A stretch of DNA of 64,000 nt. Source: Pectobacterium polaris. GTDB taxonomy: Bacteria > Pseudomonadota > Gammaproteobacteria > Enterobacterales > Enterobacteriaceae. The stretch is from contig NZ_CP017481.1 in assembly GCF_002307355.1 (NCBI RefSeq), forward strand, positions 2,976,001-3,040,000, written 5' to 3'. The position numbers and the translations under genes are program-made. The notes under the pieces were generated by a model that did no database searches, was not told where the DNA came from, and was given only the letters and a program-made list of their open reading frames with translations. Shown piece after piece: positions 1-64,000 of this stretch (its first letter is position 1; the number at the start of each line of letters is the position of its first letter).

Positions 1-2
1 AT

Positions 3-947
3 CTGGCGATTCGTGTGGCGCGTGCCTATAGTGGCGGAACGGGCATTATTGTGAGCCGAGAAGCCTACCATGGGACCAGTGAGTTAACGTCTGGCGCGTC
101 GCCTGCGCTCGGAAGCGGTCAGGCTTTGGCGGCAACAACGCGCCTTGTGCCTGCTCCCGATCGCTATCGGGTAAATGCGCCAGACCTGGGTGCTTGGTTC
201 GCGCAGCAAATTCAATTGCAAATTGATGACATGGCAGCGAACGGCATCAAATTTGCCGGTTTTCTGGCTGATTCCATTTTTTCTTCGGATGGCGTATTAC
301 CGGGACCGGCTGGCTACCTGAAACCGGCGATCGATGTGGTTCATGCCAATGGCGGGATTTTCATCGCCGATGAGGTCCAGCCCGGTTTTGCCCGCACGGG
401 TGAGCATTTTTGGGGATTCGGTCGGCATGGGATCGTGCCTGATGTCGTGACGCTGGGCAAACCTATGGGCAACGGTATACCGGTGTCGGCATTATTGGCA
501 AAAGCCGATGTGCTGGCGGCATTCAGCGATGAAATTCCCTACTTCAATACCTTTGGTGGAAATCCGGTATCGATGGCGGCCGCACAGGCGGTATTCAACG
601 TTATTCATGAGGAAGGTTTACAGGAACATAGCCGCATTGTCGGGGAAAAATTGAAGCGGGAACTGATGCTGCTTGCCGATCGCCATGCGTGTATCGGCGA
701 TGTGCGCGGAGCAGGGCTGTTTATCGGCTTTGAACTGGTCAGCGATCGCGAAACAAAAGCGGCGGATAAAGCGCTGGCGCTGGATGTGGTCGAGCAACTT
801 CGAGCTGAGCGAGTTCTCACGTCAGTTGCGGGCCCCTATGGCAATGTGCTGAAGTTACGCCCGCCGTTAGCCTTTCAGGAGCATGACATTGATTGGCTGG
901 TTGGGGCACTCGATCGCGCGTTAAGCTTGCAGTCACATCGGCGTTAA
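3..947 (+). CDS. Class III aminotransferase, C-terminal part (5' end outside window)
   Basis: The frame is open to the left edge, so the N-terminus is missing; about 314 residues are visible. It has the fold-type I, class III PLP pattern: FIADEVQPGFARTG, whose Asp contacts the PLP ring nitrogen, then TLGKPMGNGIPVSAL with the Schiff-base Lys, then FNTFGGNPVSMAA. The closest family by eye is the alanine-glyoxylate aminotransferase 2 / ethanolamine-phosphate phospho-lyase branch rather than ornithine aminotransferase. The substrate cannot be told from this fragment. The gene ends at TAA 945-947 and no linked gene follows on the same strand before bglX. Confidence 0.85.
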   Translation: MAIRVARAYSGGTGIIVSREAYHGTSELTSGASPALGSGQALAATTRLVPAPDRYRVNAPDLGAWFAQQIQLQIDDMAANGIKFAGFLADSIFSSDGVLPGPAGYLKPAIDVVHANGGIFIADEVQPGFARTGEHFWGFGRHGIVPDVVTLGKPMGNGIPVSALLAKADVLAAFSDEIPYFNTFGGNPVSMAAAQAVFNVIHEEGLQEHSRIVGEKLKRELMLLADRHACIGDVRGAGLFIGFELVSDRETKAADKALALDVVEQLRAERVLTSVAGPYGNVLKLRPPLAFQEHDIDWLVGALDRALSLQSHRR

Positions 948-1293
948 TTTCCCTTCAGATACGCATGCGTCGGTCGCCGTCCGCCGCATGCAGCTCTATG
1001 CCATGCGTTTTCCCCGTCGCTGCCCTCGCTGAATGTGAGTTTTGCGTATCGTTTAGCATTATTCTTGCAGTTTTTATTAAATGAAACCTCAACAAATGCA
1101 CTATATTACGCGCTGTGCATTTGAGTGCGTCGGTGCGGCAACCACTATCGGGAAGCCTTATTCGCTTAAGGCAGGAGAAGGTGTTTTTTGCCTTGTCAGA
1201 GAAGGGATGTGACCGTCGGAATCTTCAACCTGTCTTGTGCTTCAGCGCGCTGTTCTGACTCTGACGCCTGGATTGACTGGGTCTTTATAACGA
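948..1293. other. Intergenic region upstream of bglX
   Basis: 346 bases without a convincing gene. A 63-codon frame here is short, overlaps the aminotransferase end and has no family-like sequence. The bglX promoter should lie here but I cannot assign a -10/-35 pair with confidence. Confidence 0.5.
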
Positions 1294-3600
1294 ATGAAAT
1301 GGCTTACTTCACTGACTATAGCAATTGGACTTGCCTGTAATCCGGCGTTTGCGCAGGAGCTGACGTCTGCGCCGGCCTCAATATCGCCTTCACATCAGCA
1401 ACGTGATGCGTTTGTCACGGATCTGCTGAAGAAAATGACGTTGGAAGAGAAAATCGGCCAGCTCCGATTAATCAGCGTCGGGACGGATAACCCGAAAGAA
1501 GCCATTCGGGAAATGATCAGAAACGGCCAGGTTGGCGCGATTTTTAATACAGTGACCCGTCCAGATATCCGTGAGATGCAAGATCAGGTGATGCAGCTCA
1601 GCCGCCTGAAGATCCCGCTGTTTTTCGCCTACGATGTGGTGCATGGCCAGCGCACGATTTTCCCTATCGCGCTGGGCCTAGCTTCTAGCTGGGATATGGA
1701 CGCGATTGCGAAAAGTGCGCGCGTAGCGGCGTATGAAGCGACGGAAGACGGTCTGAACATGACCTGGGCGCCGATGGTGGATATCACCCGCGATCCGCGC
1801 TGGGGCCGTGTGTCAGAAGGCTTCGGTGAAGATACCTGGCTGACCAGCAAAATTGCCGGTGTGGTAGTCAAATCCTTTCAGGGCGATGACGTAACCGGAC
1901 GCCACTCGCTGATGACCAGCGTAAAACACTACGCGCTCTACGGTGCGGTGGAAGGCGGACGCGACTATAACACCGTGGACATGAGCCCTCAGCGCATGTT
2001 CCAGGACTATATGCCGCCTTACAAAGCGGCGATTGACGCGGGCAGCAGCGGCGTGATGGTCGCGCTGAACTCAATCAACGGTACGCCAGCTACTTCCAAC
2101 AGTTGGTTGCTGAAAGACGTTCTGCGCGATCAGTGGAATTTCAAAGGCATTACCATTACCGATCACGGCGCGATTAAAGAACTGATTAAGCACGGCGTGG
2201 CAAGCGATCCGCGTGATGCATCGCGTCTGGCGATTAAATCCGGTATCGGCATGAGCATGAGCGACGAGTATTTCGTGCGCTATCTGCCTGAGCTGGTGAA
2301 AAGCGGAGCGGTGAGCGTGCAGGAGATCGACGATGCCAGCCGTCAGGTGCTGAACGTGAAATATGATATGGGGCTGTTTGAAGATCCGTATCGTCATTTG
2401 GGGCCAGTCGGTTCCGATCCGGTAGATACTAACGCGGAAAGTCGCTTACACCGTCTGGATGCGCGTGACGTGGCGCGTAAGAGTCTGGTGCTGTTGAAAA
2501 ACCGCCTGCAAACGCTGCCGTTGAAGAAAGAAGGCACGATTGCCGTTGTGGGGCCATTGGCTGACAGCCAGCGCGATACGATGGGAAGCTGGTCTGCTGC
2601 GGGCGTCACGAAACAGACGATTACCGTTTATCAGGGCCTGAAGAATGCCGTCGGCGATAAAGCCACCATTCTTTATGCTAAAGGTGCCAACGTCAGTAAT
2701 CACAAGGGTATTATCGATTTCCTGAATCAGTATGAAGATGCTGTTCAGGTGGATAAACGTCCGCCGCAGGTCATGATCGATGAAGCGGTAGCCGCAGCGA
2801 AGAAGGCGGATGTCGTCGTCGCGGTTGTTGGCGAAGCGGCCGGGATGGCGCATGAAGCGTCCAGCCGTTCGAACATCGACCTGCCGCAAGGCCAGCGTGA
2901 CCTGATTGCCGCGCTGAAAGCCACGGGTAAACCGCTGGTTCTGGTACTGATGAACGGACGCCCTCTGGCGCTGGTGCGTGAAGATCAGCAAGCTGATGCG
3001 TTACTGGAAACCTGGTTCAGCGGTACGGAAGGTGGCAATGCGATCGCCGATGTGCTGTTTGGTGACTATAACCCGTCTGGCAAGCTGCCGATGTCGTTCC
3101 CGCGTTCTGTCGGCCAGATCCCGATTTATTACAATCACCTGCCGTCCGGCCGTCCTTACACGCCGGAAAATCCAGGCAAATACACCTCTCACTACTACGA
3201 TGAGGCCAACGGGCCGCTCTATCCGTTCGGTTACGGCTTGAGCTACACCACGTTCAGCGTGTCAGACGTGCGTTTGTCCAGCCAGACAATGAAGCGTAAC
3301 GGCACGATCAACGCCAGCGTAACGGTGAAAAACACCGGCAGCCGCGCAGGGGAAACGGTAGTCCAGTTGTATCTCCATGATGTGGTGGCTTCCATCAGCC
3401 GTCCGCTGAAAGAGCTGCGTGGTTTTGAGAAAGTGATGCTACATCCGGGAGAATCCCGCACGGTCACCTTCACGCTCGATCAGGACGCGCTGAAGTTCTA
3501 CAATGCCCGCATGCAGCAGGTGGTGGAACCCGGTAAGTTCGACGTGATGATTGGTCTGGATTCACAGCGAGTGAAGAGCGATAGCTTCACCCTGCTATAA
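1294..3600 (+). CDS. bglX: Periplasmic beta-glucosidase, GH3
   Basis: 768 aa and closely similar throughout to E. coli BglX (765 aa). It hydrolyses beta-glucosides in the periplasm. A Sec signal peptide (residues 1-21, hydrophobic core, AFA-Q cleavage) is followed by the GH3 N-terminal barrel, the GH3 C-terminal sandwich and a fibronectin-III-like tail (about 670-760). The catalytic nucleophile is Asp290 in GITITDHGAIKELIKHG. The substrate loop KHYALYGAVEGG is also present. The start matches the E. coli start (MKWL), although no strong ribosome-binding site precedes it. In a plant pathogen it probably helps use cello-oligosaccharides and plant glucosides (inference). Confidence 0.95.
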   Translation: MKWLTSLTIAIGLACNPAFAQELTSAPASISPSHQQRDAFVTDLLKKMTLEEKIGQLRLISVGTDNPKEAIREMIRNGQVGAIFNTVTRPDIREMQDQVMQLSRLKIPLFFAYDVVHGQRTIFPIALGLASSWDMDAIAKSARVAAYEATEDGLNMTWAPMVDITRDPRWGRVSEGFGEDTWLTSKIAGVVVKSFQGDDVTGRHSLMTSVKHYALYGAVEGGRDYNTVDMSPQRMFQDYMPPYKAAIDAGSSGVMVALNSINGTPATSNSWLLKDVLRDQWNFKGITITDHGAIKELIKHGVASDPRDASRLAIKSGIGMSMSDEYFVRYLPELVKSGAVSVQEIDDASRQVLNVKYDMGLFEDPYRHLGPVGSDPVDTNAESRLHRLDARDVARKSLVLLKNRLQTLPLKKEGTIAVVGPLADSQRDTMGSWSAAGVTKQTITVYQGLKNAVGDKATILYAKGANVSNHKGIIDFLNQYEDAVQVDKRPPQVMIDEAVAAAKKADVVVAVVGEAAGMAHEASSRSNIDLPQGQRDLIAALKATGKPLVLVLMNGRPLALVREDQQADALLETWFSGTEGGNAIADVLFGDYNPSGKLPMSFPRSVGQIPIYYNHLPSGRPYTPENPGKYTSHYYDEANGPLYPFGYGLSYTTFSVSDVRLSSQTMKRNGTINASVTVKNTGSRAGETVVQLYLHDVVASISRPLKELRGFEKVMLHPGESRTVTFTLDQDALKFYNARMQQVVEPGKFDVMIGLDSQRVKSDSFTLL

Positions 3601-3609
3601 TGATGTTTG

Positions 3610-3638
3610 TCTCGCCGCCGGGAATACTGGCGGCGAGA
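3610..3638 (+). terminator. Hairpin after bglX
   Basis: Perfect 10-bp stem TCTCGCCGCC / GGCGGCGAGA with a 9-base loop, 9 bases after the bglX stop. No T-tract follows, so it may stabilise the 3' end rather than terminate strongly. Confidence 0.6.
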
Positions 3639-3700
3639 TGGATTGTGATGACCGTAATACAGTGTAATCGTCGGAGAATCAGGGATTGCAGGAGAAAGGT

Positions 3701-4240
3701 ATGCCGTTGACTGAAGTGGTGCTGGTTGATGAAAATGACAGGCCAACGGGCGTAATGGAAAAGCAGGAAGCGCATGTAAAAGGAGCATTACATCGTGCGA
3801 TTACCGTCTATGTTTTCAACTCTCGCCAGCAGTTGTTATTGCAGCAGCGCGCAGAGGAGAAATATCACAGCGGCGGTTTATGGAGTAACACCTGCTGTAG
3901 TCACCCTGCGCCCGGTGAAGAGACGTTGCAGGCAGCACATCGCCGCTTGTATGAGGAAATGGGTTTACGCTGTGCGCTGACGCCGATGTTTACGCTGACC
4001 TATCGTTTGCCGCTGGATAACGGGCTGATTGAGCATGAACTGGGGCATGTGTATTTTGGCGTGACGGACGATGTGCCGCAGATAAATCCCGATGAAGTGT
4101 CGAACTATGTATACCAGTCGATAGACGAGATTGCCCAGCAGATGGCGACGACGCCCGAACAGTTTACAGCCTGGTTCCAACTGACCTTCGCACGTATTCC
4201 TGAGTACTGGCAGACGTTTCAGTCAGAGCAATCACATTAG
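3701..4240 (+). CDS. idi: Isopentenyl-diphosphate delta-isomerase
   Basis: 179 aa, type I (Nudix-fold) isomerase interconverting isopentenyl and dimethylallyl diphosphate for isoprenoid synthesis in the cytoplasm. Visible hallmarks are the catalytic-cysteine motif NTCCSHP (about residue 67), the Nudix-like segment AAHRRLYEEMG with the catalytic Glu region, and HELGHVYFG. The ATG at 3701 is chosen over an in-frame TTG at 3686 because AGGAG lies 6-10 bases before it (3690-3694). It is transcribed alone, between the bglX hairpin and a short tandem repeat that begins in its last codons. Confidence 0.93.
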   Translation: MPLTEVVLVDENDRPTGVMEKQEAHVKGALHRAITVYVFNSRQQLLLQQRAEEKYHSGGLWSNTCCSHPAPGEETLQAAHRRLYEEMGLRCALTPMFTLTYRLPLDNGLIEHELGHVYFGVTDDVPQINPDEVSNYVYQSIDEIAQQMATTPEQFTAWFQLTFARIPEYWQTFQSEQSH

Positions 4241-4316
4241 TTAAAACAGTCGCATTAGTTAAAAAATCACGTTAGCTCGAACAACCACGTTAGACTAAAT
4301 AACCGCGTTAATTGCC
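4233..4316. repeat. Degenerate 18-bp tandem repeat, about 4.7 units
   Basis: Four consecutive 18-base units start at 4233, 4251, 4269 and 4287, and a partial fifth starts at 4305. Each begins with a form of CxCATTAG / ACGTTAG and most end in an A-rich tail. The first unit includes the idi stop codon. Divergence increases along the array. No function is evident; it may be a slippage-derived tail. Confidence 0.55.
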
Positions 4317-4393
4317 GTGTTTCCGTGTGGCACCGTTCGTGCGTTAGTGTATTGGTGCCGTAAGAATAGAGTGAACGCGGCGGGCCGAAAGCC

Positions 4394-4501
4394 TCAGCCC
4401 GAGTGCACGATAATAATGTAACCCACCAGCATCATGCCGGAGATGCCACCTAAGGCAAGCAGGGAAAAGAGACCGATAATACCGATTTTTTTAAGAGTCA
4501 T
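4394..4501 (-). CDS. Small hydrophobic membrane protein (35 aa)
   Basis: A 35-codon frame beginning MTLKKIGIIGLFSLLALGG and ending IVHSG. It has a basic N-terminus and a single continuous hydrophobic stretch (residues 6-32), as in known enterobacterial single-span mini-proteins. AAGGAT precedes the ATG by 7 bases, a good ribosome-binding site. I cannot match it to a named family. It is monocistronic, in the gap between idi and the LysE-family gene. Confidence 0.6.
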   Translation of the reverse strand: MTLKKIGIIGLFSLLALGGISGMMLVGYIIIVHSG

Positions 4502-4622
4502 CAGGTTATCCTTTTGTTAATTGCCCCGAATTATAAAGCCTTCCGCCCATGAAACAAGGCCAAAACGCTCCGCGCTTTTTAACTGCCCTTCATTACCGAA
4601 ATAACAATTAGTAAAACGACAA

Positions 4623-5270
4623 TTATCGAAATAACAGCAGTAGACCGAAAAACATCAGAATGACACCGGCTCCGCGCTCAATCGGGTTAAGCCAGCGGGT
4701 TAAACGCTGCTGAATCAGCGGGCGAGCGATCAGCGCGGCGATCAACAGATCCCACACCAGAACGACAGAAAACATCCAGCTACCGCTGACGACTTGCTGC
4801 GTAGGTGTCACATGTTGCCCAAGAATGCTGGTCATCAGACTGATGTAGAACAGCATGTTCTTGGGATTCAACAGCGCCGAGCCGAGCCCCAGCAGGATTT
4901 GTTTACGCAGCGTCGGGCAACTGTCGGACTGCTGATCCGCCTGTAGCGACAGCACAGAGAGACTTTTCACTAGCTGATAACCAATCCAGAGCAGATAAGC
5001 GGCACCGCCTAACTCGATGAGGGTAAACAGCGTGGGTGAATGTTGAATGCCTGCCCAGCCGATCGCCGCCAGCAGAATGTAAATGCCGTTGCCTAGCGCG
5101 ATGCCCAGACAAATTCCCGCACTGCCGCGCAGTCGGTAGCGAATGGCGTAGGCTGTCAGCAGAAAGAAGTCTGGGCCAGGACTTAGAAGCGCCACAAAAT
5201 GCGCCAGCGCCAGAGCAGGAAAATGGGTGGGAAAGAGCGAATCGGCGGAAAAAAGCGTACTGATAAACAT
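4623..5270 (-). CDS. LysE/RhtB-family amino-acid exporter
   Basis: 215 aa with about six membrane spans. The family signature near the N-terminus, ALLSPGPDFFLLTAYAIRY, holds the conserved SPGPDF motif of LysE/RhtB exporters of amino acids or homoserine-type compounds. The start at 5270 is supported by GAGGTCAG about 8 bases upstream; a longer frame to 5438 would run into the intergenic region and the end of the AraC gene. It lies 52 bases downstream of the AraC-type regulator on the same strand, so the regulator probably controls it. The exported substrate is unknown. Confidence 0.88.
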   Translation of the reverse strand: MFISTLFSADSLFPTHFPALALAHFVALLSPGPDFFLLTAYAIRYRLRGSAGICLGIALGNGIYILLAAIGWAGIQHSPTLFTLIELGGAAYLLWIGYQLVKSLSVLSLQADQQSDSCPTLRKQILLGLGSALLNPKNMLFYISLMTSILGQHVTPTQQVVSGSWMFSVVLVWDLLIAALIARPLIQQRLTRWLNPIERGAGVILMFFGLLLLFR

Positions 5271-5322
5271 GATATTTCTGACCTCAATAAGTAATCGAGG
5301 CCAGTCTAGACAAGGTGTTCGG

Positions 5323-6168
5323 CTATTTATTGTCAAATATTGATCGCGCGTACTGACCCGGCGTTGCGGCGGTGTATTGTACAAACGTTTTGTGGAAATG
5401 GCTTTGATCGCAGAAGCCGCTTTGATAGCTGGCATCAACCAGCGGTGTGCCCTGTTTCAGCAGCGATTTGGCATACTCAATGCGGGCATTATTCAGGAAG
5501 GCCATCGGTGTAATGCCGGTATCGTGACGAAACTGCCGCACGATGGTTTCACGCCGCAGGTTCAGCTCCTCTGCCAGCGTTTCCAGCGAGGGCGACTCTT
5601 GTAAATTATTCAGCAGACGTTCGCGTACGTGTCGCGTCGTGGTTTGCGAAGCATGATGGGGTAAGGCGGGTAAGCAGGATGGCGCAGGTTGGCAATATTG
5701 TCGCCAAATGGGCTCCAGCATCGCTTTGAGCTGGTTATCTGCCGATGTTATGTCTCCCCGATACAGTAGAGCAACCACGTGCTGATAACGTATAAACAGG
5801 GCGGGATCGCGCAGAACAACGCGGTTGCAATGCAAGGTCTCCGCCCGATAACCACAGTGAGCCGCGATCTGATCGAGACACCATTCGGTATCCAGATAAA
5901 GCATGTGATAACTGCGTGTTTTTCCGGGCAGCGGGTTACAGCTGTGCGGCTGTTGAGGATCGATGAAGATCAGATCGCCAACCTGTAAGTGATGGGTTTC
6001 GTTGCGGTAATGGCAAAGCGTTTCGCCGTGTTCTATCGCGCCAATCGAGAACTGCGCATGGCTGTGTGTTTTATAGGCGTGGCTGCTGTTGCGCGTGCTG
6101 CGGCTTTCAACATGCGGTAGTCGTGGCGAAAACCAGTACGATTGGTTAATGGCGTGGACTGAAGACAT
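5323..6168 (-). CDS. AraC-family transcriptional regulator
   Basis: 281 aa. The N-terminal half is a cupin-type ligand domain (THSHAQFSIGAIEHGETLCHY, then VGDLIFIDPQQPHSCNP). The C-terminal half (about 180-278) carries the two helix-turn-helix motifs of AraC/XylS proteins, including RETIVRQFRHDTGITPMAF and DQSHFHKTFVQYTAATPGQYA. The arrangement with the LysE-family exporter 52 bases downstream is a common regulator-exporter pair in which the regulator senses the exported amino acid or analogue (inference). Confidence 0.92.
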   Translation of the reverse strand: MSSVHAINQSYWFSPRLPHVESRSTRNSSHAYKTHSHAQFSIGAIEHGETLCHYRNETHHLQVGDLIFIDPQQPHSCNPLPGKTRSYHMLYLDTEWCLDQIAAHCGYRAETLHCNRVVLRDPALFIRYQHVVALLYRGDITSADNQLKAMLEPIWRQYCQPAPSCLPALPHHASQTTTRHVRERLLNNLQESPSLETLAEELNLRRETIVRQFRHDTGITPMAFLNNARIEYAKSLLKQGTPLVDASYQSGFCDQSHFHKTFVQYTAATPGQYARSIFDNK

Positions 6169-6317
6169 AACTTACCGCTCGTGACAAATAGGGGGCTTAA
6201 CCCTAATCGCTGGGCAGACGATTGTCGAGGTCGGAATGGTCACGAACGTGATATCGGCTGACGTCGCCGGGCGTCTGTGGGACAATGGCGGCCAGATTAC
6301 CCAGATACAGAGTATGC

Positions 6318-8417
6318 ATGACGCTGTCCCCCGCAATAAAATTGCAGATTGGTCAATGGTATAAGGCCCTGCAAGAGCAAATCCCGGATTTTATTTCCCG
6401 CGTTCCCCAGCGACAGATGATTGCCGAAGTGGCGAAAACGCTAGCGGGTGATTACCCGCGCCATTTGGCTATTGAAGCGCCAACCGGCGTCGGGAAAACG
6501 CTTTCTTACCTGATTCCGGGTATTGCGGTAGGGCGTGCGGAGGACAAAACGCTGGTGGTCAGCACCGCGAATGTGGCGTTGCAGGATCAGATTTACAGCA
6601 AAGATTTGCCGCTGTTGCAGAAGTTTATTCCCGAACTGAAATTCACCGCTGCATTTGGCCGCCGTCGTTATATTTGCCCACGTAATTTGGCGATGTTGGC
6701 AACCGATCCCGATGCGCAGGGGGATTTACCGCTCTTTCTGGATGATGAACTGATGTCCGCCAGCAAGGAGGAAAAACGGACCTGTGTGCGGCTTGAAAAA
6801 GCGCTGCAAGGTCATGCCTGGGATGGGCTGCGCGATCATTATCAGGATTCAATTGACGATAGCCTGTGGCAGAAATTGTGTACAGACAAAGCGAACTGCC
6901 TTGCGCACAACTGTCATTATTACCGCGAGTGCCCGTTCTTTATCGCCCGGCGTGAGATCGAGCAGGCCGATGTTGTCGTCACCAACCATGCGCTGGTGAT
7001 GGCGGCGATGGAAAGCGAATCGGTACTTCCTCCTCCTAAGAATCTCCTGTTGGTGCTCGACGAAGGCCACCATATCCCCGACGTTGCCCGCGATACGCTG
7101 GAGATGTCTGGTGATATTCATCCGGCTTATATGATGGCGCAACTGGAACAGCTGGTACAGCTTATCGGCCAGTGCATGGCGCAATTTGCGCCTAAATCAC
7201 CGCCGCGACTCGCTAACAGCGAGCGGTTAACCAGCCACTGTGAGGAGATCCGCGAGTGCGTGCTGTCTTTCTCGCAAATGTGCGGGCTGTTTCTTCCGCA
7301 TGACGGGCAGGAAACCGAATACCGTTTTGCGATGGGCAAAATGCCGGATGAAATGCGTGAACTCTGCGTGCGGTTGTTCAAACTGACGGACACGCTGCGG
7401 GCGCTGGCGGAGTATATGCTTAACGATCTCAGCGAGAAAACCGGCAAGCATGACGTGGTGCGCGTCTATCAGGCATTACTGAAAATGAGTCGCCAACAGG
7501 GCTACCTTGAGTCTATGAGTAAACTGTGGCGATTGGCGGCGATGGAGAAATCATCGAACGCACCGGTCTCCAAATGGATAACGCGGGAAATGCGCGATAA
7601 CCAGCCGCATCTTCACCTGCACTGTGCGGGCATTCGCGTCTGCGATCAGCTTGAAAGGCTGCTGTGGGGGAAGGTATCGCACGTTGTGATGACCTCGGCA
7701 ACGCTGCGCTCGCTGAACAGTTTTTCTCGTATACAGGAGCTTTCTGGCCTGAGCGAGCAGGAAGGGGACACTTTCATCGCGCTGGATTCGCCGTTCAACC
7801 ACCGCGAGCAGGGGCGTCTGGTGATTCCCAAAATGCGTTATGAACCGCTGATGGAATCTGAAGCGCAGCATATTGCTGAAATGGCGCAATTTTTCCGAGC
7901 GGAGCTAAAACAGGATAAGCATAAAGGGATGCTGATGCTGTTTGCCAGCCAGCGTGCGATGCAGCTCTTTCTGACGCAGGTGACCGATTTACGCCTGATG
8001 CTACTGGTTCAAGGAGATAAGCCGCGCTACAGGCTGGTCGAGCTACATCGTCAGCGGGTACAGGAAGGCCAGACCAGCGTGCTGATTGGTTTGCAGTCCT
8101 TTGCGGAAGGGTTGGATCTGAAAGGGGAGCTCCTTACTCAGGTGCATATCCATAAAATTGCGTTTCCGCCTATCGACAGCCCGGTCATTCTGACGGAAGG
8201 CGAATGGTTAAAAAGCCTCAAACGGCATCCGTTTATCGTACAAAGTTTGCCTAGCGCCTCGTTTAACCTCATCCAGCAGGTTGGACGCCTTATTCGTAGC
8301 CATGACTGCTTTGGTGAAATCGTCATTTACGATCGTCGCCTGTTGACTAAAGGCTATGGCGCACAGCTGCTGGCGGCGCTGCCCGTCTTCCCGATTGAAC
8401 AACGGGATATGCCATAA
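6318..8417 (+). CDS. dinG: ATP-dependent Fe-S helicase DinG
   Basis: 699 aa, an XPD-like superfamily 2 helicase that unwinds 5'-tailed duplexes, R-loops and D-loops during DNA damage. Walker A APTGVGKT (54-61), the DEGHH Walker B box (247-251) and motif VI (QQVGRLIRS) are all present. The four [4Fe-4S] cysteines are Cys120, Cys194, Cys199 and Cys205, the same numbering as E. coli DinG. That coincidence supports the ATG at 6318 over the longer frame from 6285. The C-terminus is somewhat shorter than the E. coli protein (716 aa) and lacks its basic tail. I did not find a clear LexA box upstream. Confidence 0.95.
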   Translation: MTLSPAIKLQIGQWYKALQEQIPDFISRVPQRQMIAEVAKTLAGDYPRHLAIEAPTGVGKTLSYLIPGIAVGRAEDKTLVVSTANVALQDQIYSKDLPLLQKFIPELKFTAAFGRRRYICPRNLAMLATDPDAQGDLPLFLDDELMSASKEEKRTCVRLEKALQGHAWDGLRDHYQDSIDDSLWQKLCTDKANCLAHNCHYYRECPFFIARREIEQADVVVTNHALVMAAMESESVLPPPKNLLLVLDEGHHIPDVARDTLEMSGDIHPAYMMAQLEQLVQLIGQCMAQFAPKSPPRLANSERLTSHCEEIRECVLSFSQMCGLFLPHDGQETEYRFAMGKMPDEMRELCVRLFKLTDTLRALAEYMLNDLSEKTGKHDVVRVYQALLKMSRQQGYLESMSKLWRLAAMEKSSNAPVSKWITREMRDNQPHLHLHCAGIRVCDQLERLLWGKVSHVVMTSATLRSLNSFSRIQELSGLSEQEGDTFIALDSPFNHREQGRLVIPKMRYEPLMESEAQHIAEMAQFFRAELKQDKHKGMLMLFASQRAMQLFLTQVTDLRLMLLVQGDKPRYRLVELHRQRVQEGQTSVLIGLQSFAEGLDLKGELLTQVHIHKIAFPPIDSPVILTEGEWLKSLKRHPFIVQSLPSASFNLIQQVGRLIRSHDCFGEIVIYDRRLLTKGYGAQLLAALPVFPIEQRDMP

Positions 8418-10359
<1,942 letters not shown>

Positions 10360-10365
10360 TGTAGC

Positions 10366-10393
10366 AAGGACGGGGTAACCCCCGTCCTTTTCT
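10366..10393 (+). terminator. Terminator/attenuator between prtW and inh
   Basis: Perfect 10-bp stem AAGGACGGGG / CCCCGTCCTT with a 4-base loop, followed by TTTCT. It lies 7 bases after the prtW stop. Partial read-through would make much more protease message than inhibitor and secretion message. Confidence 0.8.
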
Positions 10394-10413
10394 GTTATCG
10401 ACTTGGGGCCACT

Positions 10414-10776
10414 ATGAAAAAGTTAATCATCGCGGCGCTGTTAAGTGCAATAAGCGGAGGATGTATGGCGAGTAGTTTGAAGTTGCCTTCAGCAAGTGAG
10501 CTAAGCGGCGTATGGCAATTGCGTGGCGGGGAACAGCAGTGTGAGGTCGTGCTGCACAATACGCCGTTAGTGGATAACACCTGGCGTCTTGAGGGTGATG
10601 CACCGTGCTTAAAAGCGCTGCTGCCGGATGTGCCTGCTGGATGGCGGCCGACGCCGGACGGTATCACGCTGACGAAAGAACAGGGCCAGTCCGTGGCGTT
10701 CTTTAGCAAGGAAAAAGAGGGCTATACGCTGATATTGCCTGATGGCAGTGCACGTACGTTGCATAAACAGCCCTGA
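10414..10776 (+). CDS. inh: Periplasmic metalloprotease inhibitor (Inh/AprI family)
   Basis: 120 aa. A signal peptide (about residues 1-19, [16 protein letters not shown] core) is followed by the inhibitor domain starting [17 protein letters not shown]. The N-terminal strand of such inhibitors plugs the serralysin active site, with Ser1-Ser2-Leu3-type residues contacting the zinc. Two cysteines (in QQCEVV and APCLKAL) fit the conserved disulfide. Its role is to protect the periplasm from stray protease. It sits between the protease and its transporter genes, the usual order. Confidence 0.92.
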
Positions 10777-10793
10777 CAGGAGAGGCAAACGCA

Positions 10794-12521
10794 GTGAGTC
10801 AACTAGCAAATAAGGAACGTTCGTTGTTGAGTATACTGCGTCCTTTCCGGCGCAGCTTTTGGAGCATTGGGATTTTCAGCGCCATCGTTAATCTACTGAT
10901 GCTGTCGCCTTCGATTTATATGCTTCAGGTTTACGATCGCGTACTGGCTTCGGGGAATGGCACCACGTTGCTGATGCTTACTCTGCTGATTGCCGGTCTG
11001 GGGATATTCATGGCGGCACTCGAATGGGTGCGAAGTCTGGTGGTCGTAAGGCTCGGCACCCGTATCGATCTGCAACTGAATCAGCAGGTCTTCAACGCCG
11101 CATTTGAGCGCAATCTGGAAGCGGGAGAGGCCAAAGCGGGTCAGGCGCTGAACGATCTCACGCTATTGCGGCAGTTTATTACAGGCAACTCACTGTTTGC
11201 CTTCTTCGATATTCCCTGGTTTCCCTTCTTTTTATTAGTGCTGTTCCTGATCCATCCGGTTCTCGGCCTGTTGGCGCTGGGAGGAACGGTGGTGCTGGTG
11301 CTGCTGGCATGGCTGAATCAGTATCTCACCACGTCGCCTTTGGAAGAGGCAAACCATGAAGCGTTACAGGCGACCCATCTTGCGGATACGCAACTGCGTA
11401 ATGCCGAAGTCATTGAATCGATGGGGATGCTGCCTAATTTGCGCCGTCGTTGGCTGGGGCAACACTACCGTTTTATTACGCTGCAAAATCTGGCGAGCGA
11501 ACGGGCCGCGGTTGTCGGGGCTGCATCAAAACATGCGCGTATTTTTCTGCAATCGCTGATGCTCGGTGTGGGGGCCATGCTAGCGATTAAGGGCGAAATC
11601 ACACCGGGGATGATGATTGCGGGATCAATTCTTGTCGGGCGCGTGTTGAGCCCTATCGATCAATTGATCGGTATTTGGAAGCCGCTGAGCAGCGCGCGGC
11701 AGGCCTGGTATCGACTCAGCCGTATCATGACGGCTTATCCGCCCAAAGCGGAAGCGATGGCGCTGCCTGCGCCGGTTGGTCAGCTCAGCGTCGAGAATGT
11801 GTTATTGCAGACGCCGCAAGGGGCATCAAGATTGCAGGATATCCATTTCTCGCTTCAGGCAGGCGAAACGTTGGCGATTCTGGGCGCATCGGGTTCAGGT
11901 AAATCGACGCTGGCACGTCTGCTGGTTGCGACGCAAACCCCGACGCGTGGCAAGGTTCGACTGGATGGGGCCGATCTCAGTCAGGTAGATAAAACGGCGT
12001 TTGGCCCGGCAATGGGCTATCTGCCACAGGATGTGCAGCTCTTTAAGGGCACGCTGGCGGAGAATATTTCCCGCTTTGGCGAGCATGACGCGGAAAAAAT
12101 TATCGCAGCGGCGAAGCTGGCTGGCGTCCACGAAATGATTCTTAGCCAACCGCAGGGATATGACACGCCGCTTGGTGCTGACGGCAACGGGCTGTCGGGC
12201 GGGCAACGGCAACGTATCGCTCTGGCGCGTGCGGTGTATGGCGACCCCTGCCTGCTGGTACTCGATGAGCCAAACTCCAGCCTCGATAACGAAGGCGAAA
12301 TGGCGCTGGCGCAGGCGATTTCGCATCTTCAGAAGCGGGGAGCGACGGTGATACTGATTACGCATCGTCCCGCCTTAACCACGCTGGCGCATAAAATTCT
12401 GGTGCTCAATCAGGGTAAGCAACAGCGCTTTGGGCCAGCGCGCGACATTCTGAACGAATTGCAGCCGCGTCGTGCCGCCAATCAAGCACAAATGACACCT
12501 GCCGCCGCTGTCCAGCCGTAA
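10794..12521 (+). CDS. prtD: Type I secretion ABC transporter for protease
   Basis: 575 aa, inner-membrane ABC exporter. The N-terminal half has about six membrane spans (first at about 27-47). The nucleotide-binding domain has Walker [10 protein letters not shown] (about 363-371), signature [14 protein letters not shown] (about 467) and Walker [10 protein letters not shown]. It starts with GTG at 10794, preceded by AGGAGAGG. It energises export of PrtW through the PrtE/PrtF channel, recognising the C-terminal signal. The gene is tightly linked to inh and prtE. Confidence 0.94.
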
Positions 12522-12527
12522 CAGGGA

Positions 12528-13877
12528 ATGATGAATACAGGGAAAGACATGTCCGCATCAGAAATAAGCGAAGAGAGTATGAACCAGACGGCGCGGAGCG
12601 ATGAAAAACGTGCCGTGCGTCTGGGGTGGTTGCTGGTGCTCGCCGGGTTCGGCGGTTTTCTCCTGTGGGCACTGTTTGCACCGCTGGACAAGGGCGTCAT
12701 GGTGAATGGCAGCGTCGTGATTTCTGGCAATCGCAAGGTTGTGCAGCACAATCAGGGTGGCATCGTCGATAAAATTCAGGTGAAAGACGGCGACAGGGTC
12801 GAGGCCGGTCAGATTCTGCTAACGCTGAATGAGGTCGATGCGCGTTCGGCGAGTGAAGGGCTGGATGGTCAGTATTTACAGCTGGTCGCGCGTGAAGGTC
12901 GGCTGCTTGCCGAGCAGCAGCGCCTGAGTGACATGGTGATGACGCCTCGACTGCAACCGCTGGCGGAAAAACCGGAGATGCGCGTGATTACGGCATTACA
13001 GCGTGATTTACTGCACAGCCGTCAGCAGTCGCTCAAACTTGAAGCGGAAGGAATGCGCTCAAGTATCGCGGGGATGGAGGCGTCGCTCAGCGCTCAGCGT
13101 CAGGTGATGTCCAGTAAGCAGAAACAGCGGGAGACGCTGGAACAACAGCTGCAAGGGCTGCGCTCACTGGCGGCGGAAAACTATGTCCCGCGCAACAAAA
13201 TGCTGGAGAACGAACGTCTGCTGGCGCAGCTTAACGGCGATATCGCCCAGCTGGCGGGGGATATCAACCGTACCCGTCGTGATATTGAACAACAAACGCT
13301 GCTGATCGCCCAGCGCCAGCAGGAATACGACAAAGAAGTGAACAGCGAGCTGGCGGACGTGCGGGCGCTGCTGAGCGATGTGGGCAGTAAGAAGGAAAAA
13401 GCCGATTTCAATCTGGCGAATATTCAGATGCGCGCACCTGTTTCCGGCACGGTGGTCGGGCTGAAAGTGTTTACAGAAGGCGGTGTGATTGCGCCGGGTC
13501 AGACGCTTCTGGAGATTGTGCCGGACGATCAGCCTCTCTTTGTGGATGCGCGTCTGCCCGTTGAGCTGGTGGATAAGGTGTGGCCGGGGTTATCCGTCGA
13601 GCTTCAGTTCGTTGCGTTTAACCAGAGCACGACGCCGCGCGTGGCGGGAACGGTCGAGCTGCTGTCCGCCGACCGCCTGCTGGATGAGCGAGACGGCTCA
13701 CCTTATTACAGCCTGCGCGTTCAGGTGGATGAGGCTGGGAAACGTGCGCTGGAGGGGCTGGAAGTCAAGCCCGGCATGCCAGTACAAGGGTTTGTTCGTA
13801 CCGGAGAGCGGTCGTTCGTCAATTATCTCTTTAAGCCTTTAATGGATCGCCTGCATCTGGCATTAACGGAAGAATAA
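12528..13877 (+). CDS. prtE: Type I secretion membrane-fusion protein
   Basis: 449 aa, HlyD/PrtE-type periplasmic adaptor. One N-terminal membrane span (about 36-53, LGWLLVLAGFGGFLLWALF), a lipoyl-like half (NQGGIVDKIQVKDGDRVEAG), a long coiled coil rich in Gln/Leu (about 110-290), then the second lipoyl half and beta-barrel (MRAPVSGTVVGLKVFTEGGVIAPG). It bridges PrtD in the inner membrane and PrtF in the outer membrane. It begins 6 bases after the prtD stop; a second ATG at 12531 is an equally possible start. Confidence 0.93.
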   Translation: MMNTGKDMSASEISEESMNQTARSDEKRAVRLGWLLVLAGFGGFLLWALFAPLDKGVMVNGSVVISGNRKVVQHNQGGIVDKIQVKDGDRVEAGQILLTLNEVDARSASEGLDGQYLQLVAREGRLLAEQQRLSDMVMTPRLQPLAEKPEMRVITALQRDLLHSRQQSLKLEAEGMRSSIAGMEASLSAQRQVMSSKQKQRETLEQQLQGLRSLAAENYVPRNKMLENERLLAQLNGDIAQLAGDINRTRRDIEQQTLLIAQRQQEYDKEVNSELADVRALLSDVGSKKEKADFNLANIQMRAPVSGTVVGLKVFTEGGVIAPGQTLLEIVPDDQPLFVDARLPVELVDKVWPGLSVELQFVAFNQSTTPRVAGTVELLSADRLLDERDGSPYYSLRVQVDEAGKRALEGLEVKPGMPVQGFVRTGERSFVNYLFKPLMDRLHLALTEE

Positions 13878-13879
13878 TC

Positions 13880-15247
13880 ATGCAAAGGATCGCGATAATC
13901 GTGTTGTTTGGGCTGCTTTCTTCGGGGGCCAACGCATTAGGGCTGCTTGATGCCTGGGAATTGGCGCTGCGTAACGACGCCCAGTTTCGCGCGGCGGGGT
14001 TTGAGCATGCGGCAGGTCAGGAAGAGGAGACGATTGGGCGCGCCAATCTGCTTCCCAATCTCCAGTATGGCTATAACGCTAACCGCAGCCATTCCAAAGT
14101 CACCCAAACGGATAGTTTTACTGGCAACACGCTAAAACGCGATTACGACAGCTACACGTCAACGCTATCGCTGCGCCAGCCGCTGCTGGACTATGCAGCC
14201 TGGGCGCGTTATCAGCAGGGCGTTGCCCGCACGCTGATGGCCGATCAGCGTTTTCGTGATCGCAGTCAGGATTTGATGGTGCGGTTATATCAAGCCTGGA
14301 GCAGCGCGCTGCTGGCGCAGGAAAAGCTGCAGTTGCTGGATGCGCAGCAGCGGGCGTATCAGGAACAGCTGGCGCTGAATAAACGCCTGCTGCTGGCGGG
14401 CGAAGGCACGCTAACGGATGTGCGGGAAACGGAGGCGCGTTTTACGCTGATCGAGGCGCAGCGCATTGAGCAGCAGGATAATCTGGATGCTGCGATCACC
14501 GATCTGGAAAATATGACGGGGACGGCGCTGGATATCACGACGCTGTATCCCATGATGCTGACTCAACTGCCATCTGCGGAATCAGGTAAGCAGACGCTGG
14601 CGCAGTGGCGCGATCTTGCTGTGCAGCACAATGCCAAACTGGCGACGCAGCGCGAAGGGCTGGCGATTAGCCGCTATGAAATCGAACGTAGCCGCGCCGG
14701 GCATTTGCCCACGCTGTCGCTGGTCGCATCGTCCCGTAATAGCCGTTCGGAAAGTGAATACAACTACAACCAGAAATACGACACGCAGAGCGTCGGTTTA
14801 CAGCTGAATGTCCCCCTTTACGCTGGTGGTTCCGTCTCGGCATCCATGCGGCAGGCGGCGGCGGAATATCAGCAAAGTCAGGCGGAGCTGGACGATCAAA
14901 CCAAGAAAACGCTGGCGGAATTGAAAAAGTACTACAACCTGTACAATAACGGATCGGCGAAAATTAAGGCCTGGCAAATGACGGCCTCGTCGGCGCAAGA
15001 AGCGGTCAACGCCACGCGGCTGAGTGTTGCAGGCGGAGAACGTATCAATCTGGATATTTTGCTGGCGGAACAGGATTGGTATAACGCCCGACGAGAACTG
15101 GCGGAAGCGAAATACAGCTGGCTTCAGGCATGGCTATTACTGCGCTATACCGCGGGTACGCTGAACGAGAAAGATATTTTGGAACTGGCGGCCTGGTTTC
15201 AGCCTGTAACAACGTCACTAGCCAACAACAAGACCATTCGCCAATAA
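13880..15247 (+). CDS. prtF: TolC-like outer-membrane channel of the protease secretion system
   Basis: 455 aa with signal peptide MQRIAIIVLFGLLSSGANA, followed by the duplicated helical/beta organisation of TolC-family proteins (LDAWELALRNDAQF near the start; LRQPLLDYAAW). It completes the type I conduit with PrtD and PrtE. Its ATG is 2 bases after the prtE stop. It is the last gene of the protease cluster. Confidence 0.93.
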   Translation: MQRIAIIVLFGLLSSGANALGLLDAWELALRNDAQFRAAGFEHAAGQEEETIGRANLLPNLQYGYNANRSHSKVTQTDSFTGNTLKRDYDSYTSTLSLRQPLLDYAAWARYQQGVARTLMADQRFRDRSQDLMVRLYQAWSSALLAQEKLQLLDAQQRAYQEQLALNKRLLLAGEGTLTDVRETEARFTLIEAQRIEQQDNLDAAITDLENMTGTALDITTLYPMMLTQLPSAESGKQTLAQWRDLAVQHNAKLATQREGLAISRYEIERSRAGHLPTLSLVASSRNSRSESEYNYNQKYDTQSVGLQLNVPLYAGGSVSASMRQAAAEYQQSQAELDDQTKKTLAELKKYYNLYNNGSAKIKAWQMTASSAQEAVNATRLSVAGGERINLDILLAEQDWYNARRELAEAKYSWLQAWLLLRYTAGTLNEKDILELAAWFQPVTTSLANNKTIRQ

Positions 15248-15458
15248 CAAGGCTATCAAAAACTAAAACAGATGATAAAAATCATATACGGATAACCGGC
15301 TATGATTTTTATCAGCAGGGAAGTCTACGCACGTGTAACGTGAAGTATGAAAAGTAGAAATGCATGACGAATAGAAAGGGTTCGATTTTGTGTGATATCG
15401 CGCCTCAGTAATACTTAAACTCCTTTAAAATCATAAAATCCCCGCATTTTGCATAATG

Positions 15459-15480
15459 GCCTCCATTCTTATTAGGAGGC
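15459..15480 (+). promoter_or_regulatory. Hairpin covering the holin ribosome-binding site
   Basis: GCCTCC (15459-15464) pairs perfectly with GGAGGC (15475-15480) across a 10-base loop. The right arm is the Shine-Dalgarno sequence of the next gene (start GTG at 15487). The structure would hide the ribosome site, which suggests translational restraint of the lysis cassette. Confidence 0.5.
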
Positions 15481-15486
15481 TTTATC

Positions 15487-15816
15487 GTGAAAAAAATCAA
15501 AAAACCGCGTCTTACCGGCTGGATTGTGACATCCGCTTTGCTCTTTGCTGTTATCGGGCTGATTTCACCGCAACAGCTTCCCGTCACCGTCTATAAGCTC
15601 TCGCTTATCTCACTCGCTGCGGTATTAGGTTACTGGCTGGATCGCTCGCTGTTTCCTAAAGCGCGCCCTGGTTTATTCCTCGAACAAGGTGATGAACCTG
15701 TACCGCGTGGACGTTTCCCAGTTCGGGACGGCCACCACACCGTATTTGCTGCCTCGATGTTACGACGTGCGCTGATTGTGTCAGCCGTTTGCATCGGCGT
15801 AGCGATGGGGTTGTGA
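15487..15816 (+). CDS. Putative holin
   Basis: 109 aa. It has two closely spaced membrane segments near the N-terminus (about 12-30 and 36-50), a polar middle and a third segment at the C-terminus (SMLRRALIVSAVCIGVAMGL). It starts with GTG at 15487, with AGGAGG upstream inside a hairpin. Position at the head of the lysis cassette, directly before a muralytic enzyme, supports a holin-type role: permeabilising the inner membrane to release the particle. The assignment rests on topology and context. Confidence 0.7.
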   Translation: MKKIKKPRLTGWIVTSALLFAVIGLISPQQLPVTVYKLSLISLAAVLGYWLDRSLFPKARPGLFLEQGDEPVPRGRFPVRDGHHTVFAASMLRRALIVSAVCIGVAMGL

Positions 15817-15817
15817 T

Positions 15818-16429
15818 ATGCGACACCTTCTCATCACGCTGCTTGTTAGCCCGATGCTTTTTAGCGCGACGGTCTGCGCCGACACGATCCCTCGTGCCGC
15901 GCAGGCGTACCGCAGTGATGTGATCCGCAGCGCACGGCTGGATTGGGGCATGAATGCCCCGATTGCTGACTTTGCGGCGCAGTTGCATCAGGAAAGCGGC
16001 TGGAATCCTCGGGCCGTTTCACCCGTCGGTGCACAGGGGCTGGCGCAGTTTATGCCGACCACCGCCGACTGGTTTAGCGGTATCGTTCCTGAACTTCGCG
16101 CTAATCAACCGTTTAATCCTGCCTGGGCTATCCGTGCTCTGACAGGCTACGATCGCTGGCTGTGGACGCGAATCAGCGCCAGCAACGACTGCGAACGTAT
16201 GGCAATGACCTTGTCGTCCTACAATGGCGGGCTTGGCTGGTTACAGCGTGATAAGCAACGCGCGAAGATCGCCGAGAAGGACATACTCCGCTGGTTTGGT
16301 CATGTGGAAACCGTCAATGCCGGACGCAGTGCCGCCAACTGGCGTGAAAATCGCCATTATCCCGACCGCATTTTGCATCAGCTGGCGCCACGGTATTTGA
16401 GCTGGGGGAGGGCGAGCTGTGTGGAATAG
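15818..16429 (+). CDS. Lytic transglycosylase (lysis enzyme)
   Basis: 203 aa. A signal peptide (about 1-20, MRHLLITLLVSPMLFSATVCA) precedes an SLT-type goose-lysozyme-like domain: QLHQESGWNPRAVSPVGAQG holds the catalytic Glu in the ES motif, then GLAQFMPTTADWF, and LSSYNGGLGW (AYNxG-like). It cleaves peptidoglycan so particles can leave the cell. The Sec signal means it may not need the holin for export but be activated by it (inference). Its ATG directly follows the holin stop. Confidence 0.87.
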   Translation: MRHLLITLLVSPMLFSATVCADTIPRAAQAYRSDVIRSARLDWGMNAPIADFAAQLHQESGWNPRAVSPVGAQGLAQFMPTTADWFSGIVPELRANQPFNPAWAIRALTGYDRWLWTRISASNDCERMAMTLSSYNGGLGWLQRDKQRAKIAEKDILRWFGHVETVNAGRSAANWRENRHYPDRILHQLAPRYLSWGRASCVE

Positions 16430-17093
16430 TCTGTTTCTCAATAGCCTGAAATCCTTTCTTTCTCCACGTGTGGTCGCGGTCCTGCTTGTCGTGGTGTTGC
16501 TACTTGCGGTTTATCTGACAGGCCGTCATCAGGGTTATCAATTGGCGCAAGCACTGGGGGATGCCGCGCTGGCGAAACAGCAGGCGGCATTCAACTTGCT
16601 ACAGCAGCAGCAGGCCGAAACCCAGAACCAGCTACTCCGTGCGGCGGCGGAGCAATACCAGCAGCAGGTAGAGCGTGGGAATCAACTCGAACAGCGCTAT
16701 GTCGCAGCGCGTCAGAAACTGGCGGCGGATAACGCCGCTCTGCAACGGAAAATCGACCATGTTACTCAGCAATACATTGACGAAAAAGGCAAAGTTCAGC
16801 CTGTGCAGTGCGTGTTTACTCGTGGCTTCGTGCAGCACTACAACGCCGCTTTCGGTCTGTCCGCCAATGGTGCCTCAGACATTACCACCGCTGCCCGCCG
16901 CACTGGCGCAGCGTCCAATCTCGGCGCAACCGCTGACGCCGAATTACAGCCTTCAGGCGTCTCCCAGCGCGATATTCTCGCCAACATCAGCGACAACGGA
17001 GAGCGCTATCAGGCGTTGAGTGCGCAGGTTAACGCGCTGTTGGATTACATTGAAGCGCTACAACAGGCAGGGGAGGTAACACGTGAAGATTGA
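16419..17093 (+). CDS. Rz-like i-spanin
   Basis: 224 aa, GTG start at 16419 overlapping the end of the transglycosylase gene. One N-terminal membrane span (about 14-33, VVAVLLVVVLLLAVYL) is followed by a long periplasmic coiled coil rich in Gln/Ala (45-125) and a C-terminal region with FTRGFVQHYNAAFG. This is the layout of inner-membrane spanins of Rz type, which with an outer-membrane Rz1 lipoprotein fuse the two membranes at lysis. A second frame inside it encodes a lipoprotein-like partner. Confidence 0.8.
   Translation: MWNSLFLNSLKSFLSPRVVAVLLVVVLLLAVYLTGRHQGYQLAQALGDAALAKQQAAFNLLQQQQAETQNQLLRAAAEQYQQQVERGNQLEQRYVAARQKLAADNAALQRKIDHVTQQYIDEKGKVQPVQCVFTRGFVQHYNAAFGLSANGASDITTAARRTGAASNLGATADAELQPSGVSQRDILANISDNGERYQALSAQVNALLDYIEALQQAGEVTRED
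16759..17019 (+). CDS. Embedded Rz1-like o-spanin lipoprotein
   Basis: 86 aa, read in the +1 frame wholly inside the Rz-like gene. It has a classic lipoprotein signal: basic n-region LTKKAKF, hydrophobic SLCSACLLVAS, then lipobox VAS-C (Cys25). A proline-rich stretch follows (PPMVPQTLPPLPAALAQ), as in lambda Rz1. GGA lies upstream of ATG 16759 at reasonable spacing. Nested Rz/Rz1 architecture is well known in lambda-like lysis cassettes. The C-terminal tail is longer than in lambda Rz1. It is easily missed by gene callers. Confidence 0.72.
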   Translation: MLLSNTLTKKAKFSLCSACLLVASCSTTTPLSVCPPMVPQTLPPLPAALAQRPISAQPLTPNYSLQASPSAIFSPTSATTESAIRR

Positions 17094-17412
17094 AGTGGAA
17101 TTCTGGTCGCTGGTCGGCCTGCTATTGTCGTTTATGAGTTTCCTGTTTGCTGCCGGACGGATTCTGCTCACTCAGATTGAAAAGCGGCTGAACGAGCGTT
17201 TTGCCGCCCTGGAAAATGCACGCCAGAAGAGCGAGCAAGGCTGGACGCGACTGGAACGCGAGTTTCTGGAGTTTCGTGCTGACTTACCGCTGATCTACGT
17301 GCGACGCGAGGATTACATCCGTGGTCAGACGGTAATCGAAGCCAAGCTGGATGCGCTTTATAACAAGCTGGAGCTAGTGCAGCAGCGGTATTCGGGAGGC
17401 AATCATGGCTGA
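17083..17412 (+). CDS. DUF2730-like (Mu gp25-type) membrane protein
   Basis: 109 aa, GTG start at 17083 overlapping the Rz-like gene by 11 bases. An N-terminal membrane span (about 7-27, FWSLVGLLLSFMSFLFAAG) is followed by a coiled coil with many Glu/Arg. The shape and order (after the spanins, before the gp26-like gene) match DUF2730/Mu gp25. Function is unknown even in Mu. Confidence 0.65.
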   Translation: MKIEVEFWSLVGLLLSFMSFLFAAGRILLTQIEKRLNERFAALENARQKSEQGWTRLEREFLEFRADLPLIYVRREDYIRGQTVIEAKLDALYNKLELVQQRYSGGNHG

Positions 17413-17716
17413 TACGCAGCGTATCCGACAGGAATCGATGCGTTGGCACTTGCTCATCGCATTACATAAAACGCGGCCTTACACCGCGAATGAAATGTTC
17501 CTGCTAGCGCTGATGCAGCGGCTGTATGCCGATGCCTCAGAGCCGGAGCTGCGTCATGCACTGGATTATCTGGCCGATCGCAAGATGGCGGTATTGACCA
17601 AAGAGCTAGGCGGCGTCTGGCGGGCGAATCTTACCCGTCTTGGTGTGGATGTCGTGGAATACGCGGTTGACTGTATGGTTGGCATCGCCCGGCCAGAAAA
17701 ATATTGGGATCGGTAA
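17405..17716 (+). CDS. Mu gp26-like phage protein
   Basis: 103 aa, starting 8 bases inside the previous gene. A winged-helix-like pattern is visible: RWHLLIALHKTRPYTANEMFLLA, then EPELRHALDYLADRKMAVL, then a tryptophan turn and GVDVVEYAV. It resembles the small phage family of Mu gp26 type, sometimes called ArsR-like. It is the last gene of the lysis block, before a strong terminator. A regulatory role is inference. Confidence 0.62.
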   Translation: MADTQRIRQESMRWHLLIALHKTRPYTANEMFLLALMQRLYADASEPELRHALDYLADRKMAVLTKELGGVWRANLTRLGVDVVEYAVDCMVGIARPEKYWDR

Positions 17717-17776
17717 TCCCATCGTATGGGTTTCTCTTCTGTCTTTACTCGTTATCAGTGTCGTCATATTTCTTTA

Positions 17777-17806
17777 CGCCAGCACGATTGTGCTGGCGTT
17801 TTTTTT
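17777..17806 (+). terminator. Strong terminator after the lysis block
   Basis: Perfect 9-bp stem CGCCAGCAC / GTGCTGGCG with loop GATT and a run of eight T. It separates the lysis genes from the tail genes, so the tail operon (from 17979) should have its own promoter in 17807-17978. That gap otherwise shows no gene. Confidence 0.9.
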
Positions 17807-17978
17807 ATCGAAATAATTTTTATTTTTCAGTCTGTTATCCGTGTTTCTTCAAATAAATCACTTCGCTGTTTTTTCTAAAACAGATTAAAAGCCGCAGCCA
17901 GTCATTATCCGGATACTAGCGCCATCAACACGATGTGCCACCAAAACAGTGCGCCATTAACACAGCGGGTGAACGGAT

Positions 17979-18446
17979 ATGAATACCAGACCAATTATCG
18001 ATGCGGTGATAGCCCGCCTCCAGCAGCACTTACCGGCACGGCAGATTGCGTCCTGCCCAGAAAACATTCTGCTCGGACCCGATTTCCTGACACCTGGCGA
18101 TGTGCTGGTGGGGTATCGCGGTTCCGAATTTTCCGCACCGGAAGATGCGGATTCTCCGGTTCAGACGCAGCGACCACAGCTGATGGTTGCCGTGCTGCTG
18201 CCGGAGCTGGATGGCGAAGACGGCGTGCTGGCCACGCTCGATATCGTCCGTCAGGCGCTGGGAGGATACCGACTGCCTGACTGTCATCGCGGTATTCGGC
18301 TAGTACGCGACCGCTACGTTGGTTACACCGAAGGACGCTGGCATTACGCCATCGATTGCACCACAGAAACCCTTTTTATCGAAGACCGCGAGCAGACGGA
18401 TGGTCCGCTGCTTACCACGGTTAATTATGAGGAGAAAGACGCATGA
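17979..18446 (+). CDS. Mu gp37-like tail protein
   Basis: 155 aa, starting MNTRPIIDAVIARLQQHLP. Small soluble protein of the Gp37 type found directly upstream of Mu-like tail sheath genes. In that position it probably serves as a tail terminator or completion factor, but this is context only. It overlaps the next gene by 4 bases (ATGA). Confidence 0.7.
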   Translation: MNTRPIIDAVIARLQQHLPARQIASCPENILLGPDFLTPGDVLVGYRGSEFSAPEDADSPVQTQRPQLMVAVLLPELDGEDGVLATLDIVRQALGGYRLPDCHRGIRLVRDRYVGYTEGRWHYAIDCTTETLFIEDREQTDGPLLTTVNYEEKDA

Positions 18447-18640
18447 AATACCGCTACACCGGCCCCGCCAGCGGCGTCACGCTGGCAGATGGTCAGGAAA
18501 TTCTGCTTTGGCCCGCTCAGGTGACTGAACTGCCGGCAGATCATGAGTACGTAAAAACGCTGATCGCGCTGGGCTATTTGCTGCCTGTCGCGGATCAGAT
18601 TCTGGCTGATAGCGCAACGGAGGTGACCCTTGGCCGCTAA
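18443..18640 (+). CDS. DUF2635 / Mu gp38-like protein
   Basis: 65 aa, starting MKYRYTGPASGVTLADGQEI. The ATGA overlap with the gp37-like gene and the position directly before the sheath gene match the small DUF2635/gp38 proteins of Mu-like phages. Function is unknown. A GGAGGTG within its end serves as the ribosome site for the sheath gene. Confidence 0.68.
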   Translation: MKYRYTGPASGVTLADGQEILLWPAQVTELPADHEYVKTLIALGYLLPVADQILADSATEVTLGR

Positions 18641-20057
18641 TTATTTACATGGTGTAGAAACAATTGAAGTTGAAACCGGTGCTCGTCCGGTGAAAACCGT
18701 CAAATCGGCGGTGATTGGGCTGATTGGTACGGCGCCGCAGGGTGCGGTAAATGACATTACGCTGTGCTTGTCCGAAAAAGACGCAGCACAGTTTGGTAGC
18801 CAGTTCGGCGGCTATACCATCCCGCAGGCGTTGGATGCAATTTACGATCATGGTGCAGGTACGGTTCTGGTCATTAACGTGCTGGATTCGGCGAAACACA
18901 AATCGTCTGTGAGCGCAGAAAAAGTCACCTTTGACAAAGCGACCAGTACGGCTCAACTAGCGAACCGCGTGGTTGCCAAGCTGGTGCTGACGGCGGCAGA
19001 AGGCGGTCAGCCGTTTGTCGAAGGTCAGGACTATACGCTGGATGCACAAACCGGCGTATTGAAAAATCTGGGTAAAAACATCGATGTTACTGCTGTGGTC
19101 AGCGCGTCTTACGACTTTGCCGATGTCACGAAAGTGACTGCCGCCGACATCATCGGCAGCATCAACGCCGCGGGCAAACGCACCGGTATGAAGCTGCTGA
19201 ACGATACCTACAACCTGTACGGCTTCTTTGCCAAGATTCTGATTTCGCCGGTGTTCTGTACGCAAAATAGCGTAACGACCGAGCTGATCTCGCTGGCCGA
19301 TAAACTGGGCGCGATTGCCTATATCGATGCGCCAATCGGTACCACCTTTGCGCAGGCTCTGAGTGGCCGTGGCCCAGAAGGCACGATCAACTTCAACACC
19401 AGCTCTGAACGCGCTCGTCTGTGCTATCCGCACGTAAAAGTGTACGACGCGGAAACCAACAGCGAACGTCTGGAGCCGCTGTCGGCGCGTGCCGCGGGTC
19501 TGCGTGCCAAAGTCGATCTGGAGAAAGGTTTCTGGTGGTCATCATCCAATCAGGAAATCAAAGGGATCACCGGCGTAGAGCGCCAGCTGTCCGCGATGAT
19601 TGACGATCCGCAGAGCGAAGTGAACCTGCTGAACGAGCAGGGCATCAGCACCATTTTCAACAGCTACGGCTCCGGCCTGCGCCTGTGGGGCAATCGCACC
19701 GCTGCCTGGCCAACCGTGACGCACATGAAGAACTTTGAAAACGTGCGTCGTACTGGCGATGTGATTAACGAATCCATCCGCTATTTCAGCCAGCAGTACA
19801 TCGATATGCCGATCAATCAGGCGCTGATCGACGCGCTGGTGGAATCCGTCAACGCCTACGGTCGCAAGCTGATCGGTGATGGCGCGCTGCTGGGCTTCAA
19901 ATGCTGGTTCGATGCCGCGCGTAACGAGCAAACCGAGCTGGCGGCAGGGCACCTGTTGCTTAACTACAAATTTACTCCGCCGCCGCCGCTTGAGCGTCTG
20001 ACCTTTGAGACGGAGATCACCTCGGAATACCTGGTAACGCTGGAGGGCACTAACTGA
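18630..20057 (+). CDS. Contractile tail sheath protein
   Basis: 475 aa, Mu gpL-type sheath subunit. It starts at TTG 18630 with GGAGGTG 5-11 bases before it; the protein begins MAANYLHGVETIEVETGARP. Typical features are VKSAVIGLIGTAPQG near the N-terminus and the C-terminal sheath-joining region (FSQQYIDMPINQALIDALVESVNAYGRKLIGDGALLG). The sheath contracts to drive the tube through the target envelope. It is translationally coupled to the tube gene by a TGATG overlap. Confidence 0.93.
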   Translation: MAANYLHGVETIEVETGARPVKTVKSAVIGLIGTAPQGAVNDITLCLSEKDAAQFGSQFGGYTIPQALDAIYDHGAGTVLVINVLDSAKHKSSVSAEKVTFDKATSTAQLANRVVAKLVLTAAEGGQPFVEGQDYTLDAQTGVLKNLGKNIDVTAVVSASYDFADVTKVTAADIIGSINAAGKRTGMKLLNDTYNLYGFFAKILISPVFCTQNSVTTELISLADKLGAIAYIDAPIGTTFAQALSGRGPEGTINFNTSSERARLCYPHVKVYDAETNSERLEPLSARAAGLRAKVDLEKGFWWSSSNQEIKGITGVERQLSAMIDDPQSEVNLLNEQGISTIFNSYGSGLRLWGNRTAAWPTVTHMKNFENVRRTGDVINESIRYFSQQYIDMPINQALIDALVESVNAYGRKLIGDGALLGFKCWFDAARNEQTELAAGHLLLNYKFTPPPPLERLTFETEITSEYLVTLEGTN

Positions 20058-20581
20058 TGGCCGGGAAAATTGAAGTAAACCGTATTACCAACGCCAACAT
20101 CTACATCAATGGTGCCAACCTGCTGGGGCGTGCGCAGGAAATCAAACTGCCGGATGTCTCCATGATCATGCAGGAGCACAAAGCGCTGGGTATGGTCGGC
20201 AAGATCGAACTGCCTGCGGGCTTCGACAAGCTGGAAGGTGAGATCAAGTGGAACTCCTTCTACCGCGAAGCGATGCTGGCGGCAGCGAACCCTTACCAGT
20301 CGCTGGCGTTGCAGTGTCGCTCCAGCGTGGAACGCTACGGCTCTCAAGGCCGTATCGAAGAAGTGCCGCTGGTGACGCACATGACCATCATGTTCAAAAA
20401 GAATCCGCTGGGCACGTTCAAACAGCATGAAAACCCGGATTTTAGCAGCGCGTTCAGCTGCACCTACATCAAGCAGGTGATGAACGGTGAAGACCTGCTG
20501 GAGCTGGACTACCTGTCCAACATCTTCATGGTGGGCGGCGTGGATCAACTGAACAGCTACCGCGCCAATATCGGCGGCTAA
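20057..20581 (+). CDS. Tail tube protein
   Basis: 174 aa, Mu gpM / P2 FII-like inner-tube subunit, overlapping the sheath stop by one base. The sequence MAGKIEVNRITNANIYINGA and the beta-rich ELPAGFDKLEGEIKW segment fit the conserved tube fold. It forms the rigid channel that penetrates the target cell. It is the most invariant gene of the tail module. Confidence 0.92.
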   Translation: MAGKIEVNRITNANIYINGANLLGRAQEIKLPDVSMIMQEHKALGMVGKIELPAGFDKLEGEIKWNSFYREAMLAAANPYQSLALQCRSSVERYGSQGRIEEVPLVTHMTIMFKKNPLGTFKQHENPDFSSAFSCTYIKQVMNGEDLLELDYLSNIFMVGGVDQLNSYRANIGG

Positions 20582-20593
20582 TTTATCTTCCAA

Positions 20594-20618
20594 GCCCGCC
20601 AGTGGGGCGGGCGTTTCT
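20594..20618 (+). terminator. Hairpin after the tube gene
   Basis: GCCCGCC (20594-20600) pairs with GGCGGGC (20606-20612) across AGTGG, followed by GTTTCT. The T-tract is weak, so it may act as an attenuator. With the stronger terminator at 20979 it isolates the ferredoxin-like gene. Confidence 0.65.
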
Positions 20619-20637
20619 ATCAATCAATGAGGTTATT

Positions 20638-20934
20638 ATGGCTATCTATTCTATTATCGATTTTGAAAAGCAGTTTCAATTTCCGTGCAGTGACGATGAA
20701 TACATTTTAGATGCGGGAGAAAAGGCGGGTATAAATCTGCCGTATAGTAGCCGTTCTGGTGCAGATTCATCATCTGCGGCTCGTTTACTCTCTGGTAAGG
20801 TGGATCAGCGTGATGGTTCATTTTTGAATGCGAAGCAGAAAGCTGCTGGATTTTTTTTGACTGATACCTCTTATCCATTGAGTGACTGTGTCGTTCAATT
20901 TTTTGTTGAAGCAGAGTTGGCTGATTACGAATAG
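20638..20934 (+). CDS. Cysteine-less plant-type ferredoxin-like protein
   Basis: 98 aa from ATG 20638, preceded by GAGG at 20629-20632; the frame extends to a GTG at 20602 but that lies in the hairpin. It aligns end to end with plant-type [2Fe-2S] ferredoxin: EYILDAGEKAGINLPYS, SGKVDQRDGSFL, GFFLTDTSYPLSDC and the acidic end VEAELADYE. The four cluster ligands are all replaced: Ser38, Asp43, Ser46 in the loop YSSRSGADSSSA and Asp76 in LTD. Two unrelated Cys (17, 84) remain. It therefore should not bind a cluster in the usual way. Base composition is more AT-rich than the sheath and tube genes. It is bounded by two hairpins, like a phage 'moron' cargo gene. Function is unknown; a link to ferredoxin receptors such as FusA is inference. 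Confidence 0.85.
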   Translation: MAIYSIIDFEKQFQFPCSDDEYILDAGEKAGINLPYSSRSGADSSSAARLLSGKVDQRDGSFLNAKQKAAGFFLTDTSYPLSDCVVQFFVEAELADYE

Positions 20935-20978
20935 TCATAATTAACTTCATGACCATTTGATATTCATTATCAATCTTT

Positions 20979-21000
20979 AAGGGGCTTCGGCCCCTTTCTT
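20979..21000 (+). terminator. Terminator after the ferredoxin-like gene
   Basis: Stem AAGGGGC / GCCCCTT with a UUCG-type tetraloop (TTCG), then TTCTT. A textbook rho-independent terminator placed inside the tail operon. Confidence 0.88.
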
Positions 21001-21090
21001 ATGCCTGCCATTTTCGTTTTCTAATTCACTTTAAAATCGTTATTCCTCGCTGCACGCGATACTGCTCCCGACATTTACTAAGGAGCCGTT

Positions 21091-21411
21091 ATGCACACTG
21101 AAACCTATTCTCTGCAATTCCCTTACACCACCTCTGCCGGTCAACGCGTGGAGTCCATTTCGCTCAAGCGTCTGAAAGTCAAAGACATCAAAGCGGTGAA
21201 AAAAATCAGCGATGACCCAAGCAACTGGGACGACGCGCTGCTGTCGCGCATGACCGGTCTGGTGCCGGAAGACATCGATGAGATGGACGCGCAGGACTAC
21301 ATGGCGCTGCAAAAACGATTTCAGCAGCTACTTGGGTTGGATAACGCAGCCGGCGCTGCTGTGGAAAGCGCAGGCTCTGCTGGCGAGGTGGTTTCGCTTC
21401 CAGCCGAGTGA
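21091..21411 (+). CDS. Tail assembly chaperone, upstream frame
   Basis: 106 aa, starting MHTETYSLQFPYTTSAGQ, with KRLKVKDIKAVKKI in the first half. It resembles the Mu gp41/P2 E class of tail assembly chaperones, which bind the tape measure while the tube polymerises. AAGGAGC precedes the ATG. A second frame overlaps its end, as expected for the frameshift-extended chaperone pair conserved in tailed phages. Confidence 0.78.
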   Translation: MHTETYSLQFPYTTSAGQRVESISLKRLKVKDIKAVKKISDDPSNWDDALLSRMTGLVPEDIDEMDAQDYMALQKRFQQLLGLDNAAGAAVESAGSAGEVVSLPAE

Positions 21412-21499
21412 GATTGATGCGCTGGAACTGGACGACTTTGAACGCTGGCTGGATGAAGCCAGCGAACAGATAAAACGTGAGAACGGTGAGGAAGACTGA
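21278..21499 (+). CDS. Frameshifted extension of the tail assembly chaperone
   Basis: An open frame in +1 register relative to the chaperone. Its second half (ARWFRFQPSEIDALELDDFERWLDEA) looks like a real protein and resembles the E'-type extension in P2-like phages; its first half looks like a shadow. It is probably reached by a +1 or -2 ribosomal shift near 21340-21400. Phage Mu is reported to use -2 at this locus. I see no obvious slippery run. The independent ATG at 21278 is therefore probably not used. Confidence 0.55.
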   Translation: MRWTRRTTWRCKNDFSSYLGWITQPALLWKAQALLARWFRFQPSEIDALELDDFERWLDEASEQIKRENGEED

Positions 21500-21716
21500 T
21501 TACTGACAGGATTAATTAGCCCACTATCCACCCTAACTCGGCCAGCGATAAGGACGCTGGCCGTTTTCTCCCTCACCACCTGTCTTCTTCTCCCGCTTAT
21601 CACCCGTCCTTTTCCTCGTTTTATCCCCTGTTTGTGATGGGGAAACCAAGCTGGAGCGGCGCAAGCCGCCGTCTCCGATCCGCCCCGCAAGGGGCTTTTC
21701 TGAATGAGAGTGAACC

Positions 21717-24197
21717 GTGGATATGTTTTTAAACGGTGTCATGCTGGGCAGGGCGTTCGGTACCACGCTAGATGACACAAAAAAATCGATACAGTCACTT
21801 AGTGATAGCCTCAAACAGGCGCAGGAGCGGCAGCATCAATTTAGTCAGTCGCTGGAGCACCTGGGCACTGTCAGTTCGCAAGCGATATCTCGCATCGCAC
21901 AGGCGACGTCCCGACTGAATAAGTCGCTACATGAATTAGAAACTAATCAGGAACGGCTGACGCGTAACAAGTCGAGTGAGGAAACGTCAGGTAAGAGTCG
22001 AGGTGAACTCGCTGATGACTTTCAGACTAAGCGCGACCAGTTTGGTTTTGTCATGAAGCCAATTGTGGCGTCGGTCACACACTATGCGTCATTTGAGGCG
22101 CAGTTGCGTGGCATCAGCATTGCTCATGATATATCGAGTGAGCAGGAAAAATTGATGGGGCAGCGCCTGCGTCAATATTCTCAACAGGTGAACCAAACGC
22201 CGGATGTGTTGCTCAGCAGTGCCGGACAACTGCTTGATAACAAGATGTCGCAGCAGCAGGCAACGGATATTGCGGCAGTGCTGGGGAAAACGTCAACGGC
22301 CTCTGGCGCGGCGATGCCCAATCTTACTGCACTTTCGGTCACGCTTGACAAGGTGCTTAACCTGAAAGGTGCGGAGGTGCAGAAAGAGTCCCTCTCACGC
22401 ATGCTGGCGGGCACTAAACAGGGGTTTCCCACGGCGTCGATGGCGCAATATGTTCCTGCGCTGGCTCTAAGGTTTACGGCGATGGGGGTGACGGGGAATC
22501 AGGCGTTGAGTCAATTGGTTTCCAGCCTGAGCGCCACGAAAGGGGGTGATACGGAAGCAAACACGGTCGCTCGGCTGAGTGGCTTTATGAATGCCGTGGG
22601 GCGAGCCGACATTGCTGACCGTTACGGCAACGCTGGCATGGATTATAACGCATTGCTGAAAGGCCATATGAAAGATGGCTATTCACAGTACGATGCAGCG
22701 GTTCTGATTGGCAATCAGTTGATCGACAGCAAAGGTAGCCAATTCCAGAAACACTGGGACATGGCTGCGGGTAACGTGTACGCACAGCAAAGTTTAATGC
22801 AGCGCTACGGGTTGCAGGAGGTGTTCCATACGCCAGAAGCCGTCAATCATTTGATGTCGATGAAGCAGAACTGGCAGAGCTATCAAGCAAACCAGCAGGT
22901 GATGAACAGCCCGGCGGCTACACAAACGCTGGATCTCGACTTCGCCCGACAGAATGACACATTGACTGCGCGCTGGAACCGAATGACAACGTCGTTGCTG
23001 AATATTGCGCTCAATGTGGGTGAAGCGTTGGTGCCAGTCTTGGTTTCTCTGAGTGATGCGCTTATTCCCATTTTGGATCAATTGGTGACCTGGACGGCAG
23101 AGAACCCTGAACTGGTTCGCGGGATCGTGATGGCCGTTGCCGGTTTCTTCGCGTTCAGAATGGCGTTGAGCGGGGCGAAGCTGGGAATGGACATACTGTT
23201 ACCCTCCTTGCAGAGCGTTTGGAAAGGCATTCAGCAGGGCTGGCAGTGGCTTAAAGGGCTAAATCTGAAGGGGTTATGGCCGAGCATTCGGTCGGCGCTA
23301 AGCGGGCTGGGTAGTCGTGCATGGGCATTATTAGGACGCATATTTAGCAGTGTGCTGCGTAGCGGCTTTATGATGGCAGCCCGGGGTCTGGTGGGTATGC
23401 TGCTGGCGACGCCAGTGGGGTGGGCGATCGCGGCGGCTGCCGCACTAGTTGGAATAGTTGCTTTGGTTTACAAATATCGGGACCAAATCAGTTCATTCTT
23501 TAGTCGCCACTGGTCTGATATAAGTCAGAAACACAACGCGTTTTGGGCTGATATCAAGAATGGCGCGTCTGGAGGTGTGGCGGGTGTTCTTGGTGTTCTG
23601 GTTGACCGGTCGCCATTGGGTACATGGTATTCAACCTGGCTTAAAGGTGCTAATGAGTTAAAAGTCAAGTTACCTGAAAGTCTAAGCGGATTAGCCAGTT
23701 TGCTTATCGATAAATTTGTGAGCGAGTTGGCAAACGAATTTCCGAAGTTGCAAATTGTTTCTAACAAAATCGGGGAATTGATTCCCGATAGCGTTAAAGA
23801 CTTTCTGGGTATCGGCTCGAAAAAAGTGTCTGTAGAAACCAGCGGTCAACCTGTGGCGGCCGGCGCTGTAACTACACCAGTTCTAAAACCCACGTCGGTA
23901 TCTGCACTGTCGCTACAGCCAACACTGCCTGTTGAATCACCTAATGCTGAGAACACTGCGTCAACCCCGCAACAGCGTGTTGCACTGACACCAACTGCTG
24001 GTGGAGCAAAAGGTAAGTTAGTCTCCGCAGCCCCTTCCGAGCGTGTTCAGGTTGCTTTCTCACCCACCATTTATCTCAACGGCCAGAAGGCAGCGCCAAC
24101 GCCTGAAATGACGAAGACGCTGACGCTTAGCATGAATGAACTGGAAAATATGTTGAACAAGCTGCTCACCCAGCGTGAGCGTAGGGGGTACGCCTGA
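21717..24197 (+). CDS. Tail tape measure protein
   Basis: 826 aa, GTG start at 21717 (MDMFLNGVMLGRAFG). The N-terminal coiled coil (20-110) is followed by a long helical region. Hydrophobic segments lie in the middle (NPELVRGIVMAVAGFFAFRM near 460-485, and VGMLLATPVGWAIAAAAALVGIVALV near 560-585), the classic tape-measure layout. A Pro/Thr-rich linker precedes the C-terminal MTKTLTLSMNELENMLNKLL. It sets tail length and lies between the chaperone and the baseplate genes. The 217 bases before it hold no gene. Confidence 0.88.
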   Translation: MDMFLNGVMLGRAFGTTLDDTKKSIQSLSDSLKQAQERQHQFSQSLEHLGTVSSQAISRIAQATSRLNKSLHELETNQERLTRNKSSEETSGKSRGELADDFQTKRDQFGFVMKPIVASVTHYASFEAQLRGISIAHDISSEQEKLMGQRLRQYSQQVNQTPDVLLSSAGQLLDNKMSQQQATDIAAVLGKTSTASGAAMPNLTALSVTLDKVLNLKGAEVQKESLSRMLAGTKQGFPTASMAQYVPALALRFTAMGVTGNQALSQLVSSLSATKGGDTEANTVARLSGFMNAVGRADIADRYGNAGMDYNALLKGHMKDGYSQYDAAVLIGNQLIDSKGSQFQKHWDMAAGNVYAQQSLMQRYGLQEVFHTPEAVNHLMSMKQNWQSYQANQQVMNSPAATQTLDLDFARQNDTLTARWNRMTTSLLNIALNVGEALVPVLVSLSDALIPILDQLVTWTAENPELVRGIVMAVAGFFAFRMALSGAKLGMDILLPSLQSVWKGIQQGWQWLKGLNLKGLWPSIRSALSGLGSRAWALLGRIFSSVLRSGFMMAARGLVGMLLATPVGWAIAAAAALVGIVALVYKYRDQISSFFSRHWSDISQKHNAFWADIKNGASGGVAGVLGVLVDRSPLGTWYSTWLKGANELKVKLPESLSGLASLLIDKFVSELANEFPKLQIVSNKIGELIPDSVKDFLGIGSKKVSVETSGQPVAAGAVTTPVLKPTSVSALSLQPTLPVESPNAENTASTPQQRVALTPTAGGAKGKLVSAAPSERVQVAFSPTIYLNGQKAAPTPEMTKTLTLSMNELENMLNKLLTQRERRGYA

Positions 24198-25126
24198 TGT
24201 TTGCAGTATTAGGAAATATTGAATTTAAAGTGACCGCCTACTGGGACGGCTTTAATACGTCATTCGGTGCAGATTATGCCGAGCATGGCCGCATTGAAGG
24301 TAAACCCGGTCTGCAGTTCATCGGCGCGAAGCTGGACGAGATTAATATTAGCCTCGTGTTTCACAAGCAGTACTGTACGCCGGATGTGGAGCTGAAACGG
24401 TTGGTTGAGGCGATGCGGGCGCATCAGGCAATGGCGTTAGTCTTCGGCAATGGGGATTATCGCGGCTGGTTTGTGATTACGGCACTGACCTCGACCAGCG
24501 AACATACCGACGCGAAGGGCAACGTATTGGCCATGAATGCCGCGCTAACGCTGCGAGAATACATTGGCGATCCGAAGAATCCGCTCAAACCGCCCGCGAT
24601 AGAGACGCCTGTTCCTAATGTTAGTGCCATCACCATAGCGGTCCAGAAAGTGAGCAATTTTTCAGCTTCACTACGCACGGCTGTCACGTATGCCAAGAAG
24701 GCACAATCTGCCGTTAAGGCGGTGAGAACCACCGTTCAGATTGTAAAACGGATGAAGGACAATCCCGAAACCGCGCTGTTGCAAATTCCCGGACTGCTAA
24801 CGCAAGTCGGGAATGTATTGACGCCGTTAAGTCAGGTGGTGCCGGCGTTTAAAACAGCGGCAGAGGCCATATCTGATACGGCGGTTCAGGCAGAGAAGAT
24901 GATGCCTGAAATTACAGCGGTTAATAACGCGGCGAATGAAATGCTAAAGCAGGTCAAGCAAGTTGCCACCTTGTTGCAGGGCGTCGACAGCAAAAATGTT
25001 ATCGAGAAGCTGGAAGCCATCAGTAAACATGTTGAGGCCGCGAGCGACACATTTAAAGGCGCTGAACCTGCGCTGAGCAAACTGACGGCAGAAATTGTGA
25101 AGAGGGTTGAAGCATATGCACCTTGA
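24197..25126 (+). CDS. GpU-like tail protein with long helical C-terminus
   Basis: 309 aa, overlapping the tape measure stop by one base. Residues 1-135 match P2 GpU-type tail proteins (MFAVLGNIEFKVTAYWDGF, HGRIEGKPGLQFIG, NAALTLREYIGDP). The remaining 170 residues form a helical, Ala/Val/Lys-rich region unlike P2 GpU, which is about 160 aa. The extension looks like a stretch of coiled coil or tape-measure-like helix. Role: baseplate-tail joint. Confidence 0.8.
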   Translation: MFAVLGNIEFKVTAYWDGFNTSFGADYAEHGRIEGKPGLQFIGAKLDEINISLVFHKQYCTPDVELKRLVEAMRAHQAMALVFGNGDYRGWFVITALTSTSEHTDAKGNVLAMNAALTLREYIGDPKNPLKPPAIETPVPNVSAITIAVQKVSNFSASLRTAVTYAKKAQSAVKAVRTTVQIVKRMKDNPETALLQIPGLLTQVGNVLTPLSQVVPAFKTAAEAISDTAVQAEKMMPEITAVNNAANEMLKQVKQVATLLQGVDSKNVIEKLEAISKHVEAASDTFKGAEPALSKLTAEIVKRVEAYAP

Positions 25127-25328
25127 ACATATCACTACACAGGGCGAGCGCTGGGATACCTTGTCCTACCTGTATTACGGCGATCCGCTTGGCTATCCGC
25201 GGATTATTGCGGCTAACCCGCATGTACCCATCGTGCCGCTGTTGCCATCGGGTGTGGTGGTGCTGATTCCGATTATTGAACAGGCAGAGGCCGCTAAAGC
25301 GGAGGACACCCCACCATGGCTGCGTTAA
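25116..25328 (+). CDS. GpX-like LysM tail protein
   Basis: 70 aa, starting at ATG 25116 (MHLEHITTQGERWDTLSYLYYG), 11 bases inside the previous gene. A LysM-like fold typical of P2 GpX: GERWDTLSYLYYGDPLGYPRIIAANP. It is thought to link tube and hub. A longer frame starts with TTG at 25107 but is less likely. Confidence 0.85.
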   Translation: MHLEHITTQGERWDTLSYLYYGDPLGYPRIIAANPHVPIVPLLPSGVVVLIPIIEQAEAAKAEDTPPWLR

Positions 25329-26476
25329 CGGAAGAACTAACCTTACTCTCTCCTGCGGTGTCGGAAGTACTGCAACCGACGTTCACCCTGTGGTATCTGC
25401 AAAAGGATATCACCAATGATATCGCACCGTATGTTACCAGCGTGACGTATACCGACAGCATCAAGAACGAGTCGGATTCGATCGAGGTTAGGCTCGATGA
25501 TACCGATGGCCGCTGGATGGATAAGTGGTATCCCGGTACGGGCGATACGCTATCGCTCAAGCTGGGCTATCTCGGTGAAATGCTGTTTGACTGCGGCACT
25601 TTCTCGATTGATGAAATTGAGATTAGCGCACCGCCGAGTGAAGTAGTGATTCGTGGCGTCGCGACATCGGTCAATCGTGCGTTGCGAACCAAATCAAACT
25701 GCGGTTTTGAAGATACGACGTTAGCTGCCATTGCGACGCGCATCGCGAAAAAGCATCAGTTGATGCTCGTAGGGATGATTCAGATCATCAAGATCGATCG
25801 CGTTACGCAATATGCGGAAACCGATGTCGCTTTTCTAAAGCGGCTCGCCAGTGAATATGGTTATGCCGTGAAAGTGGTTAGCGACCAGCTGATTTTTTCC
25901 CATCTGGCAACGCTGCGTAATCAGGCGTCTGTTCGACAAATTAAGCCAACGGACGTCGCGCGTTTTTCACTGAGCGACACGATCAGCCACGTCTATAAAA
26001 ACGCCAAGACGAAATATCAGAAAGGGAGTGAAAAGAAACTGATGGTTTGTGAAGCCGACGGTGGCGTGAACAATGAAATGAAGTCTGCCGGTGCTGGGAC
26101 CAGTGCGGATACATTGAAAGTTAATGTGCGCGCAGCGGATGCTTCTGAAGCGAGGATGAAAACGGATGCTGCATTGGATGCGCACAACGAAAAGCAACAA
26201 AAGGGGTCGATGACATTGATGGGCAGCCCGCAGTTGGCGGCGGGGAATAAAGTTGAGCTGGTGTCGTTCGGCCAACTTTCTGGCCATTGGTTGATCGAAT
26301 CGGCTCGCCATGTTCTGGAACGTGGCAGTGGTTACACCACGGAGATTGGGTTGATTCGTGGGCCGATTACGGCGGGCAAGCGAAAGTCGGAGAGCGGAAA
26401 AACGGTGGTGACTTACCACCCGAATGGCAGCTCAACAACGCAGAAGGCCAAGAGTAAAAAGGGGGCGGTATCATGA
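25316..26476 (+). CDS. Baseplate hub protein, GpD-like
   Basis: 386 aa, P2 GpD/late-control-type hub related to T4 gp27. Features are VTSVTYTDSIKNESDSIEVR near the N-terminus, the central YAETDVAFLKRLASEYGYAV motif shared by gpD and VgrG hubs, and VELVSFGQLSGHWLIESARH near the C-terminus. It forms the hub on which the spike and tube assemble. It overlaps the GpX gene by 13 bases and the spike gene by 4. Confidence 0.9.
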   Translation: MAALTEELTLLSPAVSEVLQPTFTLWYLQKDITNDIAPYVTSVTYTDSIKNESDSIEVRLDDTDGRWMDKWYPGTGDTLSLKLGYLGEMLFDCGTFSIDEIEISAPPSEVVIRGVATSVNRALRTKSNCGFEDTTLAAIATRIAKKHQLMLVGMIQIIKIDRVTQYAETDVAFLKRLASEYGYAVKVVSDQLIFSHLATLRNQASVRQIKPTDVARFSLSDTISHVYKNAKTKYQKGSEKKLMVCEADGGVNNEMKSAGAGTSADTLKVNVRAADASEARMKTDAALDAHNEKQQKGSMTLMGSPQLAAGNKVELVSFGQLSGHWLIESARHVLERGSGYTTEIGLIRGPITAGKRKSESGKTVVTYHPNGSSTTQKAKSKKGAVS

Positions 26477-27054
26477 GTTTATCTCGTCGAATTGGCACGA
26501 TAAGCGCGGTGGATGAGGCTCGCGTGATGGTACGTGTTCGTCTACCCGAGTGTGACAATTTGCGTACGGCCTGGCTGCCGGTATTACAGCGCAATACGCA
26601 GAATAATAAGGATTATTGGTTGCCGGATATTGGCGAACAGGTCGAAGTTCTGCTGGACGGCAACGGCGAGGATGGCCTGGTGTTGGGGGCAATTTACTCC
26701 GCCGCTGATGTGCCAACGCTGGCAGATAAGGACAAAAGGGCGGTAACGTTCGCTGACGGCGCGCATATTGAATACGATCGCCGGACGCATACGTTAACGA
26801 TCAACGGCGGCGTGCAGCATATTGCGATTAGCTGCGGGGCTGACGTGATGGTTAACGCCCAGCGAGTCACTATTAATGCGCCAGAAACGACGGTGACTGG
26901 CAAGCTACTGGTGCAAGGGCAACTCACTTACGAGAGCGGGATGTCCGGTTCCGGTGGTGCCAGCCTCAGCGGTGATGTCAGTATCTCCGGCAACGTCAGC
27001 GCCAGCGGCAGCGTCATGGATGCTGGCGGCAACTCCAACCACCACTCGCACTAA
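26473..27054 (+). CDS. Baseplate spike, GpV-like
   Basis: 193 aa. An OB-fold N-terminal part (IGTISAVDEARVMVRVRLPECD ... DIGEQVEVLLDG) is followed by a repetitive Gly/Ser-rich beta-helix end (SGMSGSGGASLSGDVSISGN). It terminates in a short His-rich segment, NSNHHSH, which in P2 GpV coordinates an iron at the spike tip. It punctures the target outer membrane. Confidence 0.9.
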   Translation: MSLSRRIGTISAVDEARVMVRVRLPECDNLRTAWLPVLQRNTQNNKDYWLPDIGEQVEVLLDGNGEDGLVLGAIYSAADVPTLADKDKRAVTFADGAHIEYDRRTHTLTINGGVQHIAISCGADVMVNAQRVTINAPETTVTGKLLVQGQLTYESGMSGSGGASLSGDVSISGNVSASGSVMDAGGNSNHHSH

Positions 27055-27112
27055 CGTTTTTCTAAACCGCTTTACAATTCTTTCCTCTCACCGGGGGCGA
27101 CAATAGCCCCCT

Positions 27113-27460
27113 ATGAAAACTCAATCTGTTTTTTGGCAACCGGCGCTGCAACGTTCTGGCGACATCGTCGAAGGAACGGCAGATATCATGCAGGCGATTC
27201 ACATCATCCTGCGGACACCCTGCGGCAGCGACCCACATCGGCCTGACTTTGGTAGCAATCTACATCTGTATCTCGATTATCCGATCGAACGTGCGATCCC
27301 GCATGTCGTTAGGGAATCGGTAGAAGCGATCAAACGATGGGAACCTCGCTGCCAGTTACTGGCGGTTAAACCTTCTGTGAATGGGGCTCACCTGACGCTG
27401 CACGTTAGCTGGAAAACCGCTAATGGCGCGACACAGACCACGGAGTTGTTATGGCGCTGA
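27113..27460 (+). CDS. Baseplate wedge, GpW-like (gp25 family)
   Basis: 115 aa, starting MKTQSVFWQPALQRSGDIVEG. The gp25-type motif HIILRTPCGSDPHRPDFGSNLHLYLDYP contains the conserved lysozyme-like wedge signature. The C-terminus overlaps GpJ by 10 bases. A GGGGGC/GCCCCC inverted repeat lies just upstream (27091-27109). Confidence 0.9.
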   Translation: MKTQSVFWQPALQRSGDIVEGTADIMQAIHIILRTPCGSDPHRPDFGSNLHLYLDYPIERAIPHVVRESVEAIKRWEPRCQLLAVKPSVNGAHLTLHVSWKTANGATQTTELLWR

Positions 27461-28554
27461 CAGAACCCAATTTTATTGAACGCGATGCGGCGAAGATTAC
27501 CGCCGAAATGATCGCGAAATATGAAGCTGATTCGGGGAAAACACTCTATCCGGCGCAGGCCGAACGCCTGCTGATTAACCTCTTTGCTTACCGGGAAACT
27601 TTATTGCGTAGTGCGGTCCAGGAAACCGCCAAGCAAAACCTGGTTGCGTTTGCTCGTGCACCGATGCTGGATTATCTGGCGGAACTGGTTGGCGTCTACC
27701 GTTTGGCGGCGCAGCCGGCGCGTGCGGAACTTCGCTTTACCCCTGAAACGCCGTTAGTCAGCGATCTGCTGATTCCTGCGGGCACTCGCGTTAGTGCGTC
27801 GGACAGCGTGATTTTCACCACCGACAGCGACGCGCTGCTGAGAGCGAACGGCAGCGGTGTCACCGTGCTGGCGACCTGTACCGAAAGTGGCAATGTGGGC
27901 AATGACTGGCTGCCTGCCCAAATCAGTACGCTGCTGGATGAGATTGGCGACAGTGATTTAAGCGTCGTCAATATCACCAAGAGCAGCGGCGGTTCCGCCG
28001 AGGAAGATGACGATCGCCTGCGTGAACGTGTTCAACTGGCTCCGGAATCGTTCAGTACGGCGGGATCGAAACTGGCATATCGCTTTCATGCGATGCGGGC
28101 ACACCAAAACATTGTCGATGTGGCGGTGATGTCGCCCGAACCGGGCGAAGTGGTGTTGTATCCGTTGCTCAGTACTGGCCTGCCGGACAGTAGCATGCTT
28201 TCGCTGGTGGAAAGTTTTTGCTCTGACGAACAGGTGCGTCCACTGACGGATTTTGTTTCCGCCAAATCCCCCACGCAGGTGGATTACGCCATCAGCGCCA
28301 AATTGACGCTGTTTAACGGCGAACAGGCTGGCGTCGTTCAGGCCGCTGCGGAGAAAGCGGTGCAGGCCTGGGTTGAAACCCGTACCGCCACGCTAGGGCG
28401 TGACATTGTACCAAGCCAGATTATCGCCACGTTATCCATTCCCGGCGTGTATCAGGTGGAGCTCGTTTCGCCGTCATTGATGGTGCTTGATGACAGTGAA
28501 TGGGCGAACTGTACGGGCATCAATGTCAGCGTCGTCGGGGTGTCGAATGGCTGA
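27451..28554 (+). CDS. Baseplate wedge, GpJ-like
   Basis: 367 aa, P2 GpJ / T4 gp6-type wedge protein, starting MALTEPNFIERDAAKITAEM. Conserved stretches include LLINLFAYRETLLRSAVQE, AELRFTPETPLVSDLLIPAGTRV and DDRLRERVQLAPESFSTAGS. It forms the ring that transmits the fibre signal to sheath contraction. Confidence 0.92.
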   Translation: MALTEPNFIERDAAKITAEMIAKYEADSGKTLYPAQAERLLINLFAYRETLLRSAVQETAKQNLVAFARAPMLDYLAELVGVYRLAAQPARAELRFTPETPLVSDLLIPAGTRVSASDSVIFTTDSDALLRANGSGVTVLATCTESGNVGNDWLPAQISTLLDEIGDSDLSVVNITKSSGGSAEEDDDRLRERVQLAPESFSTAGSKLAYRFHAMRAHQNIVDVAVMSPEPGEVVLYPLLSTGLPDSSMLSLVESFCSDEQVRPLTDFVSAKSPTQVDYAISAKLTLFNGEQAGVVQAAAEKAVQAWVETRTATLGRDIVPSQIIATLSIPGVYQVELVSPSLMVLDDSEWANCTGINVSVVGVSNG

Positions 28555-29128
28555 TTCACTGCAACTGCTGCCACCGCCGTTGGCGGCTGACGCCCGCTTT
28601 CGTTCGCTGGCGGAATTGGCCGACCGCTTTGATGACATCGACCTAAATGCCTTGCTGGTTTATCTGATTGATATTGCAGACAGCAGTGCGTTGCCCTGGC
28701 TGGCAGAACAGTTCTCGTTGTTTGGCGACGGCTGGGAACTGGCTGAGTCGGATGATTCTAAACGTGCGCTGATCAAGGCCGCTATCGATCTGCATCGAAA
28801 CAAAGGTACACCCTGGAGCATTAAAGAGATCATCCGCCGCTTCGGCTTCGGTGACAGTACGCTGATCGAGAACATTGGCCGCTTGAGCTACGACGGCGAA
28901 GCCACCTACAACAACCTTTACGTGCACGGCGATAAAGCAGCGTGGGCGGTTTATCGCGTACTGCTAAAACAACCGATTACCAACGATCAGGTCAGAATGC
29001 TGCGCAATGCCATTGGGATGTTTGCCCCGGCACGGTGTCATCTGGCCAGCATCGAATATTGGGAAGTGCCTATCCGCTACAACCGGACGGCAACATACGA
29101 CAGTAACTACAATCATGGGAGCGCTTAA
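28547..29128 (+). CDS. Baseplate/tail protein GpI-like
   Basis: 193 aa from ATG 28547 (MADSLQLLPPPLAADARF), overlapping the GpJ end by 8 bases. P2 GpI features: LPWLAEQFSLFGDGWELAES and HRNKGTPWSIKEIIRRFGFG. It connects the baseplate wedge to the fibre encoded next. A longer frame from 28487 lies within GpJ and is rejected. Confidence 0.9.
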   Translation: MADSLQLLPPPLAADARFRSLAELADRFDDIDLNALLVYLIDIADSSALPWLAEQFSLFGDGWELAESDDSKRALIKAAIDLHRNKGTPWSIKEIIRRFGFGDSTLIENIGRLSYDGEATYNNLYVHGDKAAWAVYRVLLKQPITNDQVRMLRNAIGMFAPARCHLASIEYWEVPIRYNRTATYDSNYNHGSA

Positions 29129-29130
29129 AC

Positions 29131-31196
29131 ATGGCGAATTTGTCAGAGAACCCACAATGGGTTGACGGCATTTACCAAATCGAAACGTCAGATCCGGTCG
29201 TAGGTGGACCGGACGGTGTTTCAAACCGACAGGCTAAAGAATTGGCCAGTCGTACCCGCTATTTGAAAAAAGAGCAGGAAAAAACGGGCAGCGATCTGGC
29301 AACACACGCCGCCGCCGCCGATCCGCATACGCAATATGCGCCGAAGGCGAATCCCACCTTCACTGGCACCCCGAAAGCGCCAACACCTACAACTGACAGC
29401 AATAGTCAGCAGGTGGCGACGACGGCATTTGTGCGCTCGGTCGGTGCGACGAAACTGGCGAAAGACCAAAACGGTGCAGATATTCAGGATAGAGAACTGT
29501 TTAACCGCAATCTTGGTTCATCGCGTGCATACAGTTCCTCGATCCCCATCGGGGAAGTGCCGGTTTATGGACAACCGCTGAGTTTATTGGCTGGTTAGAA
29601 AGTCAGGGCGCTTTTGTTCATGCCTATTGGGTGTGTCGTGGTTCGTGGTCGTACACCCACAATAAAATTATCTCTGATACAGAGTGTGGTCAGATACCAC
29701 TGGCTGGCTCTGTTGTTGAGGTTATGGGGCAACACGATGCCACGACAATCAGGGTCACTACGCCTTCAACAACACCTGCTGGGTTTAGCGACTCAGCGAA
29801 TGCACAATTTACTTATGTCTATAACGGTGTTGATTATTCTCCTGGCTGGAGACGTGATTACAATACGAAGAATAAACCTACTGCGGCCGATATTGGTGCA
29901 TTACCTGAGAAAGCAATCGCTCAGGCGGCGACAAAACTTGCAACACCCCGGACAATCAACGGCGTGCCGTTTGATGGCACGGCCAATATTGCGCTGACTC
30001 CCGCAAACCTCGGTTTAACTGAGACGGTTAATCTTGCTGCTGGGGCGTTGGAAAAAGCCAAGAATGGCGCGGATATTTCTGATAAAACTGCGTTTTATAA
30101 CAATGTGACATTACGTGGCACGTTAGGTGATGGTATGACCTTCGCCAACTGCGATAAAGCGGGTGAGTATGTTGTTGCGATAAACGATCCCAATACCGTT
30201 TCTGACATGCCTGTTTATAAAGGGCAGAAATTATACGGATATGGTGTGCTTCATGTTTTTCAGCACGGTAATTTCGTAGCACAAGAATATATCAATCATA
30301 GTGGAGACTATGCCTGGCGACAGAAATGGGATGATGGTCTTAATGCGCCTTGGGTGATTGCACTCAGTTCGTCACGCGTACCGACAGCTGCTGATGTGGG
30401 TGCTATAACAAAAACGGATGCCGATAGTCATTATGTTCATCAGGGGTCATCAGGTGTTATCTATCAGGACAGCGACCTCGCATGGAATAGCCCGACCGGT
30501 GCGTATTTAAAAGATAACGGTACACACTCATCCCTAATTTGGCATATGGGTTTAAATTCTGGTTCTGCATCATCAGCACAGTTCTATTTTGACTTTGCTA
30601 ATGGCGGAATAAAATATCGAAGCTCTCGCGATAATAGCGGTTTTGAAAAACCGTGGGCGCGTATTTATACCGACCAGGATAAACCTACGGCTGCGGAGAT
30701 TGGGGCATTATCTCTCAATGAAATTGTCGGTATTCCTATGCCATGGCCACAGGGAACAGCACCTTCAGGTTGGTTAAAGTGTAACGGACAGGCATTTGAT
30801 AAAAATGTCTATCCACTTTTAGCACAAGCTTATCCATCAGGAATACTACCCGATCTTCGTGGTGAGTTTATTCGTGGCTGGGATGATGGGCGCGGTGTGG
30901 ATACTGAGCGCGGACTATTTTCAGAGCAAAGTGATGCAATCAGAAATATAACTGGAAGCCTACTTTATGGGCATGATGCTGATGTTACTGCACCAACTAA
31001 GAACTCTTCTTCAGGGGCCATGTATTACGATACAAGTGCGAAGCTATACGACAGGGATAGTTACCTAACCCTTAGCAATAGCACAACGGCAAATTCATGG
31101 TATCCAGCGACATTAGATGTTTCCCGTGTTGTACCAACGGCAAACGAAAATCGCCCCCGAAATATCGCATTTAACTACATCGTGAGAGCAGCATAA
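29131..31196 (+). pseudogene. Tail fibre, currently in expressed orientation, one frameshift
   Basis: P2 GpH-type fibre in two frames: 29131-29598 and 29631-31196. The total of 2066 bases is one short of 689 codons, and the reading register changes near 29561-29570, so a single lost base in GTGCCGG restores the protein. The N-terminal part (NPQWVDGIYQIETSDPVVGG) attaches to GpI. Repeats of PTAADxGA type follow, and the C-terminal collar module (GWLKCNGQAFDKNVYPLLAQ, ENRPRNIAFNYIVRA) ends it. The portion after 30016 lies in the invertible segment. The fibre decides which bacteria are killed. The frameshift is real decay or a sequencing error. Confidence 0.85.
30003..30016 (+). promoter_or_regulatory. 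Left inversion crossover site
   Basis: Core AAACCTCGGTTT fits the AAACC-NN-GGTTT heart of Gin/Hin/Cin-type sites, with central dinucleotide TC. It is encoded within the fibre gene (codons for A-N-L-G-L). Confidence 0.8.
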
Positions 31197-31816
31197 TGAA
31201 AAGTTATTCTATTGAAGTTAACTCAGCAAAAATGAATGAATCAGGTTTTAGCCTTCAGGCAGGTTGGATTACTGTTTATCAGGCTCATCCAACAAGCCGA
31301 GAGTATATTAGCGCTAATTATGAATATTTGCCTATTGGTGTAGGTGTACCTGCTGGTAGTTACATTGACGTTCCAGAACTTCCTCAGGCAGGTTTGGCTC
31401 TAAGGCGTAGCGCAGATGGAAAGCAGTGGGAGCATGTATCTGACTATCGCGGTCAGACGGTTTATAATACGGAAACCCGTCAACCCAATAAGGTTACGGA
31501 TATGGGCGAATTGCAAGCCAATCAGACTTTATTGGTACCGACCTCTGAATTTGATAAATGGGAGGATGAACAATGGGTAACCGATCTGGAAGCTCAACGT
31601 CAAGTATTAGTCGCAAATAAAAAAGTGGAACTTAATACCAGGTTATCTCAAGCAAGTGAGCGCATTCAGGTACTCAGCGATGCCGTTGAGCTAAACCTGG
31701 CAACAGAAGAAGAAAAAAATGAGCTGAAAGCGTGGAAAACTTACCGCTTACAGCTCAGTCGAGTTGATATTAATTCGCCAGAAAATATTTTCCCTGATAT
31801 ACCATCAGTAAAATAA
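31196..31816 (+). CDS. Tail fibre assembly chaperone (Tfa-like), module A
   Basis: 206 aa, start ATG 31196 overlapping the fibre stop (TAATG). The C-terminal half (DKWEDEQWVTDLEAQRQVLVANKKVELNTRLSQ ... TYRLQLSRVDI) is typical of GpG/Tfa fibre chaperones. The N-terminal part is less conserved. It should fold the fibre C-terminus of module A and inverts together with it. It ends before a strong terminator. Confidence 0.85.
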   Translation: MKSYSIEVNSAKMNESGFSLQAGWITVYQAHPTSREYISANYEYLPIGVGVPAGSYIDVPELPQAGLALRRSADGKQWEHVSDYRGQTVYNTETRQPNKVTDMGELQANQTLLVPTSEFDKWEDEQWVTDLEAQRQVLVANKKVELNTRLSQASERIQVLSDAVELNLATEEEKNELKAWKTYRLQLSRVDINSPENIFPDIPSVK

Positions 31817-31829
31817 ATTAAGCATGAAC

Positions 31830-31855
31830 ACGGCCATTTTATGGCCGTTTTTTAT
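31830..31855 (+). terminator. Terminator after tfa
   Basis: Stem ACGGCCAT / ATGGCCGT with loop TTT and a T6 tract. It lies inside the invertible segment, between the two opposed modules. Confidence 0.85.
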
Positions 31856-31870
31856 TTGTCATTTGGCTTT

Positions 31871-32014
31871 TTAATTTTGATTTTTATCAACAATATCTAA
31901 CATTTCTTTCTCTGGAACTGTTATTACATCGTTAGGGTAATTTTTTGGATCTCCGCCTATGTAAAATAACTTCTCATTTCTAGAGTAAAAAAAAGTATTT
32001 TCTTCGTTAATCAT
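31871..32014 (-). CDS. Small protein (47 aa) following fibre module B
   Basis: 47 aa, starting MINEENTFFYSRNEKLFYIG and ending DIVDKNQN, with GGGAGG upstream. Its ATG overlaps the stop of the alternative fibre (TAATG), exactly as tfa does after module A, so it is coupled to the fibre when the segment is inverted. It is far shorter than a Tfa protein. It could be a minimal fibre chaperone; I do not recognise a family. Confidence 0.65.
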   Translation of the reverse strand: MINEENTFFYSRNEKLFYIGGDPKNYPNDVITVPEKEMLDIVDKNQN

Positions 32015-33633
32015 TAAACAACCTCCCATAATTCCCATGTAGAAACAGAACCTGACTGTAAGTTTTGTCCATAAGTAAAAACATCAATGAATATTGTTGA
32101 GTTTCCATAAAACCGAGTCATTGACCGGAGTTCTGCGCTTGCCCCCAACTGCAGTTGTTAGGGTTACTCGTTACCACTTGGTTTCCTTTTGACGAAAGTA
32201 CTACAGCATATTTTTTTAAATCATGTATCCATGATGTCGTTGCTACACCTGTATCAATTGTTCCAACAAAGGACTTTGTTTGTGAATTGACAAGAGGATA
32301 GTTAACTGAACCACTTGCCACTTTGTTCCATCCAGATGCAATGTTAATATCTGCTGTACCATCGAAAAGCACATCATTTATTTTCCTCGCTGTTGCGAGT
32401 TTAGTTGCAGCGATTGCAATACCGCCAGCAGGCAATGCCCCAACGTCTTCAGCGGTAGGTTTATTTTGAGTATTATATTCCTCAACCCATACTGACCATG
32501 AAGGGGATGACGCATAATAGAAACGACGAAATAACTTATTGCTATTATACGGCCGATATTCCTGAGTAACGCCATTATTCCCATTCGCTGAATTTAAATG
32601 GATAAATAAAGATCCTGCAAAAGCTATCGGGTAGTTATGCTCTGGTGTTGCATAAGCATCATATACATTACAGTAAGATCCAGGTGTAAATACATTGTTT
32701 AAATCCTGAGATAATCCGCCGTGGAATGCAATTGCACCAATTTCATCTGCCGTCGGTTTATCCTGGTCGCTATAAATACGTGCCCACGGTTTTTCAAAAC
32801 CATAATTATCACGGGAACTTCGGTACTTCAATCCACCATTCGCATAATCAAAGTAAAATTGTGCAGATGATGCCGACCTGTATTTAATCCCATATGCCAA
32901 ACAAGAGACGTATATCCTTCGTTCTCTTTTAAATAGGCACCAGTAGGACTGTTCCATGCAAGATCATCATTTTTATAAACGACACCTGATGAACCCTGAT
33001 GTATATAATGGCTATCTGCCTCTGACTTCACTATAGCCCCAACATCAGCTGCAGTGGGTTTAAACCTGTATGGTAAAATTCGACTGGTGTACCGTACTCA
33101 GCTATTCCATTCCCCCGCACATACATATTTCTCCCAAATAACCTGTATGCGCCATTGACATTGTCTGTAGCGGCTTGCATTAGGCTGAGTGAACCACCAT
33201 CCTTTAAATAAGACTGCAAAACAACGCCGTATGGACTCGACCAGTTGCCATAATCTCCGTTATAAAAACCGATTCCAGCTTTAAATGGATTGGCCTGTGC
33301 TGAAACTTCACCATTTATGATTCGACATGAGTCATTAAACACTTCTATAGGTTGATGCCATTCACCGTCTTTAAAAATTTTATAGAACTGTCTGTATTGC
33401 CCATTTTCTGGATTATAAAACCCGATGATTGTTAGAACACCGTACAAAATACCGATGTTGTTTATAAATTTTTGCCAATTTAAAAATGCATCTGAAATCG
33501 GAATTTTTATAACAGCAGGATCTCCGCCGACAATGTAATTACCGTCAGGTGTATGAGCGTTAAAGTATTCTTCTGTATTAACGATTCCAAGTGGTGTACT
33601 GCTAAGGCCAAACTCACCCAAACCGAGGTTTGC
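32014..33633 (-). pseudogene. Alternative tail fibre C-terminal module (module B), silent, three frameshifts
   Basis: Promoterless in this orientation. The minus strand encodes EVLANLGLGEFGLSSTPLG onward, in frame with the crossover site. The register breaks near 33062 (expected GFKPTAADVGAI), near 32875 (expected GSASSAQFYFDYA) and near 32155 (expected LQLGASAELRS), each restored by one added base. The true end is ...STWELWEVV with TAA at 32014-32016, not the earlier stop at 32118. The central part (HQGSSGVVYKNDDLAWNSPTG) is homologous to module A; the C-terminus is different. Confidence 0.8.
33620..33633 (-). promoter_or_regulatory. Right inversion crossover site
   Basis: The same 14-mer as at 30003-30016, on the minus strand. 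The first ten bases to its left on the + strand also keep GA-rich positions of a 26-bp dix/gix-like site. Confidence 0.8.
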
Positions 33634-33681
33634 GAGAACCTCACAATAAAAATACAATCAACCATTTCATGGGGTTATGGA

Positions 33682-34255
33682 ATGCTGATTGGCTATGCGC
33701 GCGTGTCTACTACCGATCAAAATACGGAATTACAGAAAAAAGCGCTGATTCGAGCAGAATGTGAGCTGATTTTTGAGGATACCGCTAGCGGGAAGAATGC
33801 TCAACGACCTGGGTTAAAAAAGGCAATTAGGCGATTACGGCGTGGTGATACGCTGATGGTATGGAAGCTAGACAGGCTAGGGCGTAGCGTGCGTGATTTG
33901 ATTGATCTGGTATCCGCATTGCAGGCGAAAGGCATTCATTTTCGCAGCCTGACAGATAGTATTGATACTTCTACCCCGCGGGTCGTTTTTTCTTTCATGT
34001 GATGAGCGCACTGGCAGAGATGGAACGGGAACTGATTGTCGAACGGACGCGGGCTGGCCTCGATGCTGCTCGGTGCAGGGTCGCATCGGCGGGCGAAAAC
34101 GGCTTATGACGCAAAATGTGCTTTGCCGTGTCGAAGCGATGTTAGCGACAGGAGCGACGCGCCTGCAGGTGGCGAATGTCGTCGGCGTGTCAGAAAAAAC
34201 CATCTATAAATACTTTCCTGCGCGGAGTAAGGATGGCGTTCCTGACGCTGGCTAA
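33682..34255 (+). pseudogene. Serine DNA invertase (Gin/Hin/Pin type), two frameshifts
   Basis: Starts MLIGYARVSTTDQNTELQKK with catalytic Ser in RVST. The family sequence continues in three registers: frame 1 to DSIDTSTP, frame 3 for GRFFFHVMSALAEMEREL and VERTRAGLDAAR, and frame 2 for GRIGGRKRLMTQNV and a C-terminal helix-turn-helix (RLQVANVVGVSEKTIYKYFP). The breaks are near 33980 (GGG where GGGG would restore the frame) and near 34072 (CGG before TGCAGG). With two bases restored it is 191 aa, the usual length. As read, recombinase activity would be lost. See the findings for the error hypothesis. Confidence 0.88.
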
Positions 34256-34364
34256 AAAGCAGCGCAATAGCAATTTCCTCTGCGCCACAGTGACCAGAAA
34301 CCCGGTAAACATGTTATTTTCATTGATAAGTTCTTTACTGTGTCGCCGAAAATAAGAGGCCAGC

Positions 34365-35333
34365 ATGGATTACACCAAAATTATCAAAGAAGTGGGGCGC
34401 GGGAAAAATCATGCGCGTGATGTCGATCAGGCAACGGCTTATGAACTGTATAGCGCGATGCTGCGCGGTGACGTGCCGGAGCTGGAGCTCGGTGGGCTGC
34501 TGATTGCGTTTCGCATCAAAGGCGAATCCGAAGCCGAGATGCTGGGTTTTTATCAGGCGATGAACGAGCATGTGTTGCGCCTGACCTCGCCTGCGGGCTT
34601 TCCTATGCCCATCGTGGTACCCAGCTATAACGGGGCGCGTAAGCAGGCAAACCTGACGCCGCTGTTGGCGCTGCTGTTGGCAAAACTGGGTTTCCCTGTC
34701 GTGGTTCACGGCGTCAGCGACGATCCGACCCGTGTCACCAGCGCCGAAATTTTGCGTAATCTCGGCGTGACGATTGCGGAGAATGCCGAGCAGGCTCAGC
34801 AGGAGCTTGATAACGGCAGTCCGGTATTTATCCCTGTGTCGACGTTATGTCCGGCCATCGATCGCCAGCTACAGCTGCGCTGGCGGATGGGGGTGCGTAA
34901 CAGTAGCCACACGCTGGCTAAGGTGGCGACGCCGTTTGGTGAAAGCGACGCGCTGCGCGTCGCCAGCGTTTCCCATCCTGAATATGTTTCCCGCGTGGGG
35001 ACGTTTTTTAATGACATCAACGGGCGCGCACTGCTGATGCACGGCACGGAAGGGGAGGTGTACGCTAACCCACAGCGCTGCCCGGAAATTCATTTTATCC
35101 ATCAGCAAAATACCAAAATTCTACAGCTTCGGCAGGATATCAGCGTCGCACCCGATGCGTTGCCGATTGCGAAGGATGCCGCAACGACGGCGCGCTGGAC
35201 GGTACAGTGTCTGACGGGTGAAATTGCTATACCGCAGGCGATTCGTCTGCAACTGGCGTGCTGTCTGGTTGCCACCGGCGAAGCGGCGACAATGGAACAG
35301 GCTGTCGCCACGATTAAGAAACGCCTCGGCTGA
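34365..35333 (+). CDS. ybiB: YbiB, TrpD2-family DNA-binding protein
   Basis: 322 aa, TrpD2 family (anthranilate phosphoribosyltransferase fold) that in E. coli binds nucleic acid and lies right after dinG. Start ATG 34365 with GAGGCC upstream. Features: DYTKIIKEVGRGKNHARDVD, PSYNGARKQANLTPLLALLL, VHGVSDDPTRVTSAEILRNLG. Its position here shows that the protease operon and the bacteriocin cluster are both inserted in the dinG-ybiB interval. Confidence 0.93.
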   Translation: MDYTKIIKEVGRGKNHARDVDQATAYELYSAMLRGDVPELELGGLLIAFRIKGESEAEMLGFYQAMNEHVLRLTSPAGFPMPIVVPSYNGARKQANLTPLLALLLAKLGFPVVVHGVSDDPTRVTSAEILRNLGVTIAENAEQAQQELDNGSPVFIPVSTLCPAIDRQLQLRWRMGVRNSSHTLAKVATPFGESDALRVASVSHPEYVSRVGTFFNDINGRALLMHGTEGEVYANPQRCPEIHFIHQQNTKILQLRQDISVAPDALPIAKDAATTARWTVQCLTGEIAIPQAIRLQLACCLVATGEAATMEQAVATIKKRLG

Positions 35334-35419
35334 TTGGTTTGCCGGAGCGGGTTCGGACGCGGTTTATCGCGCCACTTCACGCAGCCAGACGGCTGCCATT
35401 TGAAGAGAGAAGGAATAGC

Positions 35420-37288
35420 ATGCAACAGGTAGCGGACTATTTTAACGCCTTGAATCGCGACTATCTTGCGGTTCATCAGGCGAAAGAAGAACTGTTTTGG
35501 CAACTGTATATGGGAACGGGCAACGATGACGTGTCCGAGAGTTTCTCCGCCGCAGAAAGTGCGTATAAGCGTTTTATTTCGCAGCCCCAGCGTCTGGCTG
35601 AGCTAAGAACCCATCTTGCGACACTGGAAAACAGCCCACGTAATGAGCAACAGCAGGCGCTGTCGCACGGTTTGCAAGGCTGGTATCGGTTTTTCGATTG
35701 CAATGTGATTGAAGATCCGCAGGCTCAGGCGTTGATGGATGAGATTATCACCGCCGAAAGTGCGTTATATGCCAAGCGTAAATCCTATGAAATGACGCAT
35801 CTGGATGCCAAGGGGGAACGGGTTTCCGCCTCGCTTGGAGAACTGCTGACCAACCAGACGACCAATGATACCGAAGCCTATCGTCAAAGTTCCCAGCAGG
35901 CGCTGCGCGACCTCGAACAGTGGCTGTTGCAGAATGGCTTCCCAGAGCTGATTTCACTGCGTAACCGCTTCGCCCGTCAGATGGGCTATCGCAACTATTT
36001 TGACTATAAGGTCAACAAGACGGAGCGGATGACGCCGGAGCAGCTCTTTGCCATCCTCGATCCTTTTGAAGAACAGACGCGTGAAGCGAATACTCGCAGC
36101 CTGAAAAATCTGGCGGATGAAAAGGGTGAGGATGCTCTGCAGCCGTGGAATATTCGCTATGCCAGCGCGGGCGATGTGACGCGTCAGCTCGATCCTTATT
36201 TCCCTTTCTCAGCGTCGCTGGAGCGTTGGATCAACAGCTTTAAGCGTCTGCGCATTGGGTTTAACGGTGCAGAAATGCAGCTCGATTTGCTGGTGCGAAA
36301 AGGTAAATACGAGAACGGCTTTATGCATGGCCCTGTGCCGCCATTTGTGCAGGAAGGAAAATGGGTTCCGGCGCGGATTAATTTCACCAGTCTGGCAAAG
36401 CCAGATCAAATTGGCAGCGGTGCCAGCGGCATTAATACGCTGTTTCATGAAGGTGGGCACGCCGCGCATTTTGCCAATATTCGACAGAACGCGCCCTGTT
36501 TTTCACAGGAGTTCCCGCCAACCTCAATGGCTTATGCGGAAACGCAGTCCATGTTCTGCGACAGCCTGCTGGGTGATGCCGACTGGCTAAAACGCTATGC
36601 AAAGAATGCGCAGGGAGAGACTATTCCTGATGAATTAATCCGTGCGGATATCAGCACGCAGCAGCCAATGCGCGCCTTTAGTGAGCGACACATCCTGCTG
36701 GTGCCGTATTTTGAGTGGCAACTCTATTCGTGGGACGATGAAGCGCGTACGCCAGAAGCGATGACGCAACTGGCGCGCGACACTGAGCAGCGCATTTTGG
36801 GTATTAGCGGTAGCCCACGCCCGACGCTGGCGATCCCTCATCTGCTGTCTATGGAGTCTGCGTGTTCTTATCAGGGATACCTGCTGGCATTGATGGCGGT
36901 GGAGCAGACGCGCAACTATTTCCTGCAACGTGACGGTTACCTGACGGATAACCCGGCTATCGGCCCTGACTTGGCACAACACTACTGGCATCCGGGTAAT
37001 GGCGTAAGTCATGACGATACGCTGCGTAGCCTGACCGGTGAGGGCTTCAATCCCGCTTATCTGGCGCAGGCCTGTAATCTGACGGTTGATGAAGCCTGGC
37101 AACAGGCAGAAGGGATGATGACTCAGGCGGCGGGTCGTCCTCAGCCTGCTGCGGATTTCGATCTGTCTGCGCGTATTCGCGTGGTCGATGGTAGCCGCGT
37201 GCTGGCGGATAATGAACAGAGCGACGAGAAGATGTGCCAGGATTTTTCGGCGTTTATTGAACGAGAATATCCGCGTTCGCAGGCATAA
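35420..37288 (+). CDS. M3-family metallopeptidase (oligopeptidase)
   Basis: 622 aa from ATG 35420, preceded by GAAGGAA; the frame is open to 35339 but that part has no family match. The zinc motif HEGGH begins at His343, with the third ligand expected some 25 residues later (MAYAETQSMF, Glu). SYQGYLLALMAVEQTRNYF and WHPGNGVSHDDTLRSLTGEGF are typical of M3 oligopeptidases of the PepF/MA clan. It cleaves short peptides in the cytoplasm. A terminator separates it from glnQ. Confidence 0.9.
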   Translation: MQQVADYFNALNRDYLAVHQAKEELFWQLYMGTGNDDVSESFSAAESAYKRFISQPQRLAELRTHLATLENSPRNEQQQALSHGLQGWYRFFDCNVIEDPQAQALMDEIITAESALYAKRKSYEMTHLDAKGERVSASLGELLTNQTTNDTEAYRQSSQQALRDLEQWLLQNGFPELISLRNRFARQMGYRNYFDYKVNKTERMTPEQLFAILDPFEEQTREANTRSLKNLADEKGEDALQPWNIRYASAGDVTRQLDPYFPFSASLERWINSFKRLRIGFNGAEMQLDLLVRKGKYENGFMHGPVPPFVQEGKWVPARINFTSLAKPDQIGSGASGINTLFHEGGHAAHFANIRQNAPCFSQEFPPTSMAYAETQSMFCDSLLGDADWLKRYAKNAQGETIPDELIRADISTQQPMRAFSERHILLVPYFEWQLYSWDDEARTPEAMTQLARDTEQRILGISGSPRPTLAIPHLLSMESACSYQGYLLALMAVEQTRNYFLQRDGYLTDNPAIGPDLAQHYWHPGNGVSHDDTLRSLTGEGFNPAYLAQACNLTVDEAWQQAEGMMTQAAGRPQPAADFDLSARIRVVDGSRVLADNEQSDEKMCQDFSAFIEREYPRSQA

Positions 37289-37313
37289 CGTTCGCTGACA
37301 TTGCAGTAAGAGA

Positions 37314-37336
37314 AAGGGGGCGAAAGCCCCCTTGTT
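37314..37336. terminator. Bidirectional terminator between the M3 peptidase and glnQ
   Basis: Stem AAGGGGGC / GCCCCCTT with a GAAA tetraloop; it can serve both convergent genes. Confidence 0.8.
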
Positions 37337-37338
37337 GA

Positions 37339-38061
37339 TCAAGATACGTGTTGCAGGAATTCACGCAGACGGTCGCTGGGTGGATTCGTAATCAGCGTTT
37401 CCGGGTCGCCATCTTCTGCGATGCGGCCTTTATCAATAAAGATCAGACGTGAAGCCACTTTATGGGCAAAGCCCACTTCGTGAGTGACGATCACCATCGT
37501 CATGCCTTCTTCGGCCAGATCTTTCATGACGGTGAGCACTTCATGACGCAGTTCCGGGTCGAGTGCAGAGGTCGGCTCATCAAACAGCATCAGCTTCGGT
37601 TTAACCGCTAACGCGCGGGCGATGGCCACACGCTGTTGTTGGCCACCGGAAAGCTCGGAAGGGTAGTGGTGGGCGCGTTCTGACAGACCCACTTTCGCCA
37701 GCAACTCCAACGCTAACTTATCGGCATCGGCTTTACTCGCGCCGCGAACCCGAATAGGGCCGAACGCGACGTTTTCCAGCGCGGTAAGATGCGGGAACAG
37801 ATAAAACTGCTGGAATACCATCCCGGCTTCCTGACGGATTAAACGCTCGTCAACGCGCGGATCGTTTACCTTGAGGCCATCTACAACCAATTCACCGCTG
37901 GTAATTTCTTCCAGCTTGTTGATGCAGCGCAGCAGCGTGGATTTACCGGAACCCGAAGGCCCGATGATGACCACCACTTCACCCTGACCGATGGTGAGAT
38001 CGATATTGTGTAAGACCTGTGTCTTGCCAAAGTGTTTGGATACGTTTTTAAATTCAATCAT
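37339..38061 (-). CDS. glnQ: Glutamine ABC transporter, ATPase
   Basis: 240 aa, the same length as E. coli GlnQ. Walker [10 protein letters not shown] (about 34-42), Q-loop QQFYLFPHL, signature [14 protein letters not shown], Walker [15 protein letters not shown]. It powers high-affinity glutamine import with GlnP and GlnH. It overlaps glnP by 4 bases (ATGA-type), the last gene of the glnHPQ operon. Confidence 0.96.
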
Positions 38062-38717
38062 ATAATCTTAAGTCTTCTTTCCAGACGACGCAGAATAAAG
38101 CTGAGGACCAGCGTGATGCACAGGTAAATAATGGCAACCGCAGTCCAGATTTCCAGCGCACGGAAGTTGCCCGCGATGATTTCCTGACCTGAACGCGTGA
38201 GTTCAGCCACGCCGATGACAATAAACAGTGACGTATCTTTGATGCTGATAATCCACTGGTTACCCAGCGGCGGCAGCATGCGGCGCAGGGCGAGTGGGGC
38301 AATCACATGGCGTAACGTCGCGCTGCGAGACAGCCCAAGCGCCAGACCCGCTTCACGGAAGCCGTTATGAATCGACAATACCGAACCACGGGTGATTTCC
38401 GCGATGTAAGCACCAGAGTTAATCATGATGGTGACGACGGCGGCGGCAAAAGGGTCGATTCGTACGGAGGTGAAAATCATCGGCAAGGCGAAGTAAATAA
38501 ACATCACCTGCACAACGATCGGGGTGCCGCGAATAATTTCAATAAAAACGAGCGAAATGCGGCTGGAAAACCAGCCGCCGTAGGCGCGGGCAAAACCCGC
38601 GACCACGCCAATCACCAGGCCGCCAAGCAGACCCAGAACAGAAATCAACAACGTCATTTTTGCCCCTTCCATCAGGAGGGGCAGAGAAGGCCAAATGGCG
38701 CTCCAGTCAAACTGCAT
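38058..38717 (-). CDS. glnP: Glutamine ABC transporter, permease
   Basis: 219 aa, identical in length to E. coli GlnP. About five membrane spans; the EAA loop [20 protein letters not shown] contacts GlnQ. N-terminus [20 protein letters not shown]. 26 bases separate it from glnH upstream. Confidence 0.96.
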
Positions 38718-38743
38718 GGAATATCTCCAGATTAAATCGGCAA

Positions 38744-39490
38744 TTACTTAGGTTCTACGCCAAACCACTTCTTGTAGATCTCAGCATAAGTGCCGTTTTC
38801 ACGCAGTGTTTTCAGGGCGCCATTCACTTTTTCACGCAGCTCGTTGCTGCCTTTCGGGAACGCGATGCCGTATTGCTGGGCTTTAATGGAATCACCTACC
38901 GCTTTAAACTGGCCGTTGCCTGCGGTTTTGATGAAGTAGAGGATATTTGGCGTATCGTGCAGCACGGCGTCAGCACGGTTGGTGCCCAGTTCCATGTAGG
39001 CATTGTCGATGTTCGGGAACTGGCGCAGATCTTTGGTTTTGATATTGGCTTTCGCGTAATCAACGGAACCCGTGCCGCTCTTCACCGCAACGACTTTACC
39101 CGCCAAATCCTGCTCGCCTTTGATGTCGTTGTTGTCTGCTTTGACCATGACTAGCAGGCCGCTGTCATAGTAACCATCAGAGAAATCGATTGCTTTTTTA
39201 CGCTCTTCAGTAATCGTAATGCCTGCAAGCGCCAGATCGATGTTACGTGTTTGCAGTGCGGGAATAATGCCGCCGAAGTCCATTGGCTTCAGGGTGTACT
39301 TCAGGTCGAGCTGTTTAGCGATAGCATCCCAGAGGTCGATGTCAAAACCGACGTACTTGTCGCCTTGTTTGAACTCAAAAGGGACGAAAGCGGTGTCTGT
39401 AGCGACAATCAGTTCTTTCTCAGCAGCATAGCTAGATACGCTCATCATTAGCGTCAGTGCAGCCAAAGAGGCCTTAAGTAGTGATTTCAT
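38744..39490 (-). CDS. glnH: Periplasmic glutamine-binding protein
   Basis: 248 aa from ATG 39490, the E. coli GlnH length. Signal peptide [23 protein letters not shown], then the binding domain with [20 protein letters not shown] and [22 protein letters not shown] longer frame reaching 39547 lacks support. First gene of the glnHPQ operon. Confidence 0.96.
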
Positions 39491-39832
39491 CAAACCCTTC
39501 CTATTAGCAGTTGTGGGAGCTTTTTGTTTTACAGGCGTTTTAAGCATAGTACATCGTACGAAAGTGAAACCTGGGTCAGTTACTCTGCGTTGTGCTTAAC
39601 CTGTTGCTTTATTTATTGCCCTGCCAGCGGTGAAATTTTCACCTCCGAGTCGCTCAGGCAAGGCGCTGCTATGATTAACTGATTTACAGAAGGGAAACAA
39701 CCGTTGATTAGCGTTATGACCAATTAATGCGGGCAAAAGCTAATTTTTTGAGCGTCTTAACGGATAAAATGCGTGGTTTGTGCGGGTTATGCCAGAAAAT
39801 AGGGTAGTTTGAGTCGGGAGACTGACAGTAAA
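39491..39832. promoter_or_regulatory. Region upstream of glnHPQ
   Basis: About 340 bases, no gene. In E. coli glnH is driven by a sigma-54 promoter with NtrC sites; I looked for the GG-N10-GC pair with its usual flanks on the minus strand and did not find a convincing match. Confidence 0.4.
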
Positions 39833-39852
39833 AAGGCTGCCTAGGCAGCCTT
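39833..39852 (-). terminator. Terminator after dps
   Basis: Perfect 9-bp stem AAGGCTGCC / GGCAGCCTT with a 2-base apex; on the minus strand it is followed by TTTTACTG, so it ends dps transcription. Confidence 0.85.
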
Positions 39853-39880
39853 GAACGCGTTCGCGGGATGATAACGCTGA

Positions 39881-40384
39881 CTATTCGATGTTTGATTCAA
39901 TGAACCACAGGAACTGATCCAGATCGCGTGATGCGGCAGTCAGAATGTCCGCAGAGGCCTCATCTTCCGTTTTACCAATGGCTTTGCGTACGTTGTTGGC
40001 AACAATCGCATAGCGTTCGGCCAACGCTTTCAGATGATCCTGAACGCTATGGATGTTGGTTGGATAGCTTTTCAGTGAGGTTTGTTTACCCACGATTTGC
40101 ACAGTACCCAGCGCAACACCGCCTATCTGCACCACGCGCTCGGCGATGGTATCTTGATGGTCAATAATCGAGGTGCGGAAGCCATCCAGCATTTCATGAA
40201 CGGCGATAAAGTTTGCACCGCGCATGTTCCAGTGCGCCTGTTTGGTAATCAATGACAGGTCGATGAAATCAACAACTAGTTGGTTTAACAGCGCGATCGT
40301 CGAGGTTTTAACGCTATCGTCCAAATCATTACGAGTGTAAAGCAGTTCGGACGGTACTGATTTCACGAGTTTAGCGGTAGGCAT
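39881..40384 (-). CDS. dps: DNA-protecting ferritin-like protein Dps
   Basis: 167 aa, equal to E. coli Dps. Dodecameric ferroxidase that binds DNA in stationary phase and under oxidative stress. The ferroxidase motif is [19 protein letters not shown] (His, Asp) with the flanking KQA. The basic N-terminus ([12 protein letters not shown]) binds DNA. AGAGAGGA precedes the ATG. Order glnHPQ-dps-rhtA-ompX is as in E. coli. Confidence 0.97.
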
Positions 40385-40434
40385 AATAGTATCCTCTCTT
40401 TAATTATTGATAGTCTTGCTGTTCAATGTGATTA

Positions 40435-40440
40435 ATTATA
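40435..40440 (-). promoter_or_regulatory. dps: -10 element of dps
   Basis: On the minus strand GCTATAATTAA contains a perfect TATAAT 51 bases before the dps start and resembles the extended sigma-S -10 (CTATACTTAA). The -35 region is poor, which is compatible with sigma-S/IHF control. The flanking 40441-40721 is AT-rich and otherwise empty. Confidence 0.5.
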
Positions 40441-40721
40441 GCAGTGATAAAAATTAATATTGAAAAGAATCACCTATCAAATGGATAGCTATAGCATAAC
40501 GATGGTGTGGGTATTTTTGGTCAGGATTTATCTGATATCAATAATGTGGCTGCGGTGATGTCAGGGTAATATTTTAATTATCATTGAAACATAATGTCGT
40601 ATATTGATAAATATCATCACTAGTTAGATGGAAATAGTTATTATTCTCTGCTGCTTAAATAGAGTGACGGCATCGCTTTTTTTTAAAATATAGTGTGTAC
40701 GAGTAAAAGGAGTCGTGGTGA

Positions 40722-41273
40722 ATGAGAGTGAATATTATTGGCACCAGTGGAAGTGGCAAATCTACGCTGGCTCGTCGCTTGTCTGAAAAGCTGGCTATTC
40801 CGTACGTTGAAATGGATGCGTTATTTTGGTTAAAAAACTGGCAAGAACGGACGGATGCCGATTTTTTTCAACGGCTTGAAAGCGCACTGGAGCCTGGAAG
40901 CTGGGTGTTGGATGGCAACTATAATCGAACGCGTGATGTCAAATGGCGCAATGTTGATGTCGTGATTTGGGTCGATTACAGCTTTAGCCGTACGCTTTTT
41001 CAGGCGGTACAGCGTGCCTTTCTTCGGGCATGGCGTAAAGAGGAGCTCTGGAGCGGCACGGGTAATAAAGAGTCTTTTCTCCGCAGTTTCCTTAGTCGGA
41101 ATTCAATTATCCTCTGGACAATGAAAACCTATTCAAGAAACCGGAAGCGGTATTTGGCGGATTTAGCCGATCCTCGCTATCGCCATATCCGTTTTATTAC
41201 TTTGCGTTCTCCTCGGGAATGTGAAACTTTTCTGCAACACTTCCCCAAGGAAATACGCACTCATTCTGCTTGA
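40722..41273 (+). CDS. P-loop kinase-like protein (FlaR/adenylate-kinase-like)
   Basis: 183 aa. Walker A GTSGSGKS at 7-14 at the extreme N-terminus, WVLDGNYNRTRD and the downstream RxxxR-type lid (YSRNRKRYLADL) are typical of the small 'topology modulation' or adenylate-kinase-related family found widely in bacteria. Substrate unknown. Its last 13 bases overlap the end of the convergent rhtA. Confidence 0.85.
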   Translation: MRVNIIGTSGSGKSTLARRLSEKLAIPYVEMDALFWLKNWQERTDADFFQRLESALEPGSWVLDGNYNRTRDVKWRNVDVVIWVDYSFSRTLFQAVQRAFLRAWRKEELWSGTGNKESFLRSFLSRNSIILWTMKTYSRNRKRYLADLADPRYRHIRFITLRSPRECETFLQHFPKEIRTHSA

Positions 41274-42148
41274 GTCGTCACTTTGGCTGCGCCCGCCGGT
41301 TTGATTGTCAGCGTTGCGCCGATTGACGCAATGATAATAAAGATCAGCGCCATCCACTGAATAAACGATAAATGTTCGCCGAGAAAAAGGATCCCGGAGA
41401 GGGCGGCAATCGCGGGTTCCATACTCATCAGCGTGCTGAACGTTCTGGCGGGCAGACGGGTTAGTGCCACCATTTCCAGTGAATAAGGGAGCGCGGTGGA
41501 CAGGATGGCGACGGCAATACCGAGCGGGAGTATCGAGAGCGAAAACAGCGTGCTCTCGGCGTAATACGCCCCAATAGGGCAGAAGATCAGCGCGGCAATG
41601 AAGGAGCCGATAGCGACGGTTCCCGGTCCATGATTTGCCCCCGCTTTTTGCCCAAACAGAATATAAAGAGCCCAACAGGCACCAGCACCCACGGCGCAAG
41701 CCGCACCCGTCAAGTCAACATTGCCGATATTGTGGCCCAGCGGCAGTAAGAACCACAGCCCGGCAACGGCCAGAAAAACCCACAGAAAATCAATCGGTCT
41801 GCGTGAGGCTAACATCGCAACGGCAAGCGGGCCGGTGAATTCCAGTGCGACAGCAATGCCGAGCGGCACCGTCTGTAATGATAGGTAGAACAGAAAGTTC
41901 ATCCCGCCCAGTGTCATGCCATACACCAGCAGCGGCAGGCGGTTACTGCTAAAACGCATGCGCCACGGCTTGAAGATGATGCACAGAATGATCGTACCAA
42001 TTCCCAGACGCAGTGCCGTGACGCCAGTCGCTCCAATGAGCGGAAACAGGCTTTTAGCCAGAGCAGCTCCGCTTTGGATAGAAAGCATCGAGATAATGAT
42101 GAGCAATACAGGTAGAAATGATGGCGAGCGATGGGAAAATAAGGTCAT
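41261..42148 (-). CDS. rhtA: Threonine/homoserine exporter RhtA (EamA family)
   Basis: 295 aa from ATG 42148, exactly the E. coli RhtA length; the longer frame to 42196 is not needed. Ten membrane spans in two EamA repeats (IISMLSIQSGAALAKSLFPL and MEPAIAALSGILFLGEHLS). It exports homoserine and threonine. Flanked by dps and ompX as in E. coli. Confidence 0.95.
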   Translation of the reverse strand: MTLFSHRSPSFLPVLLIIISMLSIQSGAALAKSLFPLIGATGVTALRLGIGTIILCIIFKPWRMRFSSNRLPLLVYGMTLGGMNFLFYLSLQTVPLGIAVALEFTGPLAVAMLASRRPIDFLWVFLAVAGLWFLLPLGHNIGNVDLTGAACAVGAGACWALYILFGQKAGANHGPGTVAIGSFIAALIFCPIGAYYAESTLFSLSILPLGIAVAILSTALPYSLEMVALTRLPARTFSTLMSMEPAIAALSGILFLGEHLSFIQWMALIFIIIASIGATLTIKPAGAAKVTTQAE

Positions 42149-42524
42149 TCTTTTGGCCTTAAAACAGGTATAACATTCCGTTGCTATTATATCCAATTGT
42201 AAACAATTTGTCTGGTATGAATTGACTTTTATTGACCTTTATTTACGCATCATTTAACTGGCGTGTTTTTGCGCAATACCATTAGCATACAAACTGAGCG
42301 GGGAATTCGGAATTGTCTGTTTTACTGCGCTGTGGTGAATTTATTTTTAATCTAACTGTCACAATAAAAAACTCAATGTAATTATAGCGATAGGTTGTTT
42401 TTGACAATATTTGTTACATCTAAAGCCTAATTGATAAATATTTATAAGGCGGCAAGTCCCGAATTTCTTTGTTATATTTACCTCGTTAGTTAGTCTTTCA
42501 TAAAATGAATCTGAGGCTGTAAAT
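42149..42524. promoter_or_regulatory. Divergent promoter region rhtA-ompX
   Basis: 376 AT-rich bases serving both divergent genes. No coding sequence is seen. I cannot fix promoter elements with certainty; GAGGCTG lies before the ompX ATG. Confidence 0.5.
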
Positions 42525-43040
42525 ATGAAAAAAATCGCGTGTCTTTCCGCTCTGGCTTGTGTATTAGCCGTTGGCGCAGGTTCTGCATTTGCTGGTCAAA
42601 GTACTGTAACTGCAGGCTATGCTCAAGGTGATGCTCAGGGCGTACAAAATAAAGTTAAAGGCTTTAACCTGAAATATCGTTACGAGCAAGATAATAACCC
42701 ACTGGGCGTTATTAGCTCATTCACCTACCTGGAAAAAAATGGTAGCGATGGCAGCGACTACAATAAAGGCCAATACATGGGCTTTACTGCGGGTCCAGCT
42801 TACCGTCTGAATGACTGGGCAAGCCTGTACGGTGTTGTTGGTTTCAGCCACGGTAAAGTAACGAATAACGCTACCAACGGTCTGAACAACAGCAGCAACG
42901 ACGATTATGGCTTCACCTACGGTGCCGGTGTTCAGTTCAACCCAATGCAGGACGTTGCGCTGGATGTTGGTTACGAACAAAGCCGTATCCGCAGTGTTGA
43001 TGTTGGTGCCTGGGCTGTTGGCGTAGGTTACCGCTTCTAA
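42525..43040 (+). CDS. ompX: Outer-membrane protein OmpX
   Basis: 171 aa, the E. coli length; an eight-strand beta barrel. Signal peptide MKKIACLSALACVLAVGAGSAFA, then alternating strands ending in the aromatic terminus WAVGVGYRF, the outer-membrane sorting signal. Related to Ail/Lom proteins linked with adhesion and complement resistance. Confidence 0.97.
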   Translation: MKKIACLSALACVLAVGAGSAFAGQSTVTAGYAQGDAQGVQNKVKGFNLKYRYEQDNNPLGVISSFTYLEKNGSDGSDYNKGQYMGFTAGPAYRLNDWASLYGVVGFSHGKVTNNATNGLNNSSNDDYGFTYGAGVQFNPMQDVALDVGYEQSRIRSVDVGAWAVGVGYRF

Positions 43041-43095
43041 TCTAACCCTGTAGGGGTTGTTTACCCTCAGCGTTGGTTGTTAGATGTGTCGAAAG

Positions 43096-43124
43096 AATCC
43101 GCTCTTTTTAGGGCGGATTTTTTT
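43096..43124 (+). terminator. Terminator after ompX
   Basis: Stem AATCCGC / GCGGATT with a 10-base loop and a T-tract. Confidence 0.8.
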
Positions 43125-43156
43125 ATGGCGAGCTTCCTGCCCGCCATCCTGAGGAC

Positions 43157-43177
43157 CGTCGCAAGCGACGTTTTTTT
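43157..43177 (+). terminator. Second hairpin with T-tract downstream of ompX
   Basis: Stem CGTCGC / GCGACG, AA loop, then seven T. The span from here to 43385 shows no gene; it should carry the promoter of the MFS transporter. Confidence 0.65.
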
Positions 43178-43385
43178 ACGGCCATTTGTCTAAATCAGCG
43201 ATGAGTATCATCAGTCATTTATCCAGTCACTTTCCAGTTGGTCGATATCCAGTCCTTCTTGCTACGGTTGATCAAGTTCATGCGGTATCGGTCTGTCATA
43301 AGATTTTATCTTGACGTTAAGATTCTTTATGTGAAGATAATGTTCATCAAGTTGTAGTGATTTACTCAAGCTATTGAGGTTATAC

Positions 43386-44555
43386 ATGGTAGTGACATCA
43401 ACGGCCCGCACGCGGGCTTTTCTGTTCTTCACAATTATCCTGTTGGGACTAAATTTACGTCCTGTTCTGGCGGGGATTGGCCCATTACTGAATCAGATTC
43501 AGGCTGCAACGGGCCTGGATGACAGCATGGCGGGGATGTTAACTACGCTCCCGGTGTTCGCTATGGGGTGGTGCGCGTTATATGGCGGCCAGTTGCAGGC
43601 GCGTCTTGGTGAATATCGGGGAATCACGCTGGGCATCGTGGTCATTGCTTTGGCGTGTAGCGCCCGCTGGTGGCTGAATAGCGGTATGGCGCTGCTGGTT
43701 AGCGCTGCGCTTGCCGGAATCGGGATTGCTTTGATTCAGGCGCTGGTGCCATCGTTTATCAAGCTCCATTTTGGTCGCCATAGCAGTCTCCTCATGGGCT
43801 TTTATACCACCGCGATTATGAGCGGGGCGGCGTTTGCAGCTTCATCGGTTTCTCCGCTAGCAAATGCGTGGGGCTGGCAAAGTGCGCTGGCCTGCTGGGG
43901 AATTGTGGCGCTGGTGGCTGCGGTGGCCTGGCGGTGTATTCCTAAAGCGTATACTGCGAAGCAGGATGCAGTGGCTGTCGTAGCAACGCGCCGAAGCGGA
44001 ATGGACTGGCTGCTGATGGTGTTCTTCGGTATTGGTACGGGGGCGTATACGCTGGTACTGGCATGGCTGCCGCCGTATTACATTCAACTGGGGTTAGATG
44101 CGACGCAAAGCGGCCTGATGTTGGGTGGATTAACGCTGACGGAAGTGATTTCCGGCCTGCTGGTGTCAACGTTCATCAACCGTTTTCCCGATCGACGCAA
44201 ACTGCTGCTTCCTATCCTGATCGTGATGCTGGTGGGGATGATCGGGTTGATTGTGGCACCGCTGACGTTTACGTATCCCATCATTATCATGCTGGGTGTT
44301 GGCATTGGTGCACTGTTCCCACTGTCGCTTATCGTAGCGTTGGATCAGGTGACCGAGTCACATAAAACCGGTTCACTGATGGGCTTTGTGCAGGGTGGTG
44401 GCTACATCCTTGCTAGCCTGATGCCGCTGCTGGCTGGTTTCATTCGTCAGCATACCGCAGGTCTGGAGCAGGCCTGGATGATCATGACCGTTGGTGTAGT
44501 CGTGTTGATTATCATGGCGACTCGTTTTGCTCCGGTGAAGAGCCCGAGTCGCTAA
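43386..44555 (+). CDS. MFS transporter, CynX/NimT-like
   Basis: 389 aa from ATG 43386, with GAGG 7-10 bases upstream; a TTG at 43374 is less likely. About 12 membrane spans. IILLGLNLRPVLAGIGPLL is the conserved N-terminal motif of the CynX/NimT (cyanate, 2-nitroimidazole) transporter branch. Substrate not determinable. A hairpin separates it from the convergent MATE gene. Confidence 0.88.
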   Translation: MVVTSTARTRAFLFFTIILLGLNLRPVLAGIGPLLNQIQAATGLDDSMAGMLTTLPVFAMGWCALYGGQLQARLGEYRGITLGIVVIALACSARWWLNSGMALLVSAALAGIGIALIQALVPSFIKLHFGRHSSLLMGFYTTAIMSGAAFAASSVSPLANAWGWQSALACWGIVALVAAVAWRCIPKAYTAKQDAVAVVATRRSGMDWLLMVFFGIGTGAYTLVLAWLPPYYIQLGLDATQSGLMLGGLTLTEVISGLLVSTFINRFPDRRKLLLPILIVMLVGMIGLIVAPLTFTYPIIIMLGVGIGALFPLSLIVALDQVTESHKTGSLMGFVQGGGYILASLMPLLAGFIRQHTAGLEQAWMIMTVGVVVLIIMATRFAPVKSPSR

Positions 44556-44573
44556 GCGGTTTGTTGTGTTGTA

Positions 44574-44595
44574 AGCGAGCGGAAACCCGCTCGCT
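44574..44595. terminator. Bidirectional hairpin between MFS and MATE genes
   Basis: Stem AGCGAGCGG / CCGCTCGCT with a four-base apex, placed between two convergent genes. Confidence 0.7.
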
Positions 44596-44599
44596 ATCA

Positions 44600-46000
44600 T
44601 CAATTTGTCGGTGGGCGATAGCGCCATAGCCAGCGTCCGCTCATCAGGCGGCGGTAATAGAAGAACCCGCGTACAATCCAGTCAAAGAACATCCCCATCC
44701 ACACGCCGATCACGCCAAAACCGAGCATCACGCCGAGGATATATCCCGCGATGACCCTACATCCCCACATGCCTGCCATTGCTACCCACATGGTGTAGCT
44801 GGCGTCTTTCGCGCCTTTTAGACCGGCAGGAAGCACCCAGGACGCCGCCCAGATCGGCATAAATAGCGCGTTGAGCCACAGGAGATGTTTTGCCACTTCG
44901 ATAACTTCCGGCTCATTGGTGTAAAACGACGCCAAAAAGCTGGCACTGGGCACCGACAGGACGGCAAGTACGCACAGCCCGATATTGGACAGCCAGAAGA
45001 TGTGCTTCAACTGGCGGGTGGACTGCATGATTTGGCCTTTCCCCAGCCTTGTGCCAACGATAATGGTAGCAGCGGCACCGAGTGAATTACCGGGAAGGTT
45101 GATCAGCGTTGCGATGGAGAAAGCAATAAAGTTTCCGGCAATGACCTCGGTTCCCATATCTGCCACAAAACGCTGGGTGATCAGCTTGCCGATGTTAAAC
45201 ATCACAGATTCAATGCTGGCGGGAATACCGATACTGAGCACTTCATAGAGGATCGACAGGGTAAAAGGCGCAAAGTAAGACTTGAAGGGAATGCGCAGCG
45301 CACCGTTAAAACCGTGCATCAGCGTCAGAATCACGAATACCGCGCCGATATAGCGCGAAATGGTAATACCAATACCCGCGCCAACAAAGCCAAGGCCATC
45401 CCAGGAAAATGCCCCGTAAATCAGCAAGCTACTGATGCCAATATTGAGAATGTTCATCCCAATGTTGATAACCATAGGCAACTTGGTATTGCCCGCGCCC
45501 CGCAACGCTCCACAGCCTACCAGCGCGATGGCGACAGCAGGATAGCCCCACACCGTCCAGCGAAGGAACGTGAGGGCAAGTTCTTTAACCTGTATGTCGG
45601 CCTGTCCTGCGATCAAATCGATGATCGCTGAACCAGCGAATTCAACCAGTGCGACCAATAGAAACGATGACAGAACCAATAATGACATCGATTGACGAGC
45701 GGCAGATCGCGCCTGCTTTCTGTTGCGCTGTCCCAGACTGAACGCGACAACAACGGCGGTTCCCAATGCGACGGCGGTAAAGAACGCGATGATGACCATG
45801 TTGAAGCTATCAGCCAGACCGACGGCCGCCATGGCTTCTTTCCCCAGCCAACTGACCAGGAAGGTGCTGAAAACCCCCATCAACACGACGCAAAGGCCTT
45901 CAATAAAGATCGGGAAGGCGAGCGGTGAGATTTCTCTCCAGAAGAGAACGCGGTTGGAGTAACGCTTTTTATACCAGTCTGTGTCTTTTAATTTTTTCAT
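44600..46000 (-). CDS. MATE-family multidrug/cation exporter
   Basis: 466 aa from ATG 46000 (MKKLKDTDWYKKRYSNRVLF); the longer frame to 46069 is unsupported. Twelve membrane spans in two similar halves. The N-terminal motif ISPLAFPIFIEGLCVVLMG and QRFVADMGTEVIAGN fit the NorM/MATE superfamily, DinF-distant. Probable sodium- or proton-driven drug efflux. Specificity unknown. Confidence 0.9.
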   Translation of the reverse strand: MKKLKDTDWYKKRYSNRVLFWREISPLAFPIFIEGLCVVLMGVFSTFLVSWLGKEAMAAVGLADSFNMVIIAFFTAVALGTAVVVAFSLGQRNRKQARSAARQSMSLLVLSSFLLVALVEFAGSAIIDLIAGQADIQVKELALTFLRWTVWGYPAVAIALVGCGALRGAGNTKLPMVINIGMNILNIGISSLLIYGAFSWDGLGFVGAGIGITISRYIGAVFVILTLMHGFNGALRIPFKSYFAPFTLSILYEVLSIGIPASIESVMFNIGKLITQRFVADMGTEVIAGNFIAFSIATLINLPGNSLGAAATIIVGTRLGKGQIMQSTRQLKHIFWLSNIGLCVLAVLSVPSASFLASFYTNEPEVIEVAKHLLWLNALFMPIWAASWVLPAGLKGAKDASYTMWVAMAGMWGCRVIAGYILGVMLGFGVIGVWMGMFFDWIVRGFFYYRRLMSGRWLWRYRPPTN

Positions 46001-46280
46001 GAAACGGTCTTGGCGGTATCTCAAGTTTCCCAGTCGGCGCGGTAAACAGAGCCACAAGGTGGCTCGCAAATAGCATTATTTTTGCACGGTACTTATGCAT
46101 ACAGTGACTTATCCATACTGTTACTGATCCATTTTGTGCGATCGCGGCAGCATGGCTGTTTTTTAAAATAGCGTTTCTGTTTACAGAGTATCAGTCGCTA
46201 AATCGATGTCCAGTCTGGATTGCTTTCCCCGCGTGGAAAGTTGTTGCGTGTGCCCATTATTTAATTTAGATTTTACTTAA

Positions 46281-46294
46281 TTAGATTTATCTAA
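46281..46294. promoter_or_regulatory. Palindrome upstream of rhodanese gene, putative operator
   Basis: TTAGAT-TT-ATCTAA is a perfect 6-bp inverted repeat in an AT-rich stretch 112 bases before the rhodanese start; TTTAGATTTT also occurs at 46265-46274. Such palindromes are used by ArsR/SmtB-type regulators of sulfide-responsive rhodanese genes; the regulator is not in the window. The rest of 46001-46405 shows no gene. Confidence 0.4.
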
Positions 46295-46405
46295 ATTAAT
46301 GGTGGCACGCAAACAATCAGCGATGCCACCTTCCTTGCTGACTGAATACCATGTTGAACGATGCATGATGACGGGTTTCAGCGGCGCAAAAAGAGGATCA
46401 CGATC

Positions 46406-46942
46406 ATGCCAACGCCACTTGCTATCTCACCCGCCCAGGCCCGTAAATTGTTAGATGAAGGGGCGGTGCTCATTGATATTCGCCAGCCGGAAGAACATGC
46501 CCGCGAGCACATTGCACAGGCAAGGTTGCACCCGCTGAACTCCTCTGCTGGGTATGTCCTTCCTGATGATGACAAAGAAGGACAGGTTGTGATTTTCCAT
46601 TGTTTATCCGGCATGCGTTCGGAACAGAATGCCGACTTGCTGGCACAGGCGGTTTCACCCGCAACGGTATTTCTTCTTGAAGGGGGAATGAACGCATGGA
46701 AAAAGGCAGGATTCCCGACAGAAGTGAATCGCAAGCAGCCGATTGAACTCATGCGGCAGGTCCAAATCGCCGCTGGCGTACTTATTCTGGGTGGTGTATT
46801 ACTGGGTTACAGCGTAAACAGCGCTTTCTTCCTGCTCTCTGGCTTTGTAGGTGCAGGGCTGTTGTTTGCCGGGATCACGGGCTTTTGTGGCATGGCAAGA
46901 CTGTTGATGAAAATGCCGTGGAACCGTGGCACCAAACGCTGA
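46406..46942 (+). CDS. Membrane-anchored rhodanese
   Basis: 178 aa from ATG 46406 ([20 protein letters not shown]); a longer frame to 46361 is possible but unneeded. Rhodanese domain (1-105) with catalytic Cys in the active loop [11 protein letters not shown] and [13 protein letters not shown]; then two membrane spans (about 125-165) of DUF2892 type ([28 protein letters not shown]). It probably transfers sulfane sulfur near the membrane. Start of a block of stress-type singletons. Confidence 0.88.
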
Positions 46943-47013
46943 TGTGCCGGGATGGCTTGCCGGAAGAGTAAGCGGAGTGTTAACCGATAACGTTAAACAA
47001 TAGGAGCAGTAAT

Positions 47014-47343
47014 ATGGACATGAAAAACATTCCGTTTGGTACGACTGACTGGTCGCAAATAGAGCCCACCGAGCACCGGGGCGACACGGGGATCGCCTAT
47101 TGGCGAACACAGCGTTTTGATAACATTCGAGTTCGTATTGTTGAGTACACGCCAGGCTATCTGGCTGACCACTGGTGCTCAAAAGGGCATATTTTACTGT
47201 GCCTTGAAGGCGAACTTCATACGGAATTAGATGACGGCCGCGTTTTTGTCCTCAAACCGGGAATGAGCTATCAGGTGGCGGATAACGCAGAAGCCCATCG
47301 CTCCTACACCGAGACGGGTGCCAAGCTGTTTGTTGTCGATTGA
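47014..47343 (+). CDS. DHCW-motif cupin protein
   Basis: 109 aa, MDMKNIPFGTTDWSQIEP, with GGAGCAG upstream. The conserved ADHWCSKGHILLCLEGEL contains the H-W-C cluster typical of the small family called DHCW-motif cupins. Single-domain cupin, possibly metal-binding. Function unknown. It follows the rhodanese by 71 bases on the same strand. Confidence 0.8.
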   Translation: MDMKNIPFGTTDWSQIEPTEHRGDTGIAYWRTQRFDNIRVRIVEYTPGYLADHWCSKGHILLCLEGELHTELDDGRVFVLKPGMSYQVADNAEAHRSYTETGAKLFVVD

Positions 47344-47594
47344 TGCCAGGGGGCTAGCTCGGAATCACGGAGAGTAGATTAGCCCTCAATTTTAGCTAAC
47401 CTTGCAATTTTTCTTGTGACTGACCTGAAAGAATGTGCCGCCTGCAGCAAAGGCTATATCTAGTTCAATCATTTTTCCGTGTTGGTTTTATCCAGATACC
47501 TACTGTTATGGCTTTATCTGTATGAACTGTGCCTGTTCTTTAACATCACTATGACTTTTAATGGTTCCACTCATATCTGTTAAGACGATTAAAA

Positions 47595-48317
47595 ATGTCA
47601 AAAAATTTTTTACTGATACATGGAGCATGGCAGGGTGCATGGGTCTGGAACAAAATACAATCGAAGCTAGAGGCTGAAGGCAATACAGTAAAAGCCATTG
47701 ATCTTCCTGGAAGTGGTGATGATCAGACGCCTGCGATTACCGTGTCACTCGATTCTTATGCCCATAAGATTATTGATGCTGCCAGATTACTGTCTGTTCA
47801 GGGCAAAGTGACTCTGGTTGGTCACAGCATGGGGGGCGCAGCAATCACTTTAGCGGCGTCGATTGCACCAGAACTGTTTGAAAAACTTATTTATGTCTGC
47901 GCTATGATTCCGCAAAACGGTGAATCTGTCGCTATTCTGGCCGAGCAAAGCCAGAAGCTGGGGACGGAAGGACCTGTTGCGCAGCCTAATTTTGATAAAG
48001 GCGTTCTGGAACTGGTTCCTGAAAAAATTGCGGCTACATTATTTCATGATTACGGGGGAAACGATGTTGATACGCTCCTTGCGCAGTTTAAACATCAGCC
48101 AATTCAGCCTCTGATGGAGACAGTCACATGGACAGAAGGATTTATCGATTTGCCAAAGGCTTACATTGTTTGTACGAAGGACCTTGCCATTTCTCCCAAA
48201 CTTCAGCTGCAAATGGCTGGAAAAGCGGGTGTTGGCACTATTTATACCCTTGATGCAGGGCATGAACCTTTCTTCTCTCAGGTTGAAAAGTTGAGTGAGT
48301 TACTGCTGAAAGCGTGA
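47595..48317 (+). CDS. Alpha/beta hydrolase (salicylate-esterase-like)
   Basis: 240 aa. Serine nucleophile in GHSMGGA (about residue 78), His in LDAGHEPFFS near the end, Asp in TKDLAI region. Overall shape (MSKNFLLIHGAWQGAWVWNK, AIDLPGSGDD) is the plant methylesterase / EstC-type branch. Substrate unknown; in a plant pathogen, cleavage of plant methyl esters is conceivable (inference). Confidence 0.85.
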   Translation: MSKNFLLIHGAWQGAWVWNKIQSKLEAEGNTVKAIDLPGSGDDQTPAITVSLDSYAHKIIDAARLLSVQGKVTLVGHSMGGAAITLAASIAPELFEKLIYVCAMIPQNGESVAILAEQSQKLGTEGPVAQPNFDKGVLELVPEKIAATLFHDYGGNDVDTLLAQFKHQPIQPLMETVTWTEGFIDLPKAYIVCTKDLAISPKLQLQMAGKAGVGTIYTLDAGHEPFFSQVEKLSELLLKA

Positions 48318-48465
48318 CGGGGAAAAGATAAATCATGAACCCAATACAGCATATATTTCTTACGACCAATGAGACGGTTGTCACCTGATGCGCACAAATT
48401 TTTCGCTTCACAGCAGTACGGTCGTCATTTACAGGCGACCGGTTCACGTATAACACTCGCCTTAA

Positions 48466-48837
48466 TTATTTCTTCAGGATCTGTCCGACATCGATACGAT
48501 TTCCATCCGGATCAGCGAAAACAAATGCTCGAATACCATAATCTTTATCTTGGACACCTTTAACGATCTTGGCACCAATTTCCTGACAAAGGGTGAATAA
48601 GGCATTCGCATCATCAACCAGAAGATGTGCGATAGGATGAGAAGCCGCTTTGTGCTGTGGTTGAAGCGTCAAATGTAATTCAGCCTCTTCACGCTTTAAT
48701 ATCATAAAGCCAACAGGATCCCCGTTTTCAAAAACCTTCTTAAAATCCAGTCCATTGATATAGAACTCTTGAGAAACCAAGATGTTTTTGACGGGTAACA
48801 CGGTTGCTATACGACCAAATCTGACATCATGCTGCAT
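48466..48837 (-). CDS. VOC/glyoxalase-family protein
   Basis: 123 aa from ATG 48837, with GAGG 7-10 bases before it; a TTG start at 48858 is possible but weaker. Typical VOC pattern: VLPVKNILVSQEFYINGLDF, then HLLVDDANALFTLCQEIGAKIV and VFADPDGNRIDVGQIL at the end, with metal-ligand candidates in FADPDGNRI. Resembles bleomycin-resistance-type dimeric proteins. Substrate unknown. Confidence 0.82.
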   Translation of the reverse strand: MQHDVRFGRIATVLPVKNILVSQEFYINGLDFKKVFENGDPVGFMILKREEAELHLTLQPQHKAASHPIAHLLVDDANALFTLCQEIGAKIVKGVQDKDYGIRAFVFADPDGNRIDVGQILKK

Positions 48838-49080
48838 GATCAACCTCGCGATTGACAATGAATCAAAAGCATAGCGTCAGACGGTGCCGAAGCTAAATGA
48901 CTGGGCGGTGCCAGATGAGTTACTAGGGTATAAGATTTACGGCCTATGTGAAATGGAAACTTGTGCGCTGCTATGGCCAGATCTTATTTATTAACGCTTC
49001 ATCATGTGCGTAAAATCTGCTTTTATTTAATCATCTCTTATTTTATGACGGGTTATTCCCCCAGTGAAATACAGACGAAA

Positions 49081-49108
49081 AAAAACCAACCGTAAGAGGT
49101 TGGTTTTT
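49081..49108 (-). terminator. Original terminator of proL, separated by the island
   Basis: Perfect 11-bp stem AAAAACCAACC / GGTTGGTTTTT with a 6-base loop. On the minus strand it lies just after the left att copy of the tRNA end, which fits its being the ancestral proL terminator now 9.4 kb from the tRNA. Confidence 0.75.
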
Positions 49109-49116
49109 CTGGGATT

Positions 49117-49138
49117 ATTTGGTCGGCACGAGAGGATT
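49117..49138. repeat. Left attachment site (copy of proL 3' end)
   Basis: 22 bases identical to 58483-58504, starting ATTTGGTCGGCACGAGAGG. It is what remains of the tRNA end after element insertion. Confidence 0.88.
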
Positions 49139-49197
49139 AAAGTTGTTTGTTTAAGTTTTTGAAAAATAATAATTATTAGTTTTATTAGCATGATGGC

Positions 49198-49221
49198 TAT
49201 GCCTATAGCTATGCCTAAAAA
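49198..49221 (+). repeat. Left copy of 24-bp internal repeat, probable integrase arm site
   Basis: Contains TATGCCTATA-G-CTATGCC then A5; the same 24 bases with one mismatch occur at 58332-58355 near the integrase. Each copy holds two TATGCC hexamers. Placement just inside each end suggests integrase arm-type binding sites. Confidence 0.6.
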
Positions 49222-49396
49222 TCGAAGTCATCCCATCAACAGAAAACATTGGCTCAAACTTCGAACCTTCAGACGATAAAGTATGACATTAGGCCAACGC
49301 TATTCAAGTGACAGGAAAACTGGAAAGGGTGATGAGTAGCTAGTCATTCAGTCTAAGTCAACTATCCTTTCTGGACGGAAGAATAGAAGACACTGG

Positions 49397-50260
49397 ATGG
49401 CAATAATGAAAAACTTGTCGGACAAAGACATTAAAGAAATCAAAGAATGGCTAAATATCGATACCTATCGGCAGTTTGAAAACATATCTCTTGGGCGGCT
49501 TTATCACGAGCTAGTGATGCGGTCATTGTTTTTTAGATCTGACCCTGGGGATGTTGAAATCAGGCTGGCAGAAATTTATACCAAAAGTCTTTTTAGTGGA
49601 GAACCCTTCCTCATTACGGATAGCTATATGGAGCTCCTTGCAATAGACAATATGCTTTTTCCATCCCCACACTTCTCTATAACAACGACCGGAAGACTGG
49701 CTGATCTTTGTATACACGGTATGAATGATTCGTTGTTTTCCTGGGATGCAAAAAGTGATGAGTATCGTGTGACAAAAGAATTCGCAAATACGCCCATCGC
49801 TAAGACATTACCTGTATTTTTTAAAAACAGCATAATGATTGAGATAGATTTCGCCAGTGGCACTGACGAAGAAATCATCGGATCTCTGAGAGAGATGCTC
49901 CCACAGTGGCGTAAAATATGGGGCATTGAAGAAGATTTATCAAATACTGTTCGCTTTGGCTATGGAACGATCAAGAAAATTATCAATTACAGGCTGATCC
50001 CGATGATCGACATACTGATATGGGCAAAGCACCATGATATCCGTGTGTCAGATGAGCATCTTTCATCACTGCTCTATGACCATGCGGATAAAGAAGGGAG
50101 AATCAGAGCGAATAACCAAATAAAAGATACCGATAGACCACTGGCGTTAAAAGCGGTCTGCAAGCCATTCATCATTCAGTTTCATCATTTTCTTAACAAG
50201 AACAACCATTTGAAAGAAATGCGGGTTTCGGATGTTATAACGCTTGCAGACAAGGACTAA
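49397..50260 (+). CDS. DUF6387-like island protein
   Basis: 287 aa, MAIMKNLSDKDIKEIKEWLN onward; a second ATG at 49406 is equally possible. A polar, helical protein with no motif I can tie to a known activity. Its context (beside AlpA at the end of an integrative element) matches the DUF6387 family common in proL/proteobacterial islands, so I name it with moderate confidence. Confidence 0.6.
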   Translation: MAIMKNLSDKDIKEIKEWLNIDTYRQFENISLGRLYHELVMRSLFFRSDPGDVEIRLAEIYTKSLFSGEPFLITDSYMELLAIDNMLFPSPHFSITTTGRLADLCIHGMNDSLFSWDAKSDEYRVTKEFANTPIAKTLPVFFKNSIMIEIDFASGTDEEIIGSLREMLPQWRKIWGIEEDLSNTVRFGYGTIKKIINYRLIPMIDILIWAKHHDIRVSDEHLSSLLYDHADKEGRIRANNQIKDTDRPLALKAVCKPFIIQFHHFLNKNNHLKEMRVSDVITLADKD

Positions 50261-50345
50261 AAACAGGCGAATTCTGGATGTGCTGAAATTCGCTTGTGAT
50301 CCCCTGATCTTTTCATATAGTCTCTTCTAAAAGCGGGGAGAGACT

Positions 50346-50548
50346 ATGAATACCCAGAATCGCCTTATTCTAACCCCGAAGTAATGAGAAAAACCGGCTT
50401 TGGAAAAGCCTGGATCTATCGCCTTATTAGTGAAGAGCGTTTTCCCCGACCTGTAAAAATTGGGAGTCGTGCTGTCGCATTTGTTGAAAATGAAATTGAT
50501 GAATGGATATTGACTGCTATCGAAAAAAGAAAAATCTTGAAAGTGTAA
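50346..50548 (+). pseudogene. AlpA-like excisionase/regulator, one frameshift
   Basis: The sequence opens MNTQNRLILTP, stops at 50382-50384 in that frame, and continues one register away as EVMRKTGFGKAWIYRLISEE and FPRPVKIGSRAVAFVENEID to TAA at 50546. One added G (CCG-GAA) restores a normal AlpA of about 67 aa with a MerR-like helix-turn-helix. AlpA proteins activate P4-type integrases or excision. A shorter product from the ATG at 50384 would miss the N-terminus. Confidence 0.75.
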
Positions 50549-50669
50549 AGAATTTCCGTGAATAAAGGCTATATATTTTACAAAATATTTTACATATTAT
50601 AAGGAAGCCTTTTATTTAAAGGCTTTGCAGGGAGTTAATAAGTCTAAGGTGATCTTAATCTAAAAACTT

Positions 50670-50870
50670 ATGTTTTATACTGGTTTGCTATCAAATGATT
50701 CAAGCTCTTTTCATCGTGCAAGTTTTGATGTGCAGGCCACATCAGAACTATTGGAGTTTTTGATAGATAAAGCAAAATTCAGTCATTGGAGTGAAGTTTG
50801 CCAAGTATCTCAAATTAATTTATCTCTGAAAAAAGAACATAATTCGCCAACTCAAGGAGAGCTATGGTGA
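50670..50870 (+). CDS. Small unknown protein upstream of the ATPase
   Basis: 66 aa (MFYTGLLSNDSSSFHRASFD), overlapping the ATPase start. No recognised motif, AT-rich, weak ribosome site. It may be the C-terminal remnant of a larger gene or a small partner of the ATPase. Confidence 0.4.
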   Translation: MFYTGLLSNDSSSFHRASFDVQATSELLEFLIDKAKFSHWSEVCQVSQINLSLKKEHNSPTQGELW

Positions 50871-51445
50871 GAAAGTTTTTAATAGGTATAGCAGGAACAC
50901 ACTCAACCGGTAAAAGTTCTTTTTGCAATATTTTGAGTAAAAATCTATTAGCTATCGGTGTTAAAGTTTCAAAAGTTCCATCTTTTGGTAAGTTGGCTTT
51001 GGAATTAGGAATACCTTTATTAAGAGATCATACTTTCGAATCGACACTTTGGTTTATTAATAAAACCTTGGAAGAGAAAGAAAATGCCATGAGGAATTCA
51101 GATGTAGTTATTGTTGAACGTCCTGAAATTGATTCTTTTGCATATTGGAAAGCAGCCATAGATTATAACAAGAAAGACTGGATTCCAGAAGAAAGAGAAA
51201 AAATAGAGTCTCTTGTTCTAGAAAATACCAAAGACTATACTCACCTTTTCGCAACGAAGTTAAATCCCCTGATCCCACTAGCTCCTGGGAGAGATGATGA
51301 TGTTAAATTTCGTAAAAGTGTGGACTTTCATTTACACCAATTAACTCAATCACTACCTAATAAAATTACTATTCTTAGATCTGATGAGCATGAGAATACC
51401 TTGTTAAAGTTATACGACGAAATAACCACCGCATTAAGGACTTAA
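50864..51445 (+). CDS. P-loop ATPase (AAA_28/NadR-like)
   Basis: 193 aa. Walker A GTHSTGKS (11-18) at the N-terminus, Walker B-like DVVIVERPEID (about 85). The fold type resembles AAA_28 and NadR-kinase-like NTPases, which phosphorylate small molecules or act as switches. AGGAGAG precedes its ATG. It is AT-rich and coupled to the aldo-keto reductase immediately downstream. Confidence 0.75.
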   Translation: MVRKFLIGIAGTHSTGKSSFCNILSKNLLAIGVKVSKVPSFGKLALELGIPLLRDHTFESTLWFINKTLEEKENAMRNSDVVIVERPEIDSFAYWKAAIDYNKKDWIPEEREKIESLVLENTKDYTHLFATKLNPLIPLAPGRDDDVKFRKSVDFHLHQLTQSLPNKITILRSDEHENTLLKLYDEITTALRT

Positions 51446-52258
51446 ATGAACTACTCTCTTTCAGGAAATATAATAGGTAGAAGTGTTTGTAGAATAGGCT
51501 ATGGAGCTATGCGCATTACTGGCCCAGACATATGGGGGCCTCCATCTAATGAGCAGGAAATCATTGACATAATTAGATTTGCAATTGATTTAGGTGTACA
51601 ACATATTGATACTGCTGATGCATATGGCCCATATATCTCAGAAGAGCTGATTAAAAAAGCGTTATATCCTTACAATGATAATTTACTAATCGCAACAAAA
51701 GGGGGCTTCATGAGAGATGGTCCTGGGCTGTGGGTGCCTAATGGCGATCCACTTTATCTTAGACGATGTATTGAAGGCAGCTTGAGCCGGTTGAAATTAG
51801 AAGCTATAGATTTATATTATCTACACCGTGTTGATGAAAAAATACCAATATCCGAACAGGTCGGTGAGTTATCTAATATGAAAAAAGAAGGTAAAATAAA
51901 AAACATTGGGCTATCAAAAGTAACTTTGGATCAAATAAAAGAATCAGTGAAAATAGATAAAATAGCAGCTATCCAAAATAAATTTAATAGATTATACCGA
52001 CATGAATCAGAAGGTATAATAAAGTGGTGCGAGGAAGAGAATGTGGCATTTGTACCATATGCACCTTTTGGAATTGGAGCGTGCATCGATTATACAGCGA
52101 TGAATAGTACTGAAATACTCAGTGGGCAGGCGGCAGTTAATGAAATTTCTTGGCTGTTAGATTACTCGCCTAATATTTTTCCAATACCGAGTACAACTAA
52201 TATTAAGCATCTAAAACAAAATCTTAATATACTATATAGTCAACGAAATAAAACTTAA
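51446..52258 (+). CDS. Aldo-keto reductase
   Basis: 270 aa, starting right after the ATPase stop. The complete AKR tetrad is visible: Asp55, Tyr60 (HIDTADAYG), Lys85 (ATKGG), His127 (YYLHRVD). The NADPH end (SWLLDYSPNIFPIPSTTN) is present. It reduces carbonyl compounds with NADPH. Coupling to an ATPase in an AT-rich mobile cassette is unusual and its role is open. Confidence 0.85.
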   Translation: MNYSLSGNIIGRSVCRIGYGAMRITGPDIWGPPSNEQEIIDIIRFAIDLGVQHIDTADAYGPYISEELIKKALYPYNDNLLIATKGGFMRDGPGLWVPNGDPLYLRRCIEGSLSRLKLEAIDLYYLHRVDEKIPISEQVGELSNMKKEGKIKNIGLSKVTLDQIKESVKIDKIAAIQNKFNRLYRHESEGIIKWCEEENVAFVPYAPFGIGACIDYTAMNSTEILSGQAAVNEISWLLDYSPNIFPIPSTTNIKHLKQNLNILYSQRNKT

Positions 52259-52529
52259 TGGCACGAATGTATGAAGTTGTTTAGTTGGGGATGTCTTAAT
52301 TTTTAAACTTAGAGGTAATATTAAAATTTTACTACTTAATTAATCTTTTCCTGCGCCACTGGTGTGTACGAAATAATACTCACAATATCCTTTTTAGCCT
52401 AGAGAGACACCATCAGGCAGCTATGAGGGAAGTATAGCCATCCATACTCTGAATCACTTAAAAGTGTAATTATCAGGGGGGCTATATCTGTCACTTAGCT
52501 ATCTACTAGAGTTAATTGGCACCAAAACG

Positions 52530-52706
52530 CTAATGTCTGTAATGCTTTAAATACATTTCAACAAACACATCACGAGGTTCAACTTCACTACCAAGAAGCT
52601 GCTTCTTAAACTCGTATATTAGGGTTATTTCGTTCTCAGTCAACGGGGAACGCCCATCGTAGTTTACGAATGAGCAAATCGATTCACTGAGCTCTTTGAT
52701 ATCCAT
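52530..52706 (-). CDS. Small unknown protein beside hcp
   Basis: 58 aa, MDIKELSESICSFVNYDGRS onward, ending MYLKHYRH, with AGGATGAT upstream. Acidic/hydrophobic pattern of a small folded protein; I do not recognise a family. Divergent from hcp, sharing a 91-base interval; the rest of 52259-52529 shows nothing. Confidence 0.6.
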   Translation of the reverse strand: MDIKELSESICSFVNYDGRSPLTENEITLIYEFKKQLLGSEVEPRDVFVEMYLKHYRH

Positions 52707-52797
52707 ATCATCCTAATCATTACAATTGCATCAATGGCCTTGTGTGTGCATTAACGATAATATCCACAATGCTTAAACCATTAAAAAGGAAATTTAT

Positions 52798-53283
52798 ATG
52801 GCTAATTATGCATACATGACTATCGAAGGTAAATCTCAGGGATTGATTTCTGAGGGCTGCTCCACATTAGAATCTATCGGCAACCGATATCAGGCAGGGC
52901 ACACCGATGAAATCATGATTTTGGCTTTTAACCATATGATGAGTAATGACGGCCATGCCGTCCATAATCCGATCACCCTGGTAAAACCTATCGATAAGTC
53001 AACGCCGTTACTGGCAATGGCATTGAACGAGCAAGAGAAGGTCAAAGTGCTGCTCGACTTTTACCGCACCACGCAACATGCCAAACAAGAGAAATTTTTC
53101 TCCATTCAGATCAATGATGGACTCATATCAGATATCAACCTCGTCATGCCCAATATCATTGATGATGGTGCTGGCCTGATATTGGAGCATATCTCTATCA
53201 GGTATAAAGATGTGACATGGACGCACCACAAAGCAGGAACATCTGGTTATGCATTGTGGGAAATGACTAAGTTCATGAACTAA
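52798..53283 (+). CDS. hcp: Hcp-family type VI secretion protein
   Basis: 161 aa, MANYAYMTIEGKSQGLISEG onward, with LVKPIDKSTPLLAMALNEQE and LEHISIRYKDVTWTHHKAGT: the Hcp ring fold. AAGGAAA precedes the ATG. Hcp rings stack to form the T6SS inner tube and can carry effectors. No other T6SS gene lies here, so it is an orphan that would rely on an apparatus elsewhere. Confidence 0.92.
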   Translation: MANYAYMTIEGKSQGLISEGCSTLESIGNRYQAGHTDEIMILAFNHMMSNDGHAVHNPITLVKPIDKSTPLLAMALNEQEKVKVLLDFYRTTQHAKQEKFFSIQINDGLISDINLVMPNIIDDGAGLILEHISIRYKDVTWTHHKAGTSGYALWEMTKFMN

Positions 53284-53619
53284 ACAAATTCGGAGGCAAT
53301 TCTGTATTTATTTGTATGAACAGACACTTTTGTGGATCAGTGCCATATCTAGTTAGCTAGGGAATTTTGTACCAAAAATGAAGGATGCCAATTATGTAGA
53401 AAATTAATTATAGATAAGTATCTCAAATTTCATATACAGCATGTTATTTTAAAGCTAATTTTTAAGTGGGAGATTATAATGATTAAACTTAACATTTAAA
53501 TGATTTATTAAAAAATGTAACTTACACTATTGTTTATGTTTACTTGTCTAAGATTTTAATTGAGTAATCTAAATATAGTGCATTCTGAAAAACAGTAAAG
53601 ATAAAAGGATTTGAAATTT
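53284..53619. other. AT-rich gap between hcp and nuclease-domain gene
   Basis: 336 bases, no gene seen. Very AT-rich upstream of the next gene; a promoter is likely but cannot be fixed. Confidence 0.4.
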
Positions 53620-55767
53620 ATGAAAGAGTTTTTGATATACATAGATAATATTTCACATAAAAAAATTGAAGAAAAGGTTCTTCAAGAAAATATTCTAAAA
53701 ATAAATAATTTGCTTGATGGCTTTACAGTTAGAAATAAATATAAATTATTAACTTCATGTATAATTGATTTAATAGAATCAATAAGGAAAAGAGATTTCA
53801 AGGAATCATATGGATTAGCTAGATTTATATTTTTATGTAATTTTGACGGACAGATAGGATTAGTAAGAAAACTTGGAGCATTTAGAACTTCAAAATATGG
53901 CTATAATAAAAATTTGCTCACAAATATTATATTTGATATTTATCAAAGGAGAGATTTTACAGATGAAGATAACAGATACATAACAAGTGTCATCTCGTTG
54001 TCACTATTATCCTCTGACATTTTGTCACTTAAAAATAGAATACAGTCGTTTGTTAAATCAAGACCTAACTTTCTAAAGAATGCACTTGCTATAGCTGAAG
54101 TTAAATTTCGTGATATAGATAACCTTAACGAAGATAATAAAAGGAATTTTAGAGATGATTTATATTATCTTAGTAGGGAAACCGTCGTGTCTTCTATTTC
54201 ATATACTTTGCAATTATTAAAGGAGGTTAAGACTGATGTCGCGAATAAGGATAGTATTTATGTTGAAGAATGTAGTATGGATGAGGCTTATTTAAAAATA
54301 TTTTATGATGCTTATTTGATTCAGTTATTCAATGATGCTGAAATTAATGTTGATTTCTTCTGCTATGATGCTGACCTTGTAAAAGATAATGGAGTTGTTA
54401 TTCATAACAAAGATTTTGAGTATTCATTACGTCAAGGGTATGCAAAATCTGATCTAAGATGGCAATCTATATTATTAAAATTATTAAATGATCCTTCTTT
54501 TAGAAAGGAAGATAGTTTCTCCTATTTTATGGAAGATTTTTGTGAAAATGGTTTTGCTGAAGAACATTTATACTCAATAGTTCAAAAACCAATTGAACGT
54601 ATTGTTTTAGTTATGTCAATTTTCGTAGATAATATGGATTTATTCTCTAAAGATCATCTTTTCTTTGAAGAAAGAGCTATGTTATGGACTTTATCATTAG
54701 AGAATTATAATGTTGATTTTATAAATAAAAAATTATATAAGGACTTTAACGCATTAGATATTATAAAAATACAAAGATTTTTCGGATACCTTAGTTATGT
54801 CTATAATTATGCTTACAATAATCTAGTTAATAATAAAGATAAAGATGCAGATATAATCAGGAAAAGATCGGTTCTTCCTGTTATAAAAACGAATGTATTA
54901 GCAGATACTTTTAGTAAAATATGTGGTCACTCAACAGAAGATTGTCTGGATTTTATTTCTAGGATTAGCATTGATTTTTCTGATGAAGATCAGATTGTAG
55001 ATTTGCAGTATAGTCCGATAGTAAAAATGGGAGATTCAAGTCTTATTCTTCCTACTATATTTTCATGTTCAAATTTAATCAGGGCTTTTGCATTAAATGA
55101 AAACGTTCATCTATCATCTTTCGATGATAAAGACTCCATGGTCAATTCAATAAAAAACAGTTTTCAAAAAGCGGGTTTCTATGTGAAGTCTGACTTTAAA
55201 TATGGTAAAGATGAAATAGATATTTTGGCATTTCTTGATGACTCACTGTTTATCTTTGAATGTAAAAACCCATATCATCCTGTAAACTCTTTTGAGTTAC
55301 GAAATACCTACGGTCATATCTTAAAAGGCTTTGATCAAATAAATAAATTCAAGGGCATTCTCAGTAGTGAAGCATCATTAAAGCAGCTACTATCTAATGC
55401 TGGAATAGATTTTAATAAAGTAAATAATATACACTATGGTATTATCAATGCTAATAGAGCTTTGTATGGAATGACAAAAGATAATGTAAAAGTTTATCAT
55501 GCTAATGAATTGATGAATTTTATAGAAACAGGCGAAGTAAATGTTATGGGGCATGTATATAAAATGTGGGAAAGTAATACTTTCACACAAAATGATCTTG
55601 TCAGATTTCTTAAAGGTGATGTTGTTACTTCAGATTTTAAGGAAGTAACTTTAAATTTTCATAATGATTATCAGCTTAGATCTTATTCTATGATTTTCCT
55701 AACACATGCTTTTGAGGTTAAAGATTTACCTAAGACTTACAATAGTAAGTATAAGTTAATTAACTAA
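53620..55767 (+). CDS. Large protein with C-terminal PD-(D/E)XK nuclease signature
   Basis: 715 aa from ATG 53620, with AAAAGGA upstream; a TTG at 53611 lies too close to it. Residues 1-500 are helical and I recognise no domain. Near the C-terminus GKDEIDILAFLDDSLFIFECKN gives Asp534, then Glu547-x-Lys549, the spacing of a PD-(D/E)XK (restriction-endonuclease-like) core, with a Gln-containing helix after it (GFDQINKF). Very AT-rich, unlike its host. No methylase accompanies it. A stand-alone island nuclease of this size is a candidate anti-phage protein (inference). Confidence 0.75.
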   Translation: MKEFLIYIDNISHKKIEEKVLQENILKINNLLDGFTVRNKYKLLTSCIIDLIESIRKRDFKESYGLARFIFLCNFDGQIGLVRKLGAFRTSKYGYNKNLLTNIIFDIYQRRDFTDEDNRYITSVISLSLLSSDILSLKNRIQSFVKSRPNFLKNALAIAEVKFRDIDNLNEDNKRNFRDDLYYLSRETVVSSISYTLQLLKEVKTDVANKDSIYVEECSMDEAYLKIFYDAYLIQLFNDAEINVDFFCYDADLVKDNGVVIHNKDFEYSLRQGYAKSDLRWQSILLKLLNDPSFRKEDSFSYFMEDFCENGFAEEHLYSIVQKPIERIVLVMSIFVDNMDLFSKDHLFFEERAMLWTLSLENYNVDFINKKLYKDFNALDIIKIQRFFGYLSYVYNYAYNNLVNNKDKDADIIRKRSVLPVIKTNVLADTFSKICGHSTEDCLDFISRISIDFSDEDQIVDLQYSPIVKMGDSSLILPTIFSCSNLIRAFALNENVHLSSFDDKDSMVNSIKNSFQKAGFYVKSDFKYGKDEIDILAFLDDSLFIFECKNPYHPVNSFELRNTYGHILKGFDQINKFKGILSSEASLKQLLSNAGIDFNKVNNIHYGIINANRALYGMTKDNVKVYHANELMNFIETGEVNVMGHVYKMWESNTFTQNDLVRFLKGDVVTSDFKEVTLNFHNDYQLRSYSMIFLTHAFEVKDLPKTYNSKYKLIN

Positions 55768-55776
55768 CTAAATTAA

Positions 55777-55836
55777 TCTGATCTGATGGGATATAAGTTT
55801 TAGATACAATTTCTGTCAGATCAGACCTGATTTTTA
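55777..55836 (+). terminator. Terminator after the nuclease-domain gene
   Basis: Perfect 10-bp arms TCTGATCTGA (55777-55786) and TCAGATCAGA (55816-55825) with a 29-base loop, followed by a T-rich stretch. Confidence 0.65.
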
Positions 55837-55939
55837 TTTATCTCCTAGCAGATGATTTATATTTTCATTAAGTTTAGAATACTACTATTCCCGAAATTTA
55901 CACATAGAACGCTGCCAGATAAAATCCGTGCCAATAGAA

Positions 55940-56143
55940 TTATTTTCGCCGATTATACCAGTCGCAAAATTTCCCAAAGATGAACATCAGGATGATTGCA
56001 ACAACCAAGTGATAAACCTTCTCTCTCCATGGCGCATACCCAACAAATACAATGTAGCAAATCCAGAAAAAACAAATCGTTAGTAGTAAAAATCCTAACT
56101 GGTAGGATAAAAATAATAAAACTTTCTTGATGATTTTAAGCAT
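55940..56143 (-). CDS. Small two-span membrane protein
   Basis: 67 aa, two hydrophobic segments (about 10-32 and 43-58) with basic ends (MLKIIKKV, CDWYNRRK). Its start overlaps the end of the preceding gene by 8 bases, so the two are co-translated. Unknown; it could be an immunity-type partner or a membrane anchor. Confidence 0.65.
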   Translation of the reverse strand: MLKIIKKVLLFLSYQLGFLLLTICFFWICYIVFVGYAPWREKVYHLVVAIILMFIFGKFCDWYNRRK

Positions 56144-56777
56144 GAGATTTAATCTTTTCTCCTACTTTATCAATCAATTCATTAAACATATGATCGCCAT
56201 ATATTCTTTTCACTTTTAGTGATACCATGATCGGCTCCACCATTGGTTCGATTAAAAAGAATAAGAAATCAAGATCGTCTTTTCTTAGTGCGTAATAGAC
56301 CTCTGGATTCTCAGCGTTCAGGCTTCTTGAGCGATATATTGATCTCTCTGCCATTCCGCCACCTAACAATATGTAATATGAAAAAACAGAGGGTATACTC
56401 GCCAGATTTCCAATGCGGGTTGCTAACTGCAATACTACCTGAGATACAATGACACTTCCGGTCATCGCACCCGCAGCGCCGTGGTAAATGTTCCGTTTCT
56501 GCGACTCAGATGTGTGTTTGTTGAAGCTATCAAAGATCCTCTTTACAGTTTCATAGATCTTATCGCGTGAAAGAATTCCTCTGTGTATCGCACGGATCAT
56601 TCTTTCCATTTCTCGTGACCGTGCATATCGGGTATCCGTATCAAGAAATGAGTAGGTGAGATAGCCAAAGTTTTTGCTGACTTCACCCACTCCTGACCCT
56701 ATACCTCTGTAATACTCACCGGCTGTAAACAGAAGAACTATTTCATCAGCCAGTTCATCCAAGTCTGCTTCAGTCAT
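56136..56777 (-). CDS. Unknown protein with glycine-rich hydrophobic core
   Basis: 213 aa, MTEADLDELADEIVLLFTAG onward. A central stretch (about 98-145) with YHGAAGAMTGSVIVSQVVLQ and SYYILLGGGMAERS is Gly-rich and membrane-like, flanked by charged helices. I recognise no family. Paired with the small membrane protein downstream, it might be a membrane-active toxin or a structural partner; both are guesses. Confidence 0.6.
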   Translation of the reverse strand: MTEADLDELADEIVLLFTAGEYYRGIGSGVGEVSKNFGYLTYSFLDTDTRYARSREMERMIRAIHRGILSRDKIYETVKRIFDSFNKHTSESQKRNIYHGAAGAMTGSVIVSQVVLQLATRIGNLASIPSVFSYYILLGGGMAERSIYRSRSLNAENPEVYYALRKDDLDFLFFLIEPMVEPIMVSLKVKRIYGDHMFNELIDKVGEKIKSHA

Positions 56778-57039
56778 TGTTATTCCATCCGTGAATTACA
56801 TGATTGCGTCACAAGACTCATTGTAATGGAATCGGCTAGTGACCAGAACACATTCTTATTACATTAATAGGTTGGTAAGTATTTTATTCGAAAGAGGTTT
56901 TTTTAAGGTAGTGGTAAGCTGGACAACGACTTAAAAAGTTTGCCGTTTAGAAACTGAGAATGTAAAGCAATGAACCGAGGTGATAATACAATTTAGCCAT
57001 CCTTGGCCTTAAATCTATCCTTTTTGTGTAAACTCAGAC

Positions 57040-58269
57040 TTAGCCAGCGACAGAAACGATGCTCGTTTTACCATATGAAGCTGACTCAACATGCTCTCCC
57101 CACCACGCCATCATTTCCCTACGTTGTTCCAGATACTGCGCCCTGTTATAGGCTCTCCTGACTTCATTAGTATCGATATGCGCTAACGCTGCTTCAATCA
57201 CATCAGGGGGAAATCCTTTCTCATTTAGGATCGTTGAGGCAATCGCTCTCATACCATGTGCGACAAGCATATCTTTGAAGCCCATACGTTTGAGTGCCAT
57301 GTTCGCGGTCTGGCTGTTCATTGGCTCAAGTGGGTTGCGATATCCGGGGAAAACATAATCCCTGTGCTTACTAATGGGTTTCATAACTTCCAGAATCCCC
57401 AGCGCTTGCTCTGAGAGCGGGATAATGTGCTCACGTTTCATCTTCATGCGACCGGCAGGAATACGCCATTCTTTTGCGTCAAAATCGATTTCATCCCAGC
57501 GTGATTCGGCAGCTTCCGCTGGTCGAGTCATGGTGAGTAATTGCCATTCGATAAGACAACGGGTTTGTCTCCCAATGCTTGCAAATGACAGTGTTTTCAT
57601 CAGAAGTGGTAATTGCTCTGGCAAGAGGGCAGGGCGATGCTTCACCTTCGGCTTATGAAAAGTGCGTCCGATTCGGGCGGCTGGATTTACTGAGACCAGA
57701 CCAGAGTTGAGGGCATAATCCATGACTTCATTAATACGCTGACTCAGACGTTTAACAGTTTCAAGTCTGCCTGCGGCATGAGTGGGCTCTAACGCTCTAA
57801 TAAATCGTTGAGCCGTGATATTAGCAATAGGCATAGAGCCAATGTGTGGGAACACATACTTGCTCATGGATCGCCAGATATCGTTCAACGTATGTGTTGC
57901 CAAACCTGCTGATTCTTTAGTTTTAAACCATTCGGCAGCAACTTTTTCAAATGTGTTCTCTGTAGCATTTTTTTGCCGTGATTGCTCTGCTTGCTTATGC
58001 TCCTGCGGGTCAACGTCTTTGCTAAGAAGAAGTCGTGCATCTTCGCGGAGCTTACGAGCTTCGGCAAGAGATACCGAAGGGTAAGCGCCAAGGCTAATCA
58101 TTGCACGTTTGCGAGTGAAGGGTTTGTAGTAGCGAAAACGCCAGAGTTTTGAACCGCTCGGAGTGACCTGTAATTCTAAACCGTCTCCATCGTAGAGGGT
58201 GACGGCACGGTCAGTGGACTTGGCGCTTTTGACCTCAGTATTGTTCAGGGGCTTTGTCTGACGTGCCAT
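57040..58269 (-). CDS. P4-type tyrosine integrase of the proL island
   Basis: 409 aa from ATG 58269, preceded by GGAGAG; a longer frame to 58281 is less likely. N-terminal DUF4102-like arm domain (YDGDGLELQVTPSGSKLW), then the catalytic domain with Arg in MTRPAEAAESRWDEIDF, HGMR and LAHIDTNEVRRAYNR (Tyr nucleophile in the C-terminal AYNRAQYLEQRRE). Recombines the attachment site in proL, which lies about 200 bases away. Confidence 0.93.
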   Translation of the reverse strand: MARQTKPLNNTEVKSAKSTDRAVTLYDGDGLELQVTPSGSKLWRFRYYKPFTRKRAMISLGAYPSVSLAEARKLREDARLLLSKDVDPQEHKQAEQSRQKNATENTFEKVAAEWFKTKESAGLATHTLNDIWRSMSKYVFPHIGSMPIANITAQRFIRALEPTHAAGRLETVKRLSQRINEVMDYALNSGLVSVNPAARIGRTFHKPKVKHRPALLPEQLPLLMKTLSFASIGRQTRCLIEWQLLTMTRPAEAAESRWDEIDFDAKEWRIPAGRMKMKREHIIPLSEQALGILEVMKPISKHRDYVFPGYRNPLEPMNSQTANMALKRMGFKDMLVAHGMRAIASTILNEKGFPPDVIEAALAHIDTNEVRRAYNRAQYLEQRREMMAWWGEHVESASYGKTSIVSVAG

Positions 58270-58331
58270 ATCGCTCTCCAATCAAATCCGCAAAGCTGTT
58301 AGGCATAGGGTTTAGGCTACATGTTGCGTCG

Positions 58332-58355
58332 TATGCCTATATCTATGCCTAAAAA
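58332..58355 (+). repeat. Right copy of 24-bp internal repeat
   Basis: Matches 49198-49221 with one mismatch (TATGCCTATA-T-CTATGCC then A5), lies between the integrase start and the tRNA. Confidence 0.6.
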
Positions 58356-58482
58356 GTGTGGATTTCAATGTATCAATATGGAATTCAGTAGACAACAGAA
58401 AAACAGCAGGATTATGCAACCTACTGTTTAATCTGTTCTTTATAGTCTTGTCTGGACTTCAGTAGACAAAACGTTGGGGGAA

Positions 58483-58504
58483 ATTTGGTCGGCACGAGAG
58501 GATT
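58483..58504. repeat. Right attachment site in proL
   Basis: The 22-bp repeat found again at 49117-49138; it covers the tRNA acceptor end and CCA. Confidence 0.88.
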
Positions 58505-58562
58505 TGAACCTCCGACCCCCGACACCCCATGACGGTGCGCTACCAGGCTGCGCTACGTGCCG
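58486..58562 (-). tRNA. proL: tRNA-Pro (GGG)
   Basis: 77 bases including CCA. The minus strand begins CGGCACGTAGCGCAGCCTGG, keeps the T-arm GTTCAAATC and ends GACCA, and matches the E. coli proL sequence by memory. The anticodon loop holds GGG. Insertion site of the adjacent island; its former terminator now lies at 49081. Confidence 0.95.
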
Positions 58563-58640
58563 ATGCTATGGGCATTTATACTACCTTTTCCTGACCTTAT
58601 TGCAATAGCCGGATGGAACGACTGCTTTAGATTTAGGCAG

Positions 58641-60386
58641 TTAGTTGGCAATGAAGCGCCTTTCGTTCGTTAGTACCTGCAAGAGTAGGGCAAGCTGCGG
58701 TTTTTCATCATTCAACCGATTTCCTGCCATGTCGTAAGCTCGGTAGTTGCCGTTGCTTTCCAAGACGATGAGCTGATCCTGCGTCGTGATGAGCAGCGTG
58801 CCGCCGTTGCCGTTAATCAACCACGGGTAGCGTCGCTGGGCAGAGAACAGGTCTTCACCCTGCGAATAATCATCCGTGCTGTTTTTAACGTGGAGCAGGC
58901 GCTGCATCAGTGTCGTCATGACATCTTTGTTGTCCGTCATTTTCGTAATGGTCTGCGCAGGCGTGTTCGGCCAGTGAACAATGAGCGGCGTTTGCCACTG
59001 GGTACGGGCAAAACGTGTCGCGTTGCTGGTATTGGCATTCTGGTTTTGTGCAGTTGTCACGATGACGACCGTGTTATTCAGAATGTTTTTTTCCTGCAGA
59101 GTACTAATGATTTGCCCAATCTGACGGTCAACGTCCTGAATATTCATGCGGCCGCTAGGCTCAGCTTTGCCATCTGCGGTTTTCGGTGCGCTGCTCAGTT
59201 CAACGTAAGAGAACCAAGGCGCTGGATTATTATCGCGGCTGAGCCATTCCTGCCATTGCGTAATGATGGCATCGCCGCCTTGCTGCTGCGGCGCAGGCAA
59301 GGAGAAATCAGAAAGCAGCGCTTGACGATAAAGCGGGCTGTTGAAGCCGTTCGCCGAAAATAGCCCAAACTGATAGCCCTGCTGGCTTAACGCGGTGATC
59401 AAGGCGGAAGGTTTACGCGCACTCAAAATACCGTCCATATAGGTCGTCGAGAGGCCGTAAAACAGGTTAAACAAGGCGGCGTCTGGCTGAGATCCTGAAT
59501 CGTAATGATCGCTAAAACGCACGTTTTCCTCAGCGAAACGCGATAGATTCGGCATCCGGTTTTGTATGGCATCGGGCTGCGTATCGTCGATCATCACCAT
59601 CAGCAGGTTGTAGCCGCTGCCGCTATCGCGGAAGGTGATGTTACTGAGCGGATACTCCACCGTCATGGCTTCAGGATTGCCTTGTTGCGTCAGCCGACGC
59701 TGATATTCCTGTGCATCCAGCAGGCCATGTTTTTCCAGAAAACGACGTGCCGTCATCGGATAAGATAGCGGCAGGTTGGCGCGCTGCATGGTAATCGGGC
59801 GATAGAAATTCGCATCGGCCCAGATATACATCAGATGTGACGCAAAGAACGCTGAGATGAAAACGCCCGCTAACGGTTTGCCAAAATGGCGACGGTTCAG
59901 GCTGCGGAGCTTTTGCCAACACCAGGTGCCGAACAGCATTTCCGCCATGAAAATCAACGGAATGCCGATAAACATCCACTGCCAGTCTCGGGCAATCTCA
60001 CCTTGTCCGGGGTTGACGACGAGTTCCCAAACGGTGCTGTTGAGGTGCAAGTGAAAGCGTGTAAAGACTTCCACATCCACTAGCAGTATCGTCAGCCCGG
60101 CTGTTGCCAGCGCCGCAGACAGGAACCGTAGCAGGCGCTGCGACATCACAATAAACGTGAGCGGGAAGATGACCAGCAGATAGGCGGCAAAGACGATAAA
60201 GCTAAAATGACCAAGCCAGCTAACCAGTGCGTAAAGTCGACCGAACAGGGACGTCGGCCAATCGGCAACAAACAGGTAGCGGCTACCCAGCCCCAAAGTG
60301 AGCAAAATGTTGAATAAGGCGAACCAGTGTCCCCAACTGATCATCTGGGAGACTTTTTCGCGGTAGCGCTGACGGTTGGTTACCAT
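58641..60386 (-). CDS. yejM: Inner-membrane LPS-regulator/sulfatase-like protein YejM
   Basis: 581 aa (E. coli YejM 586), also called PbgA/LapC. Five N-terminal membrane spans (to about 190), then a periplasmic sulfatase-fold domain (LLMVMIDDTQPDAIQ, SDHYDSGSQPDAALFNLFYG). It senses periplasmic LPS and controls LpxC degradation via LapB (established in E. coli). Starts 14 bases after yejL. Confidence 0.95.
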   Translation of the reverse strand: MVTNRQRYREKVSQMISWGHWFALFNILLTLGLGSRYLFVADWPTSLFGRLYALVSWLGHFSFIVFAAYLLVIFPLTFIVMSQRLLRFLSAALATAGLTILLVDVEVFTRFHLHLNSTVWELVVNPGQGEIARDWQWMFIGIPLIFMAEMLFGTWCWQKLRSLNRRHFGKPLAGVFISAFFASHLMYIWADANFYRPITMQRANLPLSYPMTARRFLEKHGLLDAQEYQRRLTQQGNPEAMTVEYPLSNITFRDSGSGYNLLMVMIDDTQPDAIQNRMPNLSRFAEENVRFSDHYDSGSQPDAALFNLFYGLSTTYMDGILSARKPSALITALSQQGYQFGLFSANGFNSPLYRQALLSDFSLPAPQQQGGDAIITQWQEWLSRDNNPAPWFSYVELSSAPKTADGKAEPSGRMNIQDVDRQIGQIISTLQEKNILNNTVVIVTTAQNQNANTSNATRFARTQWQTPLIVHWPNTPAQTITKMTDNKDVMTTLMQRLLHVKNSTDDYSQGEDLFSAQRRYPWLINGNGGTLLITTQDQLIVLESNGNYRAYDMAGNRLNDEKPQLALLLQVLTNERRFIAN

Positions 60387-60400
60387 ACGTTGGTCAAAAC

Positions 60401-60631
60401 TTAGTGAGCTTTATCGGCTTTTTTAATCGAAGCCTGTAGGGCTTCAGCGAAAGAACGCGCCAGAACCTGACGTTGTGCAGGCGCGATGCTGGTGTTAATC
60501 AGGTTCGTCACCATGTTACCGAGCACCATCAAAGCAAGATCGGTTGGGGCGTGGTGCTTTTCCAGAACATTGACCATCTCAGAAAGCAGTTGTTCAACGT
60601 GTTCGTCACTATAACGGGATGATTGTGGCAT
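60401..60631 (-). CDS. yejL: YejL family protein
   Basis: 76 aa, [20 protein letters not shown] onward, small conserved gamma-proteobacterial protein of unknown function, directly upstream of yejM as in E. coli. Confidence 0.93.
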
Positions 60632-60851
60632 AAAATGGCGTATCTCAAGCTGGTAAAGTCGCTTATCTTACCGTATAGGCTTATGCTTTTCTGCACTTTT
60701 ATCATTAACGTACTTTTATCACTGGCGTACTTTTGTCAATAAGTAGTGTAGACGCTTAGTGCGCGTACAGATGTAAAGGGCCAGCTTTAATGTGTTGCGG
60801 GGCGTTCGTATCAGTGTTTGAATACGCGCCTTGCCAAAAGGAGAGTTTATC

Positions 60852-61862
60852 ATGAGTCTGGATATCGCCCAGATTGCCCTGCATCAGCTAATTAAACGTG
60901 ACGAGCAAACGCTGGAAATGGTGTTGCGTGATTCCCTATTGCCAACCAATGCGGCAGTAGAAGAGATGATGGCTGAACTGCATCGCGTCTACAGCGCCAA
61001 GAGTAAGGCCTATGGGCTGTTTAATGAGCAAAGCGAGCTGGCGGATGCACTGCGGGCTTGTCGCAAAGGGGATGAGGATTTTCTCAGTTTCTCACGCGCT
61101 GCGACCGGACGCTTGCGTGACGAGCTGGCGAAGTACCCGTTTGCCGAGGGTGGTATCGTGTTGTTCTGCCAGTATCGTTATCTGGCGGTTGAGTATTTAC
61201 TGATATCGGTGCTCAATAGCTGCAACAGTATGCGAGTTAATGAACAGCTCGATATCAGTACCACGCACTATCTGGATATCAATCATGCTGATATCGTTGC
61301 GCGTATCGACTTGACGGAATGGGAAGTTAATCCGGAATCCACTCGCTATCTGACGTTCCTCAAAGGCCGCGTCGGGCGTAAAGTCTCTGACTTCTTTATG
61401 GATTTTCTGGCAGCGTCAGAAGGGCTGGACACCAAAGCACAAAACCGTGGCTTGCTGAAGGCAGTCGATGAGTATTGTGATGAGGCACAGCTAGATAAAA
61501 ACGAGCGCCAGAATTATCGTCAGCAGGTGTATAGCTACTGCAATGAGCAGTTGCAGTCCGGTGAGGAAATCGAACTGGCATCGCTGTCGCAGGAACTGCC
61601 GCCGCTGGGTGAGAAAACCTTTCAGCAATTTTCAGCCGATCAGGGCTATGAGCTGGAAGAGAGTTTCCCTGCCGATCGCGGGACACTGCGCCAGTTGACC
61701 AAATTTGCTGGCAGCGGCGGCGGCATCAGCCTGAATTTTGATGCGTTATTGCTTGGCGAGCGAATTTTCTGGGATCCGGCGACGGATACGTTGACGATTA
61801 AAGGCACGCCACCGAATCTGCGCGATCAGTTACAGCGTCGGACGAGCAGCGGTAAGCAGTAG
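60852..61862 (+). CDS. yejK: Nucleoid-associated protein YejK (NdpA)
   Basis: 336 aa from ATG 60852, preceded by AAGGAGAG; a longer frame to 60831 is not needed. Matches E. coli YejK (335 aa): [20 protein letters not shown] start, [39 protein letters not shown]. Associated with the nucleoid and reported to interact with topoisomerases. Divergent from yejLM, as in E. coli. Confidence 0.95.
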
Positions 61863-61882
61863 ACATCGCGCCAGAAGACGAC

Positions 61883-61916
61883 ACGGCCCTTTTTCTGACT
61901 TCAGGAAAAGGGCCGT
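61883..61916. terminator. Bidirectional terminator after yejK
   Basis: Stem ACGGCCCTTTT / AAAAGGGCCGT of 11 bp with a short loop, between convergent genes. Confidence 0.85.
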
Positions 61917-61944
61917 AGCTGATAATGGTTTGAAATGATAGTGA

Positions 61945-63093
61945 TTAGAAGTATTTAAGCCAGCGGATGTCTCTGCGGCGTGCTTTTAAGCGGGCAAACG
62001 CGCGAACTGGCGAAAATAACACGACCATCAGCACCAGAGTACACACCCACAATTGCCAGACGGCGGAAAAGCCGAACCATTCTCCCTGATTTTTTCCCCA
62101 GATCGCGACAGCGGTTAAATACATCCCTTTTAAAACATACAGATGCAGTAGGTAGAAAAACATCGGTGCGGCGCCGAAGCTCGCCAGTATGACGAGCCAG
62201 CGCCGTTGTTGCTGACGTTCAAATACGGCGAGCAGATAAAGCCCGATTGCCAGCGTTAAGCAGAGAAACAGTAGCGATGGCGGGTATTTCGTGATGTTGA
62301 AATAGCTCATGAGCGTCTGCGTGATGATTTCGCCTTGTTGCCAGGGTCTATCGCCATACAGATTAATGCTACGCAGCGCGAAAAACAGCGCTAGCGTAAT
62401 GCCAGCCAGCATGAACAAGATTTTCTGGCGCTGAAGTGGCGACACCGATTTTTGATACAGCGCGCCCGCCACGTAGCCAAGTGAGATCACACCAATCCAG
62501 GGCAATACGGGATAGGACGTCCGCACACGGAGCGTCTCACCGATTTCTAACCAGCCGCGATCGTGCAGAATCGCCCACGGAATAGACCAAATGGAGTCTG
62601 CGGAAGCATGTAGCGGATCCAGCAGATTATGTCCGGCCACAATCACGATGCCCAGCATCAAAATCAGCCCTGCGGGGAGCCAGATCAGCGCGCTGAGGGC
62701 GAGCATACTCATGCCGATTGCCCAGATGACCTGTAAATAGAGAACCTGCGCAGGGAACTGGAACGTCCACCCAAAATTGACCAGCGTTAGCTCCAGAAGA
62801 ATGAGAATTAAGCCGCGCTGGAACAGGAAGAGAGCCGTTTGTCGGCGATCTTGCACTTTTTGGTGGTAAAGCGCGGCAGAAAGCCCGGTTAAAAAAATGA
62901 ACACGGGAGCACACAGGTGCGCTAGTGTACGGTTGATGAAGAGCATGGGATCGGTGCTGGTGACATCAATCGGATCGGCGAGTTGCAGGTGCAGATAAAA
63001 GGTTTCCCGCACATGGTCCAGTAGCATCAGTACCATAACCAGACCGCGCAGGGCATCGATAGCGATAAGTCGCTGTGAGATATCACGAGACAT
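61945..63093 (-). CDS. DUF1624/HGSNAT-like membrane acyltransferase
   Basis: 382 aa from ATG 63093 (MSRDISQRLIAIDALRGLVM); the frame to 63165 is longer without support. About ten membrane spans. The N-terminal IDALRGLVMVLMLLDHVRETF with the conserved Arg and His is the pattern of heparan-alpha-glucosaminide N-acetyltransferase-like (DUF1624/YeiB-related) proteins that acetylate or modify envelope sugars. It is interposed between yejK and rplY, which are adjacent in E. coli. Confidence 0.82.
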   Translation of the reverse strand: MSRDISQRLIAIDALRGLVMVLMLLDHVRETFYLHLQLADPIDVTSTDPMLFINRTLAHLCAPVFIFLTGLSAALYHQKVQDRRQTALFLFQRGLILILLELTLVNFGWTFQFPAQVLYLQVIWAIGMSMLALSALIWLPAGLILMLGIVIVAGHNLLDPLHASADSIWSIPWAILHDRGWLEIGETLRVRTSYPVLPWIGVISLGYVAGALYQKSVSPLQRQKILFMLAGITLALFFALRSINLYGDRPWQQGEIITQTLMSYFNITKYPPSLLFLCLTLAIGLYLLAVFERQQQRRWLVILASFGAAPMFFYLLHLYVLKGMYLTAVAIWGKNQGEWFGFSAVWQLWVCTLVLMVVLFSPVRAFARLKARRRDIRWLKYF

Positions 63094-63138
63094 GTTCACA
63101 TTCCTTTGTGAATGAATAAATTTTTTATAAAAAACTAT

Positions 63139-63157
63139 CCTCCGGCATAGCCGGAGG
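63139..63157. repeat. Right-end hairpin of IS200
   Basis: CCTCCGGC / GCCGGAGG, 8-bp stem, 3-base loop. Confidence 0.65.
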
Positions 63158-63237
63158 TTTTTCATATGCGCCTATAAGGCTCTGTCACCAGCAGCGCCCT
63201 AACAGGCGCATCGCGATCTGACATTTGCATCTATGGA

Positions 63238-63696
63238 TTACTTACGGCCCGTAAACGGGCTACCAGGATACGGGATCGATAGTTGCTCTCCCATTTTATC
63301 CTCGTCCAGTTGGTGCTTTATGTATTCTTGTATCTTGACCGTGTTTTTCCCTACCGTATCAACATAATACCCTCGACACCAAAACTCCCTGTTACGGTAT
63401 TTGAACTTCAAATCGCCAAACTGCTCATAAAGCATCAGGCTACTCTTTCCCTTCAGGTATCCCATAAATCCCGAGACACTCATCTTGGGCGGGATTTCCA
63501 GAAGCATGTGGATGTGATCCACACAGCACTCCGCTTCCAGAATATTCACGTTTTTCCATTCGCACAGCTTTCTTAAAATGCTGCCAATCGCTCTGCGCTT
63601 TTCCCCGTAGAACACCTGCCTTCGGTACTTCGGCGCAAAAACTATGTGATATTTACAGTTCCATCGGGTGTGCGCTAAGCTCTTTTCGTCCCTCAT
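63238..63696 (-). CDS. tnpA: IS200-family transposase TnpA
   Basis: 152 aa from ATG 63696, the usual IS200 TnpA length. HUH motif in CVDHIHMLLEIPP (His-hydrophobic-His), catalytic Tyr in the C-terminal helix (KIQEYIKHQLDED). AHTRWNCKYHIVFAPKYRRQ is the family N-terminus. Intact. Low expression is expected because of a leader hairpin upstream. Confidence 0.95.
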   Translation of the reverse strand: MRDEKSLAHTRWNCKYHIVFAPKYRRQVFYGEKRRAIGSILRKLCEWKNVNILEAECCVDHIHMLLEIPPKMSVSGFMGYLKGKSSLMLYEQFGDLKFKYRNREFWCRGYYVDTVGKNTVKIQEYIKHQLDEDKMGEQLSIPYPGSPFTGRK

Positions 63697-63701
63697 TGGG
63701 A

Positions 63702-63771
63702 CCCCCTTTTGATTTCTTGTTGAACGTTTGCAGTTGCCAGACCGCAAACTGTTTTAACAAATCAAAAGGGG
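63702..63771 (-). promoter_or_regulatory. IS200 leader stem-loop (transcript terminator/ribosome-site mask)
   Basis: CCCCTTTTGATTT near tnpA pairs with AAATCAAAAGGGG at 63759-63771, with an inner GTTTGC/GCAAAC stem. This long hairpin stops outside transcription and limits transposase, a known IS200 trait. Confidence 0.8.
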
Positions 63772-63809
63772 TTTTTATAACTGGCTCAAAGCTGAAAGCT
63801 TTACTGAAC

Positions 63810-63826
63810 CCCCAGCCTAGCTGGGG
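63810..63826. repeat. Left-end hairpin of IS200
   Basis: CCCCAGC / GCTGGGG, 7-bp stem, 3-base loop. Confidence 0.65.
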
Positions 63827-63840
63827 TTTTCTGGGCACAA

Positions 63841-63862
63841 AAAAAACGCCGCATAAGCGGCG
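63841..63862 (-). terminator. Terminator after rplY
   Basis: Stem CGCCGC / GCGGCG with ATAA loop; on the minus strand followed by a T-tract (AAAAAAA on +). Confidence 0.85.
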
Positions 63863-63903
63863 CTCTTCTTTTCCGGCGTCCCGGAAAACAACTTCAGCGC
63901 AAA

Positions 63904-64000
63904 CTAAACGCGAACGAAGTCGATGTGAGTCAGTTTTGGCTTGTAAACGTGACGTTGTACAGCCTGAACTTTAACTTGAACTTCTTTGCCATCGATAGAC
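63904..64000 (-). CDS. rplY: Ribosomal protein L25, C-terminal part
   Basis: About 32 codons are visible at the right edge, on the minus strand, ending [10 protein letters not shown] before TAG at 63904. The piece [20 protein letters not shown] matches the end of L25, which binds 5S rRNA. The start lies outside the window. Order rplY-yejK is as in E. coli apart from the DUF1624 gene and IS200. Confidence 0.9.

Follow-up and report, generated by a model that had tools for sequence, protein, structure and literature searches.

In the carotovoricin cluster of Pectobacterium polaris, a gene between those for the tail tube and the tail assembly chaperone encodes a plant-type ferredoxin-like protein of 98 aa in which all four ligands of the [2Fe-2S] cluster have been replaced. 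This gene, called fer of the carotovoricin cluster here, was identified as an open reading frame with profile matches at 20638..20934 on the + strand of the window, by which we mean the whole 64,000-nucleotide stretch of DNA that was analysed. It belongs to a conserved cluster-less protein family and is not a broken gene. As judged from sequence, its product may be an iron-free ligand of the Fus ferredoxin-uptake pathway that is released at lysis and acts as a decoy or competitor, a function that we propose tentatively and hold to be somewhat short of an even chance.

The fer protein matched the Pfam model Fer2 (E 5e-6, above the cut-off) and, over residues 12-94, the NCBIfam model of plant-type [2Fe-2S] ferredoxins, fdx_plant (TIGR02008; E 2.4e-25), with 88.1 bits against a curated cut-off of 81.15. 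Among solved structures, the ferredoxin domain of pectocin M1 was the best match (E 5e-24), followed by plant and cyanobacterial ferredoxins. These matches span the greater part or nearly the whole of the protein, and the likeness to ferredoxin is not due to chance. In the alignment, the ligand positions are occupied by Ser38, Asp43, Ser46 and Asp76, while two cysteines that are not ligands, C17 and C84, are kept. An earlier note on this DNA had described a whole-length alignment with plant-type ferredoxin in which these four ligands were changed, and the profile and structure matches agree with it. Because the cysteines of the plant-type pattern CX4CX2CX~29C are missing, fer is not classed as a ferredoxin, and the absence of all four ligands means that it is not an electron carrier of the plant-type ferredoxin kind. 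The plant mitochondrial complex I protein C1-FDX is like fer in having a ferredoxin fold, which C1-FDX keeps for a structural role; this respiratory complex subunit loses only part of its ligand set. When AlphaFold2 was run on fer with 21 family sequences, the mean pLDDT was 81 and the pTM 0.71, the five models spanning 81 to 41. The predicted order of strands and helices fits ferredoxin, so that the fold unlike ferredoxin by which the note would have been overturned was not what the prediction gave.

The absence of ligands was next followed through the relatives of fer. A search of 5.8 billion proteins gave 24 matches. All four cysteines were absent from the closest 21 (P0001-P0021), which are 95-106 aa long and come from Pectobacterium wherever an organism was named; the three remote matches (P0022-P0024) retain all four. 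Together with 12 species-genome copies and 13 IMG/VR loci, these 21 protein clusters made up overlapping sets of 46 sequences, 39 of them distinct and 34 non-redundant (distinct sequences minus those contained in a longer one), and the ligand cysteines were missing in 46/46. Position C1 was Ser in 23, Gly in 15, Asp in 7 and Ala in 1, and position C2 was Asp in 38, Gly in 4, Ser in 3 and Glu in 1. In contrast, other plant-type ferredoxin loci in the Pectobacterium genomes had all four cysteines in 20/22 cases, the two exceptions being one fragment and one damaged copy; for this count a script used the first two cysteines to locate the domain, and 22/22 loci were found. At the DNA level, fer had a dN/dS of ~0.09 among the 12 fer-bearing genomes (60 usable pairs out of 66, with 5 saturated and 1 more dropped as too close), and the protein is therefore under purifying selection. 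The median dS over the 66 pairs was 0.99 for fer, compared with 0.26 for the tube gene and 0.13 for the chaperone gene. The much higher dS of fer means that its alleles either far exceed its neighbours in age or have been exchanged without them. Two or three fer alleles per species, 54-86% identical, were present among the protein clusters in four named species, and such deep allelic diversity beside near-identical neighbours looks like an antagonistic locus.

These data bear on two simple explanations. A decaying, functionless ferredoxin gene would account for the loss of every ligand, and the copy in genome G017 is indeed broken by a stop, ~1.5 kb from the tube gene. However, a family in which the ligands are absent throughout while the remainder of the protein is conserved at such a low dN/dS does not behave in this way, and we rejected decay as barely conceivable. 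Alternatively, fer could be a true iron-sulphur or metal protein with Ser and Asp ligands. The third and fourth ligand positions would suit this, since C3 (Ser46) was Ser in 46/46 and C4 (Asp76) was Asp in 45/46, with one Glu, but C1 and C2 vary and include Gly and Ala, which are unable to coordinate, making such a protein highly improbable. With Gly or Ala at C1 in 16/46 sequences and Gly at C2 in 4, any canonical or substituted cluster in the fer family appears very unlikely. The earlier suggestion that selection has acted on shape and not on electron transfer is thus strengthened by the family-wide ligand loss and the dN/dS, and related clusters that mostly keep the cysteines, which would have spoken against it, were not what we found.

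The surroundings of fer were annotated by a domain scan of ten window proteins. The contractile tail sheath gene (18630..20057) and the tail tube gene (Phage_tube FII, E 4e-54; 20057..20581) precede fer, and the tail assembly chaperone gene (Phage_TAC_7, E 7e-21; 21091..21411) follows it. The same tail cluster contains baseplate spike (Phage_base_V) and Baseplate_J genes (26473..28554) and, downstream of the tail fibre genes, a gene with a resolvase/invertase N-terminal domain (33553..34002). A lytic transglycosylase gene with an SLT domain, upstream in the cluster (15818..16429), likely belongs to a lysis cassette that would serve as the route of release. All of these genes are on the + strand, and no head genes were seen by eye among the open reading frames of the window. 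An ABC transporter gene lies upstream of the cluster (10794-12521), and a gene downstream of it (34365-35333) encodes a glycosyl-transferase-family-3-like protein, which we take to be YbiB. Carotovoricin is described as adjoining T1SS genes (PMC6963963) and ending at ybiB (PMC13195805), in the accessible text of these papers. The window tail cluster is carotovoricin.

Comparison across the genus showed that fer comes and goes as a unit. The tube gene was found in 21/25 Pectobacterium species genomes, at 97-100% identity. In the 20 genomes with a readable tube-to-chaperone interval, fer was present in 12 (intervals of 480-512 bases) and there was none in 8 (145-162 bases). The 21st tube-bearing genome is G017, in which the disrupted fer is also displaced. 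Among carotovoricin-type IMG/VR loci, fer occupied the same slot in 12/12. It is thus an accessory, separable gene inside a tail-only cluster, as tailocin cargo should be, with head genes judged by eye, and it does not have the presence in all clusters of a carotovoricin core component, being missing from 8/20 intervals. The cargo-like placement proposed in the note therefore stands, with clean presence and absence between tube and chaperone. A related tail cluster, with a tube 83% identical, was observed in G007, G017 and G004 (L052, L054, L055), and in G007 and G017 its post-tube slot holds a different small open reading frame of ~66 aa.

The composition and signals of the cassette were also examined. 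The GC content was 41% in the 300-base window from 20700 and 49-57% in the adjoining windows, in keeping with the AT shift noted earlier, and the hairpins said to bound the gene are both there. The upstream hairpin has 7 G-C pairs and was found by a terminator scan in the gap between the tube gene and fer (20594..20612, +). Its segment was seen, in altered form, in each of the 12 intervals that have fer and in none of the 8 that do not, and because it goes with fer in this way the hairpin looks like part of the fer cassette. The downstream hairpin, GGGGC-TTCG-GCCCC (20981..20994, +), lies 3' of fer; it was read from the sequence, is not in the terminator scan list, and is common to fer-bearing and fer-less carotovoricin clusters. 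The scan also gave 2 sites within the fer coding sequence, making 3 found against 0.9 expected. At the fer hairpins, Rfam gave two sub-threshold matches only, which we took as chance. At 20527-20620, across the end of the tube gene and the hairpin, a Trp_leader match below threshold (26.8 of 41 bits) probably reflects no more than the hairpin. A Shine-Dalgarno GAGG, read from the sequence, stands 5 bases 5' of the fer ATG (20629..20632, +). No sigma-70-like site was found in 20400-21200, where 1.4 are expected by chance, and fer is therefore probably transcribed by read-through from upstream. PADLOC gave no match for P0001 (fer family) or P0027, i.e. no known defence protein.

Several possible sources of the gene were searched. 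A phage origin of the ferredoxin was rejected, as the 277 matching phage records included no enterobacterial phage by record name; by name they were Synechococcus (255), Cyanophage (15), Prochlorococcus (6) and Marine (1), and 275/277 were below 60% identity. A plasmid origin was likewise dropped, with 4 remote records only. A pattern scan of the genome contigs for fer gave 4 loci only, the patterns probably being too strict.

The closest kinship of fer is with the ferredoxin domains of pectocins. An Asp8 and exactly 16 residues from Asp8 to Ile23 were present in 21/21 fer, 2/2 Enterobacter-type (described below) and 11/11 pectocin-type domains. In other plant-type ferredoxins Asp8 was found in 0/21, and the same stretch measured 18-20 residues in 19 of them; it was 15 long in the remaining 2, both cyanobacterial-type rows. 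A tree was built with the ligand columns removed, from few columns (100) for its 55 rows; the rows were realigned with MAFFT and checked by eye, with a few cyanobacterial-type rows trimmed N-terminally by a few residues. In this tree fer formed one clade (support 100/99), and a moderately supported branch (83/75) set fer, the Enterobacter type and the pectocin-type domains (11 rows) together on one side. Placing fer and the Enterobacter type in a single clade was not rejected (p 0.135), so that one and two losses of the cluster are indistinguishable. Descent of fer from the ferredoxin lineage used for the receptor-binding part of pectocins is thus moderately supported, and the link that the note had drawn with pectocin ferredoxin domains is matched by Asp8, the 16-residue stretch and the tree.

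Pectocins M1, M2 and P come from the same genus as fer and are competition proteins, of which M1 enters via FusA; the M1 ferredoxin domain is the closest solved relative of fer, and Asp8 and the 16-residue first hairpin are common to all. However, pectocin domains keep the four cysteines and are fused to a toxin, whereas fer is free-standing and cluster-less: the protein ends after the ferredoxin domain, without the C-terminal toxin domain of pectocins. Pectocins M1 and M2 are reported to carry the [2Fe-2S] cluster, and the proposed origin of M1 is a plant-like ferredoxin gene that was duplicated and then recombined with a bacteriocin (PMC3302902, accessible text). Other ferredoxins of these genomes were recorded alongside. 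Five Pectobacterium genomes encode a 111-112 aa pectocin-lineage ferredoxin with cysteines (L166, L170, L171, L172, L174), which has a conserved C-terminal tail and no toxin domain. In G024 and G003 a pectocin M1-like gene lies ~4 kb away from the toxin-less pectocin-lineage ferredoxin, an arrangement that agrees with the description in PMC3302902 of a plant-like ferredoxin gene near pectocin M1. A free-standing four-cysteine plant-type ferredoxin (L016/L181, L017, L018, L167, L169, L173, L182) was seen in six Pectobacterium genomes and one other genus, which also has Fus; in L181 and L182 the next gene encodes 231-237 aa and has a Tat-like start, and the first part of this gene was also seen in L017 and L018.

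A relative of fer was found in a tail cluster of another genus. IMG/VR contig L077 encodes a 111-aa protein that is 49% identical to fer over the core and in which the ligand cysteines are absent. It bears the name ferredoxin in Enterobacter sp. BIGb0383, whose genome (G445) encodes the same protein. A second Enterobacter-type member, P0028, is 73% identical to it and also without ligand cysteines. The AlphaFold2 model of the Enterobacter-type protein had a pLDDT of 82 (81 for fer) and the same order of main elements as that of fer. Its gene lies between those for antiterminator Q and holin, with lysis, sheath, tube, tape measure, baseplate and fibre genes downstream, and no head gene was seen by eye in this tail cluster. 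A position of this kind, with an antiterminator on one side and lysis genes on the other, would suit cargo set free by lysis. Proteins of the fer type are placed in two unrelated tail clusters, and the second of these is new; its genome has a Fus importer, with a TonB-type FusB-like gene, FusA and FusC side by side. The interpretation offered in the note gains from this second tail cluster in a Fus-bearing host. With P0028 as query, no more relatives of the Enterobacter form were found in IMG/VR, and the genome set includes one genome of the host genus.

The distribution of the Fus system was then compared with that of fer. The genome of the window has FusC (PDB 6b03, E 0) and a FusA-type receptor (PDB 4zgv, E 1e-220) that is ~43% identical to the usual Pectobacterium type. 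A divergent FusA with an STN signalling domain was observed in the fus locus of this genome and of 7 other species. In the window's genome this locus (L111, 2059.0-2074.5 kb) has sigma-70 and FecR genes upstream of the divergent FusA, and a ferredoxin-pesticin (pectocin P-like) gene upstream of these. Within Pectobacterium, FusC was intact in 12/12 fer-bearing genomes and 10/13 others, which is not significant (Fisher p 0.22). Two receptor haplotypes exist in the genus, and linkage of fer to receptor type was set aside, as it was not significant (p 0.36). Outside Pectobacterium, FusC matches (E up to 1e-100) occurred in 20/387 family genomes, in two of which FusC is partial or broken. Strong plant-type ferredoxin matches were found outside Pectobacterium in 3 genomes only, all among these 20 (hypergeometric 1.2e-4, with the match cut of ~1e-18 set after the list was seen and the next match at 2.6e-13). 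These three ferredoxins are the cluster-less protein of G445, a pectocin-like one with cysteines in G514 and a free one with cysteines in G728. An association of the fer lineage with Fus hosts is moderately supported. In G021, a single-contig Pectobacterium genome (L134, L153, L191), the fus operon is split, with several frame breaks in FusA and FusC; its carotovoricin is without fer. P. betavasculorum is reported to be without fus and is not named, in the accessible part of the 2019 survey (PMC6963963), among the taxa without the ferredoxin gene; it would be a counter-example to the fer-Fus link if the survey table confirms this.

If fer simply imitated ferredoxin at its receptor, the contact residues might be kept. 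At the 13 positions of pectocin M1 shifted in NMR by FusA (taken from PMC5095587, accessible text), fer matched the plant consensus in 5/13, against a background of 50/91 columns (p 0.94). At the FusB contact residues (PMC13253070, accessible text) the figure was 6/8 against the same 50/91 (p 0.21), a ninth contact being omitted as its residue number was ambiguous. The FusA and FusB contacts are thus not preferentially kept, which counts against simple FusA mimicry. Of the 21 fer proteins, 9 have the central Phe64, while 10 have Tyr and 2 have Ile in its place, and Asp66 was kept in 10/21; in spinach ferredoxin, F64Y and D66N are reported to weaken FusB binding (PMC13253070). Nine fer positions (I6, I7, E10, S46, R49, A69, D76, F88 and F89) were at least 90% fixed and unlike the plant, cyanobacterial and pectocin consensus, and of these the Enterobacter type has only I6, S46, A69 and D76. 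The residues I7, F88 and F89, fixed only in the Pectobacterium family, suggest a face rebuilt for another partner, and with E10 and R49 they may form a partner face of fer's own.

Our preferred reading combines these observations as follows. A protein from a ferredoxin lineage already put to use in Pectobacterium for receptor binding by pectocins would have lost its [2Fe-2S] cluster permanently and would travel as cargo of tailocin gene clusters. Since no signal peptide is evident in its sequence, the only way out for fer would be together with the tailocin when the cell lyses. Once released, it would act as an iron-free ligand on the Fus pathway of neighbouring relatives, and by occupying that pathway it could shield kin from ferredoxin-domain bacteriocins or deny rivals the iron of ferredoxin. 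Carrying no iron, it would nourish nobody; with no cluster, such a ligand could block and yet not feed, and its synthesis would use up no iron. Spinach ferredoxin is reported to block killing by pectocin M1, and pectocins to let insensitive strains grow better when iron is limiting (PMC3302902); together these two effects give a reason for dropping the iron. Against this reading, only one of the three Fus-linked proteins outside Pectobacterium is cluster-less, and the other two have all their cysteines. In its general form, that tailocin clusters of at least two genera release at lysis an iron-free ferredoxin mimic which antagonises Fus protein import, a decoy made from a bacteriocin receptor-binding lineage minus its toxin and cofactor, the proposal is a possibility that we put at roughly one in three. 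If this is true, fer would be the first case, to our knowledge, in which a bacteriocin domain, detached and stripped of its cofactor, serves as a soluble public good or weapon.

Three other roles would also be compatible with a conserved cluster-less protein. Fer might be a poison substrate, imported via FusA and then jamming FusB or the protease FusC in the recipient periplasm. The FusB contacts Glu93 (19/21) and Gln69 (20/21) are kept and FusC is intact in all of the fer-bearing Pectobacterium genomes, but Phe64 and Asp66 are kept inconsistently and the FusB contacts are not conserved above background, and we consider this reading improbable. A role as an optional part of the carotovoricin particle, such as a display or adaptor protein on tube or baseplate that extends targeting, is suggested by the position between the tube and chaperone genes and by the hydrophobic, family-fixed I7, F88 and F89. 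However, the fer-less clusters have tubes 97-99% identical, no residue at the 8 variable columns of the tube or the 19 of the chaperone tells genomes with fer from those without it, and the ranges of identity at the tape measure start overlap between the two groups; co-adaptation with tube or chaperone was accordingly rejected. The Enterobacter relative, moreover, has none of the three hydrophobic residues, and its gene belongs to the lysis region of another, unrelated tail cluster. A strain with the gene fer deleted made bacteriocin as the wild type did, although other bacteriocins may mask an effect (PMC6813493, accessible text). The tail part that the note had offered as one option is thus less likely, and we judge it an improbable role as well. 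Finally, fer could act inside the producer before lysis on a partner other than Fus, for example a tailocin regulator or a host protein. Both the want of an evident signal peptide and the family-specific hydrophobic residues would suit this, but it leaves unexplained the kinship with receptor-binding domains and the Fus association outside Pectobacterium; it is unlikely, though to be taken seriously.

The gene itself has appeared in the literature, contrary to the note, which knew of no such protein. The accessible text of PMC6963963 lists a carotovoricin cluster gene as 'ferredoxin (2Fe-2S)', missing in four taxa, and that of PMC6813493 reports that its deletion in Pcb1692 had no visible effect on bacteriocin production, other bacteriocins being a possible mask. 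By description and position, this gene is very probably fer in other species. In the accessible text of both papers it is treated as an ordinary ferredoxin, with neither cysteine loss nor function mentioned. A 2026 pangenome study (PMC13195805, accessible text) names first among the presence/absence genes of carotovoricin a 'nitric oxide deoxygenase' gene, in 88/365 clusters; this is probably fer under another automatic name. In the literature searched, mostly without subscription papers, we found no mention of cysteine loss in the carotovoricin ferredoxin.

Public annotation presents these proteins as [2Fe-2S] ferredoxins, a label that their sequence rules out. Should fer act on Fus, it would also offer a naturally occurring ligand without a cluster, with which to probe the ferredoxin face bound by FusA and to see whether the cluster region matters; the 2026 FusB paper (PMC13253070), in its accessible text, leaves this for validation. 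Tailocin producers would then release a second, non-killing agent, and that agent would shape both the piracy of iron and the sensitivity to bacteriocins in soft-rot bacteria.
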